A DNA stretch of 64,000 nt from the NCBI GenBank assembly GCA_022925895.1, contig JAKSYS010000222.1:1-64000 (forward strand), written 5' to 3'. How positions within the stretch are numbered: position 1 is the first letter of the stretch; every line of letters begins with the position of its first letter. The position numbers and the translations under genes are program-made. This stretch comes from Fragilaria crotonensis (taxonomy: Eukaryota; Bacillariophyta; Fragilariophyceae; Fragilariales; Fragilariaceae). Positions 1-64,000 of this stretch are shown in pieces. Under the pieces are notes generated by a model. The model was not told the origin of the DNA and did not search any database. It saw only the letters and a list, made by a program, of their open reading frames with translations.

Positions 1-76
1 ACCTTCTGCAAGTAACATCCTCAGCATGATTACACCGGAAACCGTCGCCTGTTGCTAGCACGATTACGCCAGATGA

Positions 77-1906
77 ACGTCAATTGATCCTTCATATGCT
101 GCTGAAGGTAACATCGAACAGGTTCGTTCAGAGTTGCTATGCAAGATAAATCATTTACAACACTACTGGCCCAGCATTAATCGCGACCAGATCAAAACCA
201 CCCTCTGCCTGGCATGTGCCTTTGGTCTCGATGATGTTGTTCGCGAGCTATTGAAACATGACACGGTAGACGCGAATCACAGAACCCCATGTGGCAGGAC
301 AGCCCTCTTTGTGGCGGCTCAAGCTGGCCACGTTGAAGTCGTTCGCGAGCTATTGAGGCATGGCAAAGTGGATGTGAACGCCACATGTATTGTTGGACGC
401 ACTGCCTTGATGTGCGCATGTGCTAAGGGCCACACGGAAATTGCTGTTGCCATATTACTGCACAATAACGTTGACGTGAATGCCAAATTTATTGATGGAC
501 GCAATGCCTTTATGTGGGCATGTGCTAAGCGCCACACGGAAATTGCTGTCGCCTTCTTACTGCACGATAAGGTTGATGTGAATGCCAAATATACTGGTGG
601 ACGCACTGCCTTTGTATCGGCATGTGCTAAGGGCCACACGGAAGTTGCTGTCGCCTTATTGCAACACGATAAGGTTGATGTGAATGCCAAATGTGATTAT
701 GGACTAACAGCCTTAATGTCGGCATGCGCAAGCGGTCACATTGATGTTGCTCTTGCCTTATTAACTAATGATAAGGTAAATGTGAATGCCAAATGTAAAG
801 ATGGGCGCACAGCCTTTACATTGGCATGTGGTCAGGGCCACACGGAAATTGCTGTCGCCTTATTGCAACACGATAAGGTTGATCTGAATGCCAAATGTGA
901 TCGTGGATTCACAGCCTTGATGTGGGCATGTCAACAGGGCCACACTGATGTTGCTGTCGCCTTATTGCAACACGATAAGGTTGATGTGAATGCCAAATGT
1001 GATCGTGGACTCACAGCCTTGATGTGGGCATGTGAACAGGGCCACACTGATGTTGCTGTCGCCTTATTGCAACACGATAAGGTTGATGTGAATGCCAAGT
1101 GTGAGCGTGGACTCGATGCCTTGATGTGGGCATGTCGAGCAGGCCGCACTGTCGTCGCTGTCGCCATATTAAAGCACGATGAGGTTGATGTGAATGTCAA
1201 ATCTAAGGAAGGACTCACTGCCTTGATGTGGGCGTGTAAAAACGGAAACACTGATGCTGCTGTCGCCTTATTGAATCACGACAAGGTGGACGTGAATGGC
1301 AAGAATGACAGTGGTTACACGGCCCTTTCGTTGGCAAGTCAAAATGGGCACATACAAATTGTTCGAAATTTCGCCAAACATCCCAAAATCACCAGTTTGG
1401 ACAGCTCCCTTGTCTTGGCGAGTGAATCGGGTCATGTCGAAGTGGTTCGTGAGCTTTTGACGCACGGCGAGCTAAATGTGAATGCGACGTGTGGCAACGG
1501 CCGCACTGCATTGTACATGGCTAGCTACAACGGACACTGGGATGTGGTCCTTGAGCTTCTGAAGCATGAAGTTGTGGATGTGAATGCCACTGGCAAATGC
1601 GGTTACACTGCCCTGATGTGGGCCACGCTTGGAGGCCGTCTGGATGTAGTTCTTGAGATGCTGCAAGATGGCAAGCTGGATGTTGATGCCAGGAATATGG
1701 CAGGGTCGACCGCTCTTGACATTGCTCGCAATTTTAAGATGATTGATGCTCTTGAAATTGCTCGCAATTGTGACATGATTGACGATCTTGAAATTGCTCG
1801 CATGTGTGCGATGATTGATATCATTAGTAGTCTGGAAGGTCGTGTCAAGCGTAAATGTGGTCGCCATTGGGACGGGACTACGACGAAGCGAATAAGGAGA
1901 GTTTGA
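77..1906 (+). CDS. Ankyrin-repeat protein, 5' end unresolved
   Basis: The open frame encodes about 15 near-identical 34-residue ankyrin repeats, each with the family signature HDKVDVNAK, then TALMWAC and GHTDVAVALL. Ankyrin stacks bind other proteins; no catalytic domain is visible, so the partner and role are unknown. The frame opens after a stop at 74-76, and the first in-frame ATG is only at 410, inside repeat 3. The residues just upstream (AAEGNIEQVRSELL) already look like an ankyrin helix. A relative near 61.6 kb starts with an equivalent SEHDRCLIFFADYGNLQEVRDLL-type cap, and a matching PDERQLILH stretch sits here at 70-94 in another frame. I infer either a small indel near 94-98 or a missed first exon. 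Stop TGA at 1904-1906. A paralogous, decayed copy lies at 12215-12913. Confidence 0.75.
   Translation, partial: TSIDPSYAAEGNIEQVRSELLCKINHLQHYWPSINRDQIKTTLCLACAFGLDDVVRELLKHDTVDANHRTPCGRTALFVAAQAGHVEVVRELLRHGKVDVNATCIVGRTALMCACAKGHTEIAVAILLHNNVDVNAKFIDGRNAFMWACAKRHTEIAVAFLLHDKVDVNAKYTGGRTAFVSACAKGHTEVAVALLQHDKVDVNAKCDYGLTALMSACASGHIDVALALLTNDKVNVNAKCKDGRTAFTLACGQGHTEIAVALLQHDKVDLNAKCDRGFTALMWACQQGHTDVAVALLQHDKVDVNAKCDRGLTALMWACEQGHTDVAVALLQHDKVDVNAKCERGLDALMWACRAGRTVVAVAILKHDEVDVNVKSKEGLTALMWACKNGNTDAAVALLNHDKVDVNGKNDSGYTALSLASQNGHIQIVRNFAKHPKITSLDSSLVLASESGHVEVVRELLTHGELNVNATCGNGRTALYMASYNGHWDVVLELLKHEVVDVNATGKCGYTALMWATLGGRLDVVLEMLQDGKLDVDARNMAGSTALDIARNFKMIDALEIARNCDMIDDLEIARMCAMIDIISSLEGRVKRKCGRHWDGTTTKRIRRV
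1712..1819 (+). repeat. Three 36-nt in-frame tandem repeats
   Basis: The last part of the ankyrin gene repeats a 12-codon unit three times, encoding ALDIARNFKMID, ALEIARNCDMID and DLEIARMCAMID. The decayed paralog at 12.8 kb has only one copy of this unit, so the triplication arose after the two copies separated or was lost there. Confidence 0.8.
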
Positions 1907-2056
1907 CGTAGCATTCATCTTCTTCAAGAAAGGATTGAAGTCGCTGGGAGGAAGTTGACCGAAACGACCAATCCCGATTTATTTCTCTTGCTTGGCATTT
2001 GAGAATCTTGGCATTGCGTCTTCGGTCGCGTGTATGTATCTAAACAAGTTTTTATT

Positions 2057-2905
2057 CACTAAACACTCTCCACCGTGCTTGTGCGTCTGACCTTGTTGTG
2101 TCAATGCCCACAATGTCCCTTTTCATGCAAAGTATGCGGGTGCCAAATGTGAGACCTCATAGTTCTCAACGCTCAGGAATTCGAAGAAATCCACAATTTT
2201 TTTACTGACCCCATTCCAAACAACGAATGTTTATCATGTAACTCAACATCAAGTCAGATTTGTTGTGGCGATTGATCAAGCAACCACCCATCAACTCACA
2301 ATAACCGAGATTTATTCCTTAGCAACCATCCACATGGGAATTCCAATCCAAACAAGATTCTCCACACATGCTCGTAGGTTCTTGTTTCGTTTGTCGATCA
2401 TTCGTCGTCGACGAGCTATCCCGTTTGCTTCTTTGTTTGTGTTATACCGGTCGTTTCCTCCTCTTCATCGTCCAGAACAATGGCGTCCTTGGCCTTTGTG
2501 GGACGCTGTTGCTCTTCCCACACGGCTTGATGTCGTATCAATTCCAAAAGATAACTGAATATGACTCGAGCTTCAAAGGAATATCCCACCAACGAAACGG
2601 GCCGATCTTCATCACTCTCGAGCCCGGTGTTTGCCTTTTTGTCGGACCGAAACGAAATCAATTGGGAATGGGGATTGTCCATGACACCACCCGTACATCG
2701 TTGCAGTCGTCAGAACATTGGACGGGAGGGCCATGGACAGCCTACTCCGTACATGTCACCAATGTAGTTGGCCAGCCAATCCCACACCACCATTGGATTC
2801 CCGTTCGCTGTTGTGTCCTCATTCAACATTCCAGCATGGAGGTCTGATTTGTTGTGTTGTTCGCCATCAATCGAATCCGTTCGACCGCGTTGTTGTTGGA
2901 GCTAA
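2057..2905 (-). pseudogene. Decayed copy of the DUF726 hydrolase C-terminus
   Basis: Read on the minus strand this region matches the 3' part of the gene at 13101-16134, from its stop codon to the start of its second reading frame. The best-preserved block (2416-2682) keeps QLISFRSDK, RPVSLVGYSFEARVIFS and LELIRHQAVWEEQQRPTKAKD. The rest has frameshifts and stops. The nucleophile-elbow motif GYSFGAR of the intact copy reads GYSFEAR here, which would disturb the lipase-type elbow. It lies tail to tail with the ankyrin gene, exactly as the intact copy lies beside a decayed ankyrin copy, so it came with a segmental duplication. Confidence 0.8.
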
Positions 2906-3146
2906 CGTTCATTGGCGATCTAAAATACGTGCAAAGGCAGTTATGAGATACTTACGCAAACATTGATAGCAAAGCCGTAAGAAAGGTAAAGAAATGAACA
3001 CTAAAATGAAAAATATAAAGGATTTCGTTGCTTGACACCCTGCTGAGAGGTTCTGTCGATTCTGTGCGTCATCGTCGTGACGTCATAGATTTGCTCACTT
3101 GGAATACTGCATCGTCATGTCGTGGAGGATTTCACTTGATTTCCGT

Positions 3147-6100
3147 TCACCCAAGATCCATACGAATTCGTCGCATCTTTGGCGTCAACGATGATCTAGA
3201 GATCAGCAGCATAACTGCCACCGCCACGAGGCACGTCAGAAGATGCTGTTCTAAACACCAGAATGCTCCAAATACAACCACACCAGGAATTATGACCATC
3301 GCCATCACAACAGCATTCTGTTGCACCAACCAAGTACCAAATTGCAAAGGACCTGCCACCCAGACCGAATAGCCCTCCTCCGTATATCGCTCCGTGGTAA
3401 CTCCAAATCGGTATGCGAGTCGGTGTGGCGCTTCAAAGGCATGAAGCAACCAATGATGAGTTAATGGGGTGCGCAGATTTTCGCCGAGAAGCAAATACTC
3501 AGATGACGGCTGTAGGCTGACGTAGGATGAGGCCACGATACCATTCACAACAATACTTCCAGAGAGGGTGAAAGGGGCATACACTCCTCGACGGTCGACA
3601 GTTGTGATGCTCCGGATGGTTGTGAGCTCACCATCTGACAGGAGCAGACCGTCGCCCTCCTTGAGAATACCTGCAGGAACAGCGTGGCCTTTGCTGACAA
3701 AGACCATGTGATTAGGTGAGATCTCCAGAGGGCGACCTTGGTTAGTCTCAATCTGCAAATACGTCGACTTGATAGAGTCGTGCCTATGCCCGAACGAATA
3801 AACTGGTTCGTAAGTCCCAGACCCAGTGAGAACCCGATCGCCAACGACAAGGTCTTTCATCAGTATCTTTCCCTTGCTATCGGTCACAACTTCCGATTCC
3901 CCAGAGAAACAAGGCTCCTCCCGCGGTTCTTGTGGTGTTAAACTTGGTTGCTCAGTGGGAACGACACTTTCGCTTGGTTGACCACTTGGAGAAACACTTT
4001 TGCTTGGCTTGAAGCTCTCGCTTGGCTGAGCACTTAGAGAAGGACTAGTACTTGGAGCGAAGGACACTTCGCACGAGGTCCAATCGATGGTGACTTGACG
4101 TCGGCATCGCCATCATATCCAAAAACATAAACCTGATAGGCGTTGCTGGTTTCATCGTTGAATGTTAAAAGCTCGTTTCCGGGTACTGAGGTAGTACTTC
4201 CCGAAAACGTGATCGAGTCACCACGCCATGCAAATGTCTCCGGATCTGAAGGTAAAGATAGAAAATCGTCGCCCGATTTAAGATACAGATCCATATCGAC
4301 ATTGCTAGTGGCTGTGGTAAGCTTTACCTGTACACCTGACAAGCCGGCTCGGACATGACCAACAAAGGATAACTCTCCATCTTGAATTCGTTTCTCGAAG
4401 CTCACAATCCCATCGCAGAATGCGCTTGGTTGAGAACTAGGAGACACACTTGTGCTTGGCGTAAGGCTCTCGCTTGGTTTAGAACTGGGAGACACACTTG
4501 TGCTTGGCGTAAGGCTCTCGCTTGGCGGAGCACTAAGTGAAGGACTTGCACTTGGCTTGAGGCTCTCACTTGGCGGAGCACTAAGAGAAGGACTAGCACT
4601 TGGAGCGAAGGACACTTCGCACGAGGTCCAATCGATGGTGACTTTGACGTCGGCATCGCCATCATATCCAAAAACATAAACCTGATAGGCGTTGCTGGTT
4701 TCATTGTTGAATACTAAAAGCTCGTTTCCGGGTACTGAGGAATTACTTCCCGAAAACGTGATCGAGTCACCACGCCATGTAAATGTCTCCGGATCAGATG
4801 GTAAAGACACAACATAGTCGCCCGATGTAAGATACAGATTCACATCGACGTCGCTGGTGGCTGTGGTCAGCTCTACTTCCACACCTGACAAGCCGGCTCG
4901 AATATGACCAACCAGGATAAAATCTCCATTTTGAATTCGTTTATCGAAGCTCACAATCCCATCGCAGAATGCGCTTGGTTGAGAACTTGGAGACGCACTT
5001 GTGCTTGGCTTAATGCTCTGGCTTGGTTGAGCACTTGGCGGAGAACTTGGCTTTGCACTAGGAGAAACACTCTCGCTCGGTGTAGAACTTGGCGGAGCAC
5101 TAGCACTTGGAGCCGAGCTCAATTGACACCCGGTCCAAGTTATGCTGATTTTGACGTCAGATCCGCCGTCATATCCATAAGCATAAACCTGATAAGCGTT
5201 GATGGTTTCATTGTTGAATATTAAAAACTCGTTTCCGCGTATTGGGGGAAAATTTCCCGAATACGTGATCAAGTCACCATTCCATGCAAATGTCACCGGC
5301 ATGGTGAAAGTAGATAAAGGTAGAATAGCGCCGCTCGATGTAAGATTCAGATCCACATCGACGCCGATAGTGGCTGTGGTCATTATTATCTCCACACCTG
5401 ACAAGCCGGGTCGAATTTCACCAAAGAAGGAATACTCTCCCTTTTCAATTCGTTTCTCAAAGCTACCACTTCCATCGCAGAATGCGCTTGGTTGAGAACT
5501 GGGAGACACACTTGTGCTTGGCTTAAAGCTCTCGCTTGGTTGAGCACTTGGCGGAGAACTTGGCTTCGCACTAGGAGAAAGACTCTCGCTCGGCTTAGCA
5601 CTTGGCACAGCACTAGCACTTGGAGCGGAGGATAATTCACACAAGGCCCAATCGATGGTGACTTTGACGTCGGCTTCGCCGTCATATCCATAAACATAAA
5701 CCTGATAGGCGTTGCTGGTTTCATCGTTGAATGTTAAAAGCTCGTTTCCGGGAACTGAGGTATTACTTCCCGAAAACGTGATCGAGTCACCACGCCACGT
5801 AAATGTCTCCGGATCAGAAGGTAAAGATAGAAAATCACCGCCTGATTTCAGATATAGATCCATATCGACGTCGCTAGCGGCTGTGGTCAGCTGTACCTTC
5901 ACACCTGACAAGCCGGCTCGAATATCACCAACAAGGGATAACTCTCCATTTTGAATTCGTTTCTCAAAGCTCACAATCCCATCGCACAATCCCTTTGGTT
6001 TAGAACTGGGAGACACACTTGTGCTTGGCTTAAGACTCTCGCTTGGTTTAGAACTGGGAGACACACTTGTGCTTGGCGTAAGGCTCTCGCTTGGCGGAGC

Positions 6101-8665
6101 ACTAAGTGAAGGACTTGCACTTGGCTTGAGGCTCTCACTTGGCGGAGCACTAAGAGAAGGACTAGCACTTGGAGTGAAGGCCGCTTCACACAAGGGCCAA
6201 CTGACGGTGACTTTGACGTCGGCATCGCCATCATATCCATAAACATAAACCTGATAGGCGTTGCTGGTTTCATTGTTGAATACTAAAAGCTCGTTTCCGG
6301 GTACTGAGGTATTACTTCCCGAAAACGTGATCGAGTCACCACGCCATGTAAATGTCTCCGGATCAGATGGTAAAGACACAACATAGTCGCCCGATGTAAG
6401 ATACAGATTCACATCGACGTCGCTGGTGGCTGTGGTCAGCTCTACTTCCACACCTGACAAGCCGGGTCGAATATGACCAACCAGGATAAAATCTCCATTT
6501 TGAATTCGTTTCTCGAAGCTACTACTTCCATCGCAGAATGCGCTTGGTTGAGAACTTGGAGACGCACTTGTGCTTGGCTTAATGCTCTGGCTTGGTTGAG
6601 CCGAAGAACTTGGCTTTGCACTAGGCGAAATGCTCTCGCTCGGTGTAGAACTTGGCGTAGCACTAGAACTCGGAGCCGAGCTCGTTTGACACCCGGGCCA
6701 AGTAATGGTGACTGTGACGTCACCTTCATCGTACCATCCATAAACATAAACCTGATAGGTATTGTTGGTTACATCATTGAATATAACGAACTCTTCTCCT
6801 GTGGGGCCACCAAAGTATTCCGGATACACTCCAGAATACGTGATCGAGTCACCATTCCATGTTTTGGTCTGCTCACCGTATCCATCGTATTGTTCACCTC
6901 TAAATACGCCGACTCCAGCTTTAACGACCCAGGTGCCATTCGATCGGAGATTTAGATCAATATCCGCATCCATAGTGCTAGTAGCAGTGGTCATAAGTAT
7001 CTCCACACCTAATAAGCCGGCTCGAATTTCCGCTACCAGGGATAACTGTCTAAGTCCAACTCGTCTATCGAAGCTACCACTTCCATCGCAGAAACTGCTT
7101 GGTTGAGCAGTTGGCGCCGCACTCGGAGCCTTTGTCGGAGAGGCGGTGGGAGAGTCGGTGGGAACCGTCGTGGGAGAGGCAGTGGGAGCCGTCGTGGGAG
7201 AGGCGGTGGGATCCGTAGCGGGAGAGGCAGTGGGAGCCGTCGTGGGAAAGCCTGTGGGCGCCGTCGTGGGAAAGCCTGTGGGAGCCGTCGTGGGAGAGGC
7301 AGTGGGAGAGGCAGTGGGAGAGTCGGTGGGAGAGTCGGTGGGAGAGGCGGTGGGAGAGGCGGTGGGAGAGGCGGTGGGAGAGGCGGTGGGAGAGGCGGTG
7401 GGAGAGTCGGTGGGAGAGTCGGTGGGAGAGGCGGTGGGAGAGGCGGTGGGAGAGGCGGTGGGAGAGGCGGTGGGAGAGGCGGTGGGAGAGGCGGTGGGAG
7501 AGGCGGTGGGAGAGGCGGTGGGAGAGGCGGTGGAGAGGCGGTGGAGAGTCGGTGGGAGAGGCGGTGAGAGGCGGTGGGAGAGGCGGTGGGAGAGGCGGTG
7601 GGAGAGGCGGTGGGAGAGGCGGTGGAGAGAGGCGTGGAGAGGCGGTGGGAGAGTCGGTGGGAGAGGCGGTGGGAGGCGGTGGGAGAGGCGGTGGAGAGGC
7701 GGGGGAGAGGCGGTGGGAGAGGCGGTGGGAGAGGCGGTGGGAGAGTCGGTGGGAGAGTCGGTGGGAGAGGCGGTGGGAGAGTCGGTGGGAGAGGCGGTGG
7801 GAGAGGCGGTGGGAGAGTCGGTGGGAGAGTCGGTGGGAGAGTCGGTGGGAGAGGCGGTGGGAGAGGCGGTGGGAGAGGCGGTGGGAGAGTCGGTGGGAGA
7901 GGCGGTGGGAGAGGCGGTGGGAGAGGCGGTGGGAGAGGCGGTGGGAGAGGCGGTGGGAGAGGCGGTGGGAGCCGTCGTGGGAAAGCCTGTGGGAGCCGTC
8001 GTGGGAGAGGCAGTGGGAGAGCCGGTGGGAGAGTCGGTGGGAACCGTCGTGGGAAAGCCTGTGGGAGCCGTCGTGGGAGAGGCAGTCGGAGAGGCAGTGG
8101 GAGAGGCAGTCGGAGAGGCAGTCGGAGAGGCAGTGAGAGAGGCAGCGGGAGAGGCAGTTGGAGAGGCAGTTGGAGAGGCAGTGGGAGTGGCAGTGGGAGT
8201 GGCAGTTGGAGAGGCAGTGAGAGAGGCAGCGGGAGAGGCAGTGGGAGAGGCAGTTGGAGGGGCAGTGGGAGTGGCAGTTGGAGAGGCAGTGAGAGAGGCA
8301 GCGGGAGAGGCAGTGGGAGAGGCAGTTGGAGGGGCAGTGGGAGAGGCAGTGAGAGAGGCAGTGGGAGAGCCGGTGGGAGAGGCAGTGGGAGAGCCGGTGG
8401 GAGAGCCGGGAGCCTTCGTGGGAGCCTTGGTCGGAGCCTTTGTCGGAGCCTTTGTCGGAGCCTTGGTCGGAGCCTTGGTCGGAGCCTTGGTCGGAGCCTT
8501 GGTCGGAGCCTTGGTCGGAGCCTTGGTCGGAGCCTTTGTCGCAGCCTTTTTCGGAGGCTTGGTAACACGGTTCTGATTTCTCATGAGGCGACGCTCTTGA
8601 GCCATTGACTGGCCAATCGACGAAGCAACAAGGATAACAAGAAGAACGTTAGCGGAGGGGATCAT
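3147..8665 (-). CDS. Giant secreted modular protein with PPC-like domains and a Hedgehog-type Hint domain
   Basis: ATG at 8665 begins a signal peptide (MIPSANVLLVILVASSIGQS), then TKAP repeats, a long SPTA/SPTD linker, and six about 115-residue beta-sandwich domains. These start CDG and end YQVYVYGYDGDADVKVT..W..C, and resemble pre-peptidase C-terminal (PPC) domains. PSxxPS linkers separate them. After the sixth domain the frame shifts by one base near 4092-4096: sister repeats read TGACTTTGACG and this copy TGACTTGACG. In the new frame follow more linkers and a Hint domain starting CFSGESEV (Cys codon 3909-3911). It continues with DLVVGDRVLTG, LEISPNHMVFV and VNGIVASSYV, and then two hydrophobic segments. 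Hint domains self-cleave at the leading Cys; Hedgehog uses this to release a sterol-linked N-part. I treat both frames as one gene; the shift is probably a consensus error. Low-complexity frame slips also occur at about 7530-7710. Confidence 0.8.
7134..8555 (-). repeat. Low-complexity coding repeat (SPTA/SPTD and TKAP arrays)
   Basis: A 12-nt unit (GTGGGAGAGGCG on plus) repeats for over 1 kb and encodes SPTA or SPTD on minus; a second 12-nt unit (GGAGCCTTGGTC) encodes TKAP. Between about 7530 and 7710 several units have lost one or two G, so the protein slips from SPTASP to HRLS-type and PPLPPTLP-type frames and back. The array also creates long empty frames on both strands, which are by-products. 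O-glycosylated Thr/Ser-Pro stalks are the usual reading of such linkers in diatom wall proteins (inference). Confidence 0.85.
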
Positions 8666-8734
8666 GGTTTTGTTATGATCACGAAATCAGTTAGTAATAA
8701 GTGGACCCCTCGAATGTTTCTGCGAAGGGGCGAA

Positions 8735-8740
8735 TTTATA
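8735..8740 (-). promoter_or_regulatory. TATA-like box of the Hint-protein gene
   Basis: TATAAA on the minus strand, about 70 bp upstream of the ATG at 8665, at a plausible core-promoter distance. Confidence 0.4.
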
Positions 8741-8850
8741 GGTTCGTCCCTTGGACAGTATCGATGTTAGGATTACGACGGCTTGAAGTAATGTTTAGGG
8801 GGGTTCGCTTCATGCGTATGCATTCGAACCATCGCTTCATCTTTCTACCG

Positions 8851-9530
8851 TAGATTCGAATGGGACATCAGGACATCAGACATCAGGATACACCCGTCGG
8901 CTTTCCAAAGCGAGGCACATGTAAAAGCATCCTAAAGAAACGAGAGGTGCGCTTCACGACATTTCTTGCATCGGTTTTAAAATTTGGATGGCTTTAAGTA
9001 TCATATGGTGCACGGTACAGGTTGAGCCAATTCGCTTCATGCGTATCGTATAATTGTGCGGGTGCTATTTTTTTCTCTTCGAGTTTAATTGTAATGTCGG
9101 ACATCTGGGTTTTGTATTCGACCTTAACATTTTGGGGCAATTCTCTTCCTGCTTGTCTTACGTGCCATCACTGCATCTTTTCTAGATTCGCATGGGACAT
9201 CAGACATCCGGATACTCCCGTCGGCTTTCCAAAGCGAGGCACATGTAAAAGCATCCTAAGGAAAAAAGACGTGCGCTTCACGACATTTCTTGTATCGGTT
9301 TTGGAATTTGGATGGCTTCTACCGGTAGTATCATGTGGTGCAGGGTGCAGGTTGAGCCAATTCGCTTCATGCGTATCAATCCATGTTTCAACTTGTATCG
9401 GTAATCCAATTCGCTTCATGCGTATCAGTATGATTACTACATATTTTTCAACTTGTATCGGTTTCGGAATTGGCATTGCTTCAAGTATCAGGTGGTGCGG
9501 TTCAGCGAAGTCGCTTCATGCGTATCAGTA
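8851..9530. repeat. Intergenic ladder of diverged direct repeats between two divergent secreted-protein genes
   Basis: A module of about 195 bp occurs at 8851-9047 and 9183-9377. Shared blocks are GTCGGCTTTCCAAAGCGAGG, CACATGTAAAAGCATCCTAA, GCGCTTCACGACATTTCTTG and AATTCGCTTCATGCGTATC. A third, partial copy of the 3' half lies at 9441-9527. The terminal block GCTTCATGCGTATC also occurs near 8815 and 9410, so it is present at least five times. No gene is visible here. The ladder fills the 992 bp between the minus-strand Hint gene and the plus-strand subtilisin, where a shared control region would be expected. Confidence 0.75.
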
Positions 9531-9540
9531 TGTATCTTTC

Positions 9541-9546
9541 TATAAA
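9541..9546 (+). promoter_or_regulatory. TATA-like box of the subtilisin gene
   Basis: TATAAA lies 112 bp upstream of the ATG at 9658, just after the last repeat of the intergenic ladder. Confidence 0.35.
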
Positions 9547-9657
9547 GTCATACCTCGCTCATACATGTTGACACCAAGAACTCACAATCGGACTATAACA
9601 ATCTGAAATAGTTGTTGTTTGGATTGTTTGCTTTACTAAGCGTTAATTGAGGACAAG

Positions 9658-11352
9658 ATGAAGTTTGCATTCGCACCGTTGCTTGTGGTCGCCCTCTTGG
9701 GGCTCAAGACTGTCGTGCCAGTCCATGGTCAGCAGAGGCAGCCCTTCGACGACAGCCGAAAGCCCGTCCATAAAGCCTTCAACAAAATAGACGCCACCGG
9801 AGGATTTGAACAGGACAAGTACATCGTAGGATACAAGAACCAATTGGGGCTTGAAACGGTTAGGTCCGAATCCGGAGCCGTCCGCCTCAACTTACCATAC
9901 GTCAAGGCTGTCGCAGCAACAATGACCCGGAGCCAAGCCGAGGCCCTCAAACTTAACCCGAACATTGCGTATGTTGAGTACGACTACAAGCTCTATCCCA
10001 TCGGCCTTCGCGGTGGCGGTACTAACTCCGTCCCATCGTTGCCGCATCATAGGAGGCTCGCCGAGGTCAAACCATATGGCATTGGGATGGTCCAAGCTGA
10101 CCAGCTATCCTTCAATACCACGTCCCCTGTCAAAGTTTGCATTATCGACACTGGCTACAACTTTGGCCACGAAGACCTTCCCACAAGCGGTGTCAAGGGC
10201 TGGTCTGATGTTGGAGCAGGTATCTGGTCCAAAGATGGGTATGGCCATGGCACGCATGTCGCTGGGACTATCGCTGCTATCGGTAATAATGGTAAGGGCG
10301 TCATCGGCGTTAGTCCTGGCGTTAAGCTCCACATCGCGCGGGTGTTTGATGATGATGCTGGGTGGGCGTACTCGTCCGATCTTGTTGGAGCTCTGAATTC
10401 TTGCAGAGCTGCGGGTGCCAACATCGTCAGCATGAGCATTGGGAGGGGTGGTCCCCCAAGCATTACTGAAGCAAATGCCTTCGATGCTCTGAGCAAGGCG
10501 GGCATGCTCTCAGTTGCAGCCGCCGGGAATGACGGAGACTACTTCTACTCTTATCCCGCTTCGTACAGCTCCGTCGTTTCCGTTGCCGCCATTGACTCAA
10601 GCAAGACTGTCGCTTACTTTTCCCAGTATAACGATCAGGTGGATTTGGCGGCTCCGGGTGTCGATGTCCGCTCGACCGTGCCAATGGGCATGGGGTTGGC
10701 GGAAGCATCGTTAGTCGTTGGCGCGACAGGTTACACGGTCACGACAATCTTGGGCTCTGAGATCAGGACAGCCACCGGTCCTCTGTTCGTATGCAGCCTA
10801 GGAGACTGTGAAGGTGCTTCCGGCAAAGTTTGCCTCATCAAGCGTGAGGATAGTTATTTGGATTCGAAGGTCGACGAATGCGCGTTTTGGGATGGCATTG
10901 CTGTCATCATCTACAATAATCAAGCCGGTGAATTTGTTGGTGAACTTTATTACTACGCCAGTATCCCTGTTGTCAGCACGTCCGACACAGATGGCGCAGC
11001 ACTGTTGAATATGGCGGGCACATCAGCCACTATTTCTTTTTCACCGAGTAATTATGACAGCTACAGTGGCACTTCCATGGCGACGCCACACGTGTCTGGT
11101 GTGGCGGCTCTGGTCTGGAGCCGCTACCCTGCCTGCACCAAAGACAACATCCTTAATGCCCTTTTCGTCACTGCGATGGACCTGGGTACAAAAGGGAGGG
11201 ACGACTTTTATGGTCACGGCCTCGTCCAAGCCAAGGCGGCCTCTGACTTCTTGTCAAAGGGCTGCTGTACTGCAAGAGGTGGACCATGTAGGGTTGGCTT
11301 AAACTGCTGCAGTGGTACCTGCCAAGGAGGAAACAAGCCGACTTGCAAGTAG
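9658..11352 (+). CDS. Secreted subtilisin-like serine protease (S8) with PA insert and Cys-rich tail
   Basis: 564 residues, ATG at 9658, single exon. Residues 1-24 are a signal peptide ending VPVHG. Residues about 50-115 look like an inhibitor I9 propeptide (DKYIVGYK, LNPNIAYVEYD). The catalytic domain has all key residues: Asp164 in CIIDTGYNF, His197 in GHGTHVAGT, oxyanion Asn291 in AAAGND, and Ser473 in GTSMATPHVSG. Residues about 355-450 form a PA-type insert (GKVCLIKRED, CAFWDGIAVIIYNN, IPVVST) that typically guides substrate access. The last 30 residues are a Cys-rich module (CC, C, CC, C, C) resembling a cystine-knot fold. A complete propeptide and triad imply an active extracellular endopeptidase. 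An AATAAA-like signal follows near 11410. It is divergently placed from the Hint-domain gene. Confidence 0.93.
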   Translation: MKFAFAPLLVVALLGLKTVVPVHGQQRQPFDDSRKPVHKAFNKIDATGGFEQDKYIVGYKNQLGLETVRSESGAVRLNLPYVKAVAATMTRSQAEALKLNPNIAYVEYDYKLYPIGLRGGGTNSVPSLPHHRRLAEVKPYGIGMVQADQLSFNTTSPVKVCIIDTGYNFGHEDLPTSGVKGWSDVGAGIWSKDGYGHGTHVAGTIAAIGNNGKGVIGVSPGVKLHIARVFDDDAGWAYSSDLVGALNSCRAAGANIVSMSIGRGGPPSITEANAFDALSKAGMLSVAAAGNDGDYFYSYPASYSSVVSVAAIDSSKTVAYFSQYNDQVDLAAPGVDVRSTVPMGMGLAEASLVVGATGYTVTTILGSEIRTATGPLFVCSLGDCEGASGKVCLIKREDSYLDSKVDECAFWDGIAVIIYNNQAGEFVGELYYYASIPVVSTSDTDGAALLNMAGTSATISFSPSNYDSYSGTSMATPHVSGVAALVWSRYPACTKDNILNALFVTAMDLGTKGRDDFYGHGLVQAKAASDFLSKGCCTARGGPCRVGLNCCSGTCQGGNKPTCK

Positions 11353-12214
11353 TTTCCACCTTGATCCAGTGCATCAGTGTCTTTACATTTCTGATATGTG
11401 TCCTTGAAGAAAAATAAACGCAAAGCTTCCCTTGGTTCAAATAGTTAAAAAGATAATCAGAACCAGTGAAAGTCATCTGGCACTCTCTTGCTTTTACTTT
11501 GTTCTCCAGACTCTGAACTAACTAAACTCCTCAATTTGTCGCCATGTCAATCGTCATCGTTTTTAGACAGTAATCGTTCTTGCGTCGTTTGGCAACAACA
11601 CACTACCAGTCTCATCCATGAGATTGAAGACGACAGTAATAGGGAATCGACTAGTAGCTAGAGTTCAAACATACACGAGTATACTATGCACTCATCACTA
11701 CTGCGCCTTTCGTTGGTTTTAGTGTTGCCGCGAGCAAGATTGTTTTTAATAAATGGGATGACATAGAATACTGCACCTACCGTATCGATTATCAATGGTA
11801 TGTACAAGATACGACGGTAGGGGGTACCATATTATGAGAGATGACTGAGACATCACACAGTATGTTGATGATCAACTATAAAGAATAATTCATAGATAGC
11901 TTTTGACATGCTTATTATCAATGGATTGTTGTGATCATGGAATTTTATCAGTTTATCAGACCCAACGTTGCCATCCGGTCGATATTGTGGGAGAATCTCG
12001 CCCGATCTCCTCATCATGGTCAAAGATGAACCACATGAATAATATGTCGGGATTTGATTCATACGAATCAAATAAAGATTCGTATGGATCCAGACAAACG
12101 AGTGTGTCACAGAGCAGATGTTCAAGATAACGGCCTGTGATTCCTCAATCTCCTAAATAACATTGGCAAGTCACATATATGTTCAAAACTTAAAATGCCG
12201 ATACTGTAATTCCG
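11353..12214. other. Intergenic, no gene seen
   Basis: Nothing protein-like on either strand. The only clear structure is a perfect 10-bp inverted repeat, CATACGAATC and GATTCGTATG, around a 7-nt loop at 12060-12086. Confidence 0.6.
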
Positions 12215-12913
12215 GTCATGTCCATGTGGGGCCGCGCACGGAAATGCTGTCGCCATATTGCAGCACGATAAGGTTGATGTGAACGCCAAAATGTGAGCGT
12301 GGGGATTCACAGCCTTGATGTTGGCCTGTCTAAGAGGTCACACTGATGTTGCTGTCGCCATAGTTGATCACGTAAGGGTGGACGTCCATGCCAAGGATAA
12401 AACAGTGGTTCCACTGCCCTTGAATTGGCATGTCTCAGGATGGGCACATGTAAATTGTTCGGAACGTTGCGATAACACCCCAAAATCACTTGTTTGAACC
12501 AGTCCCTCGTCTTAGCGAGTGCATCGGGTCATGTCGAAGTGGTTCGTGAGCTTCTGATGCACGCCAAGTTAAATGTGAATGCAAAATGTGGCAACGGCCG
12601 AACAGCATTGTACATGGCGAGCTACAGGGGCGACTGTGATGTTGTTCGCGAGCTCATGAAACACGATAACTTGGATGTGAATGTGGCTACACTGCCCTCA
12701 TCTGGGCCACGCTTGCTTGGTAACCATTTGGATGTGGTTGGTGAGCTGCTGCAGCACGACAAGCTGGATATTAATGCCAAGAATTTGGCAGGGTCGACTG
12801 CACTCGACATTGCTCGCAATTGTGAGATGTTTGATATAATGAATTGTCTCGAAGGCCATATTAAATGCATATCGAATCGCCAATGGGTTAGAAGTACTGC
12901 GGAAGCAATTTAG
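12215..12913 (+). pseudogene. Decayed ankyrin-repeat gene copy
   Basis: This is the paralog of the ankyrin gene at the left edge. The 5' part (12215-12490) still spells HDKVDVNAK- and LMLACLRGHTDVAV-like stretches but switches frame several times. From 12494 one frame runs to 12913 with SLVLASASGHVEVVRELL, NGRTALYMASYRGD and AGSTALDIARNCEM. One repeat is damaged: the GYTALMWATLGG of the paralog became VATLPSSGPRLLGN by a shift. The first in-frame ATG leaves about three repeats. It lies tail to tail with the DUF726 gene, mirroring the arrangement at 0-2.9 kb. Confidence 0.75.
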
Positions 12914-13100
12914 TGCACGGTGAAGTTCCATTCATTCATGCCAAGACAGAGAGCAAAGTCGAAGGGAGGACGAGACATGATGAGCAACATGGATAAGATG
13001 ACCGATATCAACAGCACCTAACTCTGTTTCTTGCCAGACACTAAGAAGAGTTGGTAGTACATGTTTGGTCATGATGTATATCCTAATAGTACTTCCTTAT

Positions 13101-16100
13101 TCACTTAATACTCTCCACCGCGACCGTGCTTCCGACCTTGTGGCAAGGCTCGCCGTATCCAATTTCATGCAAGATATGAGGAACGGCCAACGGATACTGT
13201 CCATGCGTGGGTGCCAAATGTGAGACCTCATAATTCTCAACACCTTCAATGTCTGGAATTCCATGAACTCCGCAGGTTCTACTGACGCCGTTCCAACAAC
13301 GAATATTAATCATGTAACTCAAAATCCAATCAGATTTGTTGTGGCAATTGATTAAGCGACCACCCACTAGCTCACGAACTGAGATCCATTCCTTTGCGAC
13401 CATCAGCATGGGCATGCCAATCAGAACAACATCCTCCACAATGCTCGCAGGTTCTCTCTTGTACACGACGCTGGCTTCTTGTTTCTTTTGGCGCATTCGT
13501 CGTCGACGCGCGATCCAACTTGTTTTCTTCTTTGCGCTACCGATTGTTTCCTCCTCGTCTTCCTCGTCTTCATCGTCAGGAACAACGGCGTCCTTGGCCT
13601 TTGTGGGACGCTGTTGCTCTTCCCATACGGCTTGATGTCGGATCAATTCCAAAAGACAGCTGAATATGACTCGAGCACCAAAGGAATAACCCACCAATGA
13701 CACCGGCCGATGTTCGTCACTCTCGAGCAAACACCGGGCCAGTTCGAGTCCTGCCTTGTCGGATCGAAACGAAATCAATTGGTAGGGATCGTCAATGACA
13801 CCTGTTGCAGTCGACAGAGCGGAGGGGAGGGCAATGGCAGCGCCCACAGAACCGTGCAACACTGCTCGTTTCAAAACTTCTCTTGACAATTGACTGCTCA
13901 CTTCCAACACCAACACTTCCACGACCTTGCACAATTTCAATAAAAAGGGGGTTTCCCAAGTGATCGTGTACATTTCACCACTGTAGTTGGCCTCCCAATC
14001 CCACACCATGAGGGTCTTTTGTTGCGTGGCGGGTTTGGCACTTTTGGAGTTGGGATCAGCGGAATCACTTTCAGATTCGCGTTCGCTTTCCTCGATCACT
14101 TTGCTATCGAGGGGTTGACTCGCTTTGTTCGCCGTCGATCGAATCCATTCTACCACGCTCATCTATCATTTCACCTTTTTGTTCCAAAACAGTATTCGCC
14201 TTGCGATTGTCAGACTCGTTGGTCGCGTCGACAGGGAATTCGCTCGTTGGGACATCCGCAGTTGCGTTCGTATTGTCAGTCGAGGATTCCGAGCTAACGT
14301 CCACAGTCGTTTCGTGCGTCGCACAATCCTCCTTTCTCATTTCTTCATTGGAATCAAAAGAGTCCTCCACTGATTTTGGAGCATTGTTAAGATTCGAATT
14401 TCGATTTGAAGAATGGCAGCCATTTCCAGATTCTTGCATGGCTTCCAATGTTTCCAAATTCATCTGTGCAAACATTTCAGCATTCATGCGTTCCATTTGT
14501 TGCAACATGGTATTAGCCTCATAGATTCGTTCCATTTCCTTGGCATGATCTTTCAAATTGGAGGCCACAAATGCTGGAATCGTCTCAGTGGTCATTTCGT
14601 CTGGAAATAACTGTTCCGGTGTCTTTTCAAACGGAACCAAGTGATTGGGATCATAATCGTACTTTTGTTTCAATCGTTCCCACAAATCAGCTTCCTGACC
14701 CTTGTTGGATTTTAGTAAAATTTTGGCAAATCGTATTTTATCTGGAGCATGGACAGCAAAGAATCGTTGCAAGAGTTCCAAATAATCATCACTGGGTGGA
14801 TCGTCGGCATGCACTCCAAAGGGTGTTTGAAAGTCTTGTTTGGATCGGAGCCACCCACTAACGCACACGGTGGCATGCAAACCACGAATTGTTGGATCAG
14901 CATTTGGTGTGGCTGCTGCTGCTTGCTGTTTTTGTTTTCTCTCGTCTTGACTCGCAGTGTGAATTCCCGTCTCCTTCCGTATCCTCCATTCACTCAATCC
15001 ATCGGTTCGTCGTTTCATTTTGTAGGCAGTCAATCCACCTCCGACGACACCAAACATACTGGCCAACGCCGCTGTCGATGTCAAGGTGACGGCAATCGCA
15101 CCAGCCGTGTGGGTGGCAACACAGAGAGCCGAAACGGCAGCCGCGAGGGCAGGTGCAGCCAATCCTCCCGTCACGGCAAACAATCCACCCACTACCAGTG
15201 TGACGGATGATATTTGTAGACTGCGAATAATGACTTGTTTCTTATTGGGAGAGGCTCTTGTGGCAGAAGGATTTTTAGATGCAGCAGCTGCAGCTTCGGC
15301 CGCTTGTTGTTGCTGTTGTTGGAGCTGCAATTCGTTGGCAATCAATACATGAAGAATGTCTGTGGCAATCGTCTTTTCCAATAATTCAAATCGTTCCTTG
15401 GCAATTTGAGTTGGTGTCAATGGGAGAGTAATGGCCGAATTGAACAACAATTCTTCCTCATCGTCGTCATCATTCGTAGTATTAGTACTTGATGAAGCCG
15501 TTCCTGCTGTTGTTGTTGGATCGGTTGCCTTGACATGTTCCTTGGTGATGCTGTAAAGTGAACGGGCAGGTGACACCTCTGGTAGGGGTTCATCACGATA
15601 TGTATCTTGAAGGATTGACGAGCATGCCGTCTTGATGACATTACGGATCCTGGCATCGTAATTTCCCTTGGAAAGTAGCAAGATATTGGAAAGCAATAGG
15701 GATATGCATCCAATGGGGTCTTGAATGCGAGTTGTACTAGTCGAAGTAGTTGATTCTCCAATGGTATCGTCCTTTGGAGAATTGTTGTCGTATGGTACAG
15801 GGTCATTTGTTGTCATGGAAGCAATGGCGACTGCTTCATGCAAATCGGCCAGCGGCAACAACAAGGAGGCTGATAGAATGGGCAAGAGTTCCATCCGCAT
15901 GTAATCAATTTGTCGTCCACGCAATCCCACCGTCGAGGCTTCGGGATACTGATCCTTCATAACACGTCCACGCCAATTGGTGGGACGTGTATCTGGCAAG
16001 TATTGCAAGGAACGGATCCGTCCATGAACGATGCGTTCCAATTCATGATAGAGAAGTAGACGATCCTGTTTCGATGGTAATTCCATTAATGTAGTTGTTT

Positions 16101-16134
16101 CTGTCACTTCTGCCGCTGGCGTGCTGGATTCCAT
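13101..16134 (-). CDS. DUF726 (TMCO4-like) membrane alpha/beta-hydrolase, reading frame interrupted
   Basis: Frame 1 (ATG 16134, to 14104) carries an N-terminal helical region, a Gln/Ala-rich stretch, and a hydrophobic block at residues about 300-375 (VTLVVGGLFAVTGGLAAPAL then FGVVGGGLTAYKM). ATVCVSGWLRSKQDF follows, and then a Ser/Asp-rich insert. Frame 2 (14162 to 13101) supplies LMVWDWEANYSGEMYTITWE, DPYQLISFRSDK, the nucleophile elbow VGYSFGARVIFS, EDVVLIGMPM and the family's end. Both halves are needed for one DUF726 protein, a family of membrane hydrolases related to human TMCO4 and yeast YFL034W. The frames overlap by 59 nt in the poorly conserved insert. No good GT-AG pair spans them, so I infer a small indel near 14120-14160 rather than an intron. 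Substrate unknown. A dead copy of the 3' part lies at 2057-2905. Confidence 0.8.
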
Positions 16135-17405
16135 GGTTGCAATGGGATGCGATTTGGTTGCTTCCAGCTTGAGGGTGTAAACTGTTCTTGCAACACAACG
16201 ACCACTGAGCTATATTGTCTGATGATCTTATCCCTGGTGTAAGTAGGATCAAGGTTATCTAATAAAGTACTCCACAGACTACGAAAGTAGTTCAATAATT
16301 TTGCATCATCAACATCACATTTGCGAATGCAACAATGTGCTCGATGCTGTAATGACTGCTCTCTGACGTGAACTAATGCCGGTACATACTAGTAGTAGAG
16401 CTTGTAGGCGTGCACGTACACGACGTGCGATATGCGATATCCACATATCCACCACCCTCGCCCTCTTGTTGTATGTGGGAAACAACTTGCAAAATCCTTT
16501 GAGCATCATGTGTATGGAGTCTACTCACAACTTTGTACGCAAATACATGCCTCTCTTCATATATATTCTGATGTTTCTTCAGTACGAATACACGAAATCA
16601 ATCTTATAATGAGCTTTGGTATTCATTTATTAAAATATCATGATGCCATATGATTGGTTTTCCTCCGTACATTTCAATGAGCAGGCCGGCGCCATCGAGC
16701 CATCTCAACGGCTCGCTCTTCGTTTTTGCAGCGATATAGTACGAGCATCTCTGGTACAATAGAGGGTTGTACACTGGAACAACGAAATCTGACATCCGCG
16801 TGCACAATTTTATGGTGACCGTGTGCCAATGTGTGATTTAGGACTGTATACATATATGAATATGTGATGTTAGTCGTGCTGTTCGTTCCAGTACCGATTT
16901 CTCCAGTACTCCAGTAATGTACGATACTACTTGAAATACTGTATGATCCGCTGTTAAACAGTACTCGAGTACGGTACAGGCTACAGTACGATCTGCTCTA
17001 AATACTGTATGATCTGGTTTTGGTACGCAGTATCATACGGTAGTAGGCATACGTCAGTCATCCCGAACGCCATCCAAAAAATGGTGCCACGGCGATGCGA
17101 AGCCCTGACTCTGTTGGAAAGATTCGCAAACATCAGATGATTTTGCTGTCGTCTGTTGTGTAGTATAGAGTCCAGATTACAGATCATCGTTCCCTTTTGC
17201 AGCTCATAACGCTGCTTTCGTTACTCTTGAACTTTTGCTACATAGTTCTTGAACTACAGAGTAGAACGCATCCATCATCATCACTTGGAGAAAGAGTGTA
17301 GAGTCCAACAAACGAGCATCATATAAAGGCAATCACACAACGTCACAGCCCAACAAAAAGACATCAACAAACGACAAGACTACTGATTGATCCATTATAT
17401 ACAGT
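16135..17405. other. Intergenic region between divergent DUF726 and CYP38 genes
   Basis: No gene is visible. 16860-17040 is dense in TACAGTA, AGTACTG and TACTGTA words, as are other spacers in this window. A TATA-like box for the downstream gene is listed separately. Confidence 0.6.
17322..17327 (+). promoter_or_regulatory. TATA-like box of the CYP38-type gene
   Basis: TATAAA in CATATAAAGGC, 84 bp upstream of the ATG at 17406. Confidence 0.4.
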
Positions 17406-19099
17406 ATGCGCTTTCACGTTCATGGTCTCGCCATTATTTGGTCGGTCGCATCGATTGTAATGACAACTCCAACTCTTGCGTTTGCTCCCAATATTGTAAC
17501 GACGAATACAGCTACAAAAGCCATGAGATTTTCTCATTCCAGACTCTTGGCGCATCACAATCACCACAATGATGTCAAGAGTGCTGACAACAATAACAAC
17601 GTTTTTGTCAATGCCATGAAACAATGGACCATGGCAGCCATGGTGGCTACAACGATTTGGGCAAGTCCAGCCGCCATGGCTCCTTTTGCCGCCACACATG
17701 CCGCATTCCAGGACAATGCAATCATCAACAACATGGGTGTTGCCAGTGCCAAGGACAAGGCATCTGGAAGTGGGTCTCGTGTCAACAAAGATCCAGAATC
17801 GTTACTCCGATATGGATTGCCGATTCAAAATAAGGAGGTGAGTTTGGAACGCACACACACTTTTGATGTTCTTCTTGCTCGCAACGCCCTGCTATTTCAT
17901 GATTAATCATCAATTTCGACATTCATTCTGTATTCCCTCTCACGAAATTCATACATTCTTCCCCGTTCAGGTCCGCCAACTCCAGGGTGTCATTGAATTG
18001 ATCAATACTGACATTTCCTCGAAACGCAAATCGGCGGCACTCGATGGTGTTCAAAAGGCTCGTTTGCTTCTGGGTCCCAAAACGGCTGCAAAAATGGTGG
18101 CATCGTGTCGTGATGCGTCACAGTGTGAGGCACTCGTTGCAACATTGGCTGACAATTTGAAACCACTCGAGGTGGCACTCCAAGATTCCAAGGAAGCATT
18201 CAATGGTTCCGAACAGGAACGTGCTGCACTCGATCAAGCGTATGCGGTTCAAAAGTCCATGACGAAAACTTTGACAGCGTTGGAAGAACAAATGGTACCC
18301 AAGGGATATCAGACGATTGTACCACCCGAATACAACGATTTGCCACAATTGCAGGGACGTGCCACAGTTGAAATGACATTCCAAAAGGAAGACAAGGCAC
18401 CATTCAATGTTCAAGGTGTCAATTATCCCACGGCCAAATTGGTAATGGTTATTGATGGATACAATGGTGCGTATAATCATGTCTCTGTGTTCATCGGTTC
18501 CTTCCGACATGAAACACGAACGTTTGTTCTAATTCTCTCTCGTCCTCTTTCTCAACAATTCAAAACATACAGCGCCCATTACCGGTGGTAACTTTGTCGA
18601 TTTGGTCCAAAAGGGATTCTATACCAACATGAAAATCCAACGTTCCGATGGCTTTGTCGTCCAAACGGGCATACCCGACACTCCCGAGGGTGCCAATGGC
18701 TACGTGGGCACTCCTGGCAAGGCGATTGGTGCCGGCCCCAAGGGCGAACGCTTGATCCCCCTCGAACTGACGCTCGTGGGAGATAAGGGACCACTGTACG
18801 AATCGACCATTGAAGAATACGGTCGTGGAGGAGAAGCAACCGTATTGCCCTTTTCTGCCTACGGGGCCATGGGATGGGCGAGGGAGGAGTACGATCCAAA
18901 TACTGGATCGTCACAATTCTTTTGGTTGTTGTTTGATTCCGATTTGACGCCGGCTGGTAAGAATCTGTTGGATGGAAATTATCCATGCTTTGGATACGTT
19001 GTGGAGGGTGCTGACTTGCTGGCCGATATCAAGGAGGGAGATATCATCACTTCCTGTAAGGTCACGTCCGGTATTGAGAATTTGAAGAAGGGAGCATAA
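17406..19099 (+). CDS. CYP38: Thylakoid-lumen cyclophilin, CYP38/TLP40 type (three exons)
   Basis: Exons 17406-17837, 17971-18466 and 18573-19099 join in frame to 484 residues. The introns are 133 nt (GTGAGT...TTCAG) and 106 nt (GTGCGT...TACAG). The N-terminus is bipartite: a signal peptide ending TLAFAP (the diatom plastid FAP motif), a transit region, then a lumen-transfer segment with a hydrophobic core ending AATHA. Next come LLRYGLPI and a helical domain as in plant CYP38. PPEYNDLPQLQGRA follows, then the cyclophilin domain: VIDGYNAPITGGNFVDLV, IQRSDGFVVQTG, FWLLFDSDLTPAGKN and FGYVVEGADLLADIKEGD. In plants CYP38 assists photosystem II assembly in the lumen and shows little isomerase activity; the same role is inferred here. 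The exon 2/3 junction falls inside DGYN|APITGG, which supports the splice choice. Confidence 0.92.
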
Positions 19100-19412
19100 T
19101 TGATGAAAAGAGCATGACACGAGTCTCTTTCCGCCCACGCACGAGAAAATTAGGTACACTTGGAAGTTGTGACAGGTGGTGATGGATGTGAACGTGTGGT
19201 TTTTCCTTGAGCTTGGATACGATTATACGCAAAATAGAAGCTACGGTATTAGGGTTAGGCTGTCAATTCAACACCGCCTTCCGTGTCTTGTTGATGGTTC
19301 CCAACGTATTTTGGCTGTTCATAGCATTGAACGACCACACTTCTCCGAAGCCGTCGAATAAGGATGTACGTTTCCCCCACTTTTATTGATACTTTCGCAT
19401 CAAACGTGCGGA
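19100..19412. other. Spacer between convergent genes
   Basis: 313 bp between the CYP38-type gene and the minus-strand ankyrin gene; no feature is visible beyond 3' untranslated sequence. Confidence 0.5.
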
Positions 19413-20651
19413 TCAATCTCTTTGCGGTGTGATTGGCATTTCTCCAAAGGGGTATCGGCTCCAGTTCTGACCACTAATAATTAGGGCTCGATCATAATGT
19501 CCATTATTGATGAAAGGGTTCGGGAATCGCTTTCTCCAAGCAACGACACAAGCACCCCTGGCCAACGACGAGGCCGTGCGTCCATAATGATTTCGAGCAT
19601 GGAAATCCACCTTCTCTTCATTCAACAACACACGTACGACTTCCAAACGGTCCCTCATGCTTGCCACCATTAGGGGTGTGAAACCATGATTATCTTTGGC
19701 ATTGACTACAGCAACATCGACGACTGTATCGTGTTTCAGGAACTCGCAAACAACATCCGAATGTCCTTCTTCGCACGCCCAGGAAAAGGCTGCGCGACCC
19801 TCATTACAAGACTCATTCACATTGACCTTTTTGGGATGTTGCAACAAGACACGAACAACTCCCACATGCCCATTCTTACTGGCCATGATGAGGGCTGTGT
19901 ACCCATCATGACAACGGAGGTTCGCATCAATATTCGGGTGTTTCAACAACACCCGAACCACATCCCAATGGGCCTTGATGCTTGCCACAATGAGGGCGGT
20001 GTAACCATCATGCTTGTCTTGGATATTAACATCCACAATTACGTGCGTATCATCATCATCATCAACATCTGCAGCAGCAGCTTTCGACCACAAACATGAC
20101 GACAACAGTTCGTTTACAACCTCCAAATGGCCTAGAAGGCATGCCACCATTAGAGGTGTGACACGACTACTATCGGTACGGTTCACATCCAGTGTCTTGT
20201 CTTTTAATAATTCACGCACGATCTGTACATGACCACCCTGGCACGCTTGGAACAGGGCCGCAGTAGAAGGTGTTGTTCTGGTGTTGCCGTGATTGTTGAT
20301 GACACCATCGACAGGATTAACATTGATATCCTTCACATGATCAAGATGATTGCTGCTGTAGTTGTTGGATTGTAACGGAAACTCATAAGGCTCATCCACA
20401 TTATCATCCGTAGAAAATTGATTCAACATTCGGTTGTCATTGTTATCGCTATTGTCGTCCGTTATGATGATCCACTCATCATCATTGACGGTAGAATGGG
20501 CACTCTCGTACTCGTTAACGTTGTTTTCTTCGATTTCTGAGAAATCTGTATCAAAGTTGTCTTCATCATCAAAGTTATTATTGCTATTGAGCTCCAGTGA
20601 GCTGGACAATCCCAGTCGCAGTGGCTTGGTAGATTGTATGTTTTCGGACAT
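19413..20651 (-). CDS. Ankyrin-repeat protein with acidic disordered N-terminus and AIM-like motifs
   Basis: 412 residues from ATG at 20651; the frame is open further upstream but without an ATG. Residues 1-125 are acidic and Asn/Asp-rich and contain two strings that fit the Atg8-interacting (AIM/LIR) pattern, DTDFSEI (Phe37) and DDEWIII (Trp60). From about residue 128 there are seven ankyrin repeats, for example TAALFQACQGGHVQIVRELL, GYTALIVASIKAHWDVVRVL and GFTPLMVASMRDRLEVVRVL. One repeat carries a polyAla/polyAsp insertion. The C-terminal 45 residues are basic and not repeat-like. Function is unknown; an adaptor role is the family default. Unlike other ankyrin loci in this window, the frame is intact. 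Confidence 0.82.
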   Translation of the reverse strand: MSENIQSTKPLRLGLSSSLELNSNNNFDDEDNFDTDFSEIEENNVNEYESAHSTVNDDEWIIITDDNSDNNDNRMLNQFSTDDNVDEPYEFPLQSNNYSSNHLDHVKDINVNPVDGVINNHGNTRTTPSTAALFQACQGGHVQIVRELLKDKTLDVNRTDSSRVTPLMVACLLGHLEVVNELLSSCLWSKAAAADVDDDDDTHVIVDVNIQDKHDGYTALIVASIKAHWDVVRVLLKHPNIDANLRCHDGYTALIMASKNGHVGVVRVLLQHPKKVNVNESCNEGRAAFSWACEEGHSDVVCEFLKHDTVVDVAVVNAKDNHGFTPLMVASMRDRLEVVRVLLNEEKVDFHARNHYGRTASSLARGACVVAWRKRFPNPFINNGHYDRALIISGQNWSRYPFGEMPITPQRD

Positions 20652-20839
20652 GGTCAACAGACGTGATCTTATGTGATATGGTAGCAGAAGCAGCAGCTTA
20701 GAATCGACCAAGGAAGCAGCTTCAGTGGTAAATAAACAAGCTACTTGGAGTGCAGAATTAGGATGTGTGTCATATGCGACACCAGGAGTTGTATCTTTTA
20801 CTTCCGGTAGAATTTGGGGGTTCGCTGTAAGGTGGGGAG

Positions 20840-21445
20840 TATCGTTGTGTTTGTTTAATTGCTGTTTAAAACACCCTGTTTTAAACAGCTGTTTAAAACA
20901 ACTTTTTTTTTTCCAAAAAACAATTTGTTTAATTGAAATCTAGGTTAGGGTTAAGGTTTTACGGTTATGATACGGTTTTTTCATCGACAAGTCTCATTGC
21001 TCATCACATAACTATACTGTTTACAGGTTGAAACAGCATCAAAATGCATAACATCAGTTAAGTGATGCATGTGAGACAATTCAATTCATTTTGATTCAAG
21101 AATGGTGAGATGAAAGGATGTTATCAGTGGACACTTAGGGGATCCATACCATTCAGTTGGTGGGATACCTGCATGCAACAAGGCAGAGTATTGTCAGGCA
21201 TAAGTGCAATTATAAGTTCATGCTGATTAGTCCTTAGGGCTCCTTTCTATCTTGGTTATCCTTGTTGTCTTGTTCTCAAGCCAATGAACCGTATTGATTG
21301 GTGGTCTACTCCGAGTACTGGACTACTTGGAGTACTGTAGTACTTACTACTGTGAACTGTTGCTGTTTTAAACAAAGTTGTTTTAAACAGTTTTAAACTG
21401 TTTAAAACAAATTCAAAATCTGAATTTGTTTAAAACACAACGATA
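20840..21445. mobile_element. Non-autonomous DNA transposon (MITE-like), 8-bp target duplication
   Basis: The 606-bp element starts TATCGTTGTGTTT and ends with the exact inverse AAACACAACGATA. Inside these tips are further imperfect inverted blocks rich in GTTTAAAAC (TGTTTTAAACAG...TGTTTAAAACAACTTT). It is flanked by the same 8 bp, GTGGGGAG, at 20832-20839 and 21446-21453. Inverted ends plus an 8-bp target duplication are typical of hAT-like (and P-like) elements. There is no transposase frame inside, so it would need help from a relative. The middle contains TTAGGGTTAAGG and AGTACTG-type words only. Confidence 0.85.
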
Positions 21446-21453
21446 GTGGGGAG

Positions 21454-22255
21454 TCACTTCACTCTCGTACTGGGAGCCGGTGTACGACGTATGATATCGC
21501 TGTCCCCTAATCCCTAATCGAGCCGGCCATCACCTGCACTCATGTACGGGAGTAGTGACTTCAACTTACTACTGGTACGGTAAAATGCATTTCTATCCTC
21601 AGAGGAGCAGCCAGAGATTCGTAGGGAACAAGGCGATATGCTGTAATTTTGATTTTTGATTTCCACCATGTACTCGTATACTCGTATATTATGGAGTCGA
21701 TACATTTTGGAAAGCTCGATCAATACTTCGCCAAGATGTACCGGTGTGGATGTACTGTGCCACTGTGCCTATTATGATAGATGAGTTTCTGTACAGTATG
21801 TACTGTACAGGAGAGCTTTGAAGAGTGCCGAAAGTGGGATCGACTTCGGTAGTAGCAATATAGTACTGCAGTGCGGGTTTTCAAATTTAACCGAAACGAC
21901 ATCTCTAAAAAAAATCATCCTAATAACACAACAATTAGATTATTGTATTGTTAGCATATATTCATTATTCATCCCAGTACAGACACCGTGATTTAAAAAC
22001 TACACACACTTAAAGCTCAATCGGCACGATTGGGGCTCCCAGTTGAACCACAAATTGCCCGCATTTGAAGTTCACAGTCGTCGAGAGTGAGAAGTGCAAA
22101 TGCTGGTCATACGGCAATCATCTTTGAAACAAATTGTCAAAAATGAAAGAAGAATGAAGTATATTTGGGCAAACTGCAAAAACCACTAGTAGTAATAAAG
22201 TGTTGACGCACTCCGACACTTGAAGTGTATGCCACATGATAGGGAGCATGGCTGT
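21454..22255. other. Intergenic, no gene seen
   Basis: About 800 bp between the transposon and the kinesin 3' end. Only short frames occur, and none resembles a protein. Confidence 0.55.
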
Positions 22256-25200
22256 CTAGTCAACACGACGTGAACTTGACCTCCGCGATGACGGTTGGTC
22301 CTCGCCGACTGTTTTCTTCCTCCGCCGACGTTCTTCATCACCACGTCGGTCGCGTTCTTCGCGGACTGCCTCCAAGTCGACCTCACTACTTCTGTGGCGG
22401 CGGTGACTACTGCTGTGCCGCTTTCGTTCTTCACTGCTGTTCACGTCTAGTAGTACGTCTTCCACAGGTTCCGCTTCTTGACTTGCGCGACGTGGAGGAG
22501 CACCATCAACATCGGGCTCGACAGGTCGACTTTTACGGCGACGCCCTTCTCCACGAACAGCATCGGTGCTATCCTCGCCACCGCTGGCGCGAGTTGAACT
22601 CTTATGCCGACGACGTTCCCCAGAACCTTCTCCCCTGTCGTCGCTAACGCCGACGTGGCGGCTGCTCTTGTGTCGCCGCAGCTTTCCAACATCGCCAACA
22701 TCTTCCCCACCGCTAGAATGACGACTACTCCTGTGCCGACGTTCGCTCTCAGCTACTCCCCCTTCATTGTCGACCGCAGCACCATGGCTGTGCTTGTGAC
22801 GATGTTCACGATGGCTGCGGTGACGTCGACCATCGTCTGCCCCACCGTGCGCACGACTGCTACGCCTTCGGGATTTCGAATCAGAGCCAAATTCGCCGCT
22901 ATCGGCAAGGCTGGCATTCGCGCGACGTCTCACCTCTTTTTCGAATTCGGCACTATCGGAAAGGCGCGTTGCTTCGATACCAGCCTCACCGTTTCCATTG
23001 TGGCGACTGCTACTGTTTCGTCGTGATTCGCCGCCGCTATCACCATACAGATGGCGACTGCTGCTGCGGCTGTACTCGAGAGGCAAAATTCCTCCTTCAT
23101 CATTGCTTGTTCGCTTATGGCTTCGCGAACGTCGTTCACCGTCGTCCGCTTCATTGGACCGCCTACTTGATTTGCTTTTGTGCCGACGCTCGTCCTCAAC
23201 ACGCTCTGGACGCGGCGGTCGACGCGATGGGGACTTGCTTGATCGTCGACTCTTCTTCTTTTTCTCGTCGTGGCGTCTTCCACTAGAGTGCGAATCCTTC
23301 TTCCTGGACGAATCCGCTGACAAAGCTATAGGTGTCACCGTCTCGTCCTCCTGGTGTGACTCCCTGTTTCCAGAGGATTGAATCACTTCCTTGCCAATGC
23401 CAATGCCATCACCATCACTGCCTGCAACGTGAAGCGGAGTAGCAGGCTGGACATCCTCTTCCAAATCGGGGACGAAATGAGGGCTTTTGTACTCGCCGGA
23501 CTTACCTCCTGTCACCGTGAAAGGATCAACATCCGTGGCACCGGATAGTGGCTCGTCGCTCGTACTTTCCTGTCGCCCCTCTTGCCCAGCGAAACGGCTT
23601 TCTCGAGCACTTCTGAACGAATCTTTCTCGGCACGGGCAATGTCCGAGATCGGGACTTCGTAATCGTGATCCCCATTTTCATAATCTCCAGAGTCATCAA
23701 AGTTTTCCTCACCACCGTCTAATCCAAGACTTGCATTCGCAGCGGCCAGAGCAGCAACTGTCTCACCCATAAGCTTTTCGAAATCGTCATCGTGGACGGC
23801 ATCCTGCGACTCGTCGGCAACCTGGTCGTTTTCAGCTTCGCTCAATTTCCTTTCGGTAAGTCCACGGGCGCGTCCAGCGCCTTGCGCAGACCCGATACTC
23901 AATCTCGTTTCAGGACCGTGGCTTGATCGCCATTCGTCAAAGTCGTTGTCAAATAAACTGCGTTCCTCCCCGTCAACGCTGTTGTCACTGTGCGGAGTCT
24001 CCTCTTCGGAGTCTTCGTCGATGGTGCTGCTCGCAGCAACTGCACTGCTTTCAGGCTTTCGGTTATCGTCATGGGGCGTCTTCAAGACTGCCGCATCCGC
24101 CGCAATCTCATCGTCCGTCAAGCCCCAACGAAGGCCAAGCTCGTCGTATCCCTCGCCTTCATCAAGGCGCTCGAACGACTCATGTGCCGATGAAAGGACT
24201 GGGGTTGTTGGATTTCGACGTGAAGACAGGTTCTGGGAAAGGAGGTCATCGTCTAACATGAAGCGTCGACCTGCTCGGCTTGCAGGTTTTGGTGCATCGT
24301 TCTGGTTCATGAACCTGCTTGTGTCTGGCCGCGTGGTCGTGCCCACGGGCATAAAACGACTGATCGGGGACTTGGGTGCGACACTTCTCTGGAGCACGAC
24401 GTTGCTTGACGGCGAGGGATTGTTTGGTGCGGGTCGGGTCGGAACAGAATGGTCTTCAACCAAGGAAGGACGATCGCCGGAAATGAAAGTAGTTTTGGAC
24501 GCTTCTTCGTCGCCTTCGCCGGCATATATGACTCCATGTGTCATGTCTACAGCTTGCAAAGAGATCGGTTCGTCGGAACGTACAGCAGCCGACACCGCAT
24601 CGGACCTTGCTTGGCCATCTTCTGGCATTCTTGAGTCTCTACGCGCCATGTCAACATCACGTGAAGAGTGTGGTTCGTCCGATGTTTCAACGTTCGAGGA
24701 CTCATCGGAGCTTTCTGCTCCGAAGTCATTGTCAAACGGAAAATTAAAGGCAGGAAATGTTGGTGCTTCCTCTGCTGCCTCGTCGCCGCCCATATTCCTT
24801 GACTCGTGAGCCTCCTCGTTTCGAAACCCATCGTCTGCGACTTCCATCGGAGGCTTGGCTGCTTGGTCCAAAGGCGGGAATGCTTGTTCCCAGATTGTAT
24901 CATCACCTGCCGCATCATATTCTTTACGAACATTAAAGCCCCCTGCTTCTTCTTCATTAAAGTCATCGTCGTCCGTGTCTTCCTCGTCAAACGCATAGTC
25001 ATCACTGTCTTCCTCGCTAAAGTCGTCGCCATCAGTGTCACTTCCTTGCTCTGAGTCCTCCAGGTCGAACAAGTCCTCTTCGTGCCAGTTTTCATTAAAT
25101 TGAGCCATGGCGTCCTTCTTTATAAAGTTCTCTTCGTTCCACAAGGCTTCCGCAACAATAGGTTGATCGATTCCGCCTCTTTTAACACCAGCGTCAGGTG

Positions 25201-28200
25201 GCTCGGCAAGACTTTCAAGGGGCTGCTGGTAAGGTTCGAATTCAAAATCCAATGCGGCGTCATTCGTATCAATACGATCTGATACATCCTCACGGCTATT
25301 CCCAGAAACGGCATCGTCACCATCGACGTCGCTGCCTGGGCTTCCGTCAGTTTCCTGAAGCGATGCATTATCGAAAGGCGCTTCGTCGCCGGTTCCAGGG
25401 GGGCTTTTGCTTTTCAAAAGCACATGCGACGGTGAACCTGCTTGGACTGGTTCGATTGCGCGAGAGGGCGACGCCAGAGGTTCGTCGCTGTCGTGCAAAT
25501 CGAGATGTCGAATTTGAACTTGATAATCAGGAATGTCGCTCGCTTCGACATTTCTAGGCAACATGGTTTCATCGACCTCGGTGTCATTTTTCGAGGACGA
25601 GCTATCACGCGCATCATCTGTTTGGATACTGGCGCTGCTTGTTGCAATATGATCTGTTTGCGCCTCACCGTCAATCCTGTCTGGTTGCTGATCGAGCAGA
25701 ACAGGAACACCAACTTCGAAGACGTGGACATCGTCAGTCTGCGCCTCTACGTCGCAAGTCTCAATTTGTAGGTCGAGCTTCACCTGTGCATCACTATCAT
25801 TGATTTGAACGGCATCCGTTTGAATGATTGCATCATTGCATTCAGGCTCGCCTTGGTCAATTATCACAGGGATACCAACCTCGAATATCTGAACTTCCTG
25901 CGTTTGAGCACCACTATCCGCCGTGATCACTTCCTCGTCGGTCTGTGTCTCAATGTCTCGAGTTTCCACTGCGACACTAGAGGGGTTGAATGCGATGGAT
26001 CGGTTGCCTGATGTCAACCCTTCCGAAACGAAGCCAGCTGAACGGATCGCACCAACATTCCGTGACTCTGACATAGGTTTTGACGATTCCTCTTGTACCG
26101 CCAGAGAACTACCGAATTGGCTCAGAGCATTGAGAACATTTAACTTCTTGACGGTCATTTTCAACCTGTCAGAAGGTCGGCGTTTTGGTCTCTTTGGGTT
26201 CTCAACAGCGTTTTCTTGAACACCCGAATCTGGGAAAACGACGTCCGGCGAAAAGACATCATCGTCAACGGAATTGTCGCTCTCGCTGCTCCTAGAGAGC
26301 ACAACGTCGGGCCCCGAACTTTCAGGCAATGTGGGGAATTCCATGTCCGGTTCTTGCTCACCGATCGATCGACGTTGTGGCGGTGCGTCGAAGTCTTGCG
26401 CACGATCGCCTCCGGCAGATGTAATAACAATTCTTGAAGCTAGCGGTTTGTCGCCGACACTCTTTTCTCCAAACTGCCATAGTGGCACCGTCATGCCCCC
26501 GACAACCCGGTGAAGGCTGTCTATCTCATCTCGCAGCTTCTTTTCATTTTCTGCGCAATCAATGACGAGCCTTCGATTGCTATTCTGAAGCTCAACGAGC
26601 TGTTCTTCCAAGTACATCACGTGCAACTCACGATTAGCCATCTTCTCGTTGTGCGTTTTGTTTATGAGATTCAGCTCGTTCATCTTCCAGGCAATGGCGG
26701 TAAGACTGGCGGTCTTCTTTTCCACCTGCTGACGCAAAGAATTAGCCTCTTGAGCCAAACGCTTCTTCCCAAGACCTCCAGATTTGTTCGTCAGTGCATC
26801 AACAACAGCTTTCTCCTCGTTCAGAGCCATTTGAAGATCTATACACCTCTCAGACATTTCCAAAAGCTCCTTTTCCACGTCTTTCTCACGCATGGCAGTG
26901 AGTATGCCAGCTGGTGTCTTCAGCATCCTCTGTCGTCTAGTCACCAAGACACCAGTTGATTGAACAGGAGCTATTGAATGAGCGATCGATATTGCATCAT
27001 TGCTAATGTACGTCTTCTCATCGTGGTGTTGCGTTCCCGCTCCCGCGTCTGCTCCTGCCGCGAGTGCACCATCTTCTTCCTCACTTTCCTCAGCTTTCAA
27101 TTCTCCAAGCATACTCTGTTCTTCTCCTTTGGCAGCCATTGGTACGTCAGGCCCGGGGAGGCGTAGAGGGCCAGCAACTCGTGAGATACTATGAGCACAA
27201 TACGTATCAAACGTTTCGTCGTCGTCGTCGTCATCCTCAGTGTCTTCTCTGGCTAGTTCAGCTTCGGCAGCTGCTGCTCGTTGCGCTGCACTGGCAGAAC
27301 GCATCAATGCATCCTTTGAAGGTAAGTAAGAATTCGATGCTCTGTCACTGTCTACCTCGTAATCTTCTAGAAGACCACTTTCAACCAGGAGACGATCGAT
27401 GTCATACAATTCGCTGAGATCAGGAGCATTAGGAACTTTCTTGGTAACTTCAGAAGTAATGGCAGCGATCGAACCAGCACCATGGGACGCCTTGTCTTTC
27501 AACACATTACGATAGAATCGCCGAAATTGGCGCAAGAACACGATCGCCTCATTCTCACGGAATTGAGACGTTCTAAGATTATGTTCGACCTCCAGTTTTC
27601 GCAGACTCAATGCTTGCACTTCATTCTTTGCATTTACGAGCTCTTCAACATTGCGCTTCTTGTCCAACGTTAAGTTTTCATTCTGAGTCCTGAGGACAGC
27701 AACCTCAGACTGGAGTTCGGCCAATTGCCCTTCCACATCGAGTCGCTGTCGTGACAAGATATCAATCTCCTCTTTGAGACCTTCCACTTCATCTTGAAGC
27801 TGAACACGCTCGTCGGCGAAGATACGAACTTCCTCAGTACCAGTTTTTCCCTGCTCAGATGGATGCTTGACAATTGAAACTTTGAAGCTAACTGGGGGGT
27901 CATGTTTTTTGCCCAGGTATGAAATAGTATCCCAAAGAGGTCCAATTCCTGTGGACTCTCCGTCTTTCATTCGAAGGCATTCACTAGCTAACGCTCGAAC
28001 CAACGCCATCGCATCCTCGTACTGCGTCTTCGTTTCTTTGATCTGTTTACGGTAATACTCCGAAGTCTCTTCCTCAATGTTTGGCACCGGCTCATTGTAG
28101 ATGCGTCGACAACGCTGTCCAAAATTGATAGACGAAATCGTTTCACCAATATTGTACGACGAGGGAGACGCTGTCAAGATGAGCGTGGTAAGACAGTTCC

Positions 28201-29484
28201 CTCCAAATGCCGGTCTGATCAATCTCGACAGTTTTGATTGACGAGCGATTTCATCCAATGGAACATCCTTTTCCCCGTCTTGGTGTGCCAATTGGGCCCG
28301 AATCATTTTATTCAGCGCTGAGAGTGATTTGTTGATCATGAGAGCTTCCGAATGTACAGCGGACACGTTTGCAGCCATACTCGATCGTTTGTTTGCCTCT
28401 TTCGAACCCAACTCCGAGCCAGCCAAATCGACCATGTGCAAAACGCTCTTTTTGACTCTTCCCGTTAGCATATCTCTTTGTTCGAGTCGAAGCACAAATA
28501 CAGCATGACTTCTGGAAGACTCGGTATTCATTTCAGTTGACGACATTGTGCGACACGCATTACCTCGCGTCAAAAGCGCACATACGTCGGCCTCGTCGAA
28601 ACAACACAATTCGGATGCACCCTTTATTCGCACCGAGACACGAGACCCGGCTGCCTTGTCTGCTTCTTCATCTTCTTCGATAGTGATGGATCCACTCGAC
28701 CCCTGAGGATTTAATAAATCTAAAATCTTTTCAAGATATATCTCAACGTATGAGACTCGAATCGTAAATTCAGTCGTTGGCTTAACTTTCTTCATCAAGG
28801 CAAATAGTGAGGAAACTGTGCGGTATATCATTCCCTCTGATTCTGAATCTCCCAACTCCTTTTCACTCGAAACTTCAAATTTTCCAGACGAGTTTCCACT
28901 TTCCCTGGCTAATTCATCATTGGCAGCAACAGCAGCAGCCCCTGTGGGACTTGACAAGCTCGTTGGCGTATCAAATTTTAACAAACGCGACGATTTGTGC
29001 ATGACACCGTGCGCTCCCCATTTGGCACCCAGCATCGTATGAGTCTTTCCCGTCCCAGTTTGCCCATACGCTATGCATGTGCAATTGAACCCTTCCAAAA
29101 TTGATATCGGAATGTCAGCAACAGCATGCTCAAAGACTTCTTCCTGTGTGGCATACTCTTCAAACACCTGTGTCAATCATGGCAAACAAAGGGGGTAATA
29201 AAGCATGTTTGTTCGTGACGTCATGAGTGAGTAAACAATTTAAACAAAAAATCGTCATCTACTGCCCCACATATTGCCCTACGTACATGATCGAACGTAA
29301 AATCATACTCCCCCTCGAGCGGCGAATCGACCGTGATGAGAGTTGGGTCTTCGTGCAATTCAATGCAATTCTTGGACCGCCGCGACTGTTCCAACTTGTT
29401 GATCGGTCGCAGTCGTAAGAAGACCCGCATGTCATCCCGAAACTCTTCCTCTTCTGAGCTGTATTCAGATCCAGACACGGACAT
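22256..29484 (-). CDS. Large kinesin with coiled coil, acidic tail, QT-motif cluster and RS/RH-rich C-terminus
   Basis: Exon 1 is 29287-29484 and exon 2 22256-29167, with a 119-nt intron (GTACGT...GACACAG). They join FTFDH|VFEEYATQEEVFE in frame to give 2369 residues. The N-terminal motor domain (residues about 18-425) has the P-loop GQTGTGKT (101-108), switch I NTESSRSHAVF, switch II LVDLAGSE and the closing SSINFGQRCRRIYN. All nucleotide-binding motifs are intact, so it should be an ATP-driven microtubule motor. Coiled-coil stretches follow (about 500-620 and 840-950). Residues about 1135-1255 hold a ladder of QT motifs (see findings). A long acidic region comes next, then 350 residues of SRRHKSSR-type repeats. 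I cannot assign a kinesin subfamily; the tail is far longer than usual. Confidence 0.93.
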
Positions 29485-30006
29485 GGTGGAGACGATGGAA
29501 ATATAACAGTGTATGTATATATGCAGAAGGGATTCCCTCTGCTACCAGAGACCTGCGATCTCTAAAATTTGGTCATTCCACGAGCCACTCCTTTTAGTCA
29601 CGGTGCGATTATGCTGTGAGCTGGTGTCACCCTGTATTTAACAAAGATGTGTTTTTTCTCCATGAATTTCCAATAAATGATTGAAGTACTCTGAAGAGAA
29701 AAGAGCTTAAGCACATATTCCGGAAACTTCCTCTACTGTACTTGTCTACTATCGTACTACATTGCAGAACTACACGTTCCGTATTCAGGACGTTGTGCAT
29801 ATCGATTCATTGTTTAAGCTCGTATGAATCATTTTCTAAACGTGAAACTTCATTCGCCGTTTCGCAGAATTTTCATTATTTCGCCGCACCTATCCGATTT
29901 CGCGATACACGATACTACAGTACTTTAGCACAATACAGTACATGACTGATCTTGCTTTGACCGTCATATAAATGTTGTGCAAGACCTGCGTAGCTCACGA
30001 TGAAAT
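29485..30006. other. Divergent promoter region, kinesin and ankyrin genes
   Basis: 522 bp with no gene. It contains TACTGTACT- and AGTACATG-type words and, near the ankyrin ATG, a TATA-like box. Confidence 0.5.
29967..29972 (+). promoter_or_regulatory. TATA-like box of the ankyrin gene at 30007
   Basis: TATAAA in CATATAAATG, 40 bp upstream of the ATG; close for a core promoter, so weak. Confidence 0.25.
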
Positions 30007-30897
30007 ATGGTGCACGTCAATGCTGTCGACACTACAGATTTGTCCTACTCAGAACTGATTCAAGCAGTTGAATGGAATGATTTGGCTGAAGTTCGCGAGT
30101 TGCTGGATCACGACAAGGTGGTGTTGTCCGATGCCGATACGAGTCAAGCCCTCATACGGGCAATTACGTTGGACCGTGTGGCCATGTTTCGAGAAGTATT
30201 GACACATGACAATGTGAATGTCAATGCCATTGATCATGATGGCTTCACACCTTTCAATTGGGCAAGTCTCATGGGTCACGTGAACTATGTTCGCGAGATG
30301 GCAAATCACGACAGGATGAATGTCAATGCTCTAGACAAATTTGGCTTTACAGCACTTATCTGGGCAAGTTTCGAGGGCCTTTGTGATGTTGTTCGTGAAT
30401 TACTAAATCATGAGAAAGTCGACATTAATGCCATCGACGAGGATTGCGCCACTGCCCTCATGCGTGCAAGCGAAGAAGGCCATTTGAATGTGGTTCGGGA
30501 GCTGTTGAAAGAGCCCACGATATGTTTAAATGCAAAAGATAATGCTGGTCAGACTGCATGTTACATGGCGAGCCTCAACGGCCATTGGAACATTGTTTGG
30601 GAGTTGTTACATCATGACGAAGTGGATGTGAATGTTCAAGGATCACTTGGATGCACAGCACTCATGTGGGCGATCCTTCAAGGTAATTTGGAAGCGGTGT
30701 GTAAGTTGTTGAAACACGACAAGGTGGATACAAGCGTAAAGAATAAAGCTGGCTCGACAGCTCTTGATCTTGCTCGCAATTGTGATTTGGTCGCCATCGT
30801 GGAATGCCTAGAGGAGCACGCCAAGGTTTGTTTACGACGCCGTGAGGCGGAAGAGAGCAGCAAACGAAATGAAGCCAGGTGGAAGGAAGACGTTTAA
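30007..30897 (+). CDS. Ankyrin-repeat protein
   Basis: 296 residues from ATG at 30007, single exon. About seven ankyrin repeats run from residue 12 to 280, such as GFTPFNWASLMGHVNYVREM, ATALMRASEEGHLNVVREL and GCTALMWAILQGNLEAVCKL. The family end AGSTALDLARNCDLVAIVECL follows, and then a basic tail rich in Arg, Glu and Lys. No catalytic domain. It belongs to the same family as the genes at 0, 12, 33 and 39 kb, all of which end with the AGSTALDIARNC block. Its 3' end and downstream DNA (30600-31075) are duplicated in decayed form at 33325-33720, marking it as the left end of a tandem duplication unit. Confidence 0.85.
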   Translation: MVHVNAVDTTDLSYSELIQAVEWNDLAEVRELLDHDKVVLSDADTSQALIRAITLDRVAMFREVLTHDNVNVNAIDHDGFTPFNWASLMGHVNYVREMANHDRMNVNALDKFGFTALIWASFEGLCDVVRELLNHEKVDINAIDEDCATALMRASEEGHLNVVRELLKEPTICLNAKDNAGQTACYMASLNGHWNIVWELLHHDEVDVNVQGSLGCTALMWAILQGNLEAVCKLLKHDKVDTSVKNKAGSTALDLARNCDLVAIVECLEEHAKVCLRRREAEESSKRNEARWKEDV

Positions 30898-31160
30898 TCC
30901 AATCTACTCCGTACTCAGCAATTGAAGTGTATCTGTGGACCTCAGATGCGAGGATCTGTAGCCGATAGTGAGGGAATTGTGCACTGCAGAACCAAGAGCA
31001 GTGATGTATAACAGTATTACCAATCGCCAAGTAGCACACGCGTTTGGCCTGGATTTTCGACATCTAATGGCCTACATCGAAAGGCCTAGCAACGTAACAC
31101 CCGGGAAGCCAATAGGAATAGGCTTCTATTAGCAATAGAGAACTTAACAGCTAAGCGTGC

Positions 31161-31274
31161 CTGATACTATGTGATGCGAGGCCTGAGTTAAGTGACGACT
31201 GATACTATGTGATCCGAGGCCTGGCTTGAGTGACGCCTGTTGCTTTGTGATATGCGACCTGAGTTGAGTGACGT
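31161..31274. repeat. Three-copy 38-bp tandem repeat
   Basis: Units at 31161-31198, 31199-31236 and 31237-31274 share CTGATACTATGTGAT..GAGGCCTG..T.GAGTGACG. The third is the most diverged. The array lies 158 bp upstream of the ATG of the next gene, so it may sit in its promoter. Confidence 0.85.
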
Positions 31275-31431
31275 TGTCAACAACATTCACAAGGAAGATG
31301 TACTCTACCGGTAGGTCTAGTGCGTTGACAAGAACATTCACAAGCAACGGGTTAGTTGCCAAAAAATGCTGGACAAACTTTGTGGCCGACCTCTCCTCAC
31401 AACTTCAGTTTCTTGACAGCTTTACCCTAAG

Positions 31432-32530
31432 ATGCTTTCCTCCGTCGCTCGCTCCCTTCCTCGTGTCGTAGTTCGTCGAGAACTACAATCGTTGTCGAAG
31501 GTAAGATCTACTCATAAGATGTAGGAAACTTGGGAAAAATGTACGATGGTTCTTCAAGTTGTTGAAACAAGTAGTTCCTCACCAACCTTGACTTCATCAA
31601 CCTAAGTTCGCTGGAGAGTCGTTTCATTCTTCTGCGATTCCACCAACTCAAGTAACTGCATCAAGTCAAGGGACGTTCACTGATTGGACCAAGAACAAGA
31701 ACGCTTCCTCGAATGTTCACATTCGTTCATTCTTTTCAGGTGCAAAGGAATCCAGTGTGCCTTCTATTTCTGAAACCGAAGTGAAAGGCCTTTTCGGTCT
31801 TTGGAATGACGCCCTCGCAACGCTCAATCCAGAGACTGTTGCCAAACGTTACGCCACGAAAGCAATCCTCCTTCCAACTGTTTCTGACACTCCGCGCACA
31901 AGCTTCGATTTGATTCACTCGTACTTTGTGGATTTCTTGAAGAAGAAGCCGCAAGGCGTCATTCTCGAAAGCAACGTGCTCCAAGGCGATGATTGGGCTC
32001 TGGATGCTGGCATATACGAGTTCACCCTCGGAGCGACCGGTGATACGGTCAAGGCCCGTTACACGTACATGTACACGTATGAAGACAACGAATGGAAAAT
32101 CTCGCACCATCATTCGTCTGTCATGCCGGAAGGCATCCCTTCGGCCCAGCCCATTACAGACGAAGAAGTGAAGGGACTATTCCACCTCTGGAATGATGCG
32201 TTGGCTACTTTGGATTCAGACGTTGTTGCGAAGCGATACTCGAAGACTCCTGTGCTTCTTCCGACAGTTTCTGACATTCCTCGTACGGACTACAACCTCA
32301 TCAAATCCTATTTCGACGATTTCTTGAAGAAAAAGCCGCAGGGTGAAATCCTCGAGAGCCATGTTCTTCGTGGTTTCAATTGGGCTCAGGATGCAGGTAT
32401 CTATGAATTTACTCTTGGTGCAACTGGGGACAAAGTGAAGGCTCGTTACACCTTTGTTTATGTCTTTGAAGATGGAGAATGGAAGATTTCTCATCACCAT
32501 TCTTCTGTCATGCCAGAAGCCAAAAGCTAA
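31432..32530 (+). CDS. Tandem CaMKII-association-domain-like (SnoaL/NTF2 fold) protein with organelle presequence
   Basis: Exons 31432-31500 and 31607-32530 are separated by a 106-nt intron (GTAAGA...CCTAAG) and give 330 residues. Exon 1 encodes MLSSVARSLPRVVVRRELQ, an Arg-rich amphipathic start typical of mitochondrial presequences. A likely processing region follows at VHIRSFFSGAKES. The rest is two copies of one domain at residues about 78-195 and 207-325. Each has EVKGLF.LWNDALATL, VAKRY, LLPTVSD.PRT, DFLKKKPQG, AGIYEFTLGATGD.VKARYT and KISHHHSSVMPE. This is the pattern of the CaMKII-association-domain/SgcJ family of small cone-shaped folds. The ligand is unknown and no kinase is attached. 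A decayed copy of the domain 1/2 region lies at 33800-34240. Confidence 0.82.
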
Positions 32531-32877
32531 TAAGATATCCCACGGACGATTGGGTTCGCGGAGCGTGACATGTTTTCGTAGTATTCGAACTCCCTACAGT
32601 ATTGTACAGGAGCACTCAGTGTATTGCCGAATCCCAGTAAATGAGTATCTAATTTCCTCATTTTACTAAAGAATTGATGGATTTCCTATGCTTGCTGAAT
32701 GTATGTGCAAATGACGTTACAGAAAACGGTGCTAGTACCCTGGTACTGTACAATGTACTGGGTACAGCCGAATGGTGGCAGGTGGCAGCATAAGTTCACC
32801 AGCAAATGCTCCAGCACGAAGCGGAAAAGGGCGGCAATCGGCAATACAGAAGATTATATCTTCGAAAGAAACTTGTG

Positions 32878-33387
32878 ATGATCCCCATGAGATTGCTACT
32901 TCTGGCTTCATTGGCTGTATCAGCCCAATCTCAATATCCATCATGCTCAATATGTGGCGATGGAAAGACAGTAGGAGCACCGGATGTCATCTTTTCTTTC
33001 TCACAACAACCTGACGTTCCTTGTGGTCTTTTGGAAATTGCTGGTAATCTTGGTCAGATTACGCAAGAACAATGCGCCTTCCTACCAGGACTTGTTGCCG
33101 TTGATTGTTCTTGCCAAGAAGCCTCTGACCCTCCCGCCGTGGCGTCACCAACCGCAGCACCAATTGCACCTGCGACAGCCAAACCAATACCAGATGCTAG
33201 CAGCGCTCCGGTATCAGATGCTACCGATGCTCCAGTATCTTATCCCACCGGTGCCCCCGTGCCAGATCCTACAAAGCCTCCGGCATCGAATGCCAAAACT
33301 CAAGTTCCACTGACGGATGTCTCAATGGCCATTGGGATATTGTTTGGGAGTTATGTAATCGTGACGACAAGGTGGATACAGATTTAG
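32878..33387 (+). CDS. Secreted Cys-rich protein, truncated by a duplication junction
   Basis: 169 residues from ATG at 32878; the frame is open upstream, but the signal peptide MIPMRLLLLASLAVSAQSQ marks this start. Residues 20-85 form a Cys-rich domain with CSICGDGKTVGAPD, QQPDVPCGLLE, EQCAFLPGL and DCSC. A Pro-rich linker of SPTAAPIAP/YPTGAPVPDPT type follows. The paralog at 35025 has the same start, domain and linker. The last about 20 residues (AIGILFGSYVIVTTRWIQI) are not related to the paralog. They are an out-of-frame reading of an ankyrin-gene remnant that begins at about 33325. So the original C-terminus was lost when the duplicated segment joined here. It may still be expressed as a short secreted protein. 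Confidence 0.7.
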   Translation: MIPMRLLLLASLAVSAQSQYPSCSICGDGKTVGAPDVIFSFSQQPDVPCGLLEIAGNLGQITQEQCAFLPGLVAVDCSCQEASDPPAVASPTAAPIAPATAKPIPDASSAPVSDATDAPVSYPTGAPVPDPTKPPASNAKTQVPLTDVSMAIGILFGSYVIVTTRWIQI

Positions 33388-33475
33388 AGAATCAAGCTGG
33401 CTTGAGAGCACCGTATGTAGCTCGCAATTGTGAAATGTTCGATAAGGGGAAATGTCTGGACGGAAACGCCTAGGT
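33325..33475 (+). pseudogene. Ankyrin-gene 3' remnant at a duplication junction
   Basis: This stretch reads, in one frame, as the end of the ankyrin gene at 30007: NGHWDIVWEL, DDKVDT, NQAGL and ARNCEMFDKGKCL. Similarity continues beyond the stop into the 3' flank (33590-33720 against 30930-31075, including ACCAATAGGCAAGTA against ACCAATCGCCAAGTA). Only the last repeat and the tail remain. Confidence 0.75.
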
Positions 33476-33799
33476 GTGTCTGCAACAGCCGCGGGGACGA
33501 ACAGAGTACTCGTACCAGACGAAAAGGATCTGCTCACCAGCGAAAGTGGAAAAGTGGATAAAGGAGCCTCGGGTGCAAGGATATAAGTGCCCGATACTGT
33601 AGTTAAGTGGAGGAGAACGCTGCAACCTGCGAAACCAAGAACTTCAATGCATAATTGTTTTACCAATAGGCAAGTAAAGCACGGCTTTGGCCTCGATTAT
33701 GGACATCAACACGCTACGGTTTGATTCACTGGTTCTTATTGGAGGAATTGAAGAAGAACAAGCATCATCATTGAAAGCAACTCGTTTTCCAAAGCGATA

Positions 33800-34240
33800 T
33801 GTACGAAGTGCTCACTCGGAGCCACCGGTACTAAGGACGAGTGCTGTAACATGTTCTCCAGTACGCTCGTAACGACAGCGACTATGGAAAATCATTCTTC
33901 TGATATGCAGGGAGACATCCCCTATGCCCAGGCTATTACAGACGACTACGTGAAAGGACAACTGGAAGGAAGCAAAGACTCCAGTGCTTCTTCCTACTGC
34001 ATGTGATATTCCTCGTATACTAATGTTGACCTATCATCAAATCATGGTTCGACGATTTCTGGAAGAAAAAGTCGCAGGGTGCTATTCTTGAGAGCCATGT
34101 TCTTTCGTGGCTTCACAATTGGGCCCAGGATGCAGGCATCTATGAATTTATTCCTGGCGCAACTGGGGACAGGGTTGAAGGCTCGTAAAAATGCCTTTCT
34201 TTACTCCTTTGAAGATATCGGGAGAGTAGATGATTTGTGG
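33800..34240 (+). pseudogene. Decayed copy of the tandem CaMKII-association-like gene
   Basis: DNA similarity to 32015-32480 is obvious: ATTACAGACGA.., ACTCCAGTGCTTCTTCC, TGATATTCCTCGTA, GAGAGCCATGTTCTT and GCAGGCATCTATGAATTTAT. Deletions (the first helix of domain 2 is mostly lost) and several frameshifts leave no usable frame. It sits between the ankyrin remnant and the Cys-rich paralog, keeping the gene order of the neighbouring unit. Confidence 0.85.
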
Positions 34241-35024
34241 CGATGCCAGATTCTGTTTTCGCTGGTGGTAAGAATTTCCCATAGGCCTCAGAGAATTCAG
34301 TTCTCTACAGTTCCAATTCGCACGGGCGTGCTTGCAAGATTGACGTGTCTGCGCACCTTCCCAGGCGTGTCTCATACGATATGCCTGCGTGACCGTAAGT
34401 GGTATAATACCATAGTACCAAAAAAATTGGATTGCAGATTGCAGTTTACACTACCTGGTAGTATACTACAAGTACTACACTTCAGGTGATGTATCGGACT
34501 ATGATGTATGCGGATGCTCGTTCTTGTTATGTCACAGATACACATCATGTGTATAGTGTACCTCTTGTTTTCGCTCGTATGACTCTAGGCGGGAGGGTCG
34601 GTGGTTCAAACCTCGATCCTTTGTTTTGAATTCAAGTCTTGTCAACTCGTTATGCACATAGGGGAAGGCCGCTCAGTGGGAAGGAATTTGGAGGGGTTAC
34701 TTCGAATCTTTAGCATACTCTGTGCTGGAATAGAATTTGAATTCAAGAATGAAATTATACATACATTATAAAATACATAAGAGGCGATCGTGCAATTCTC
34801 CTATAGTGACACGATCGGAAACATGTGTGGTACACGTCATGTATAGTGGAGCAATGGACTGCTTAATGTATGATGTATTCCCACTACACACAAAGGGTGC
34901 GCTTACTCGGAAGTTCGCGGAAAAAAGCTTCCTTCAATTACATTGCGGCACAAGCTAAACAAAAACGCAAGCATAAAGCGGAAAGGGCGGCAATATTACA
35001 AGCAATCTTTGAGAGAATCTTGTG
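34241..35024. other. Spacer upstream of the polyampholyte gene
   Basis: No gene seen. The last about 70 bp (CATAAAGCGGAAAGGGCGGCAAT..) match the DNA just upstream of the paralogous gene at 32878 and probably hold its promoter or leader. A GGTTCAAACC string at 34610 resembles a tRNA B box, but no cloverleaf forms. Confidence 0.5.
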
Positions 35025-37703
35025 ATGCCTCCCATGAGATTGCTACTTCTTGCTTCGTTGGCTGTATCAGTCCAATCTCAATCTCAACCTTGCTCAGTAT
35101 GCGGTGATGGAAAGACGGTAGGAGCGCCGGATGCCATCTTTTCTTTCCCACAACAACCTGACGTCCCATGTGGTCTTTTGGAACTCGCTGGTAGTCTTGG
35201 TCAGATTCCACAAGAACAATGTGGCTTCCTCCCACGTCTTGTTGCCGAGGACTGCTCTTGCCAAGGACCCTCTGAGCCTCCTGCCGTGGCAACTCCAACC
35301 GCAGCGCCAATTCCCCCTCCGACTGCTAAACCAGTACCAGATCCGACATCACCACCAGTTCCAGATCCTACCAGCGCTCCTGTTCCTGATCCTACCGATG
35401 CCCCCGTGCCAGATCCTACCAGCGCTCCTGTTCCAGATCCAACCGAGCCTCCTGCATCGAGTGCCGGAACTCCAGTTCCTCTGACGGATGCTCCTGTTGT
35501 ACCTCTGTCGGACGCTCCAGTGACATCGGCTCCTATACCAGTACCGACTACGTTTCCTTCCCAAACTGCGCCAATTTCAGCTCCACCACAGGAGCCATTT
35601 ACCGAGGCTCCTGTATCGACTGATGCTCCCGTAATTTTGGAATCTCCGGTATTAGAACCAAGTTTGGGTGACCTTCCAACGATCGCGCCAATGATTGTGA
35701 TTGAGGAACCTCCGACATCTGCTCCTCTGCTTGTGATTGAGGAACCTCCGACAGTGGTCCCAGTTCAAGTTGTTACACCAACTTTTGCACCAGCAGCTGT
35801 CACGATTCCCACCAAACCATCGCCAGTGTACAGTGGTGATGATGACGATGGTGACGACGATGCTGGTGACAAGCCAGCACCATCACCTGTCAAGACACCT
35901 ACCAAACATTCTCCAGTGTCCAGTGGTGATGATGACGATGATGGTGAGGTACCTGCACCAGCACCAGTTCCAAGCAAACCAGCTCCAACTAAAGAAGATG
36001 CGGGTAAGGGCAAGGGTGTTGTAGACAAAAAGCCCAAGGGCAAAAAGGATAAAAAGGCAAAGAAAGAAGACGACAAGAAGGGTCCGAAGGTAAAGAAGGG
36101 AGATGATGACGACGACGATGGCAAAGGAAAGGGCAAGGGCTCGGACGGAAAGAAGGGAGATGATGATGACGATGATGGCAAAGGAAAGGGCAAGGGCTCC
36201 GATGGAAAGAAGGGAGATGATGACGATGATGGCAAAGGAAAGGGCAAGGGTTCTGATGGAAAGAAGGGAGATGATGACGATGATGGCAAAGGAAAGGGCA
36301 AGGGCTCGGATGGAAAGAAGGGAGATGATGACGACGATGATGGCAAAGGAAAGGGCAAGGGCTCCGATGGAAAGAAGGGAGATGATGATGACGACGATGG
36401 CAAAGGTAAGGGCAAGGGCTCGGATGGAAAGAAGGGAGATGATGATGACGACGATGCAGGTAAGGGCAAGGGCTCCGATGGAAAGAAGGGAGATGATGAC
36501 GACGATGATGGCAAAGGAAAGGGCAAGGGCTCTGATGGAAAGAAGGGAGATGATGATGACGACGATGATGGCAAAGGAAAGGGCAAGGGCTCGGACGGAA
36601 AGAAGGGAGATGACGACGACAACGATGGAAAAGGAAAGGGCAAGGGATCCGATGGAAAGAAGGGAGATGATGACGACGATGATGGCAAAGGAAAGGGCAA
36701 GGGCTCGGACGGAAAGAAGGGAGATGATGACGACGATGATGGCAAAGGAAAGGGCAAGGGCTCGGACGGAAAGAAGGGAGATGACGACGACGACGATGGA
36801 AAAGGAAAGGGCAAGGGATCCGATGGAAAGAAGGGAGATGATGACGACGATGATGGCAAAGGAAAGGGCAAGGGCTCGGACGGAAAGAAGGGAGATGATG
36901 ACGACGATGATGGCAAAGGAAAGGGCAAGGGCTCTGATGGAAAGAAGGGTGGTGATGATGACGATGATGGCAAAGGAAAGGGCAAGGGCTCCGATGGAAA
37001 GAAGGGAGATGATGACGACGATGATGGCAAAGGAAAGGGCAAGGGCTCGGACGGAAAGAAGGGAGATGATGACGACGATGATGGCAAAGGAAAGGGCAAG
37101 GGCTCTGATGGAAAGAAGGGTGGTGATGATGACGATGATGGCAAAGGAAAGGGCAAGGGCTCTGATGGAAAGAAGGGTGGTGATGATGACGATGATGGCA
37201 AAGGAAAGGGCAAGGGCTCTGATGGAAAGAAGGGTGGTGATGATGACGATGATGGCAAAGGAAAGGGCAAGGGCTCTGATGGAAAGAAGGGTGGTGATGA
37301 TGATGATGATGGCAAAGGTAAGGGCAAGGGCTCTGATGGAAAGAAGGGTGGTGATGATGACGATGATGGCAAAGGAAAGGGCAAGGGCTCTGATGGAAAG
37401 AAGGGAGATGATGACGACGATGATGGCAAAGGAAAGGGCAAGGGCTCGGACGGAAAGAAGGGTGGTGATGACGACGATGATGGAAAAGGAAAGGGCAAGG
37501 GCTCCGATGGAAAGAAGGGTGGTGATGATGACGATGATTCCGGCAAGGGCAAGGGCTCAGCCGAAGGAAAGGGCGTCGGCCCTAAAGGAAAGAAGGGCGA
37601 TGATGACGATGGCGACGAAGGAAAGGGCAAAGGAAAGGGCTCTGAAACAAACATTGGCGATGACGATGATGACGATGACTACAAATTAAAAACCGGCGAG
37701 TAA
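35025..37703 (+). CDS. Secreted Cys-rich protein with a long Lys/Asp polyampholyte repeat
   Basis: 892 residues from ATG at 35025. Signal peptide MPPMRLLLLASLAVSVQSQ, then a Cys-rich domain (CSVCGDGKTVGAPD, QPDVPCGLLELAG, EQCGFLPRL, DCSC). A PDPTSAPVPDPT linker follows, then a Pro/Val-rich spacer (IVIEEPPTSAPL). From about residue 355 to 850 a 19-20 residue unit of the form GKGKGKGSDGKKGDDDDDD is repeated about 25 times. The C-terminus is acidic. The first 160 residues match the truncated paralog at 32878. Repeats that alternate short Lys-rich and Asp-rich blocks are reminiscent of proteins acting on silica or calcium in diatom walls. That role is inference: no silaffin-type motif or RXL site was identified. 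Confidence 0.88.
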   Translation: MPPMRLLLLASLAVSVQSQSQPCSVCGDGKTVGAPDAIFSFPQQPDVPCGLLELAGSLGQIPQEQCGFLPRLVAEDCSCQGPSEPPAVATPTAAPIPPPTAKPVPDPTSPPVPDPTSAPVPDPTDAPVPDPTSAPVPDPTEPPASSAGTPVPLTDAPVVPLSDAPVTSAPIPVPTTFPSQTAPISAPPQEPFTEAPVSTDAPVILESPVLEPSLGDLPTIAPMIVIEEPPTSAPLLVIEEPPTVVPVQVVTPTFAPAAVTIPTKPSPVYSGDDDDGDDDAGDKPAPSPVKTPTKHSPVSSGDDDDDGEVPAPAPVPSKPAPTKEDAGKGKGVVDKKPKGKKDKKAKKEDDKKGPKVKKGDDDDDDGKGKGKGSDGKKGDDDDDDGKGKGKGSDGKKGDDDDDGKGKGKGSDGKKGDDDDDGKGKGKGSDGKKGDDDDDDGKGKGKGSDGKKGDDDDDDGKGKGKGSDGKKGDDDDDDAGKGKGSDGKKGDDDDDDGKGKGKGSDGKKGDDDDDDDGKGKGKGSDGKKGDDDDNDGKGKGKGSDGKKGDDDDDDGKGKGKGSDGKKGDDDDDDGKGKGKGSDGKKGDDDDDDGKGKGKGSDGKKGDDDDDDGKGKGKGSDGKKGDDDDDDGKGKGKGSDGKKGGDDDDDGKGKGKGSDGKKGDDDDDDGKGKGKGSDGKKGDDDDDDGKGKGKGSDGKKGGDDDDDGKGKGKGSDGKKGGDDDDDGKGKGKGSDGKKGGDDDDDGKGKGKGSDGKKGGDDDDDGKGKGKGSDGKKGGDDDDDGKGKGKGSDGKKGDDDDDDGKGKGKGSDGKKGGDDDDDGKGKGKGSDGKKGGDDDDDSGKGKGSAEGKGVGPKGKKGDDDDGDEGKGKGKGSETNIGDDDDDDDYKLKTGE
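36090..37560 (+). repeat. Coding minisatellite of about 57-60 bp, about 25 copies
   Basis: The unit is GGAAAGGGCAAGGGCTC, then a GGAAAGAAGGG box, then GATGATGACGACGATGATGG. Copies differ mainly by synonymous changes (GGCTCGGAC, GGCTCCGAT, GGCTCTGAT), by one Asp codon more or less, and by GAT against GGT after KKG. The last third is enriched in the GGT type, so that variant spread by recent local duplication. All indels are multiples of three, so the frame is under selection. Confidence 0.9.
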
Positions 37704-39055
37704 GATTGTGCGGATTCTTCACTATGATATGCATGGGAAATAGAGGGTGAGCTCCAGTCACCAAAAAAGAAGATATCTATCGACGCCAAGATGCTTTGTG
37801 GCTTCGGCTGTGTTTTGCTCGATAGTTTGTTACAATAAAAGATATGTCGATTTCGCTTTCGCTTCAAAGCAATGATTATTAATTTCCGCTTATTTTTGCA
37901 TTGTTTGACTCACATTGTGGAAACAACGTTGATCGAACTATGCGACATGTACTCCTACGGTATTCCTTGCTTGGCTTAGCTTTGACTTGCTATGCTATTG
38001 AGTGCCTTGTCGGGCCAGTCATGGGTCCAACTACGATCATGCTTGTGATTGTTTCTACCACCCTTGCAGTCATGCGGGTTCACGAGAAGAAAGCAGGAGG
38101 CATGAAAGTCAAATTCGATTCGATACTCAATGATTTCCAGGTTCATGGCCGCGTGTGCATGCATGCAAAGGACAGATAGGTACATGTTAACAAGTTCCCC
38201 AACGAATGAAGCTCCTTGCGTTGCGTCAACATTTAAACAGTGTTTGAAAGAATTTGAAACCATCTTTGTTGAATCTTTTAATGAGAGACATCCAATATCC
38301 CGAATATCCATGCGGTTATTGTCCATGTAGTAGGGATGCATATGATATAGCGTCTATGGCGTACGACATAGTTCGAGTTTGCACCAGAAAGTACTTCCTG
38401 CTTTCCCCCCATGCGCCAGAGCGAGGAAGGAACGCGTGTGCATTCGTTTTTTACAATGCCATTTTTGATAGGGTTGTTGTTGCCACTGGAATGAAGCAAT
38501 CCTACAACACTTTCAGTGGAATATTCAATGTTTGTAGTACGTGCAATTTGTTGTGACCTGCGGCCTTTATTGTCTGATACCAGAAGGAGCAGGAGCGGTC
38601 GATTGTTTCAATTAGACACTATCAGTTGATGATGGCTTGGCATGTGGAGTGTGGAATGCAAGAGATGAGGGATGCGAGTGAAGGTCTTCTTGTCTAGGAG
38701 TTATTATCGTCCACTGCATGTGTGTATGAATATATGTGTTCGTACCGGTAGTCTAGTTCCTAAATCCGTATGTCACTCTATAATTTTTTAAACTTGCAGT
38801 ACAACTGTACTTGTACAAACTGCCAACTTACCGGTAGGGTTACATCCCGTATGCATACAGTACATACTACATACCCTTTACGGTGATTTACGGTTATGTT
38901 TTAACGGATCGCATAGGAAGTTGGGCGAATCCCGATCTGTCCAGACGCGCGCGGCGCCAGTTTTGTCGGCACATACCACCGGGCACTGGGCACCGGGTAT
39001 GCCAACAGCCCTAACTATCACATTCCATTTCTTCCTCCATTATTATCTTCTCACC
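37704..39055. other. Intergenic; one weak small membrane-protein candidate
   Basis: No recognisable gene. A frame from ATG 37940 to 38179 would give 79 residues with two hydrophobic stretches (LLGLALTCYAIECLVGPV and TTIMLVIVSTTLAV). Nothing else supports it. TACCGGTA palindromes occur at 38743 and 38829. Confidence 0.4.
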
Positions 39056-40102
39056 ATGTCGCTTGTTGCGCAGCCACGCTCCAATTATGCACAACTACTT
39101 GCCGACGACGAGTTGCACAAGCATGCCGCGAATGGCAATGTCACCAAGGTGAAGGAGGCATTGCAACAGGGTGCCAATATCAGTAGCACAGATGCTGGTG
39201 GGAACACCGCACTCATCGCGGCCGTGTGTTGTGGATACTTGCATGGTGGTGATGATGGTGGAAGAGTCCAAAGAAGGTCAAAATCAAAGGAATAGTTGAA
39301 CATTGTTCGGGAGTTGTTGAAACACAATGAAGTAAATTTGTGAATTCAAAAAGATGAATGTGGTATCAGAGCCATTGACTGGGCCTGCGAATGCGAAAAT
39401 TTAGATTGTCTTCGTGAGATTTTGAAACACCCCAAACTGGATGTAAATGCCCAAGAACAAGAAAAAAGAAGATGGTATGACAACTCTCATGGCAGCATGT
39501 ATCGGTGGATATACCAATGTTGTCATTGAGTTATTGAAACATGACATGATTGATGTGAATGCAGTCGATAAAAATGGCGACACGGCGCTGATCATGGCAT
39601 GTGCATCAATTACAATAATGATGTTGATATGGACGTGATCCATGAATTGTTGGTAAAACGAAATGGTGGATGTTGACATCAAGAACCATCTTGGTCGTAC
39701 ACCCCTCATGGCGTCAAGCGCCAAGGGCAGTTTGGATCTGGTTGACAATCTTGTGGAACGTATGTGTTACTATTGATGTGAGATGCCCACGATGTTCATG
39801 GTCGCACAGCCTTTTACCTCGCAAGTCATGGGGGTCATTGGGATGTTGCGGAAGCCTTGCTATATCAGGACATTGATGCGAATGTTCAAGGTCCACTAGG
39901 CTACACAGCTCTTCTCTGGGCGATTCTTCATGGCAAGTTGGACGCTGTTTCCATGTTGTTGAAACATGACATAGTTGATATCAGTGTCAAGAAGAAAGCA
40001 GGATCAACACCTCTTGATATTGCCCGCATCTGTGAACTACATGATATTGCGCAAAGTTTGAAAAACATATCAGCTCATGACGTGAACATGTCCACGACTT
40101 GA
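39056..40102 (+). pseudogene. Ankyrin-repeat gene broken by several frameshifts
   Basis: From ATG 39056 (MSLVAQPRSNYAQLLADDEL) an ankyrin start runs to about 39240. Then frames change repeatedly. Recognisable pieces are NIVRELLKHNEV, CGIRAIDWACECENLDCLREI, EDGMTTLMAACIGGYTNVV (39447-39638) and GRTPLMASSAKGSLD. The last piece is DANVQGPLGYTALLWAILHG...AGSTPLDIARICEL (39857-40102). About six indels and in-frame stops separate them. One lies in an A-run near 39465 and could be a sequence error. A missing repeat block near 39245 and the stop at 39341 argue for real decay. Confidence 0.75.
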
Positions 40103-40620
40103 GAAAGAGGATGGTCAACAAAGAGGAATCGTGTAAAAAGCCACGATGGCACAATTCACAATCATTCAAACGCCTTGAACAACCGTAAATCATGTGGTCT
40201 CATAACACCCAGTCGTAGACGATTGCTCTATAGCTTACTGTGTGTTTCAATGCAGGTGCTCTAGAGATGTGAAATCTTCCCTCCTTGCATCAAAAGAGGC
40301 AGTGTACCTGGACGTCACAACCTATTCCTGTCTAAAGAATTCCATAACAACGCGAGGCGTTGTAACGAGAGACAGCGTCGAGAAGAATCACACATGGTTC
40401 AAGCCAGAGTAACCCAATAACGAGAATCTTCAGGATTACGATTGCAGGGTGTATTTAGGCAGGCTGGTGAGAATGTTGGCTAATACTACCAGAAGGATGA
40501 CAAATTGCTTTTCAAATGCGATTGTCTGTCCAGCTGATCACACTTGTTGTGAAATGGGCAATAAATCACCTCCTTCTCGACCACAAACTCCCTACGGCTT
40601 CGACACTGCTTCACCGCCAT
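40103..40620. other. Intergenic, no gene seen
   Basis: 518 bp between the broken ankyrin gene and the 3' end of the pseudouridine synthase gene, without visible features. Confidence 0.5.
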
Positions 40621-42336
40621 TCATACTTGCGTGTAATTGAACTTTTTTCCTTCGGCTGCTAGAAATGATTCAAATTTCGGTGGGACGGGAATCGATACAC
40701 GGACCATGGATCCCTGCTCTTCTTCTTCTTCACCTTCCTGTTCTTCGTGCAACAGACTATCATCGGCTCTCATGTCCGACAATGGATGACGGAATGCGAC
40801 ACTGGTGGCACACAAGAATAGTCCTCGACCCCACCGTTTCTTCTCCCTTTCATCTAAAACACCCCCATAGGTTGTATCACCCACAATGGGACAATGGTAC
40901 ATCCATGCCATTTGACGACGTAATTGATGATGTCGACCAGTTTTGGGTTTCAATTCCACAACTGTGAGAGTTTGATTCTGTGCCTTGATGGAGGATTGGT
41001 ACTGTACGACACGCCAGAGCGTAATTGCAACTTTATCATCCAATACATTCTCGGCAACACACCAACAATGAGTACTGTTGGGATCTACATCAATTCCCAT
41101 GGCATGTGCTTCCTTGGAGGAAACGATGGATGATGATGTCGATGATGATTCCATTGGCACCTCCAACTTGCCATTCAGAATTGCAGTATACGTTTTCTTC
41201 ACTTGACGATCTTCAAATTGTCGTGACATGCTGACAGACGCACGTTTGGTTTTGGCAACAATCAAAAGTCCAGATGTTGGTTTATCGAGTCGATGACAAA
41301 GTTCGGGTCGATCCAATCGATCCGACAGAGTCATGGGTGGTGGAGTAATGACGTAGGGCAATGCGAATTTAATCGTATTGCGTCCTGCACCATCACGACG
41401 AGAGTTTTGTGATTGTTGACCTTTTTGTTCATCACCAGGATTCATGGCATCGTACACGAGAACACCTGGTGGCTTGTTGACAATGGCAATGTAATCATCT
41501 TCATAGACAATTGGTAAATCAAAGGATGGCTTGGCAATGTCGGAAATGTATTCGGAATAACTCCCATGACTGCGTCGGATCTGTTTGCAAAGTATGTCTC
41601 CTGGATAGACTCGATCTCCGACAAGTCCTCGACGATATTTGAGATTCATGTTTTGGAATGGTTCAGAAGATGGTAATAAAGTATCATCATCATCCATGAC
41701 ACTGTCATGATTTTCATGACGATGGATTAGAATGGAACCTTTACGACATGCTTTTCGAGCTCTGGACAAGGATGGGTATTCCTCGGGTTGCAAGAGACAA
41801 AGTGCCGCAGGAAGAGTTACATTCTCGGATGTTAGTTTCAATCGTTCAATATCTTCAATCCCAAACACCGTATCAATATCAAAGTAGGTATTTGGTTGTG
41901 TCGCGTAGTAATCAACAATGACATGACCATCTTGCAGTCCTGATGGATCTGTTGGTGGATCTGTATCTGTATCTGGAGAGTCCACTATTGCATTATTCGT
42001 ACTACCAGTGCAACTACTACTTTCTTCACCACTTGTTGCATCACTGCTCCAATGCGAATGGAGACTGGATGATGTCGCATGATATGCACGACTACCGGTA
42101 GCAGTGGTAAATGTACCTGTATTGGTAACGCTTGTGCTGAATAATAATGAGCGCTCATGGACACGTATTATTCTTGGTAATAGTGGCACACGAATACCCT
42201 TGGCGGAGATGAAACTCATGCGATTACAATAGTTCCTGGCAGTGGCCAGGGCATTGACATTCTTCACAACGACAATCATGATCAATAACAACAACCACCA
42301 TTTCATGGAACATGTACACAATTGTAACACAAACAT
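40621..42336 (-). CDS. RluA-family RNA pseudouridine synthase, N-terminal signal (organelle-targeted)
   Basis: 571 residues from ATG at 42336; a second ATG ten residues on (MKWWLLLLIMIVVV) may be the true start, as it gives a compact signal peptide. A Ser/Thr-rich region follows, then an S4-like RNA-binding stretch (SLSRARKACRKGSILIHR, RVYPGD), then the catalytic domain. The latter has IVYEDDYIAIVNKPPGVLV, the active-site block CHRLDKPTSGLLIVAKTKRA with catalytic Asp351, and VVELKPKTGRHHQLRRQMAW with CPIVGDTTYGG. These enzymes convert uridine to pseudouridine in rRNA or tRNA. The hydrophobic start suggests entry through the secretory route, hence possibly the plastid; no clear FAP motif is seen. 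A 24-residue insert after VLVYDAM is lineage-specific. Confidence 0.9.
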   Translation of the reverse strand: MFVLQLCTCSMKWWLLLLIMIVVVKNVNALATARNYCNRMSFISAKGIRVPLLPRIIRVHERSLLFSTSVTNTGTFTTATGSRAYHATSSSLHSHWSSDATSGEESSSCTGSTNNAIVDSPDTDTDPPTDPSGLQDGHVIVDYYATQPNTYFDIDTVFGIEDIERLKLTSENVTLPAALCLLQPEEYPSLSRARKACRKGSILIHRHENHDSVMDDDDTLLPSSEPFQNMNLKYRRGLVGDRVYPGDILCKQIRRSHGSYSEYISDIAKPSFDLPIVYEDDYIAIVNKPPGVLVYDAMNPGDEQKGQQSQNSRRDGAGRNTIKFALPYVITPPPMTLSDRLDRPELCHRLDKPTSGLLIVAKTKRASVSMSRQFEDRQVKKTYTAILNGKLEVPMESSSTSSSIVSSKEAHAMGIDVDPNSTHCWCVAENVLDDKVAITLWRVVQYQSSIKAQNQTLTVVELKPKTGRHHQLRRQMAWMYHCPIVGDTTYGGVLDEREKKRWGRGLFLCATSVAFRHPLSDMRADDSLLHEEQEGEEEEEQGSMVRVSIPVPPKFESFLAAEGKKFNYTQV

Positions 42337-43040
42337 GAAACATCAACGTTTCAACATGCGAATTGAACTGGAACCGTCCTTCCTGAACATCGTGAGAAAT
42401 GAGAAATGAAGGGCTGTGGGCGGACACATCGGATTTCGTACCGGTACAACTGGTAATGTAATTTGTTCTCATGTACCAGTACCATGTACAGTAGCCTCGG
42501 TTATGGAATTCAAGTACTTGTGTACTCCAGTACTCGTACGGCGCTACCGTTGGTACCCGTGCTAATCATGATCCTTGTCATCCTGGTACTCAAACAGACA
42601 TATGTTCGTAGATGAATAGGTATGATACAAGCAGTCCCTTTAGAAATAGTATGCATACAGTACAGTCGTCGTCTGTATAGGAGACACGAGACACGTCAGT
42701 CACAAATCTGAAGCAGACCTGCGATCGACCTTTGACACATCATTGAGAAATTGACTGTGTGACAACACACTGACATACTCACCTCCGCTTGATTCCGAAC
42801 ACGAACCTTTGACGTTGACGACCCACAACGTTACGAATTACTCCATTGTTACGCTTCGACTAGATTGACGAAAGGTGTTTACAGTTGACAACGTTCACGT
42901 CCACAGTACACAACACAGTATCTACTTCATATCGTCGTTCTTGATTGTGTTTATTATCCTCAATCTCCTTGTACTTGCTACTAGCACCCATCTGCCATCA
43001 GCCTTCGCCTTATCTTAACCCATCTCATCAAATCACCACC
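42337..43040. other. Divergent promoter region
   Basis: 704 bp between the pseudouridine synthase and the PDZ-like gene. GTACCGGTAC lies at 42438. The block 42700-42810 (GAAGCAGACCTGCGATCGAC, TTTGACACATCA, CTCACCTCCGCTTGATTCC) has a decayed copy near 47575-47660. Confidence 0.55.
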
Positions 43041-43847
43041 ATGAAGTTCACTTCTCTCCAAGCGCGTCTTGCAATGCTCATCGCCATGATTGCATGTCAT
43101 GTCACTGTAACTTATGGATTCGCCCCTGGCGCATTATCATCGTCATTGACTGCCAAAACGTATATGCCACAAACACAAACAACAGCAACGACTACTACAT
43201 TCCTAAACATGGTGGACAATGACAAGGAAGAATTCATGAAATTTGCACGTCAATCTCGATCGGCTGGATCGAATGATCGTGTCGTCGAATTGGTCCGTCC
43301 CCTTGGAATTGTCTTGGCCGATGATGGTCAGGGCAATGTTTACGTGCAAACTGTTGCACCACGAGGTAATGCCGCACGAACGGGTATGGTACGTGTGGTT
43401 TATCTGTCTTTTACACAAATAGTTGACTCTGTCATGCGAGTATTCGTTTTTGTGTATCACTGGGTAGATACTGCACACTAGACTCGTCTATCAACTCTGA
43501 AAACACCCGGTCTCACACCCTTGCTACTCTCATCTCCATTCATCATGAATTCAAAACAAAAACGCATCAACAACAACATTAATCAGGTCAAGGAGGGTGA
43601 CATTGTGACCATGTGCAGTGCCACCTTTGGGAATGAAATGTGGTCGACTCGTGGGGTGGGCCTCACTCGTGTCTTGGCGGCCATTCGGGTCCGTGCCGGA
43701 TCGACGGTCAAGTTGGCCCTGGAAAGTCCCGGTGAGGGGAAACGCAAGGCTGCCCTCACTGCCAAACAAGTCAAGGAGGCCAACGAGGCACGCATGGCCG
43801 CGCAGGCCAAGAAAGATCGACTCTTGTCGGAATTGGAGAGGGGATGA
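43041..43847 (+). CDS. Plastid-targeted PDZ-like protein (two exons)
   Basis: Exons 43041-43388 and 43587-43847 with a 198-nt intron (GTACGT...AATCAG) give 202 residues. The start is a signal peptide followed by VTYGFAPGALS, the plastid FAP motif, and a short Thr-rich transit region. The mature part has RPLGIVLADDGQGNVYVQTV, PRGNAARTGM|VKEGDIVTMC, a GVGLTRVLAAIRVRAGSTVKL segment and a Lys/Arg/Glu-rich helix to the end. The GI.L.....G..V......G.A...G.VK.GD pattern and the closing strand resemble a single PDZ domain without a protease, as in small plastid scaffold proteins. The intron falls between GM and VKEGD, inside the domain, which supports the join. Function is not known. Confidence 0.75.
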
Positions 43848-44247
43848 ACAGAAATTGAAGGGCAAGTTCTTTGGTCTTTTTTGAAATGTTGATCCAGCAA
43901 CACAACAATACTACTAGTTCGACGACCTAATAACAGTTCAAATTACTGCCCAATATGCTTTTGACTTTCATATCACTGTCGACATCTCTGTATTCTCAGT
44001 TTCAAGCGTGTTGGACTGACATCTTAAACGCAACGTTGGGCGTCAGGTGCACAATCACGTGCGACAATATTTTCAGTTACTGATAGAATGGTTTATCACT
44101 CGGATGACCTCGAACGAATTTGTGATCTTTCGTTTCGTGCAGCGTTTGCGTACGCCGGACTCTACATGCTGACGTCAAGTTCGTCAAGTGCTTTCTTGAC
44201 TCGGAGTCTAATCTTGGATTCGAAAGCGCAGCATGCAGCGTACTGAG

Positions 44248-44968
44248 CCGCTTTGAACCAATAATTTACCGCACGATCCGACTAAGGATATCTGTTTCAC
44301 GCGGCCTCCAGCTTCATTTCCGTTGCGTTAAGAATTCTTTTCAATGTTCTCGTTTATGCCGAAAATGAATCATTCTTGTACTGGACTAAGTATTCATTGA
44401 GTTATCAAACATTCTGAAGGCCTCGCTTCGGCACTTTTTGGTTCAATGCGGAGCATTAAAAAATAAACGTACATTAAGTAAAATCAATAGGTGGGCGCGT
44501 AGTTTTTTTTCACACGTTTACATGTATTCTCGCCAAACAAATTTCTACTGCTACGCTCTTGGCAACGTGTATGTTCATATTGTAACTGTGACAGCACCAG
44601 ATTTCATGGATTACCAAACTAATCACGTAGATTTCATGGCGCGGTACGAGAGTTCAGGCGCAGCTAAAAATGTCGCAAGCATTGACAAATATTAAGCGCC
44701 TTGAGGTAGCATATAAAGTGAGGCCCGGCTCAACGTGGGAAAAATTCAAACTCCAAACAATTCTCCCAATCAAAAACTCAGTGCAATGCACTGTAAGACA
44801 GATCACTCAAGCTTGCTTTTAACCAAGTAGAGTAATTCTTCATCATGAGAAAATGAACAAGTTCTCCATACAAAAAATGCTCGAATATGACTTTTTACCA
44901 AATGTTTGCGTAGGAACCAAAAAAATTACCACTTGATTGGTTCAAAGCGAATTATTGGTTCAAAGCGG
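44248..44968. repeat. Perfect 19-bp inverted repeats 684 bp apart (candidate MITE)
   Basis: CCGCTTTGAACCAATAATT at 44248-44266 is exactly inverted at 44950-44968. An extra partial copy, GATTGGTTCAAAGCGAA, lies just inside the right end (about 44935). I see no gene between them and no clear target duplication outside. A non-autonomous transposon with eroded flanks is the simplest reading. Confidence 0.5.
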
Positions 44969-45009
44969 TTTTTAACTGGTACAGTACTGCATACATATCA
45001 TACATAGAT

Positions 45010-45090
45010 CACGCAATCATGCATGAGCAAAAACACATCTTGTTGTAAACATCTCTTCATCGCTGTTGCCTAAAAGGCATAATTACAAGT
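45010..45090. repeat. 81-bp direct repeat, left copy
   Basis: The sequence from CACGCAATCATGCATGAGCA to AATTACAAGT recurs with few mismatches and no visible gaps at 46977-47057. The pair brackets the oxidoreductase gene. Confidence 0.85.
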
Positions 45091-45232
45091 ATCATCAAGC
45101 AGGTCTCCTAGAGTCCTAGAGAGCGAGAGAGAAGGTCGTTGCATTACCCCGTTTCCTCATTTGGTCTGCAAACCTACAGTTCTCTAACCTCCTTGCGTAC
45201 CCACTTCCCTAAAGCTATGCTGAATGTTCACT

Positions 45233-46393
45233 TTAGTCATCTGCAATCTTGATAACCACCTTGCCATGAGCATGTATAGACTGTTGTAATCGAAAGGCTT
45301 TACGGACCCCCTCCTCAGTAAAGTCAAAAGGCGAGGATGGATCAAGCACCGGTTGGAGCTTCCCGTCCGTTACATCTTGGAACAATCCCGCAAAGTCTCC
45401 CTCCTCGAGCTTGAGTGCTGCCGGAACGACCCAGAGTGGCAAACGTGGATTGAGACGCGTCCACAGCATGCGTCCGATCACCCACGTCATCACTCGAGTC
45501 ATATCCAGAAAAGAATGTATCTCAATATCGTTTTCGACGCCCGGCAATAGCGAAACGTACGTACCGCCTCTTCGAATGGCGGTTCCAGGACCTACGACTC
45601 CGCCCTTGCTCCAATTGGGTCCGTCCACTAAGTCAATAACCACATCCAATTGCTGTGATGATGATGATGACGACGACGAGGATGCATCGCAAAACGTGGG
45701 ATCTTCCCACCAGTTGTGTGTACGGTAGTCGATGACTCGATCCGCGCCTAGCTGGAGGCACAAGTCGCATTGGGTGGAAACCGTTGCGACAAAGGAAGCC
45801 CCTCCAAGAGGTTTGGCATATTGTAGGAGAGACGTTCCCACACCGCCGCTCCCCCCAATGACCAAAACACGGTCTCCGGCCTTGACATATTCTCGAATAA
45901 TTCGCTTCGCAGCCATGCTCGAGGCGGGGAGTCCACAAGATAAAACTGAAGGAATTGACGAGGGACAGTGTTCGGTCAAGCTCGTCTTGACGAGCCGATA
46001 CTCGGCCACGCCTCCTACCGGACCCGGTTCCTCAAATCGGGACACCACATAGTTTCCCGGCTGAAACTTGGAGTTGTGCGATTTCACTACGACTCCGCTC
46101 GCATCGCTGCCCACGACGTAGGGGTGGCCAGATTTTGGGAGCTGGGCATAGTCGCAGCTGCCCTTAAGGACTCGCACGTCTCCCGGAGCCAGAGCACACG
46201 CCAGGACACGAATCAGGAGGTGATCGTGATCACATTCCTCAAGAGTCGGAACGGGCCAATCTGTAACCACAAACACCTGGTCCTCAATGCTTCCAAATCC
46301 ACGCGAAATGGCCGCCTTCATGGTGGTAGGAATGCTGCCGCTGACAAGACGTGCTGCAACTGTCTCGTTCGATACTTTCGTCGCTGTGCTCAT
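45233..46393 (-). CDS. Zinc-independent MDR oxidoreductase (quinone-reductase-like)
   Basis: 386 residues from ATG at 46393 (the frame continues upstream without ATG). The N-terminal GroES-like half has ALAPGDVRVLKGSC, HPYVVGSDASGVVV and FQPGNYVV. The Rossmann half has RVLVIGGSGGVGTSLLQYAK for NADPH, LGADRVIDYRTHNWWED, and a long polySer insert before QLDVVIDLVDGPNW. The C-terminus is KAFRLQQSIHAHGKVVIKI. Catalytic and structural zinc ligands of classical alcohol dehydrogenases are absent. This fits the quinone oxidoreductase/RTN4IP1-like branch, which uses NADPH to reduce quinones or enones. No targeting peptide is evident, so it is likely cytosolic. Substrate cannot be told from sequence. 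Confidence 0.88.
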   Translation of the reverse strand: MSTATKVSNETVAARLVSGSIPTTMKAAISRGFGSIEDQVFVVTDWPVPTLEECDHDHLLIRVLACALAPGDVRVLKGSCDYAQLPKSGHPYVVGSDASGVVVKSHNSKFQPGNYVVSRFEEPGPVGGVAEYRLVKTSLTEHCPSSIPSVLSCGLPASSMAAKRIIREYVKAGDRVLVIGGSGGVGTSLLQYAKPLGGASFVATVSTQCDLCLQLGADRVIDYRTHNWWEDPTFCDASSSSSSSSSQQLDVVIDLVDGPNWSKGGVVGPGTAIRRGGTYVSLLPGVENDIEIHSFLDMTRVMTWVIGRMLWTRLNPRLPLWVVPAALKLEEGDFAGLFQDVTDGKLQPVLDPSSPFDFTEEGVRKAFRLQQSIHAHGKVVIKIADD

Positions 46394-46606
46394 TGTTTCG
46401 TCTGTGAACCTCACCTTGCATGCTTCTACTGAACAAATGAGCTCTTAATCTCTGTTTTATGAGCTTCTCGTTTCGTTCTTCGCACTTGTACTGTATCTTT
46501 CTGTAAGCAACTACATTTTGATCGTTCCAAGCACTATATTTGTAGATGCGCGCTTTTGGGTGTCAGGTTTGTGTTCGCATTATGGCTGGATGCAAATTCT
46601 TGTCTT

Positions 46607-46952
46607 TTTAAGGCGATCTGGCCGGCGCGCCTACGAGCGCCTAAAACTCGCAAATTTAGGCGCTTTGTCGAAGTCTAATTTAGGCGCTGGGGTTAGGGGT
46701 TAGGGTTACAGTACAGTGTCACAGTGCCAGTACTAAAATCAAGACAAAGGCGGATCACCACAGTACTACTGTACAACTTATGTATCGTCGTACTGGTACC
46801 GGCTACTGTTTATAGTTGTACTGTCTACTGTATATAAATATATATACAGTATTTTTATCTCTATTCTCGTTTAATTTCTTAGGCGCTTTGTCGAAGTCGA
46901 ACTTTAGGCCCGATCATGCTCATTTTTTAGGCGCCCGCCTTAAAAAATCACC
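46607..46952. repeat. Candidate small element with AAGGCG-type inverted ends and internal direct repeat
   Basis: TTTTTAAGGCG on the left faces CGCCTTAAAAAA on the right. TTTAGGCGCTTTGTCGAAGTC at about 46656 is repeated at about 46881 in the same direction. The middle contains GGGGTTAGGGGTTAGGGTT and AGTACTGTAC words. No target duplication is visible. Confidence 0.4.
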
Positions 46953-46976
46953 CCTGAGCATACCGCATAAATAAAC

Positions 46977-47057
46977 CACGCAATCATGCATGAGCAAAAA
47001 CATATCTTGTTGTAAACATCTCTTCATCGGTGTTGCCTAAAAGGCCTGATTACAAGT
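46977..47057. repeat. 81-bp direct repeat, right copy
   Basis: Second copy of the sequence at 45010-45090. A 93-residue frame overlaps it (47030-47311) but resembles nothing I recognise. Confidence 0.85.
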
Positions 47058-47311
47058 GTCGACTTGATGACTTTACAATCTGGCATTCTCAACATAAGTT
47101 TTGGCGATCGCTAATCAAAACGTGGACTACTTCACATGGTTTCTGGTCGCAAGCACGTATCATGAAGCCGAAGTCATCCCACAACCTCCTATTGTACTGG
47201 CGCAATTTATGCCATGAGTGTCTTGCCGAACAGGATACCACACAGTTCTTCACTGCTGGTGAACTTGATTTATCCAACCTGCCTTCTGACACTGCGTGTG
47301 CAATCTTGTAA

Positions 47312-48030
47312 AGGTTGGTTTGCTCAGCGATTGGTTATTCAAGGCGTCCACGTATCATTCTATGACTAAATCCAACCAAAATTGTTCCACCTTCGCGACA
47401 TCAGAAACAACAATAGGAATACACTCGATTATCCGCGCAAACTATTCTTGATGGAGGCATTTCATGTTGCTTGCCAGAAATGGGCAGCCACATTTGTCAG
47501 TGACAGAGATCGTGGGAGTATAGCTTGAATCATGAGGTGGATGTAGCGATAGGCGACACGCCAGTCCCGAATCGGAAGCAGACCTGCCTTTGACCTATGA
47601 CACATCAAAGACAATTACCCTGCCATTCTCACCTCTGCTTGATCCCAAATACGAATAAAATTTCAGAGGCACAAAGTATAACAAGTTTCATAAATAGTAG
47701 CGCGTATCAGAGGTGTTGACCCCCCAAACACGATCACCGTCAACACTGGCACAATAACAACCACACAGCGCCCCCTTCATCTTGTCATGGTTGATCTTAA
47801 TCCCAACGACCTCCTCCGAATTCTCTATCTACTTCCTAAATGATCTGTCGACATCTCTGCATTCTCTGTTTCAAGAATATTTGAGTGACGTTCGAAACGC
47901 AACGAACGTAAGGTGTACATTATGTTTGACGACAACTACATGAACACATAAAATCATCGCTATTCTGTTATATAGCACGCAATTGTGGTTCGTACATAAG
48001 TAGACGGCCACATATGGCAATCGTTCCATT
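47312..48030. other. Intergenic with remnants of the PDZ-gene locus flanks
   Basis: 47571-47660 resembles the 5' flank of the PDZ-like gene (42700-42810: GAAGCAGACCTGC, CTTTGACC.ATGACACATCA, CTCACCTC.GCTTGATCCC). 47838-47960 resembles its 3' flank (43966-44090: CTGTCGACATCTCTG.ATTCTC.GTTTCAAG, GAAACGCAACG). The coding part is missing, as if the gene was deleted from a duplicated copy. Confidence 0.6.
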
Positions 48031-50078
48031 TTATAATGTATGTTGGCAGCACGGTGTGCTACCTTCTGGTACGCCATCGCTGTCACCATGGTCGAGAGTA
48101 ACAGAGCCATACGATGTCGCGTTCGACGACTCACTACCAGTTGACGGCTGGTCTGGATGATGAGGACAGCACGAGTTGGTTTGCACTCCAGCTTCGGCTC
48201 TGACATCCTTGGAGGGCGGCATCTTTGCAGCAAAGACAGCATCCTTGGCATTAAACAGAATGTGGCCGCCAACAATGCCCAAGATGATACACATAAAGAG
48301 AGGACCTGAATAAGTCATAACGACCAACATGGCAAAGTACCCAATGGTAAGTTGGAGGCCGTAAAACATGGCGGAAGCAGCTAATCGACGGTAGCCTGCT
48401 CCCATGGATGATATGACCATGCGTCGACGCATGATTACAGCCTCCAAAAAGACGCCGACGACAAGTGAGCCAATGGCGGCTGCCACAAACTTGCCCTCGG
48501 TATTCAAGACCCATTCCGGAAAGAGGTAAATGACACACACCGTGTCCATCCAATGGAAACCATCCATGTACATGGAAGTGCCACCGTAGCAAAATGGTTC
48601 TTTGGCAGAGTTGGTGGAATTGTAAACGACGGATGTCGAGGGGACACCGGGCACCGTAAATTGCCAACTGCCCATGCATTTGGCGTTGTGGACACCATAA
48701 GGGCATTCTGCAACGGCCTGTGCTACATCGTGACCCGATGTTGACAATGCATTTGGGTCAAGGCAGTATAACGAGTATCCCGAAGTGACGTATGATTCGG
48801 CACGATCCGCATTCGGAATGTCGAGACAACTCATCCAACAAAAAAAGTTGGTAGAATTGTTACAGTCGCCTGGGCTTCCAACCATTTGCAGGCGGCGGCG
48901 CGAAGGTACAATCGGAAATGGCAGTTTTGAAAAGTTCGGAGGCGAGGCAGCACTGGCCGATCCGCATCCAATTGAGATGGAATCGGAAGTGTCACCTTGT
49001 CCGTATACTCGCTTGGAGGAGAGTGTCATCGACTGCTTCATTTCACGAAACGTTTTTGGAGGAGATTCCTGAATGATGGCACTTTCAGGAACCAAGTGCA
49101 CTGTATTGGAAGGAATAAGATCAGGAACAGAATATAGAGAAGCATTGACGTTGGATCCATTTGGTGACACTTACTCATTCCGTACCACGCTCGTTCGTCG
49201 CCCTTTTGCATGGTCACAGCGTGCCGAGTTGCTCTAAGTGGTACAGGAGAATGCAGCCAATGTTCCGCCCCAGCACCGAGCATGATGGCAATAGAGTTTG
49301 GTTGAAATATCGCTCTCGTGCTCACGCCGTCTTCATCCTTGAACCAGAACGATTCGTCTGCATCGTGGTCACCAGTCGTAGACTCTCGACAATTCAAGGC
49401 AGGAACGAATGCAAGAAAGAGTCCAGCATCAGAATGCCAGTCCAAAGACGATTGTTCATGTGCACTCTTCTTAGAATACACGTGGAAATGTTCAAGATGA
49501 TTTCCAGCCTTGACGATGGATGCCACACGATCATACGAAAGACCCTTGGAATCGCGCAATAGCACCGAGCTGTAGTTGTTGTTATTGTTGCTGCTGCCGC
49601 TGTCACGAATCAAACGGTCCAAAGCGTCGACAAAGGCATCTGCAGCAACCGCAACTTCATCACGAATCTGCTCCATGGAAGTTGCCGTATCCAGGCCACA
49701 ATATTGTGCAAGATTTGTAGGAAGAGGACGAGGCGTGTTTCCGGCAGTCGCGGTTGCCACGGTGGTTCGTACCGTGCTTCCGTCGTCCAGTAGTGCAGTG
49801 TCCGAGTTATCAACCTGTAAGAGTTGATTTTCACATCGACAGAGCCCATCGAGAGCGGCATGTCGAAACATATTGTTGAAGGATGATGATTCAATAGACA
49901 AGAGACCAGTTGTCTTGAGGATAGTGGCAAACTCCTCAGATCGCTGATTCGAAAGGAGGTCCTGCAAGCTAAAGGAAGGGACAATTCTCTCTCCCGCTTG
50001 CGGTGGCATTCCTTCAACAGTTGAGAAGCATATGCTTGCTGCAGTCACCAACAGCAGCTTAAACAACGAGGGTATCAT
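48031..50078 (-). CDS. Fusion of an iron-oxygenase-like ectodomain with a CTR copper transporter
   Basis: Exons 49175-50078 and 48031-49100 join in frame across a 74-nt intron (GTAAGT...AATACAG), giving 657 residues. A signal peptide (MIPSLFKLLLVTAASICFST) is followed by an N-terminal domain. It has LDWHSDAGLFLAF, then FQPNSIAIMLGAGAEHWLHS and ATRHAVTM: an HxD...H...R layout as in 2-oxoglutarate/Fe(II) oxygenases. A Cys-rich stretch follows. The C-terminal CTR domain has MYMDGFHW, TM1 (VCVIYLFPEWVL), TM2 around AAAIGSLVVGVFLEAVIM, an MLVVM motif like the copper-relaying MxxxM, and the GIVGGHIL packing motif. CTR proteins import Cu(I) as trimers. Having both metal domains in one chain is inferred from the splice; two separate genes are the alternative. 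Confidence 0.78.
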
Positions 50079-51784
50079 TTTGGATTGGATCAATTTGTAT
50101 TGAAGAGTAGAAAGTGTGCTTGAAGCAGAGGACGATTGAAAGAGCGCAAGTTGTTTTGTGCCTTTCTCGTGTCAAATTCATTAACAGCAGTGTTCGAAAT
50201 CGTGCTGCTGCGTGCCTTTCTCCTGGTCATTTGAGTCCGATCAGTCCTCTGTGCAAGATACAACAACAGCCACGAATTCAGTAGGCTATTTAATGCCATT
50301 CCACTATCGATTTCCTGCACATGTTGAAACGTCATGCGTCATCGACGTTGAAAACAATGCATAAGTGGGAATGGATTCCTTAATACTGCACGCAATCCGA
50401 TCCGTGAATTATGACCAATAAAAGGCCTCTCAAAAATTTCAGTGGGAATTCTCAGGAAGAGCTTCAAGTCGTGGGCTGTACGGCAAGGAATCCTGATCCG
50501 ATTCTACAGTACTACAAGAACAAGTACTAGTACAAGAGTATATACCGCAAAGCACCACCCACTTATGATGCCTAACTCCGACGACCATGCATTTGCTTGC
50601 CCCGTACGACCAGAGTAGAATCGATCGGATCCACCTGTCTGAAATCCACACCCAATAGATCAGAATCATTCAAGCAGCACTCGGAGATGATGCTAAAATT
50701 TTCAATAATGCAAATCGCCCTGTTAAGAATCTACTGGAGTAGACACTAGTGCCACAGCCAATTGAGTGATTTCATTTGCCCAACCACAGTCCAACAATGT
50801 ACACCCTAAACTGCTTGGTAACAGCCCAACAACAGGAATGCCCAAGACGGCCAACACAATCATCAACTCTTGACGGATAACCACTGCTGTCTCAACGAGC
50901 ACTTGTGGGACGATCAGGAGTAGGATCTACATCAAATCAGATTTGTTACAGGCTTCAACCCAGATAACTCTAAACGAACGTGTGACGACCATGTTTTGTG
51001 ATCTTCTCAATCAAGCCATGCCCTGCGCAAGGATATCAAAGTTCCAAAGGATACTAAAGTCTCCTCATCAAATGAATCACAATGGGTGCAAGTCTAGCAT
51101 CCAAGCATGCTCTATTGAAGCACCAAATCATGCTGTTACCCTCAGTTGATTCCAATCCTCAAAGATGTTACAAATGACACAAAGGAATTTGTAACATTCA
51201 AAATGTGCCGTTACAACCTAGCTGTGCTGCTTCAAGGAGCAATCTGATTCCAGAACCATTTGCTCTCAAGACAGCATGTAATGTTCATGATGTATATCGG
51301 GAAAGAAGCCATGCACCATCTCACGGATAGAATCCAAGCAACCTCTGGTATTCAAGGTCGACAAACTCTGCAAGAAGCTTTAGTATGGCTTTTCAGTGTA
51401 GTGACAATGCAATGAACGGGAGCGGCAGCGGAAGACACCAACAGTGACGTCCACTAGCTCGGTCACAGGAAGAGTCGACATCCACTCGGCCGATAGAGAA
51501 AACACACCCTTCTTATGCAGCGGTGACAGCTGGATCCGATAATGTTTCTGGAATTCCAGAATCGGAACCTTGGCCTAGAGATGTCATACATGATGAGCAT
51601 AGCCTGAAAAGTGTGCACAGGTTCAAGCATTGACATCCATTTTGCAGGTTGAAAGAGCTCTACCACAAAGCAAACCTGAGAGAGGCATCTCAACATCAAG
51701 AAAAACAGCACAGACCAACACCTGCAGATATCACAAGCAGAATTGGCCAAGATGTTTCAAATGAGCAATACTGGATAATGACAT
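50079..51784. other. Intergenic, probably very old retroelement debris
   Basis: No intact frame. From about 50940 the plus strand reads FVTGFNPDNSKRTCDDHVL and, after many stops, EFVTFKMCRYNLAVLLQG. This could be eroded retrotransposon sequence, but the similarity is too weak to name. 50094-50940 shows nothing. Confidence 0.35.
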
Positions 51785-52072
51785 GTGTTAGATCTTTGCC
51801 AACTATCACCCAGTGGAATTGATAGAGGACATTCGACCATACCATTCCCGGCAACATATGCTAGAGGAAGGGATCAATTGGAATTCGAATTAGAAATGCT
51901 CCACGTAGCATCAGCACTTATGTTCGCAGGATACAAGGCTCTCAACAAGCAATTTGTCCTGTCAGATCAAAGGGCTTTTTTCTTCGATTTTGATACTGAC
52001 ACAATGTTCGGTAACTCAACACCAGCTCTCACAACTCCAACTCTGAGGATATTAAAGTCAAAAAATGTTTAG
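51785..52072 (+). pseudogene. Retroelement endonuclease-like fragment
   Basis: A 95-residue open frame contains KQFVLSDQRAFFFDFDTDTM, FGNSTPAL and LRILKSKNV. It resembles the SDHR..F.DFD...LFG end of endonuclease domains seen in diatom retroelements. Upstream and downstream frames are closed, so it is a relic. The family assignment is from memory of the motif only. Confidence 0.35.
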
Positions 52073-52189
52073 CAGGTCAGTCAATCCATTTCAGACCGAA
52101 AAATTGTCAGCAGGAAAACTGTAACGCATTCAGAAGAGGAGATCAACTCTAGGCACAAGGAGACATGCATGAGCATGTGGAGCAATTGG

Positions 52190-52650
52190 ATAAGACATCA
52201 TACAAGCTCGTTCCTCAGCGGAACACAAGGTACAGAAATGTCACTTTCCAGCTTGGTCAGTAGCATGTGCAAAAGTGAGAACAAAAAATGTTGTGTCAAC
52301 AAAAATGTGCATCCATGATGCGAATGTACAGGAGGGAATGTTGTCATTGAGCAATACGCACCGAGATACATGCCCAAGCCATAAGGCAATTCCCTGTCTT
52401 TACTCTGCTTCGTGGATGCCAGTCATGGCAGTGACCAGCATGCTGCATGCAGCTAACAGACTGGGATTCTTATCTTTTGCAACAGGGTGCCTATGGCGAT
52501 GTGGCACAGCACGCAACATAATACGGTTGAAGCTAGTACCTTCGGATGTGAATTTAGTTCTATTTTTGCAATACAACCTCTGTATGTTCAGGGCACCCAT
52601 CGAGGGCATAGGAGTGAAGCGCATGAGGGATTCTCGGACAAGGCAGTGTT
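52190..52650 (+). pseudogene. Decayed Ty1/copia RNase H fragment
   Basis: Across two frames one reads FVDASHGSD, QTGILIFCNRVPMAMWHST, HNTVEASTFGCEFSSI and YNLCMFRAPIEGIGV. This is the usual order of the copia RNase H domain (DADH, TG...FLN..PI.W.SK.QNTVE.STFGSEF, YKLRMFGVPIEG). Stops and frame changes show that it is dead. It differs from the better-preserved element at the right edge, so it is a separate insertion. Confidence 0.7.
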
Positions 52651-52885
52651 ACTTTGTTGGGACCGAGCAAATCCTACCAAAGTACTTGTGGCTGGACAGT
52701 AAATATATGAATACTGTGTGATTGATGGCAGTGTTACTTCGAGGGTCCGAGCAAATCCTACCGTACGTGTGGACTATATATATATGAAAGCTGTGTGATT
52801 GATGGCAATGTTTACTGTACTTCGAGGGGGCCGAGCAAATCCTACCATAAGTTTCGACAGTAAATATATGAATACTGTGTGATTG
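52646..52885. repeat. Three-copy tandem repeat of 77-85 bp
   Basis: Units begin at 52646, 52731 and 52808. Each contains CCGAGCAAATCCTACC and a tail of AAATATATGAATACTGTGTG or a close variant, followed by ATTG. It abuts the copia relic and may derive from its 3' end. Confidence 0.85.
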
Positions 52886-53441
52886 CTTTTTCCCGTGGTG
52901 TCCTATTCATGTATATGTCAACAATTACCAGTGATCTATTAAAGGGGAAATTGCTATTCCACCTGTTTTTTCACAACAACTTTAAATTTTCTTTCTTGTG
53001 ACACATGTTTTCTATGTAGACAACAGGTGTTTTTACAAAGATAACAGGTGTTTGCATAGTTTAACAGGTACAATACCCAGCCATATCCCCTTTGTTATGT
53101 TGTATGTTGCTAAGTTAGCAATGCGGTGGTCACCCAACTGGTCTGAAAGCACACTCTATTATCAAGCAACCTTTTTGTGATCATTGATCGAGCAGTAAGT
53201 CTTTTGACCATGGGATAACAATCATCCCATGTACTTACTCGATATTGTAAAAATCACTATTCCAGTTGTGATGGTAATTGGCTGTTATTGTAATAAGTTT
53301 TTCTAGTCATGGAGCAATTTACAGCAAAAACGAAGGCAAAAGGATCAAGGTGAATATTATAGGCATGTGTTACGTGTAGCTACTGCCAACTGGTGGTGCA
53401 AGTGAGTACGTCATCGATCGGTTTCAGAACAAATCCAATGT
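52886..53441. other. Intergenic, AT-rich
   Basis: No gene. Short near-repeats of CAACAGGTGTTT occur at about 53020-53060, and inverted CCCATG/CATGGGA pairs at about 53200-53235. Confidence 0.45.
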
Positions 53442-53449
53442 AGGACTAC

Positions 53450-53900
53450 CAAGGGTGGCATCATAAGGTTTAAATACGAAAGGTTTATTCAGGTTTAAAT
53501 ACTAAACCTTGATTTTGTTATTAGACGCACGGTTTTAAGGTTTAAAAACAGAAGACATTGTACAGTAGTCAGTACGTCAGTACTCAATGGTGACTCCTAT
53601 TTCTAGCATTGCTGTTCGTTGAGCAAAGCAAGACAATGGCTACTAGCCATTGTGGATTGTGATGCAGTCCCTATGGTGCATCCCTGTGTGGATTCACATA
53701 TTGCAGTGTTGCTATCATCATTGAAGTGCCAGCTAAAGTCCCCAAGCTTGTGTCCAGTGCACAAGATACTGAGTACTAGCTTGTAGTGGAGTACTACAAA
53801 TGACTCTTATTAGGTTTATTAATAAAATGTTTAATTATGGTTTAAATACTTAAACCTTATTTGAGACAGAGAAGAAATTAGGTTTAGCATGCCACCCTCG
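53450..53900. mobile_element. Non-autonomous hAT-like transposon (MITE), 451 bp
   Basis: The ends are CAAGGGTGGCAT and ATGCCACCCTCG, an 11 of 12 bp inverted match. They are flanked by the identical 8 bp AGGACTAC at 53442-53449 and 53901-53908. An 8-bp target duplication with ends starting CARGGG is the hAT pattern. Inside are inverted GGTTTAAATAC and AAACCT blocks and no coding frame. Confidence 0.85.
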
Positions 53901-54479
53901 AGGACTACTAACTTCGTAACTTCCCCTATGTTTTATCATGTCAACTACCGGTATACTGCGATCGATTCGACAGTACAGTTCTATCGTCGGTTCTTTCGCC
54001 CATCGATAACGCAGCCTTTGCCGTCTCCGAGCGATTACCCTTTTTCATATCTATATCCATGTGTTTTGTTATAGTCATTTCCTTAATATCGTTAGTTCAC
54101 GATGGCAGCGTTTACAAGTTATCTGAAAACTGGTTTTGGCTGAAGTCTTGGAAAAAAAATCTCTCGGGGTATCATGTTTTATTACCATAACACATAGAGC
54201 TTACGAAATGAGTCGTAACTCCATGAAGCCAGTCTTGTGTACCCGTCGTTTCTGCGTATTATTCACAATAAACAAACTCGAGAGGAAAGATTCGAGGCCG
54301 ACTTGCTCACATGGTGTTATTCGATGAAGCGACTAGTAAGGACGCGGTAATGCGGCAGCAGGTTTCTGGCTTACTGCTCATTATGTAAATGCAGTCTTTT
54401 CTCGTCAGAGAAACCAAAGATCGTCTCCGAGAAAAGCTCCTCCGCTTCTTTAAATTGTGCACCAAGAGGTCAGCAGAAC

Positions 54480-56177
54480 ATGCCAGCATTCGTTATTGCC
54501 TCCGAAGAAACGGGCTTCAAGGCGACGGGAGTGTCCGTTACAGTTCCCGACTACGATGTGTGTCGCCTCTCTTACTACTTAAAGTGCGGGACGGTCAGCT
54601 GCGGGGTCGATATCATCGTTGACGAGCTTGTCGATTTCAAGAATGCTCATAAACTTCCAGAAGCACGTCAAGATTCGATCTTCAGGCTTGCGTACGAGGA
54701 CTATGACCTGGAGAAGCTAGCCAATGTCACCATCTTTCTTGATGATGAGAACGAACTCCTCCCCAAAGGCACAAGCAATGAGTTCTACGAAGTCTCGACA
54801 GTGTCAAACATTCTAGCGATTCAGGAAGATGCCATCCTTGGTGGTCAGCATACGCAGATTCGCAAGATCATGGTTTGTGACAAAGACTGGCTCGAGAAGT
54901 TCTACGTCAAGCCCTTACAGAATAACTCTGGCCGTTTGAGTCGTATTCTTTCGGGTAGGACAGCCACGTCTGGAGTGGCGACCCTCGGCGTGCTCCTCGG
55001 CGCGCTCCTCGTCGGCGCCATGCTGAAAGATGACGATGACAAAAGTAGTGATCACTGCGATCACTGCAAAGGAGGTTCTGGTCAATGCGCCTGCAAAAGC
55101 GGCTGCGCCGTCAAGTCTTCCACCAAGTGCAGTGCATCCAGAAATCACTGTTCACATTGCAAGGGCCTGGATGGCATATGCTGCTGCAACGAAGGCTGCC
55201 CAGCCAAGGCCGAGAGCTTGTGCAAGGTCGTGCATTCCGGAATCACATGTGATTCCTGCCATTCTCGATCCATCGAAGGCGCCCGATACAAGTGCAACAC
55301 GTGCCCAAACTACGACCTCTGCGAGAAGTGCTACAACAGCGGCGCGCACAACAAGACCCATGCGTTCGAAAGGTACGCCAGAGTCGGGTCCACTGCGTGC
55401 TTTCTACTCCCGCGCGAGGAACCCGCCACGCACAAACACTGCTCGCATTGCAGTGGAGCAGAAGGAAAGTGCATGTGCACCCAAGGATGCACTGCCAATG
55501 CCGAGACCAAGTGCATTGTGGTACATGATGCCACGTGCCGTTCTTGCCAGCAGATCGGCATTCGAGGACCTTGCTACAAGTGTGACGAGTGCTGGGATAT
55601 TCATCTCTGCCAAAAGTGCTACGATGCTGATGAGCACGTCCTTACGCATTCCTTCCAGCGGATTGCTCGCGTTGGATCACGACCCATTTCCATGGTTCCT
55701 CGCTCTGGTCCGGAAGTTTCCAAGGCGAAACCTAGCCCTCCCGAAGCGAAGCCAAGTTTTTCGCCGCCAAGGGATGACGTTCCGATTGCGAAAGCTGTCC
55801 GCGTCGAAGTCAGTTCCTTCGAGAAAGGACAGTTGGTTACTCTGATGAACATGTCTTCAAACCCAGACATGAATGGCACCAGCGCCGTGGTTCTCAATGT
55901 CGTTGGAGACCGCGTCATCGTTGAAGTTCCTAGTCTCTCCAAGAAGAAGATTACTGTCCGGCCCGAAAATCTGCAGCTTTCATACACGCCTTTCGCAGTG
56001 GGAAGTTTGGTCGAGCTCAAGGATCTTGCCAAAGCGGAAATGAATGGCTTATTGGCTGTCGTGGTGGAGGCTGGTGCTGGCTCCGATTACCGCCTTCAAG
56101 TGAAACTTTTGGACGATCAGAACCGTATCCTCCGCATCAAGCCTGACAACCTTAAGATCGTCGAAGATTTTTTCTGA
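54480..56177 (+). CDS. Membrane protein with two ZZ zinc fingers and three small Cys-rich modules
   Basis: 565 residues from ATG at 54480, single exon. Residues 1-155 are an unrecognised domain. Residues about 160-181 form one hydrophobic segment (SGVATLGVLLGALLVGAML) followed by KDDDDK. Then come three HC.HCKG..G.C.C..GC-type modules (about 195, 223 and 324), alternating with two ZZ fingers. These are TCDSCHSRSIEGARYKCNTC with YDLCEKCY (about 256-297) and TCRSCQQIGIRGPCYKCDEC with IHLCQKCY (about 352-392). All zinc-ligand Cys and the closing THAF/THSF His are present. The C-terminus has two SH3/KOW-like strands (GQLVTLMNM, ITVRPENLQL; GSLVELKDL, LRIKPDNLKI). ZZ fingers usually bind protein N-termini or histone tails. 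The side of the membrane is unknown. Confidence 0.88.
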   Translation: MPAFVIASEETGFKATGVSVTVPDYDVCRLSYYLKCGTVSCGVDIIVDELVDFKNAHKLPEARQDSIFRLAYEDYDLEKLANVTIFLDDENELLPKGTSNEFYEVSTVSNILAIQEDAILGGQHTQIRKIMVCDKDWLEKFYVKPLQNNSGRLSRILSGRTATSGVATLGVLLGALLVGAMLKDDDDKSSDHCDHCKGGSGQCACKSGCAVKSSTKCSASRNHCSHCKGLDGICCCNEGCPAKAESLCKVVHSGITCDSCHSRSIEGARYKCNTCPNYDLCEKCYNSGAHNKTHAFERYARVGSTACFLLPREEPATHKHCSHCSGAEGKCMCTQGCTANAETKCIVVHDATCRSCQQIGIRGPCYKCDECWDIHLCQKCYDADEHVLTHSFQRIARVGSRPISMVPRSGPEVSKAKPSPPEAKPSFSPPRDDVPIAKAVRVEVSSFEKGQLVTLMNMSSNPDMNGTSAVVLNVVGDRVIVEVPSLSKKKITVRPENLQLSYTPFAVGSLVELKDLAKAEMNGLLAVVVEAGAGSDYRLQVKLLDDQNRILRIKPDNLKIVEDFF

Positions 56178-57419
56178 GATTATAACCAACAAGCCCAAAA
56201 CCAATCTTCGTCTGCACACTTTCACAATAATAAGCCCATTCACCGGAGTGTTGTCTTGACATGACATTCTTCTTGACAATGGCTTTCATTCTTCTATATA
56301 TGAGTGAAAAGAACGACGCCGCTGTGCTGTAAGAAGAAGAGCATCAATGGCTGAATCTCATTTACATACACAATCTTTAGCGATCACAAACCTATTATTC
56401 TTTGATCTTCCATTCATTATATTGAATGGAAAGTGTCGTGAATGCCAAAACCTTGTTTGTCTCGTTCCATAAAAGTAACCACTGCATAAAATCTCTCTGT
56501 TGACAGTCGGCTCTTGCTGGTCCTTTTCCAACGCACCGTCATCGTCGTTCGACGCCGCGGTCGATCACTGCGGGAGATGCGCTTACATGAGACCGTGCTT
56601 ATCAACTGTCAGTTCTGCTGCGACTTCAAAATTTGTGCCTTTTGAGGAAAGCGGGCTGAGGTGACAGTCTTCCTAATAGGCCTTCCGTGCCAATGAGGCA
56701 ACGGCAATGGCCCAAGAGTAAGAACAGAGCGGTTTACGTGAATGAACCAGTTTATTGAACGATAATGAGTGTAACGATACACTCACTTCTTTCCATTCGC
56801 CGAATATCTGCGGTCATCGTTCACGCCATCGTATGTCCGTGTCACGTTTATCCCGTGACTCCTCGTTTCTCCTCTTGCTCGCACGCTCAAGTCGCAAACA
56901 TATCCTGCACGCATACCGTGGGATGTTTGCACATCATGTGTATTCATTGTTCACAGCGAACATAAATGATACTCATACCCTGGAGATTCGGAAATCCTTC
57001 TCTGGAGTTAGGGATACCCGTATTTTACCGTTATTATTTTATTTAATCAATTACTTATCATGCGTTGTTGAGTCATATTGGAGCGCATGCCGAAAAAGGC
57101 TGGCTCGCGCTCATGAGCTTTTCCAAAACCATAAAATGCATGAGAACTCTTCAATTCATGTATGTCAAAGAATGAACTCGTCGTCAACACAGCGCACTCA
57201 TTGGTGTCTCTCAATTTTGGCAACGTTCTGGGTCTTCGGTTTTTGCTCCAGTACGTGCGGCGTGTTGCCTTGTTCTGGCAATGATTGTTACCTGATTCAA
57301 GACTTGACTTTCTGCACAGCGACATGGTCGACGGTGTACTTTTCGATCGAAGATGCATGCCGCAAGACTATGGCACGACCGGCTCTTGTACCAACTACGG
57401 ACGAGTATTAGGAGCATAA
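56178..57419. other. Intergenic, no gene supported
   Basis: Only short or ATG-less frames. The longest (56755-57411 on plus) lacks an ATG near its start and shows no domain-like pattern. Confidence 0.5.
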
Positions 57420-58360
57420 TCGACAAATTTCCGAACTGCAAAGCAAAATGAAAGTGCTCCCTGATGAAAACAAGCAAGTAGCCAACGAGTTACAATTGTC
57501 CAAGGACGAAACGAAAAATACAGGCGCCATGTCGTTGATGCCCAACATATTGTCAGGATCTCGCACACGCTTCCCCATCCTTTTCGTTGGGAGAGCTAGG
57601 CGTACAGAAATAAGCAACACCGTCAGAACCTATCTCTTCCTAAACTTCCGATTTGTTCTTCCTCGAACTCGACGTTATCCAGTGACTTACAAAATCTCAA
57701 ACCGAATTGGCAACCGATTGCAGACATGACTTCGTCAGTACCGAAGCTTCCAACCAGGTACATCCATCGTCATCGTTTGATGAAACAACTCCTGAATTGG
57801 CTTATGCGACATGTATGACAGCCGAGGTGACTTGCAACACTATAATTCCATCTATCACATCTCACCACGCTGACAACGCAGGAAATGGGAAGACAAGCTT
57901 GGCGGTTGCAGCCATTCTGACTTCAGACAGTTGAGAAACGTAAGCAATTCTGCGAACACATAACCTGGATCCAACTTGTTCACTACCCACTAACCGAGAA
58001 AGAAGTGTGTAGGTTGTTCGAGGATGAGTGTCGACAGTCAACAGCAACGAAAGTAACAAAATACCAGGATAACCAAGAAGCGGAGAATGCGACTGAAGAT
58101 TGGAGCGCTAATGGTAATCAAGTAAATGGTTGCGATTCTCTAGCATCGAGCGTTTATAATCTTGGCCATGTTCTGGGCATTATAGTAGACGCGCCATTTG
58201 TCTTGCGGAAAGTTGAAGCATTCAGCGAGGATCTCGCTAACGACATCGACGCGATTCTCCCCCAGCAAATTGCGATAGCTTACTGCAGCCTCTTCAACAC
58301 GCAACATCGCATATCGTGCTTGTTTTCGCTTGATGAGACCCTCGCCGACAATTGAGGCAC
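57420..58360 (+). pseudogene. Relic of an NB-ARC-like ATPase gene
   Basis: A coiled-coil piece (ISELQSKMKVLPDENKQ) is followed, after frame changes, by SSSFDETTPELAY and TSHHADNAGNGKTSLAVAAI, a Walker A motif at about 57871-57910. WIQLVHYPLTEKEVCRLFED follows at about 57960-58030. The order NB-ARC P-loop, then a WIQLG-like strand with LTEKDV, is seen in diatom STAND-type ATPases. Stops after LTSDS (57932) and at other places break it, and no LRR or TPR part remains. Confidence 0.45.
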
Positions 58361-58918
58361 AAATAGCCATGCCTAGTGAGCCCGATGTACCAATGCGTTT
58401 GAAACGACACGACGAACTTCTTCGGCCACCGCCTGACTGTCGTCGCGCCGAACCATACTTGCATCAAAATGACTCAGATTTCTTCGGGGACCCTGTCGGC
58501 TAATTGCGTGACTATGGGCGTAAGAGCAGGATCCCTGAGAAACACATGGTAGTCCTTCGGTGGCGATGAAGGCTTTTTGGTCGACTTTGGAGCGGGAGTT
58601 TGCTCAGCTTCAGAAGGTGGGCGACGTGTCGTCTCGTTGCCTCAGCTGCCCCGAGTGTCTTGCATAAACGTTTCATTTCCTAAATGTTGGAACTTACCTC
58701 CAGCAGGTGTCGTTTAGTACATAAATATATATAGAAGTTTATAATGAACAACGCACATAAACAGTGATCCACGCTCCAACTACAGCACCTAGTAACGTGA
58801 CAATAATAGCCCAGAGAGTTAGGGTTAGGGCTCTGATGGGAGCAAGATGCAAGGTACTCGAGTTCAAGTGTTTCTGATGGTACTTGCATCCTTCTTATTT
58901 CACAAACACACCACGTGT
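58361..58918. other. Intergenic, no gene seen
   Basis: 558 bp; contains one GTTAGGGTTAGGG string at about 58818, a very short telomere-like repeat. Confidence 0.45.
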
Positions 58919-61592
58919 TCACACTTCATAATGAGCCTCATAACCACTCTTCACCCAAATGGGCGTTCCGTTGTGACGACAAACAGGAACCATGTGTGCT
59001 TTCCAGTTTACATTCGCTCTGGCCTTTTCTGCGATGAATTTGAATGCATCTCCTGCTAGTGCTTGCATTTGACCTGAAGCTTCGATAGTTGACATGGTGC
59101 CACTCTCTATGAGAGCCTCACAGTGTGCCAAGACTGCATTCGATGCCTCTTCAACCGCAGAATCGAGAAAAGTCTTCATAATTTCGTATTGCTCAAGAAA
59201 GGGGAGGTTTGGGATTGGGAACGGAAGACCTTGAGAGGTGGCAACGGCTTTGATTGCCTGGAGGCATAGCTTCAGCCAAGGGGCAACCTTCACAATCCAT
59301 CTTCGAGGCACCTCGATCTGAAAAGGTTCGTGCCCTGGCAAACCTGAGTGTGCACAGATGAAGACGACGCTGTATTTTTGCAGCACTTTGTCCCTGATCC
59401 ACTTCTTTGGGGTGAACCGATCCTTCTTCTCAACCGAGATGGGATTCAACCAAACCAAGTTCGGGCACTCCTTGAACTGATTCGATGACAGTAGCGCCAA
59501 TGCTGCCATTGACCGGTTCAATCCCTTGGTCAACCTCTGTAGCATCTGCTGCTGTTTCTGTAGCAGCTCATTAGTGTGTTCAACGCCAATGTGGACCACG
59601 TATAAATCAGATCTCACGAGGTGCAGTTGCCGGAGACATTCGTCCAACTTCGTCTGGAACATCGCCATGTCGGCTCGTTTTTGAACGTACCGATTGTACG
59701 TCTCAACAGGAATGCGTCGACATAGATCTTCGTCTCGGAGTTTGCTTGAGCACTCCTTGATCAGGCATAAAAGTTGGCATCCGTTGTCATCACCAAGCTT
59801 GTCCACGATACAAGCTGTGCACAGCGCATGACCTTCGCTGCACCTCAAATCCGTACGATATTCGTTGCAAATAAGACAGTAGGGGCCGCTGTCGACTGCA
59901 CTCGCCGCCACGGGATGCTGAAGGCCTACATTGGTATTCAACAGGATTGAATCTCGAAGCTGACCGAGGAGTTCCTTCGTGCTCAACCTTTCTTCAGGGA
60001 TGGGAGCCATGCACTGAATAGCAGCCTTACATGCAAGTTCAAGGGGAGTCCGGATTCCAGATGATGGTGGGGATCGGCATCGTTCTTGAGCTTTTCACAT
60101 CCATCGACAATCCGTTGATATGTGTGCTCGTCTTGGACGTACAGGTCAAACACGTCATGGAAATGAGAGTCCTTTATCGTCGATTGCCCTAGATTTAAGC
60201 GTCCCAAAATAAGTTCAGATAAGACAACGCCAATGGAATATACATCAAAGGCGGCGATGTAAGGGCATGGATGCCCTTTACCCTTCATCTTGACATACAC
60301 CGGGCACATGTATCCAGGCGTTCCAAACGCAAGCCCGCCAGTTGTGCTCTGCAAAGTGACTGTGTACGACCCCGATGTCGCCCTGAGTTGTCGTCTGGTA
60401 CAAACTTGGCCAGGCCACAATCAATCAGTCGGGGTGAAATCATCCGCCAGACAAATGTTGGCACTCTTGATATCGCAATGAAAACATTCCAACCCTTGCC
60501 TGCAACCTTGCACCCGCCTGTGTGTAAGAAATGCACTGCTCTCACCAATTTGAACATGATAGACAATCGAGTATCTGCAGACAGGCGGGCTCTGTTGCCA
60601 TCATCAGTAAAGAAGCCAGCGAGGAGCCATTAGTGGCATATTCATACACCAAGCACTGCTGTGTGCTGTTGGCATTTAGACTGTAGCCAAACAAGACGAT
60701 GATGTTGGGATGCCGGAAATTTTTGAGCGTCTGGTAATGGTGCATGAAATGCGCCGTAAGTAGATGTCCGAGTAGTGAAAAGGGATCATCGCTCCCTGTG
60801 AATAACGGATTCACTCCATAAAGAACTTACCAACAGTTCGTTCTGAAAAGTTTTCCGAATTTCCTTAATAGCGGCCTCGTTGCAGTGAGTAGGACTAATC
60901 ATTTTCACTGCAAATTTCTTCGGCAGATGACTATCTTCCGCCAAGAAAACGTCGCCAAATGTCCCTGTTCCAAGTAAGTGGTTGGTGAGGCATTGCATGA
61001 TGTACTCCAAGGAGAGTTCCACAGGATCAGCGGAGCTTGTATTCATCACGTGAAGAAGCTTGCTTCGGTCTTGTTCAATCATGGTGTCATCGCTTAAAGG
61101 GCTGTTCTCGTTTGGACGAGGGGGGTCGATTGTCACTTGATGTTCATCTCCGCTTCCTGTCGGCCTTCCACTGCTCTGATCTTCCTTCTCAAGACGACTC
61201 GTGTGTTCAATTAAGAGAAGTACAACATCATCGTGTTTATTCTGGAGAGCAATATCCAGAGCTGTAAATCCATTTGTAAATTGGAGATTCACATCCACCT
61301 GCTTGTGTTGGAGCAACTCGCGGACGACTTCCGCATGGCCCTCTTGACTCGCTATGTACAGGGCTGTTGCACCATCTATACATCGGAGATTTACATCCAA
61401 ATTGTATTCCCCAAGCAATTCGCGAACAACTTCCACATGGCCGAATTGACTCGCAATGAAAAGGGCAGTTACACCATCATTATCATCTTGAGCATTCACA
61501 TTGGCTCCCGCTTGTAACAGGTCACGAACCTCCTGGAGATTACCATAATCGGCAAAGAAAATCAAACAGCGATCATGCTCACTCAACGGCAT
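58919..61592 (-). CDS. Ankyrin-protein kinase-RING-like protein, frame broken at homopolymers
   Basis: Exon 1 (60831-61592, ATG 61592) has four ankyrin repeats and the kinase start LGTGTFGDVFLAED...KFAVKMI. A 100-nt intron (GTAAGT...TACCAG) joins NELL|TLKNFRHPNIIVLFGYS. The kinase then continues through LVYEYATNGS, IMFKLVRAVHFLHTGG, FHCDIKSANICLADDFTP, RLIDCGLAKFVPDD, AFGTPGYMCPVYV and FDVYSIGVVLSELILG. It ends APIPEERLSTKELLGQL. The catalytic loop reads HCD instead of HRD and the DFG motif DCG. After it come a RING-like Cys cluster (CLICNEYRTDLRC, C.AC), a coiled coil and an about 200-residue C-terminal domain (FICAHSGLPGHEPFQIEVP). Five one- or two-base shifts, near 60623, 60480, 60432, 60381 and 60044, each sit in or beside a short C/G run. 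I read one gene with consensus errors. Confidence 0.75.
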
Positions 61593-61960
61593 AGCTTGAA
61601 GTTTAAGGACACAAGGTCAAGAGATGCAATGCATAAAAACCATCAAGAATGAATAAACGCCTTTTTTCGTGCGAATATGGAGTCCATGATTGAAATTGGT
61701 TTCAAGTTCGGCGAAGGAGTGTCTTGATTCGGGTTGCCCGATGTTTCAAGCGTGTATCACTATCACTACGCTACTACCGTAGTGAAAATACCGGTACATT
61801 ACTTGAGAACACGCCAAAAAAAAACCGAAGATCTTCTATTTTTACCGTGCTGCCGCTCTCCCCGAGGATTTGGTGACTCGAGACTCGAGACTCGACTCAC
61901 TCCGTTTAAGTATGAACGATACGGTATAGAAATCGTACACCAGTAGTAACCCCTAGTCTT
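61593..61960. other. Spacer upstream of the kinase gene
   Basis: No gene; one TACCGGTA palindrome at 61789 and GACTCGAGACTCGAGACTCG at about 61878. Confidence 0.45.
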
Positions 61961-62162
61961 GATGTTGGGATGCCGGAACGTCTTGAGCGTCTGGTAATGG
62001 TGCATGAAATGCGCCGTAAGTAGATGTCAGAGTAGTGAAAAGGGATCATCGCTCCCTGTGTATAACGGATTCACTCCACAAAGCACTTACCAACAGTTCG
62101 TTCTGAAAAGTTTTCCGAATTTCCTTAATAGCGGCCTCGTTGCAGTGAGTAGGACTAATCAT
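61961..62162 (-). pseudogene. Duplicated exon-intron-exon fragment of the kinase gene
   Basis: 202 bp aligned without gaps to 60701-60902, offset exactly 1260 bp, with only a handful of mismatches. It contains the end of kinase exon 1, the whole 100-nt intron with both splice sites, and the start of exon 2. Because the intron is kept, it came from DNA, not RNA. Confidence 0.9.
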
Positions 62163-62249
62163 GAAATTAAAGTTGATTCACTTCGGTGAAAAAGTAAAAT
62201 TATAAAGCTAAATCTATTCTTCAAACTCCGAACACAAGTAGTGGTTCGT

Positions 62250-62681
62250 GTGAGACCCTCCCTAGTACGACGGCTCCACATACATTGACTCACTTGGGAA
62301 TCGAGTTAGTGCGAGGCCGTCAGGAAACAGAAGGGGAGGAACACGACAGCACAATGAATAAGAGCGCGGCGGTATCCGGCGAGGTACGTAGTAGTCGCGA
62401 AGGTACCGGCGATGGTGGTGTCGTGAGTTGTAGATGTGGACGAAGCAGCAACTGTACCTCTTCACCCTTACGATCGTAGACCGGCAAGAATGCAGTGGAG
62501 GTAATAGTTTAGGCTAAGTTAAAGTTGTGAGCAATGTCAAAAGACACTGCCTTAAACTAGTACAGTAGTCGGCTCGGCACTGCGAAGTAAGTCGGTAAAG
62601 CAGTAAACCCGAGTAGATGTAGTAACTGTGCGCAGTAGATGGTAGCACAGTGACGACAATGATGAGATATGCACTGACACA
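62250..62681 (-). repeat. Probable 3' LTR of the Ty1/copia element
   Basis: On the minus strand the element's coding part is followed by CACAATGGGGGAG, a polypurine tract, directly before TGTGTCAGTGC, the expected TG start of a 3' LTR at 62681. The end is less certain; TCTCACA at 62250-62256 would give matching TGTG...CACA ends. The 5' LTR would lie beyond the window, so it cannot be compared. Confidence 0.55.
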
Positions 62682-62789
62682 CTCCCCCATTGTGAGCATA
62701 GTAAGCTTGCAATGAGCAACAGAAGTGTATCTTGAAGAGTATGGGACATCAGGGGGCCGAAGGCGTCCATGGGGCGCCATAGTGACCCA

Positions 62790-64000
62790 TCAAGCGGCGG
62801 ACATGGCGGTGATGGAGTGTGGAACCGGGGACTTGGTCAACGAATCTGCGGAGTTCACGACGCCAGGGATATGGGAGAGGACAATCTCGTTGGCAGCTTT
62901 CCATTCTTGGAGGGCAAAGTGTTGAATGTCGATATGGCGAGCACGCGGCGTTGGACGACTCGCGTTTACCATCAGGATGGCCGCAGCGTTATCCTCGAAC
63001 AACGTAGTCGGACCAATCTGAGGGTACCCAAGTTCCGAAAGGATCGACCGAAGGTACTTGGCAATCTTGGCGGCGTGGACAGCAGCGAGGAGTTCGGCTT
63101 CGGTGGAGCTGGTGGAAACCGTTGACTGAATCTTGGACTTGTAAGCCAAAGGTCCGCCGCAGAACATAAACACAAGCCCAGTGATCGAGCGGCGCGTGAC
63201 AAGGTCCGTTGCATGCGCGGCGTCGACATATCCAGCTAGCTCGACCGAGGAATGTGGTTGCGGGAAGTCAGGAAGAGTCGGATCGGGAGTGAGAATCTGA
63301 AAATCACCATGTGGAAGCGTCGATAAAAGCACGGATCGCCAGTAGAGTAAACCCCAATTTTTCGTCATGCGTAGGTACCGAGCGACACGACGTAACGCGT
63401 TGTAGTGCACTTTCGCCGGATGATCGGAGAATCGCGCGAGCGTCGTGACCGCGTACCCGATGTCCGGGCGAGCAACCACATAGGCATAAATTAATGCGCC
63501 CAAGACACTTCGATACGAAAACCCAGCAGCCGTTTCCAGATCACAATATTCGGGAGTTCCGTCACGAGGCGCAGTGGTGTAGTCGTCGAACATTTGTTGC
63601 GTCGTTGAAGCGGCGAGAGGCTCAATGGGCTTTGCATCCGTCTCGTGTGATCCGGAGGACAACCAGCCGTAGTGCGCGAGCAGTTTGTCGATGTAGGATT
63701 CGCATGTGATTTTGATATATCGGTCATATATGCTGTTCGACGTCGACGCCATTGAAAGAATCCAAAACGCCTTCGTCACGGAGGTCGATACCGTCTTCCG
63801 AGCAGATGACGCGCACAAGGTCTCTGATCGCGTCGGGGTCGACGCAACCGATGGCCAAATCGTCGACTTGACGACAGATGAGCATGCGATGACCCTTGTA
63901 TTCACCTTGGTAGAGGCTTCGCTCATGGGTTGTCGAAGTGAAACCATGACGAGCGATGACGGAATTTACAAACTTTTCCCAGAGCGCCCCAGATTCCGGA
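62790..64000 (-). mobile_element. Ty1/copia retrotransposon pol, RT to RNase H, partial at right edge
   Basis: From the right edge the minus strand encodes reverse transcriptase (GFTSTTHERSLYQGEYKG, RQVDDLAIG around the catalytic Asp pair). It then shifts frame near 63735 into a run ending at 62790. That run has ITCESYIDKLLAHYGW, ETAAGFSYRSVLGALIYAYV, ARPDIGYAVTTLARFS, and RNase H (GYVDAAHATDLVTRRSITGL, STVSTSSTEAELLA, FEDNAAAILM). It ends IPGVVNSADSLTKSPVPHS. These are the diatom copia (CoDi-type) signatures. Catalytic residues are kept and the one shift is a single base, so the copy is young. The remaining parts (gag, protease, integrase) are outside the window. Confidence 0.9.

Follow-up and report, generated by a model that had tools for sequence, protein, structure and literature searches.

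A Hedgehog-class Hint domain with a recognition-like region and a hydrophobic tail on a repeat-rich protein of the diatom Fragilaria crotonensis

Gene layout and repeated ectodomains

The window analyzed here is a stretch of 64,000 nucleotides of the Fragilaria crotonensis contig JAKSYS010000222.1 (assembly GCA_022925895.1, positions 1 to 64,000), whose minus strand encodes an apparent diatom surface protein, with a probably secreted, repeat-rich ectodomain followed by a Hint domain, a candidate recognition region and a hydrophobic tail (Table 1). The start of the protein, tested as the secreted N-terminus of a Hog protein, is hydrophobic as judged by eye. The PT repeats on the predicted protein P0002 match Pfam PT at 7.8e-26, and by eye their reading frame is lost and then regained. 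The Hint-encoding frame (4112-3147) lies downstream of six repeated domains, which the sequence-only reading had described as PPC-like. Six repeats are indeed present, and a genome search with one of them returned six matches, 6/6 inside the same gene, but the PPC label is weak: the Pfam match stays below the cut-off (E 0.017, 16.4 bits vs 25.9 required), and a profile of the six repeats recovered no PPC structure from PDB, its single match (E 0.37) being unrelated.

Table 1. Features of the gene, in positions of the window
Feature	Position	Strand	Basis or remark
N-terminal hydrophobic segment, likely signal peptide (MIPSANVLLVILVASSIGQSMA)	8600..8665	-	by eye, translation of 4034-8665
TKAP and SPTA/SPTD repeats (Pfam PT), middle partly out of frame	7094..8599	-	Pfam and by eye
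Six repeated ectodomains, Ser/Pro linkers between	4091..7093	-	PPC label weak
Repeated ectodomains singly (starts 7093, 6538, 5989, 5482, 4969, 4420)	6686-7093, 6185-6538, 5636-5989, 5123-5482, 4616-4969, 4091-4420	-	
Frame break, AAG vs AAAG in three other repeats	4089..4102	-	repeat comparison, assembly gap rate
Hint domain, Cys1 to ASSYV	3519..3911	-	Pfam, PDB, residue table
Hint Cys1 codon	3909-3911	-	
His at the Asp46/303 position	3786-3788	-	
SxxH motif	Ser 3717-3719, His 3708-3710	-	
Ser at the motif-J Cys position	3525-3527	-	
Adduct/sterol-recognition-like region	3315..3518	-	profile alignment, residue table
HPR motif HAFEAPHRL	His 3441-3443, Pro 3426-3428, Arg 3420-3422	-	
Recognition-like region, second segment GYSVW...GTWLV	within 3315..3518	-	
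Two hydrophobic segments and basic C-terminal end	3150..3314	-	hydropathy
Stop codon	3147-3149	-	

The ectodomain and the Hint part are separated by a frame break near 4095. At 4089-4102 the gene reads GACGTCAAGTC; at this place GACGTCAAAGTC stands in three repeats and GACGTCAAAATC in a fourth, and the pattern missed the sixth. The break is most likely an assembly error, since one-base gaps outnumber substitutions in the closest contig pairs. In four such pairs, each from different contigs, and with coding and non-coding positions pooled, 52 gap openings (39 of one base) vs 11 mismatches were counted over 9.9 kb of L009/L034, 29 (21) vs 8 over 5.1 kb of L030/L032, 41 (23) vs 12 over 7.7 kb of L024/L033, and 20 (14) vs 17 over 3.4 kb of L023/L026. 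These counts, together with the constraint on the Hint side (the side for which dN/dS was computed), make it highly improbable that the gene is a pseudogene, in which the break would be genuine and the ectodomain and Hint would never be translated as one chain, even though the break is present in the window sequence itself, a second copy of the locus, sought for comparison, was not found, and two pairs have few gaps or none (11 mismatches and 0 gaps over 1.0 kb for L019/L016 on the same contig; 90 mismatches vs 3 gaps over 2.6 kb for L023/L024).

Hint domain and its catalytic residues

The predicted protein P0001 (window 3147-4067) matches the Pfam Hint family PF01079 with an E-value of 9.7e-28 and Hint_2 with 1.4e-7. 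In a phmmer search of PDB, it matched the Hedgehog chains 6tyy (5.2e-11), 6td6 (7.7e-10) and 1at0 (1.1e-9), as well as Sonic hedgehog 7e2i (2.1e-8). The blocks CFSGES, DLVVGDRVL, SPNHMVFV and VYAPFTLSGSIVVNGIVASSYV stand in the same order in the Hedgehog alignment, with chance excluded, and a profile of the whole family matches 6tyy at 1.8e-21, the best non-Hedgehog chain being MJ0781 at 0.0005. Thus, the observation of the sequence-only reading, a Hint domain after the repeats with blocks collinear with the Hedgehog C-terminal domain, is confirmed by the profile search that it had proposed (97.6 bits vs 29.7 required) and by the match to the fly Hedgehog structure, and its interpretation is partly supported, as detailed below. 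These matches support a Hedgehog-class Hint domain located C-terminal to a repeat-rich ectodomain. In animals, a domain of this type cuts itself off and attaches lipid in the maturation of the signal protein Hedgehog.

Two other class assignments were rejected. The Pfam Intein_splicing match is below the cut-off (0.068, 13.4 bits vs 35.8), no splice junction is seen by eye, and motif J continues into the recognition region and the hydrophobic tail, which argues against an intein. The protein is filed as a Hog and not as a Hedgehog: neither P0001 nor P0002 contains the Hedge domain PF01085 at E-values up to 1, and the residues typical of Hedgehog at the general-base position (Asp46/303, here His) and in motif J (Cys, here Ser) are found in 0/18 and 0/18 family members, respectively. 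The genome gave no match to PF01085, and neither did the control genomes, so that its absence from the genome is not shown. A scan of viral contigs with the family pattern matched 30 stretches, none of them a relative by tblastn.

In total, 29 Hint loci were identified in the genome, and all 29 retain the CF(A/P/S)(G/S) block when each frame is read separately, unjoined. Their ectodomains comprise PT repeats, an M43 peptidase, a partial trypsin or a PBP-superfamily domain. Expansions of Hint (IPR001767) have already been published for Pleurosigma pacificum and Seminavis robusta, with counts of over 290 and, for S. robusta, of 112, Hint genes being minimal in the other diatoms compared in the part of the source used here (PMC12803021). 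Our searches of the literature for diatom Hogs and for membrane tails gave no description of the tail, the fixed His or the enzyme fusions.

Among 18 aligned members, Cys1 and both the Ser and the His of the SxxH motif are invariant (18/18), whereas the motif-J Cys is absent from all 18 and replaced with Ser, Asn or Thr. The sequence-only reading had correctly noted the Ser in place of the ASCYA Cys, but this departure is not novel, as Burglin (2008) provides precedents: replacement with Ser in some alveolates, with Ser, Thr or Asp in mosses and red algae, and loss in others (PMC2362128). A further substitution had been overlooked: the general-base Asp46/303 position is occupied by His in 17 members and by Tyr in L014. 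The corresponding D303H variant of fly Hedgehog is reported to retain structure and activity and to accept a wider range of sterols, with coprostanol >200-fold and epicoprostanol >300-fold better (review, PMC9163320). Four of the 18 members, including the window protein, have Pro at position -1 of Cys1. A Pro at this position slows acyl shifts; both this residue and the loss of the motif-J Cys were counted against the mechanism favored below.

Recognition-like region and hydrophobic tail

According to the sequence-only reading, a transmembrane tail replaces the sterol-recognition region (SRR) in this protein. We reject this replacement, as a region related to the SRR is found between the Hint domain and the tail, and the hydrophobic segments lie further toward the C-terminus. 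After ASSYV comes the HPR motif known from helix 1 of the SRR (named in PMC7906309), its residues spaced as published (H, +5 P, +7 R); its Arg is present in 18/18, its Pro in 17/18 and its His in 16/18 aligned members, and the complete H-x4-P-x-R-hydrophobic motif in 15/18. The post-Hint profile scores 9.8 bits against the fly SRR, a value reached by 0/2000 shuffles (best 8.2), and it aligns the fly segment SQSLAHWGLAPMRLL with the HPR segment of the family. Cholesterolysis by human SHH is lost with H374A and with R381A, while with P379A the cell-associated share of the product is not reduced (PMC7242414).

The family profile extends into helix 2 of the fly SRR, up to fly Hedgehog residue 464, but the match there is loose: the position of human Tyr435 holds Trp in 12/18, Phe in 1/18 and Leu, Ile or Arg in 5/18 members. 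Human SHH F377 has no match in register, and Sonic hedgehog 7e2i is aligned by the family profile to residue 371 only, short of its HPR motif. These three observations were likewise counted against the favored mechanism. We consider the segment after Hint a candidate recognition region (SRR/ARR), with helix 1 as the matching part and helix 2 loosely matched.

The two hydrophobic segments that had been noted after the Hint domain were recovered (19-residue Kyte-Doolittle peaks of 2.44 and 2.12), and 13/18 members have two peaks of >=1.6 beyond the recognition region, suggesting that the part comprising Hint and tail is held in the membrane. The C-terminal end is net positive in 17/18 members, which agrees poorly with a C-terminus in the lumen following two complete membrane crossings and weighs against the favored mechanism.

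Comparison of the window protein with L015 supports purifying selection in all three parts, with dN/dS of 0.14 for Hint, 0.19 for the post-Hint region and 0.26 for the tail, values that are rough because dS exceeds 1. For the recognition region, dN/dS was 0.76 in L018/L022, 0.54 in L018/L020 and 1.27, with very few changes, in L023/L024; the weak constraint in some pairs is another point against the favored mechanism.

Candidate mechanism and related systems

We lean toward the explanation that a membrane-held Hog cassette cuts the chain before Cys1 and transfers the ectodomain onto a sterol or a similar alcohol. The cassette consists of a C-terminal Hint domain with an adduct-recognition-like region and would be anchored by an added C-terminal hydrophobic pair. 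The precursor would enter the secretory pathway, where Hint may form a thioester at Cys1 (Cys9, row-1 numbering), assisted by Ser and His from the SxxH motif. The tail would keep the recognition region at the membrane, so that it could present a lipid alcohol, with a sterol as the likeliest candidate, for attack on the thioester; His50 would act as general base. In the end, the PT/repeat ectodomain would depart with lipid on its new C-terminus, the Hint-tail part remaining behind. Of this scheme, the sequence shows the domain identity, the pattern of catalytic residues, the relationship of the recognition region, the hydrophobic tail, the constraint and the expansion of the family, whereas cleavage, alcohol, compartment and fate of the two pieces are inferred.

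An unlikely alternative is shedding without lipid, where water or a small thiol would resolve the thioester and the recognition region would serve only to shape the fold or tie the domain to the membrane. The thioester-forming residues are present, cutting alone would alter the fate of the ectodomain since the chain is already membrane-anchored, and both the replaced general-base Asp and the loose SRR helix 2 agree with it. However, the HPR motif is kept in 15/18 members and its Arg in 18/18, and the post-Hint dN/dS of 0.19 in the window/L015 pair, though 0.76 in L018/L022, also speaks against it. Decidedly improbable is a structural or dead Hint domain, with no cutting and the whole protein staying anchored at the surface: it would fit that the window protein has Pro ahead of Cys1 and that the motif-J Cys is lost, but Cys1 and the SxxH His persist in 18/18 divergent paralogues, needless for a mere fold, and the Hint dN/dS is 0.14 in the window vs L015 comparison.

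The search of the genome for Patched, which disregarded introns, gave no match, and a Hedgehog-like receiver is therefore not indicated. Because Hint domains occur on several unlike proteins, cutting and lipid-tagging may affect a whole group of proteins in this alga. Returning to the sterol-transfer explanation, we tentatively extend it to a possible diatom protein-sterylation system, in which one membrane-held Hog cassette, with a native general-base His suited to algal sterols, would be attached to many secreted proteins of unrelated kinds, peptidases and binding proteins among them, each being cut off and C-terminally lipid-tagged for the cell surface or wall. Covalent attachment of sterol to protein is described only for animal Hedgehog in the literature consulted (PMC7242414, in part). 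As a non-animal family with a natural form of the laboratory-made general-base swap, a built-in hydrophobic anchor and recognizable enzyme cargos, it would make two questions testable: the Hog adduct before Hedgehog existed, and lipid-tagging of surface enzymes in algae.

The Hint sequence, Cys1, the TxxH His and the HPR spacing of SRR helix 1 are shared with the autoprocessing domain of fly Hh and human SHH, whereas the diatom protein lacks the Hedge signaling domain, has an added hydrophobic tail, and carries Thr to Ser, Asp46/303 to His and motif-J Cys to Ser/Asn/Thr replacements. The best PDB sequence match, 6tyy, is fly Hedgehog D303H (D46H), which has the same general-base His, engineered in the fly protein and natural here in 17/18 members. 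The families of P. pacificum and S. robusta are likewise large, although the consulted part of PMC12803021 gives counts only, without anatomy or mechanism. Protist and algal Hogs, as covered by the parts of PMC2362128 and PMC13353863 used here, also combine a lineage-specific, often secreted N-terminus with Hint and a recognition region, often have the motif-J Cys replaced, and in some red algae occur in multiple copies (17 Hog genes in Cyanidioschyzon merolae). In those parts, distinct other N-terminal domains are given for GmGIN1 and Hoglet only among protist Hogs (PMC2362128), with kelch as a further one (PMC13353863, 2026). The Fragilaria family differs in its C-terminal hydrophobic pair and in its recognizable M43 peptidase, partial trypsin and PBP-superfamily ectodomains; the His at Asp46/303 in 17/18 members may be a further difference.

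Layout of the Hint gene and the origin of its frame break

The Hint-type gene of the window is read from two overlapping frames (see the table), of which the downstream one contains a Hint domain (Pfam Hint, 9.7e-28) that matches solved structures of Hedgehog autoprocessing domains, confirming the Hedgehog-type assignment of the sequence-only reading. The TKAP and SPTA-type repeats of the upstream frame correspond to Pfam PT (7.8e-26). The six domains described as PPC-like are real repeats separated by Ser/Pro linkers, as shown by locating their starts and aligning them, but the PPC label is weak: Pfam PPC gave a sub-threshold 0.017, and a profile built from the six repeats matched no PPC structure. 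A genome search for the repeated domain returned six matches, all inside this gene.

Features of the window, with the basis of each assignment
Feature	Position	Strand	Content or evidence
Long ankyrin-repeat protein	134-1906	+	Ank_2, 1.3e-94
Hint gene, two overlapping frames	3147-8665	-	translation
Upstream frame	4034-8665	-	hydrophobic signal-like start, TKAP and SPTA-type repeats, six repeated domains
Downstream frame	open 4112 to 3150	-	Ser/Pro linker, Hint, recognition-type region, two hydrophobic segments
First Hint residue, Cys of CF	codon 3909-3911	-	in downstream frame
Long open frames opposite PT repeats	7103-8608	+	probably a by-product of the repeat
Subtilase with PA domain and Cys-rich end	9658-11352	+	Peptidase_S8, 4.7e-51
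DUF726 protein	13101-14162	-	7.3e-49

At the frame break (window 4089-4102), the gene reads GACGTCAAGTC, three other repeats read GACGTCAAAGTC and a fourth GACGTCAAAATC; the repeat carries on in the other frame across the break (VTIDWTSCE). The break most likely stems from an error in sequencing or assembly, but this is unproven because a search found no other copy of this locus. Pairwise comparison of the closest Hint loci (L-numbers) on different contigs, with coding and non-coding positions pooled, gave more gaps than substitutions. L009/L034 differ over 9.9 kb by 52 gap openings, 39 of them of a single base, against 11 mismatches; the corresponding figures are 29 (21) against 8 over 5.1 kb for L030/L032, 41 (23) against 12 over 7.7 kb for L024/L033, and 20 (14) against 17 over 3.4 kb for L023/L026. 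This excess is absent in the more diverged pairs L010/L012 (153 mismatches, 29 gaps), L009/L031 (173, 55) and L023/L024 (90, 3), and the 1.0 kb compared for L019/L016, a close pair within a single contig, shows 11 mismatches without any gap. Near-duplicate contigs of this assembly, such as those of the first three pairs, are distinguished chiefly by gaps, usually single-base ones, and thus frame breaks in the Fragilaria genome are often likely to be errors.

Conservation and ectodomains of the Hint family

Pfam Hint gave 32 matches across the 62.1 Mb genome, representing 29 loci because three of them are each divided into two matches. With the window protein as query, 33 matches fell in the same 29 loci. 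Several loci are near-identical pairs, so distinct Hint genes are fewer than 29. The alignment takes in 18 of the 29 loci, leaving out L012, whose Hint is identical to that of L010, and ten with a broken or partial sequence or an in-frame stop (L016, L026, L027, L028, L030-L035). Cys1 and both the Ser and the His of SxxH are present in all 18 members. The position of Hedgehog Asp46/303 is His in 17 and Tyr in L014, and the motif-J position is never Cys (Ser in 14, Asn in three, Thr in one). When the frames of all 29 loci were read separately with simple patterns, the CF block was found in each; the Asp46/303 position was His in 26, Tyr in one and unmatched in L028 and L031, and SxxH began with Ser in 27 and with Thr in one near-identical pair (L030 and L032).

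Selective constraint was estimated from Nei-Gojobori counts in ten pairs. For the window gene and L015, dN/dS was 0.14 in the Hint domain, 0.19 in the region after it and 0.26 in the tail, rough values with dS above 1. Among the nine other pairs, the Hint ratio was 0.15-0.26 in eight and saturated in one. For the following region, four pairs lay at 0.11-0.21, two at 0.54 and 0.76, and one at 1.27 from a very small number of changes, with the remaining two saturated; in the tail, seven pairs gave 0.17-0.76 and the other two were saturated. Hint is therefore the firmly constrained part.

Pfam analysis of 19 paralogue proteins, which would miss domains in exons outside the open frame, identified PT repeats (L009, L020, L022), PBP_like_2 (L011, L023, L024), Peptidase_M43 (L021, L025) and a partial trypsin covering the model's last 53 positions (L032); the other ten (L012, the two L019 genes, L029, L013, L014, L015, L017, L018, L033) had no named ectodomain above the Pfam cut-off. 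Silicon transporters gave 19 matches in the genome, 18 of them above cut-off, consistent with a diatom, and a single open frame of 1456 residues (G000:C97:29749-33762) contains three silicon-transporter domains.

The recognition region and the hydrophobic tail

The transmembrane tail had been read as replacing the sterol-recognition region; instead, a similar region with HPR spacing, containing HHWLLHAFEAPHRLA, follows ASSYV, and the hydrophobic pair comes after it. Its H165, P170, R172 and L173 (numbered along the first row of the alignment) are spaced identically to H374, P379, R381 and L382 in helix 1 of human SHH, as given in PMC7906309 and PMC7242414. The complete motif occurs in 15 of the 18 members, the exceptions being L010 (Pro to Val) and both L019 genes (His to Arg). 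With a profile of this region alone, the fly counterpart scores 9.8 bits, a value reached by none of 2000 shuffles (best 8.2), and its HPR segment falls onto that of the family; shuffling the window tail 20000 times produced the motif by itself 107 times. The whole-family profile aligned fly Hedgehog to residue 464 (3.5e-21), with a loose match in mid-region that misses the HPR motif, and Sonic hedgehog only to residue 371.

Two hydrophobic peaks of at least 1.6 follow the region in 13 of the 18 members, and one in L013, L017, L019, L025 and L029. L025 terminates early, and the C-terminal end of L019 diverges from its close relative L019b, perhaps through another frame slip. In L009, L014, L018, L020 and L022 the recognition region takes another form (SPLRLASLGISPWFGT and similar), which differs from the PHRL...ETY..G.S.W of the window protein and perhaps serves a different adduct.

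Proposed mechanism and relation to known Hint proteins

Thioester formation would fall to Cys1 and the SxxH His, the acceptor would be a lipid alcohol, most likely a sterol, the tail would hold the recognition region at the membrane, and the ectodomain would be set free with a lipid tag. In fly Hedgehog, according to PMC9163320, Asp303 serves as general base in the reaction with cholesterol, and the D303H variant retains its structure, pKa and catalytic efficiency with raised activity on coprostanol and epicoprostanol; the same His occurs naturally in the Fragilaria family. The main rival to lipid transfer is simple hydrolysis. Counting against smooth function are Pro at -1 of Cys1 in four of 18 members, the window protein included, the loose helix 2 of the recognition region, and C-terminal ends that are net positive in 17 of 18, a charge that sits poorly with a membrane topology of two full crossings and a luminal end.

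In the literature searched, with most subscription papers outside it, neither the hydrophobic tail nor the fixed His nor the fusions to peptidases and binding proteins were found described for diatoms, and to that extent they appear new. Hog proteins, motif-J replacement and large diatom Hint families are already known. Hog proteins occur widely among protists and algae, where Ser or another residue can replace the motif-J Cys (PMC2362128). Large Hint families are reported as counts for two diatoms, and as minimal in the others compared (PMC12803021), and Hint-domain proteins have been noted during sexual reproduction of Seminavis, according to work cited by PMC3879662.
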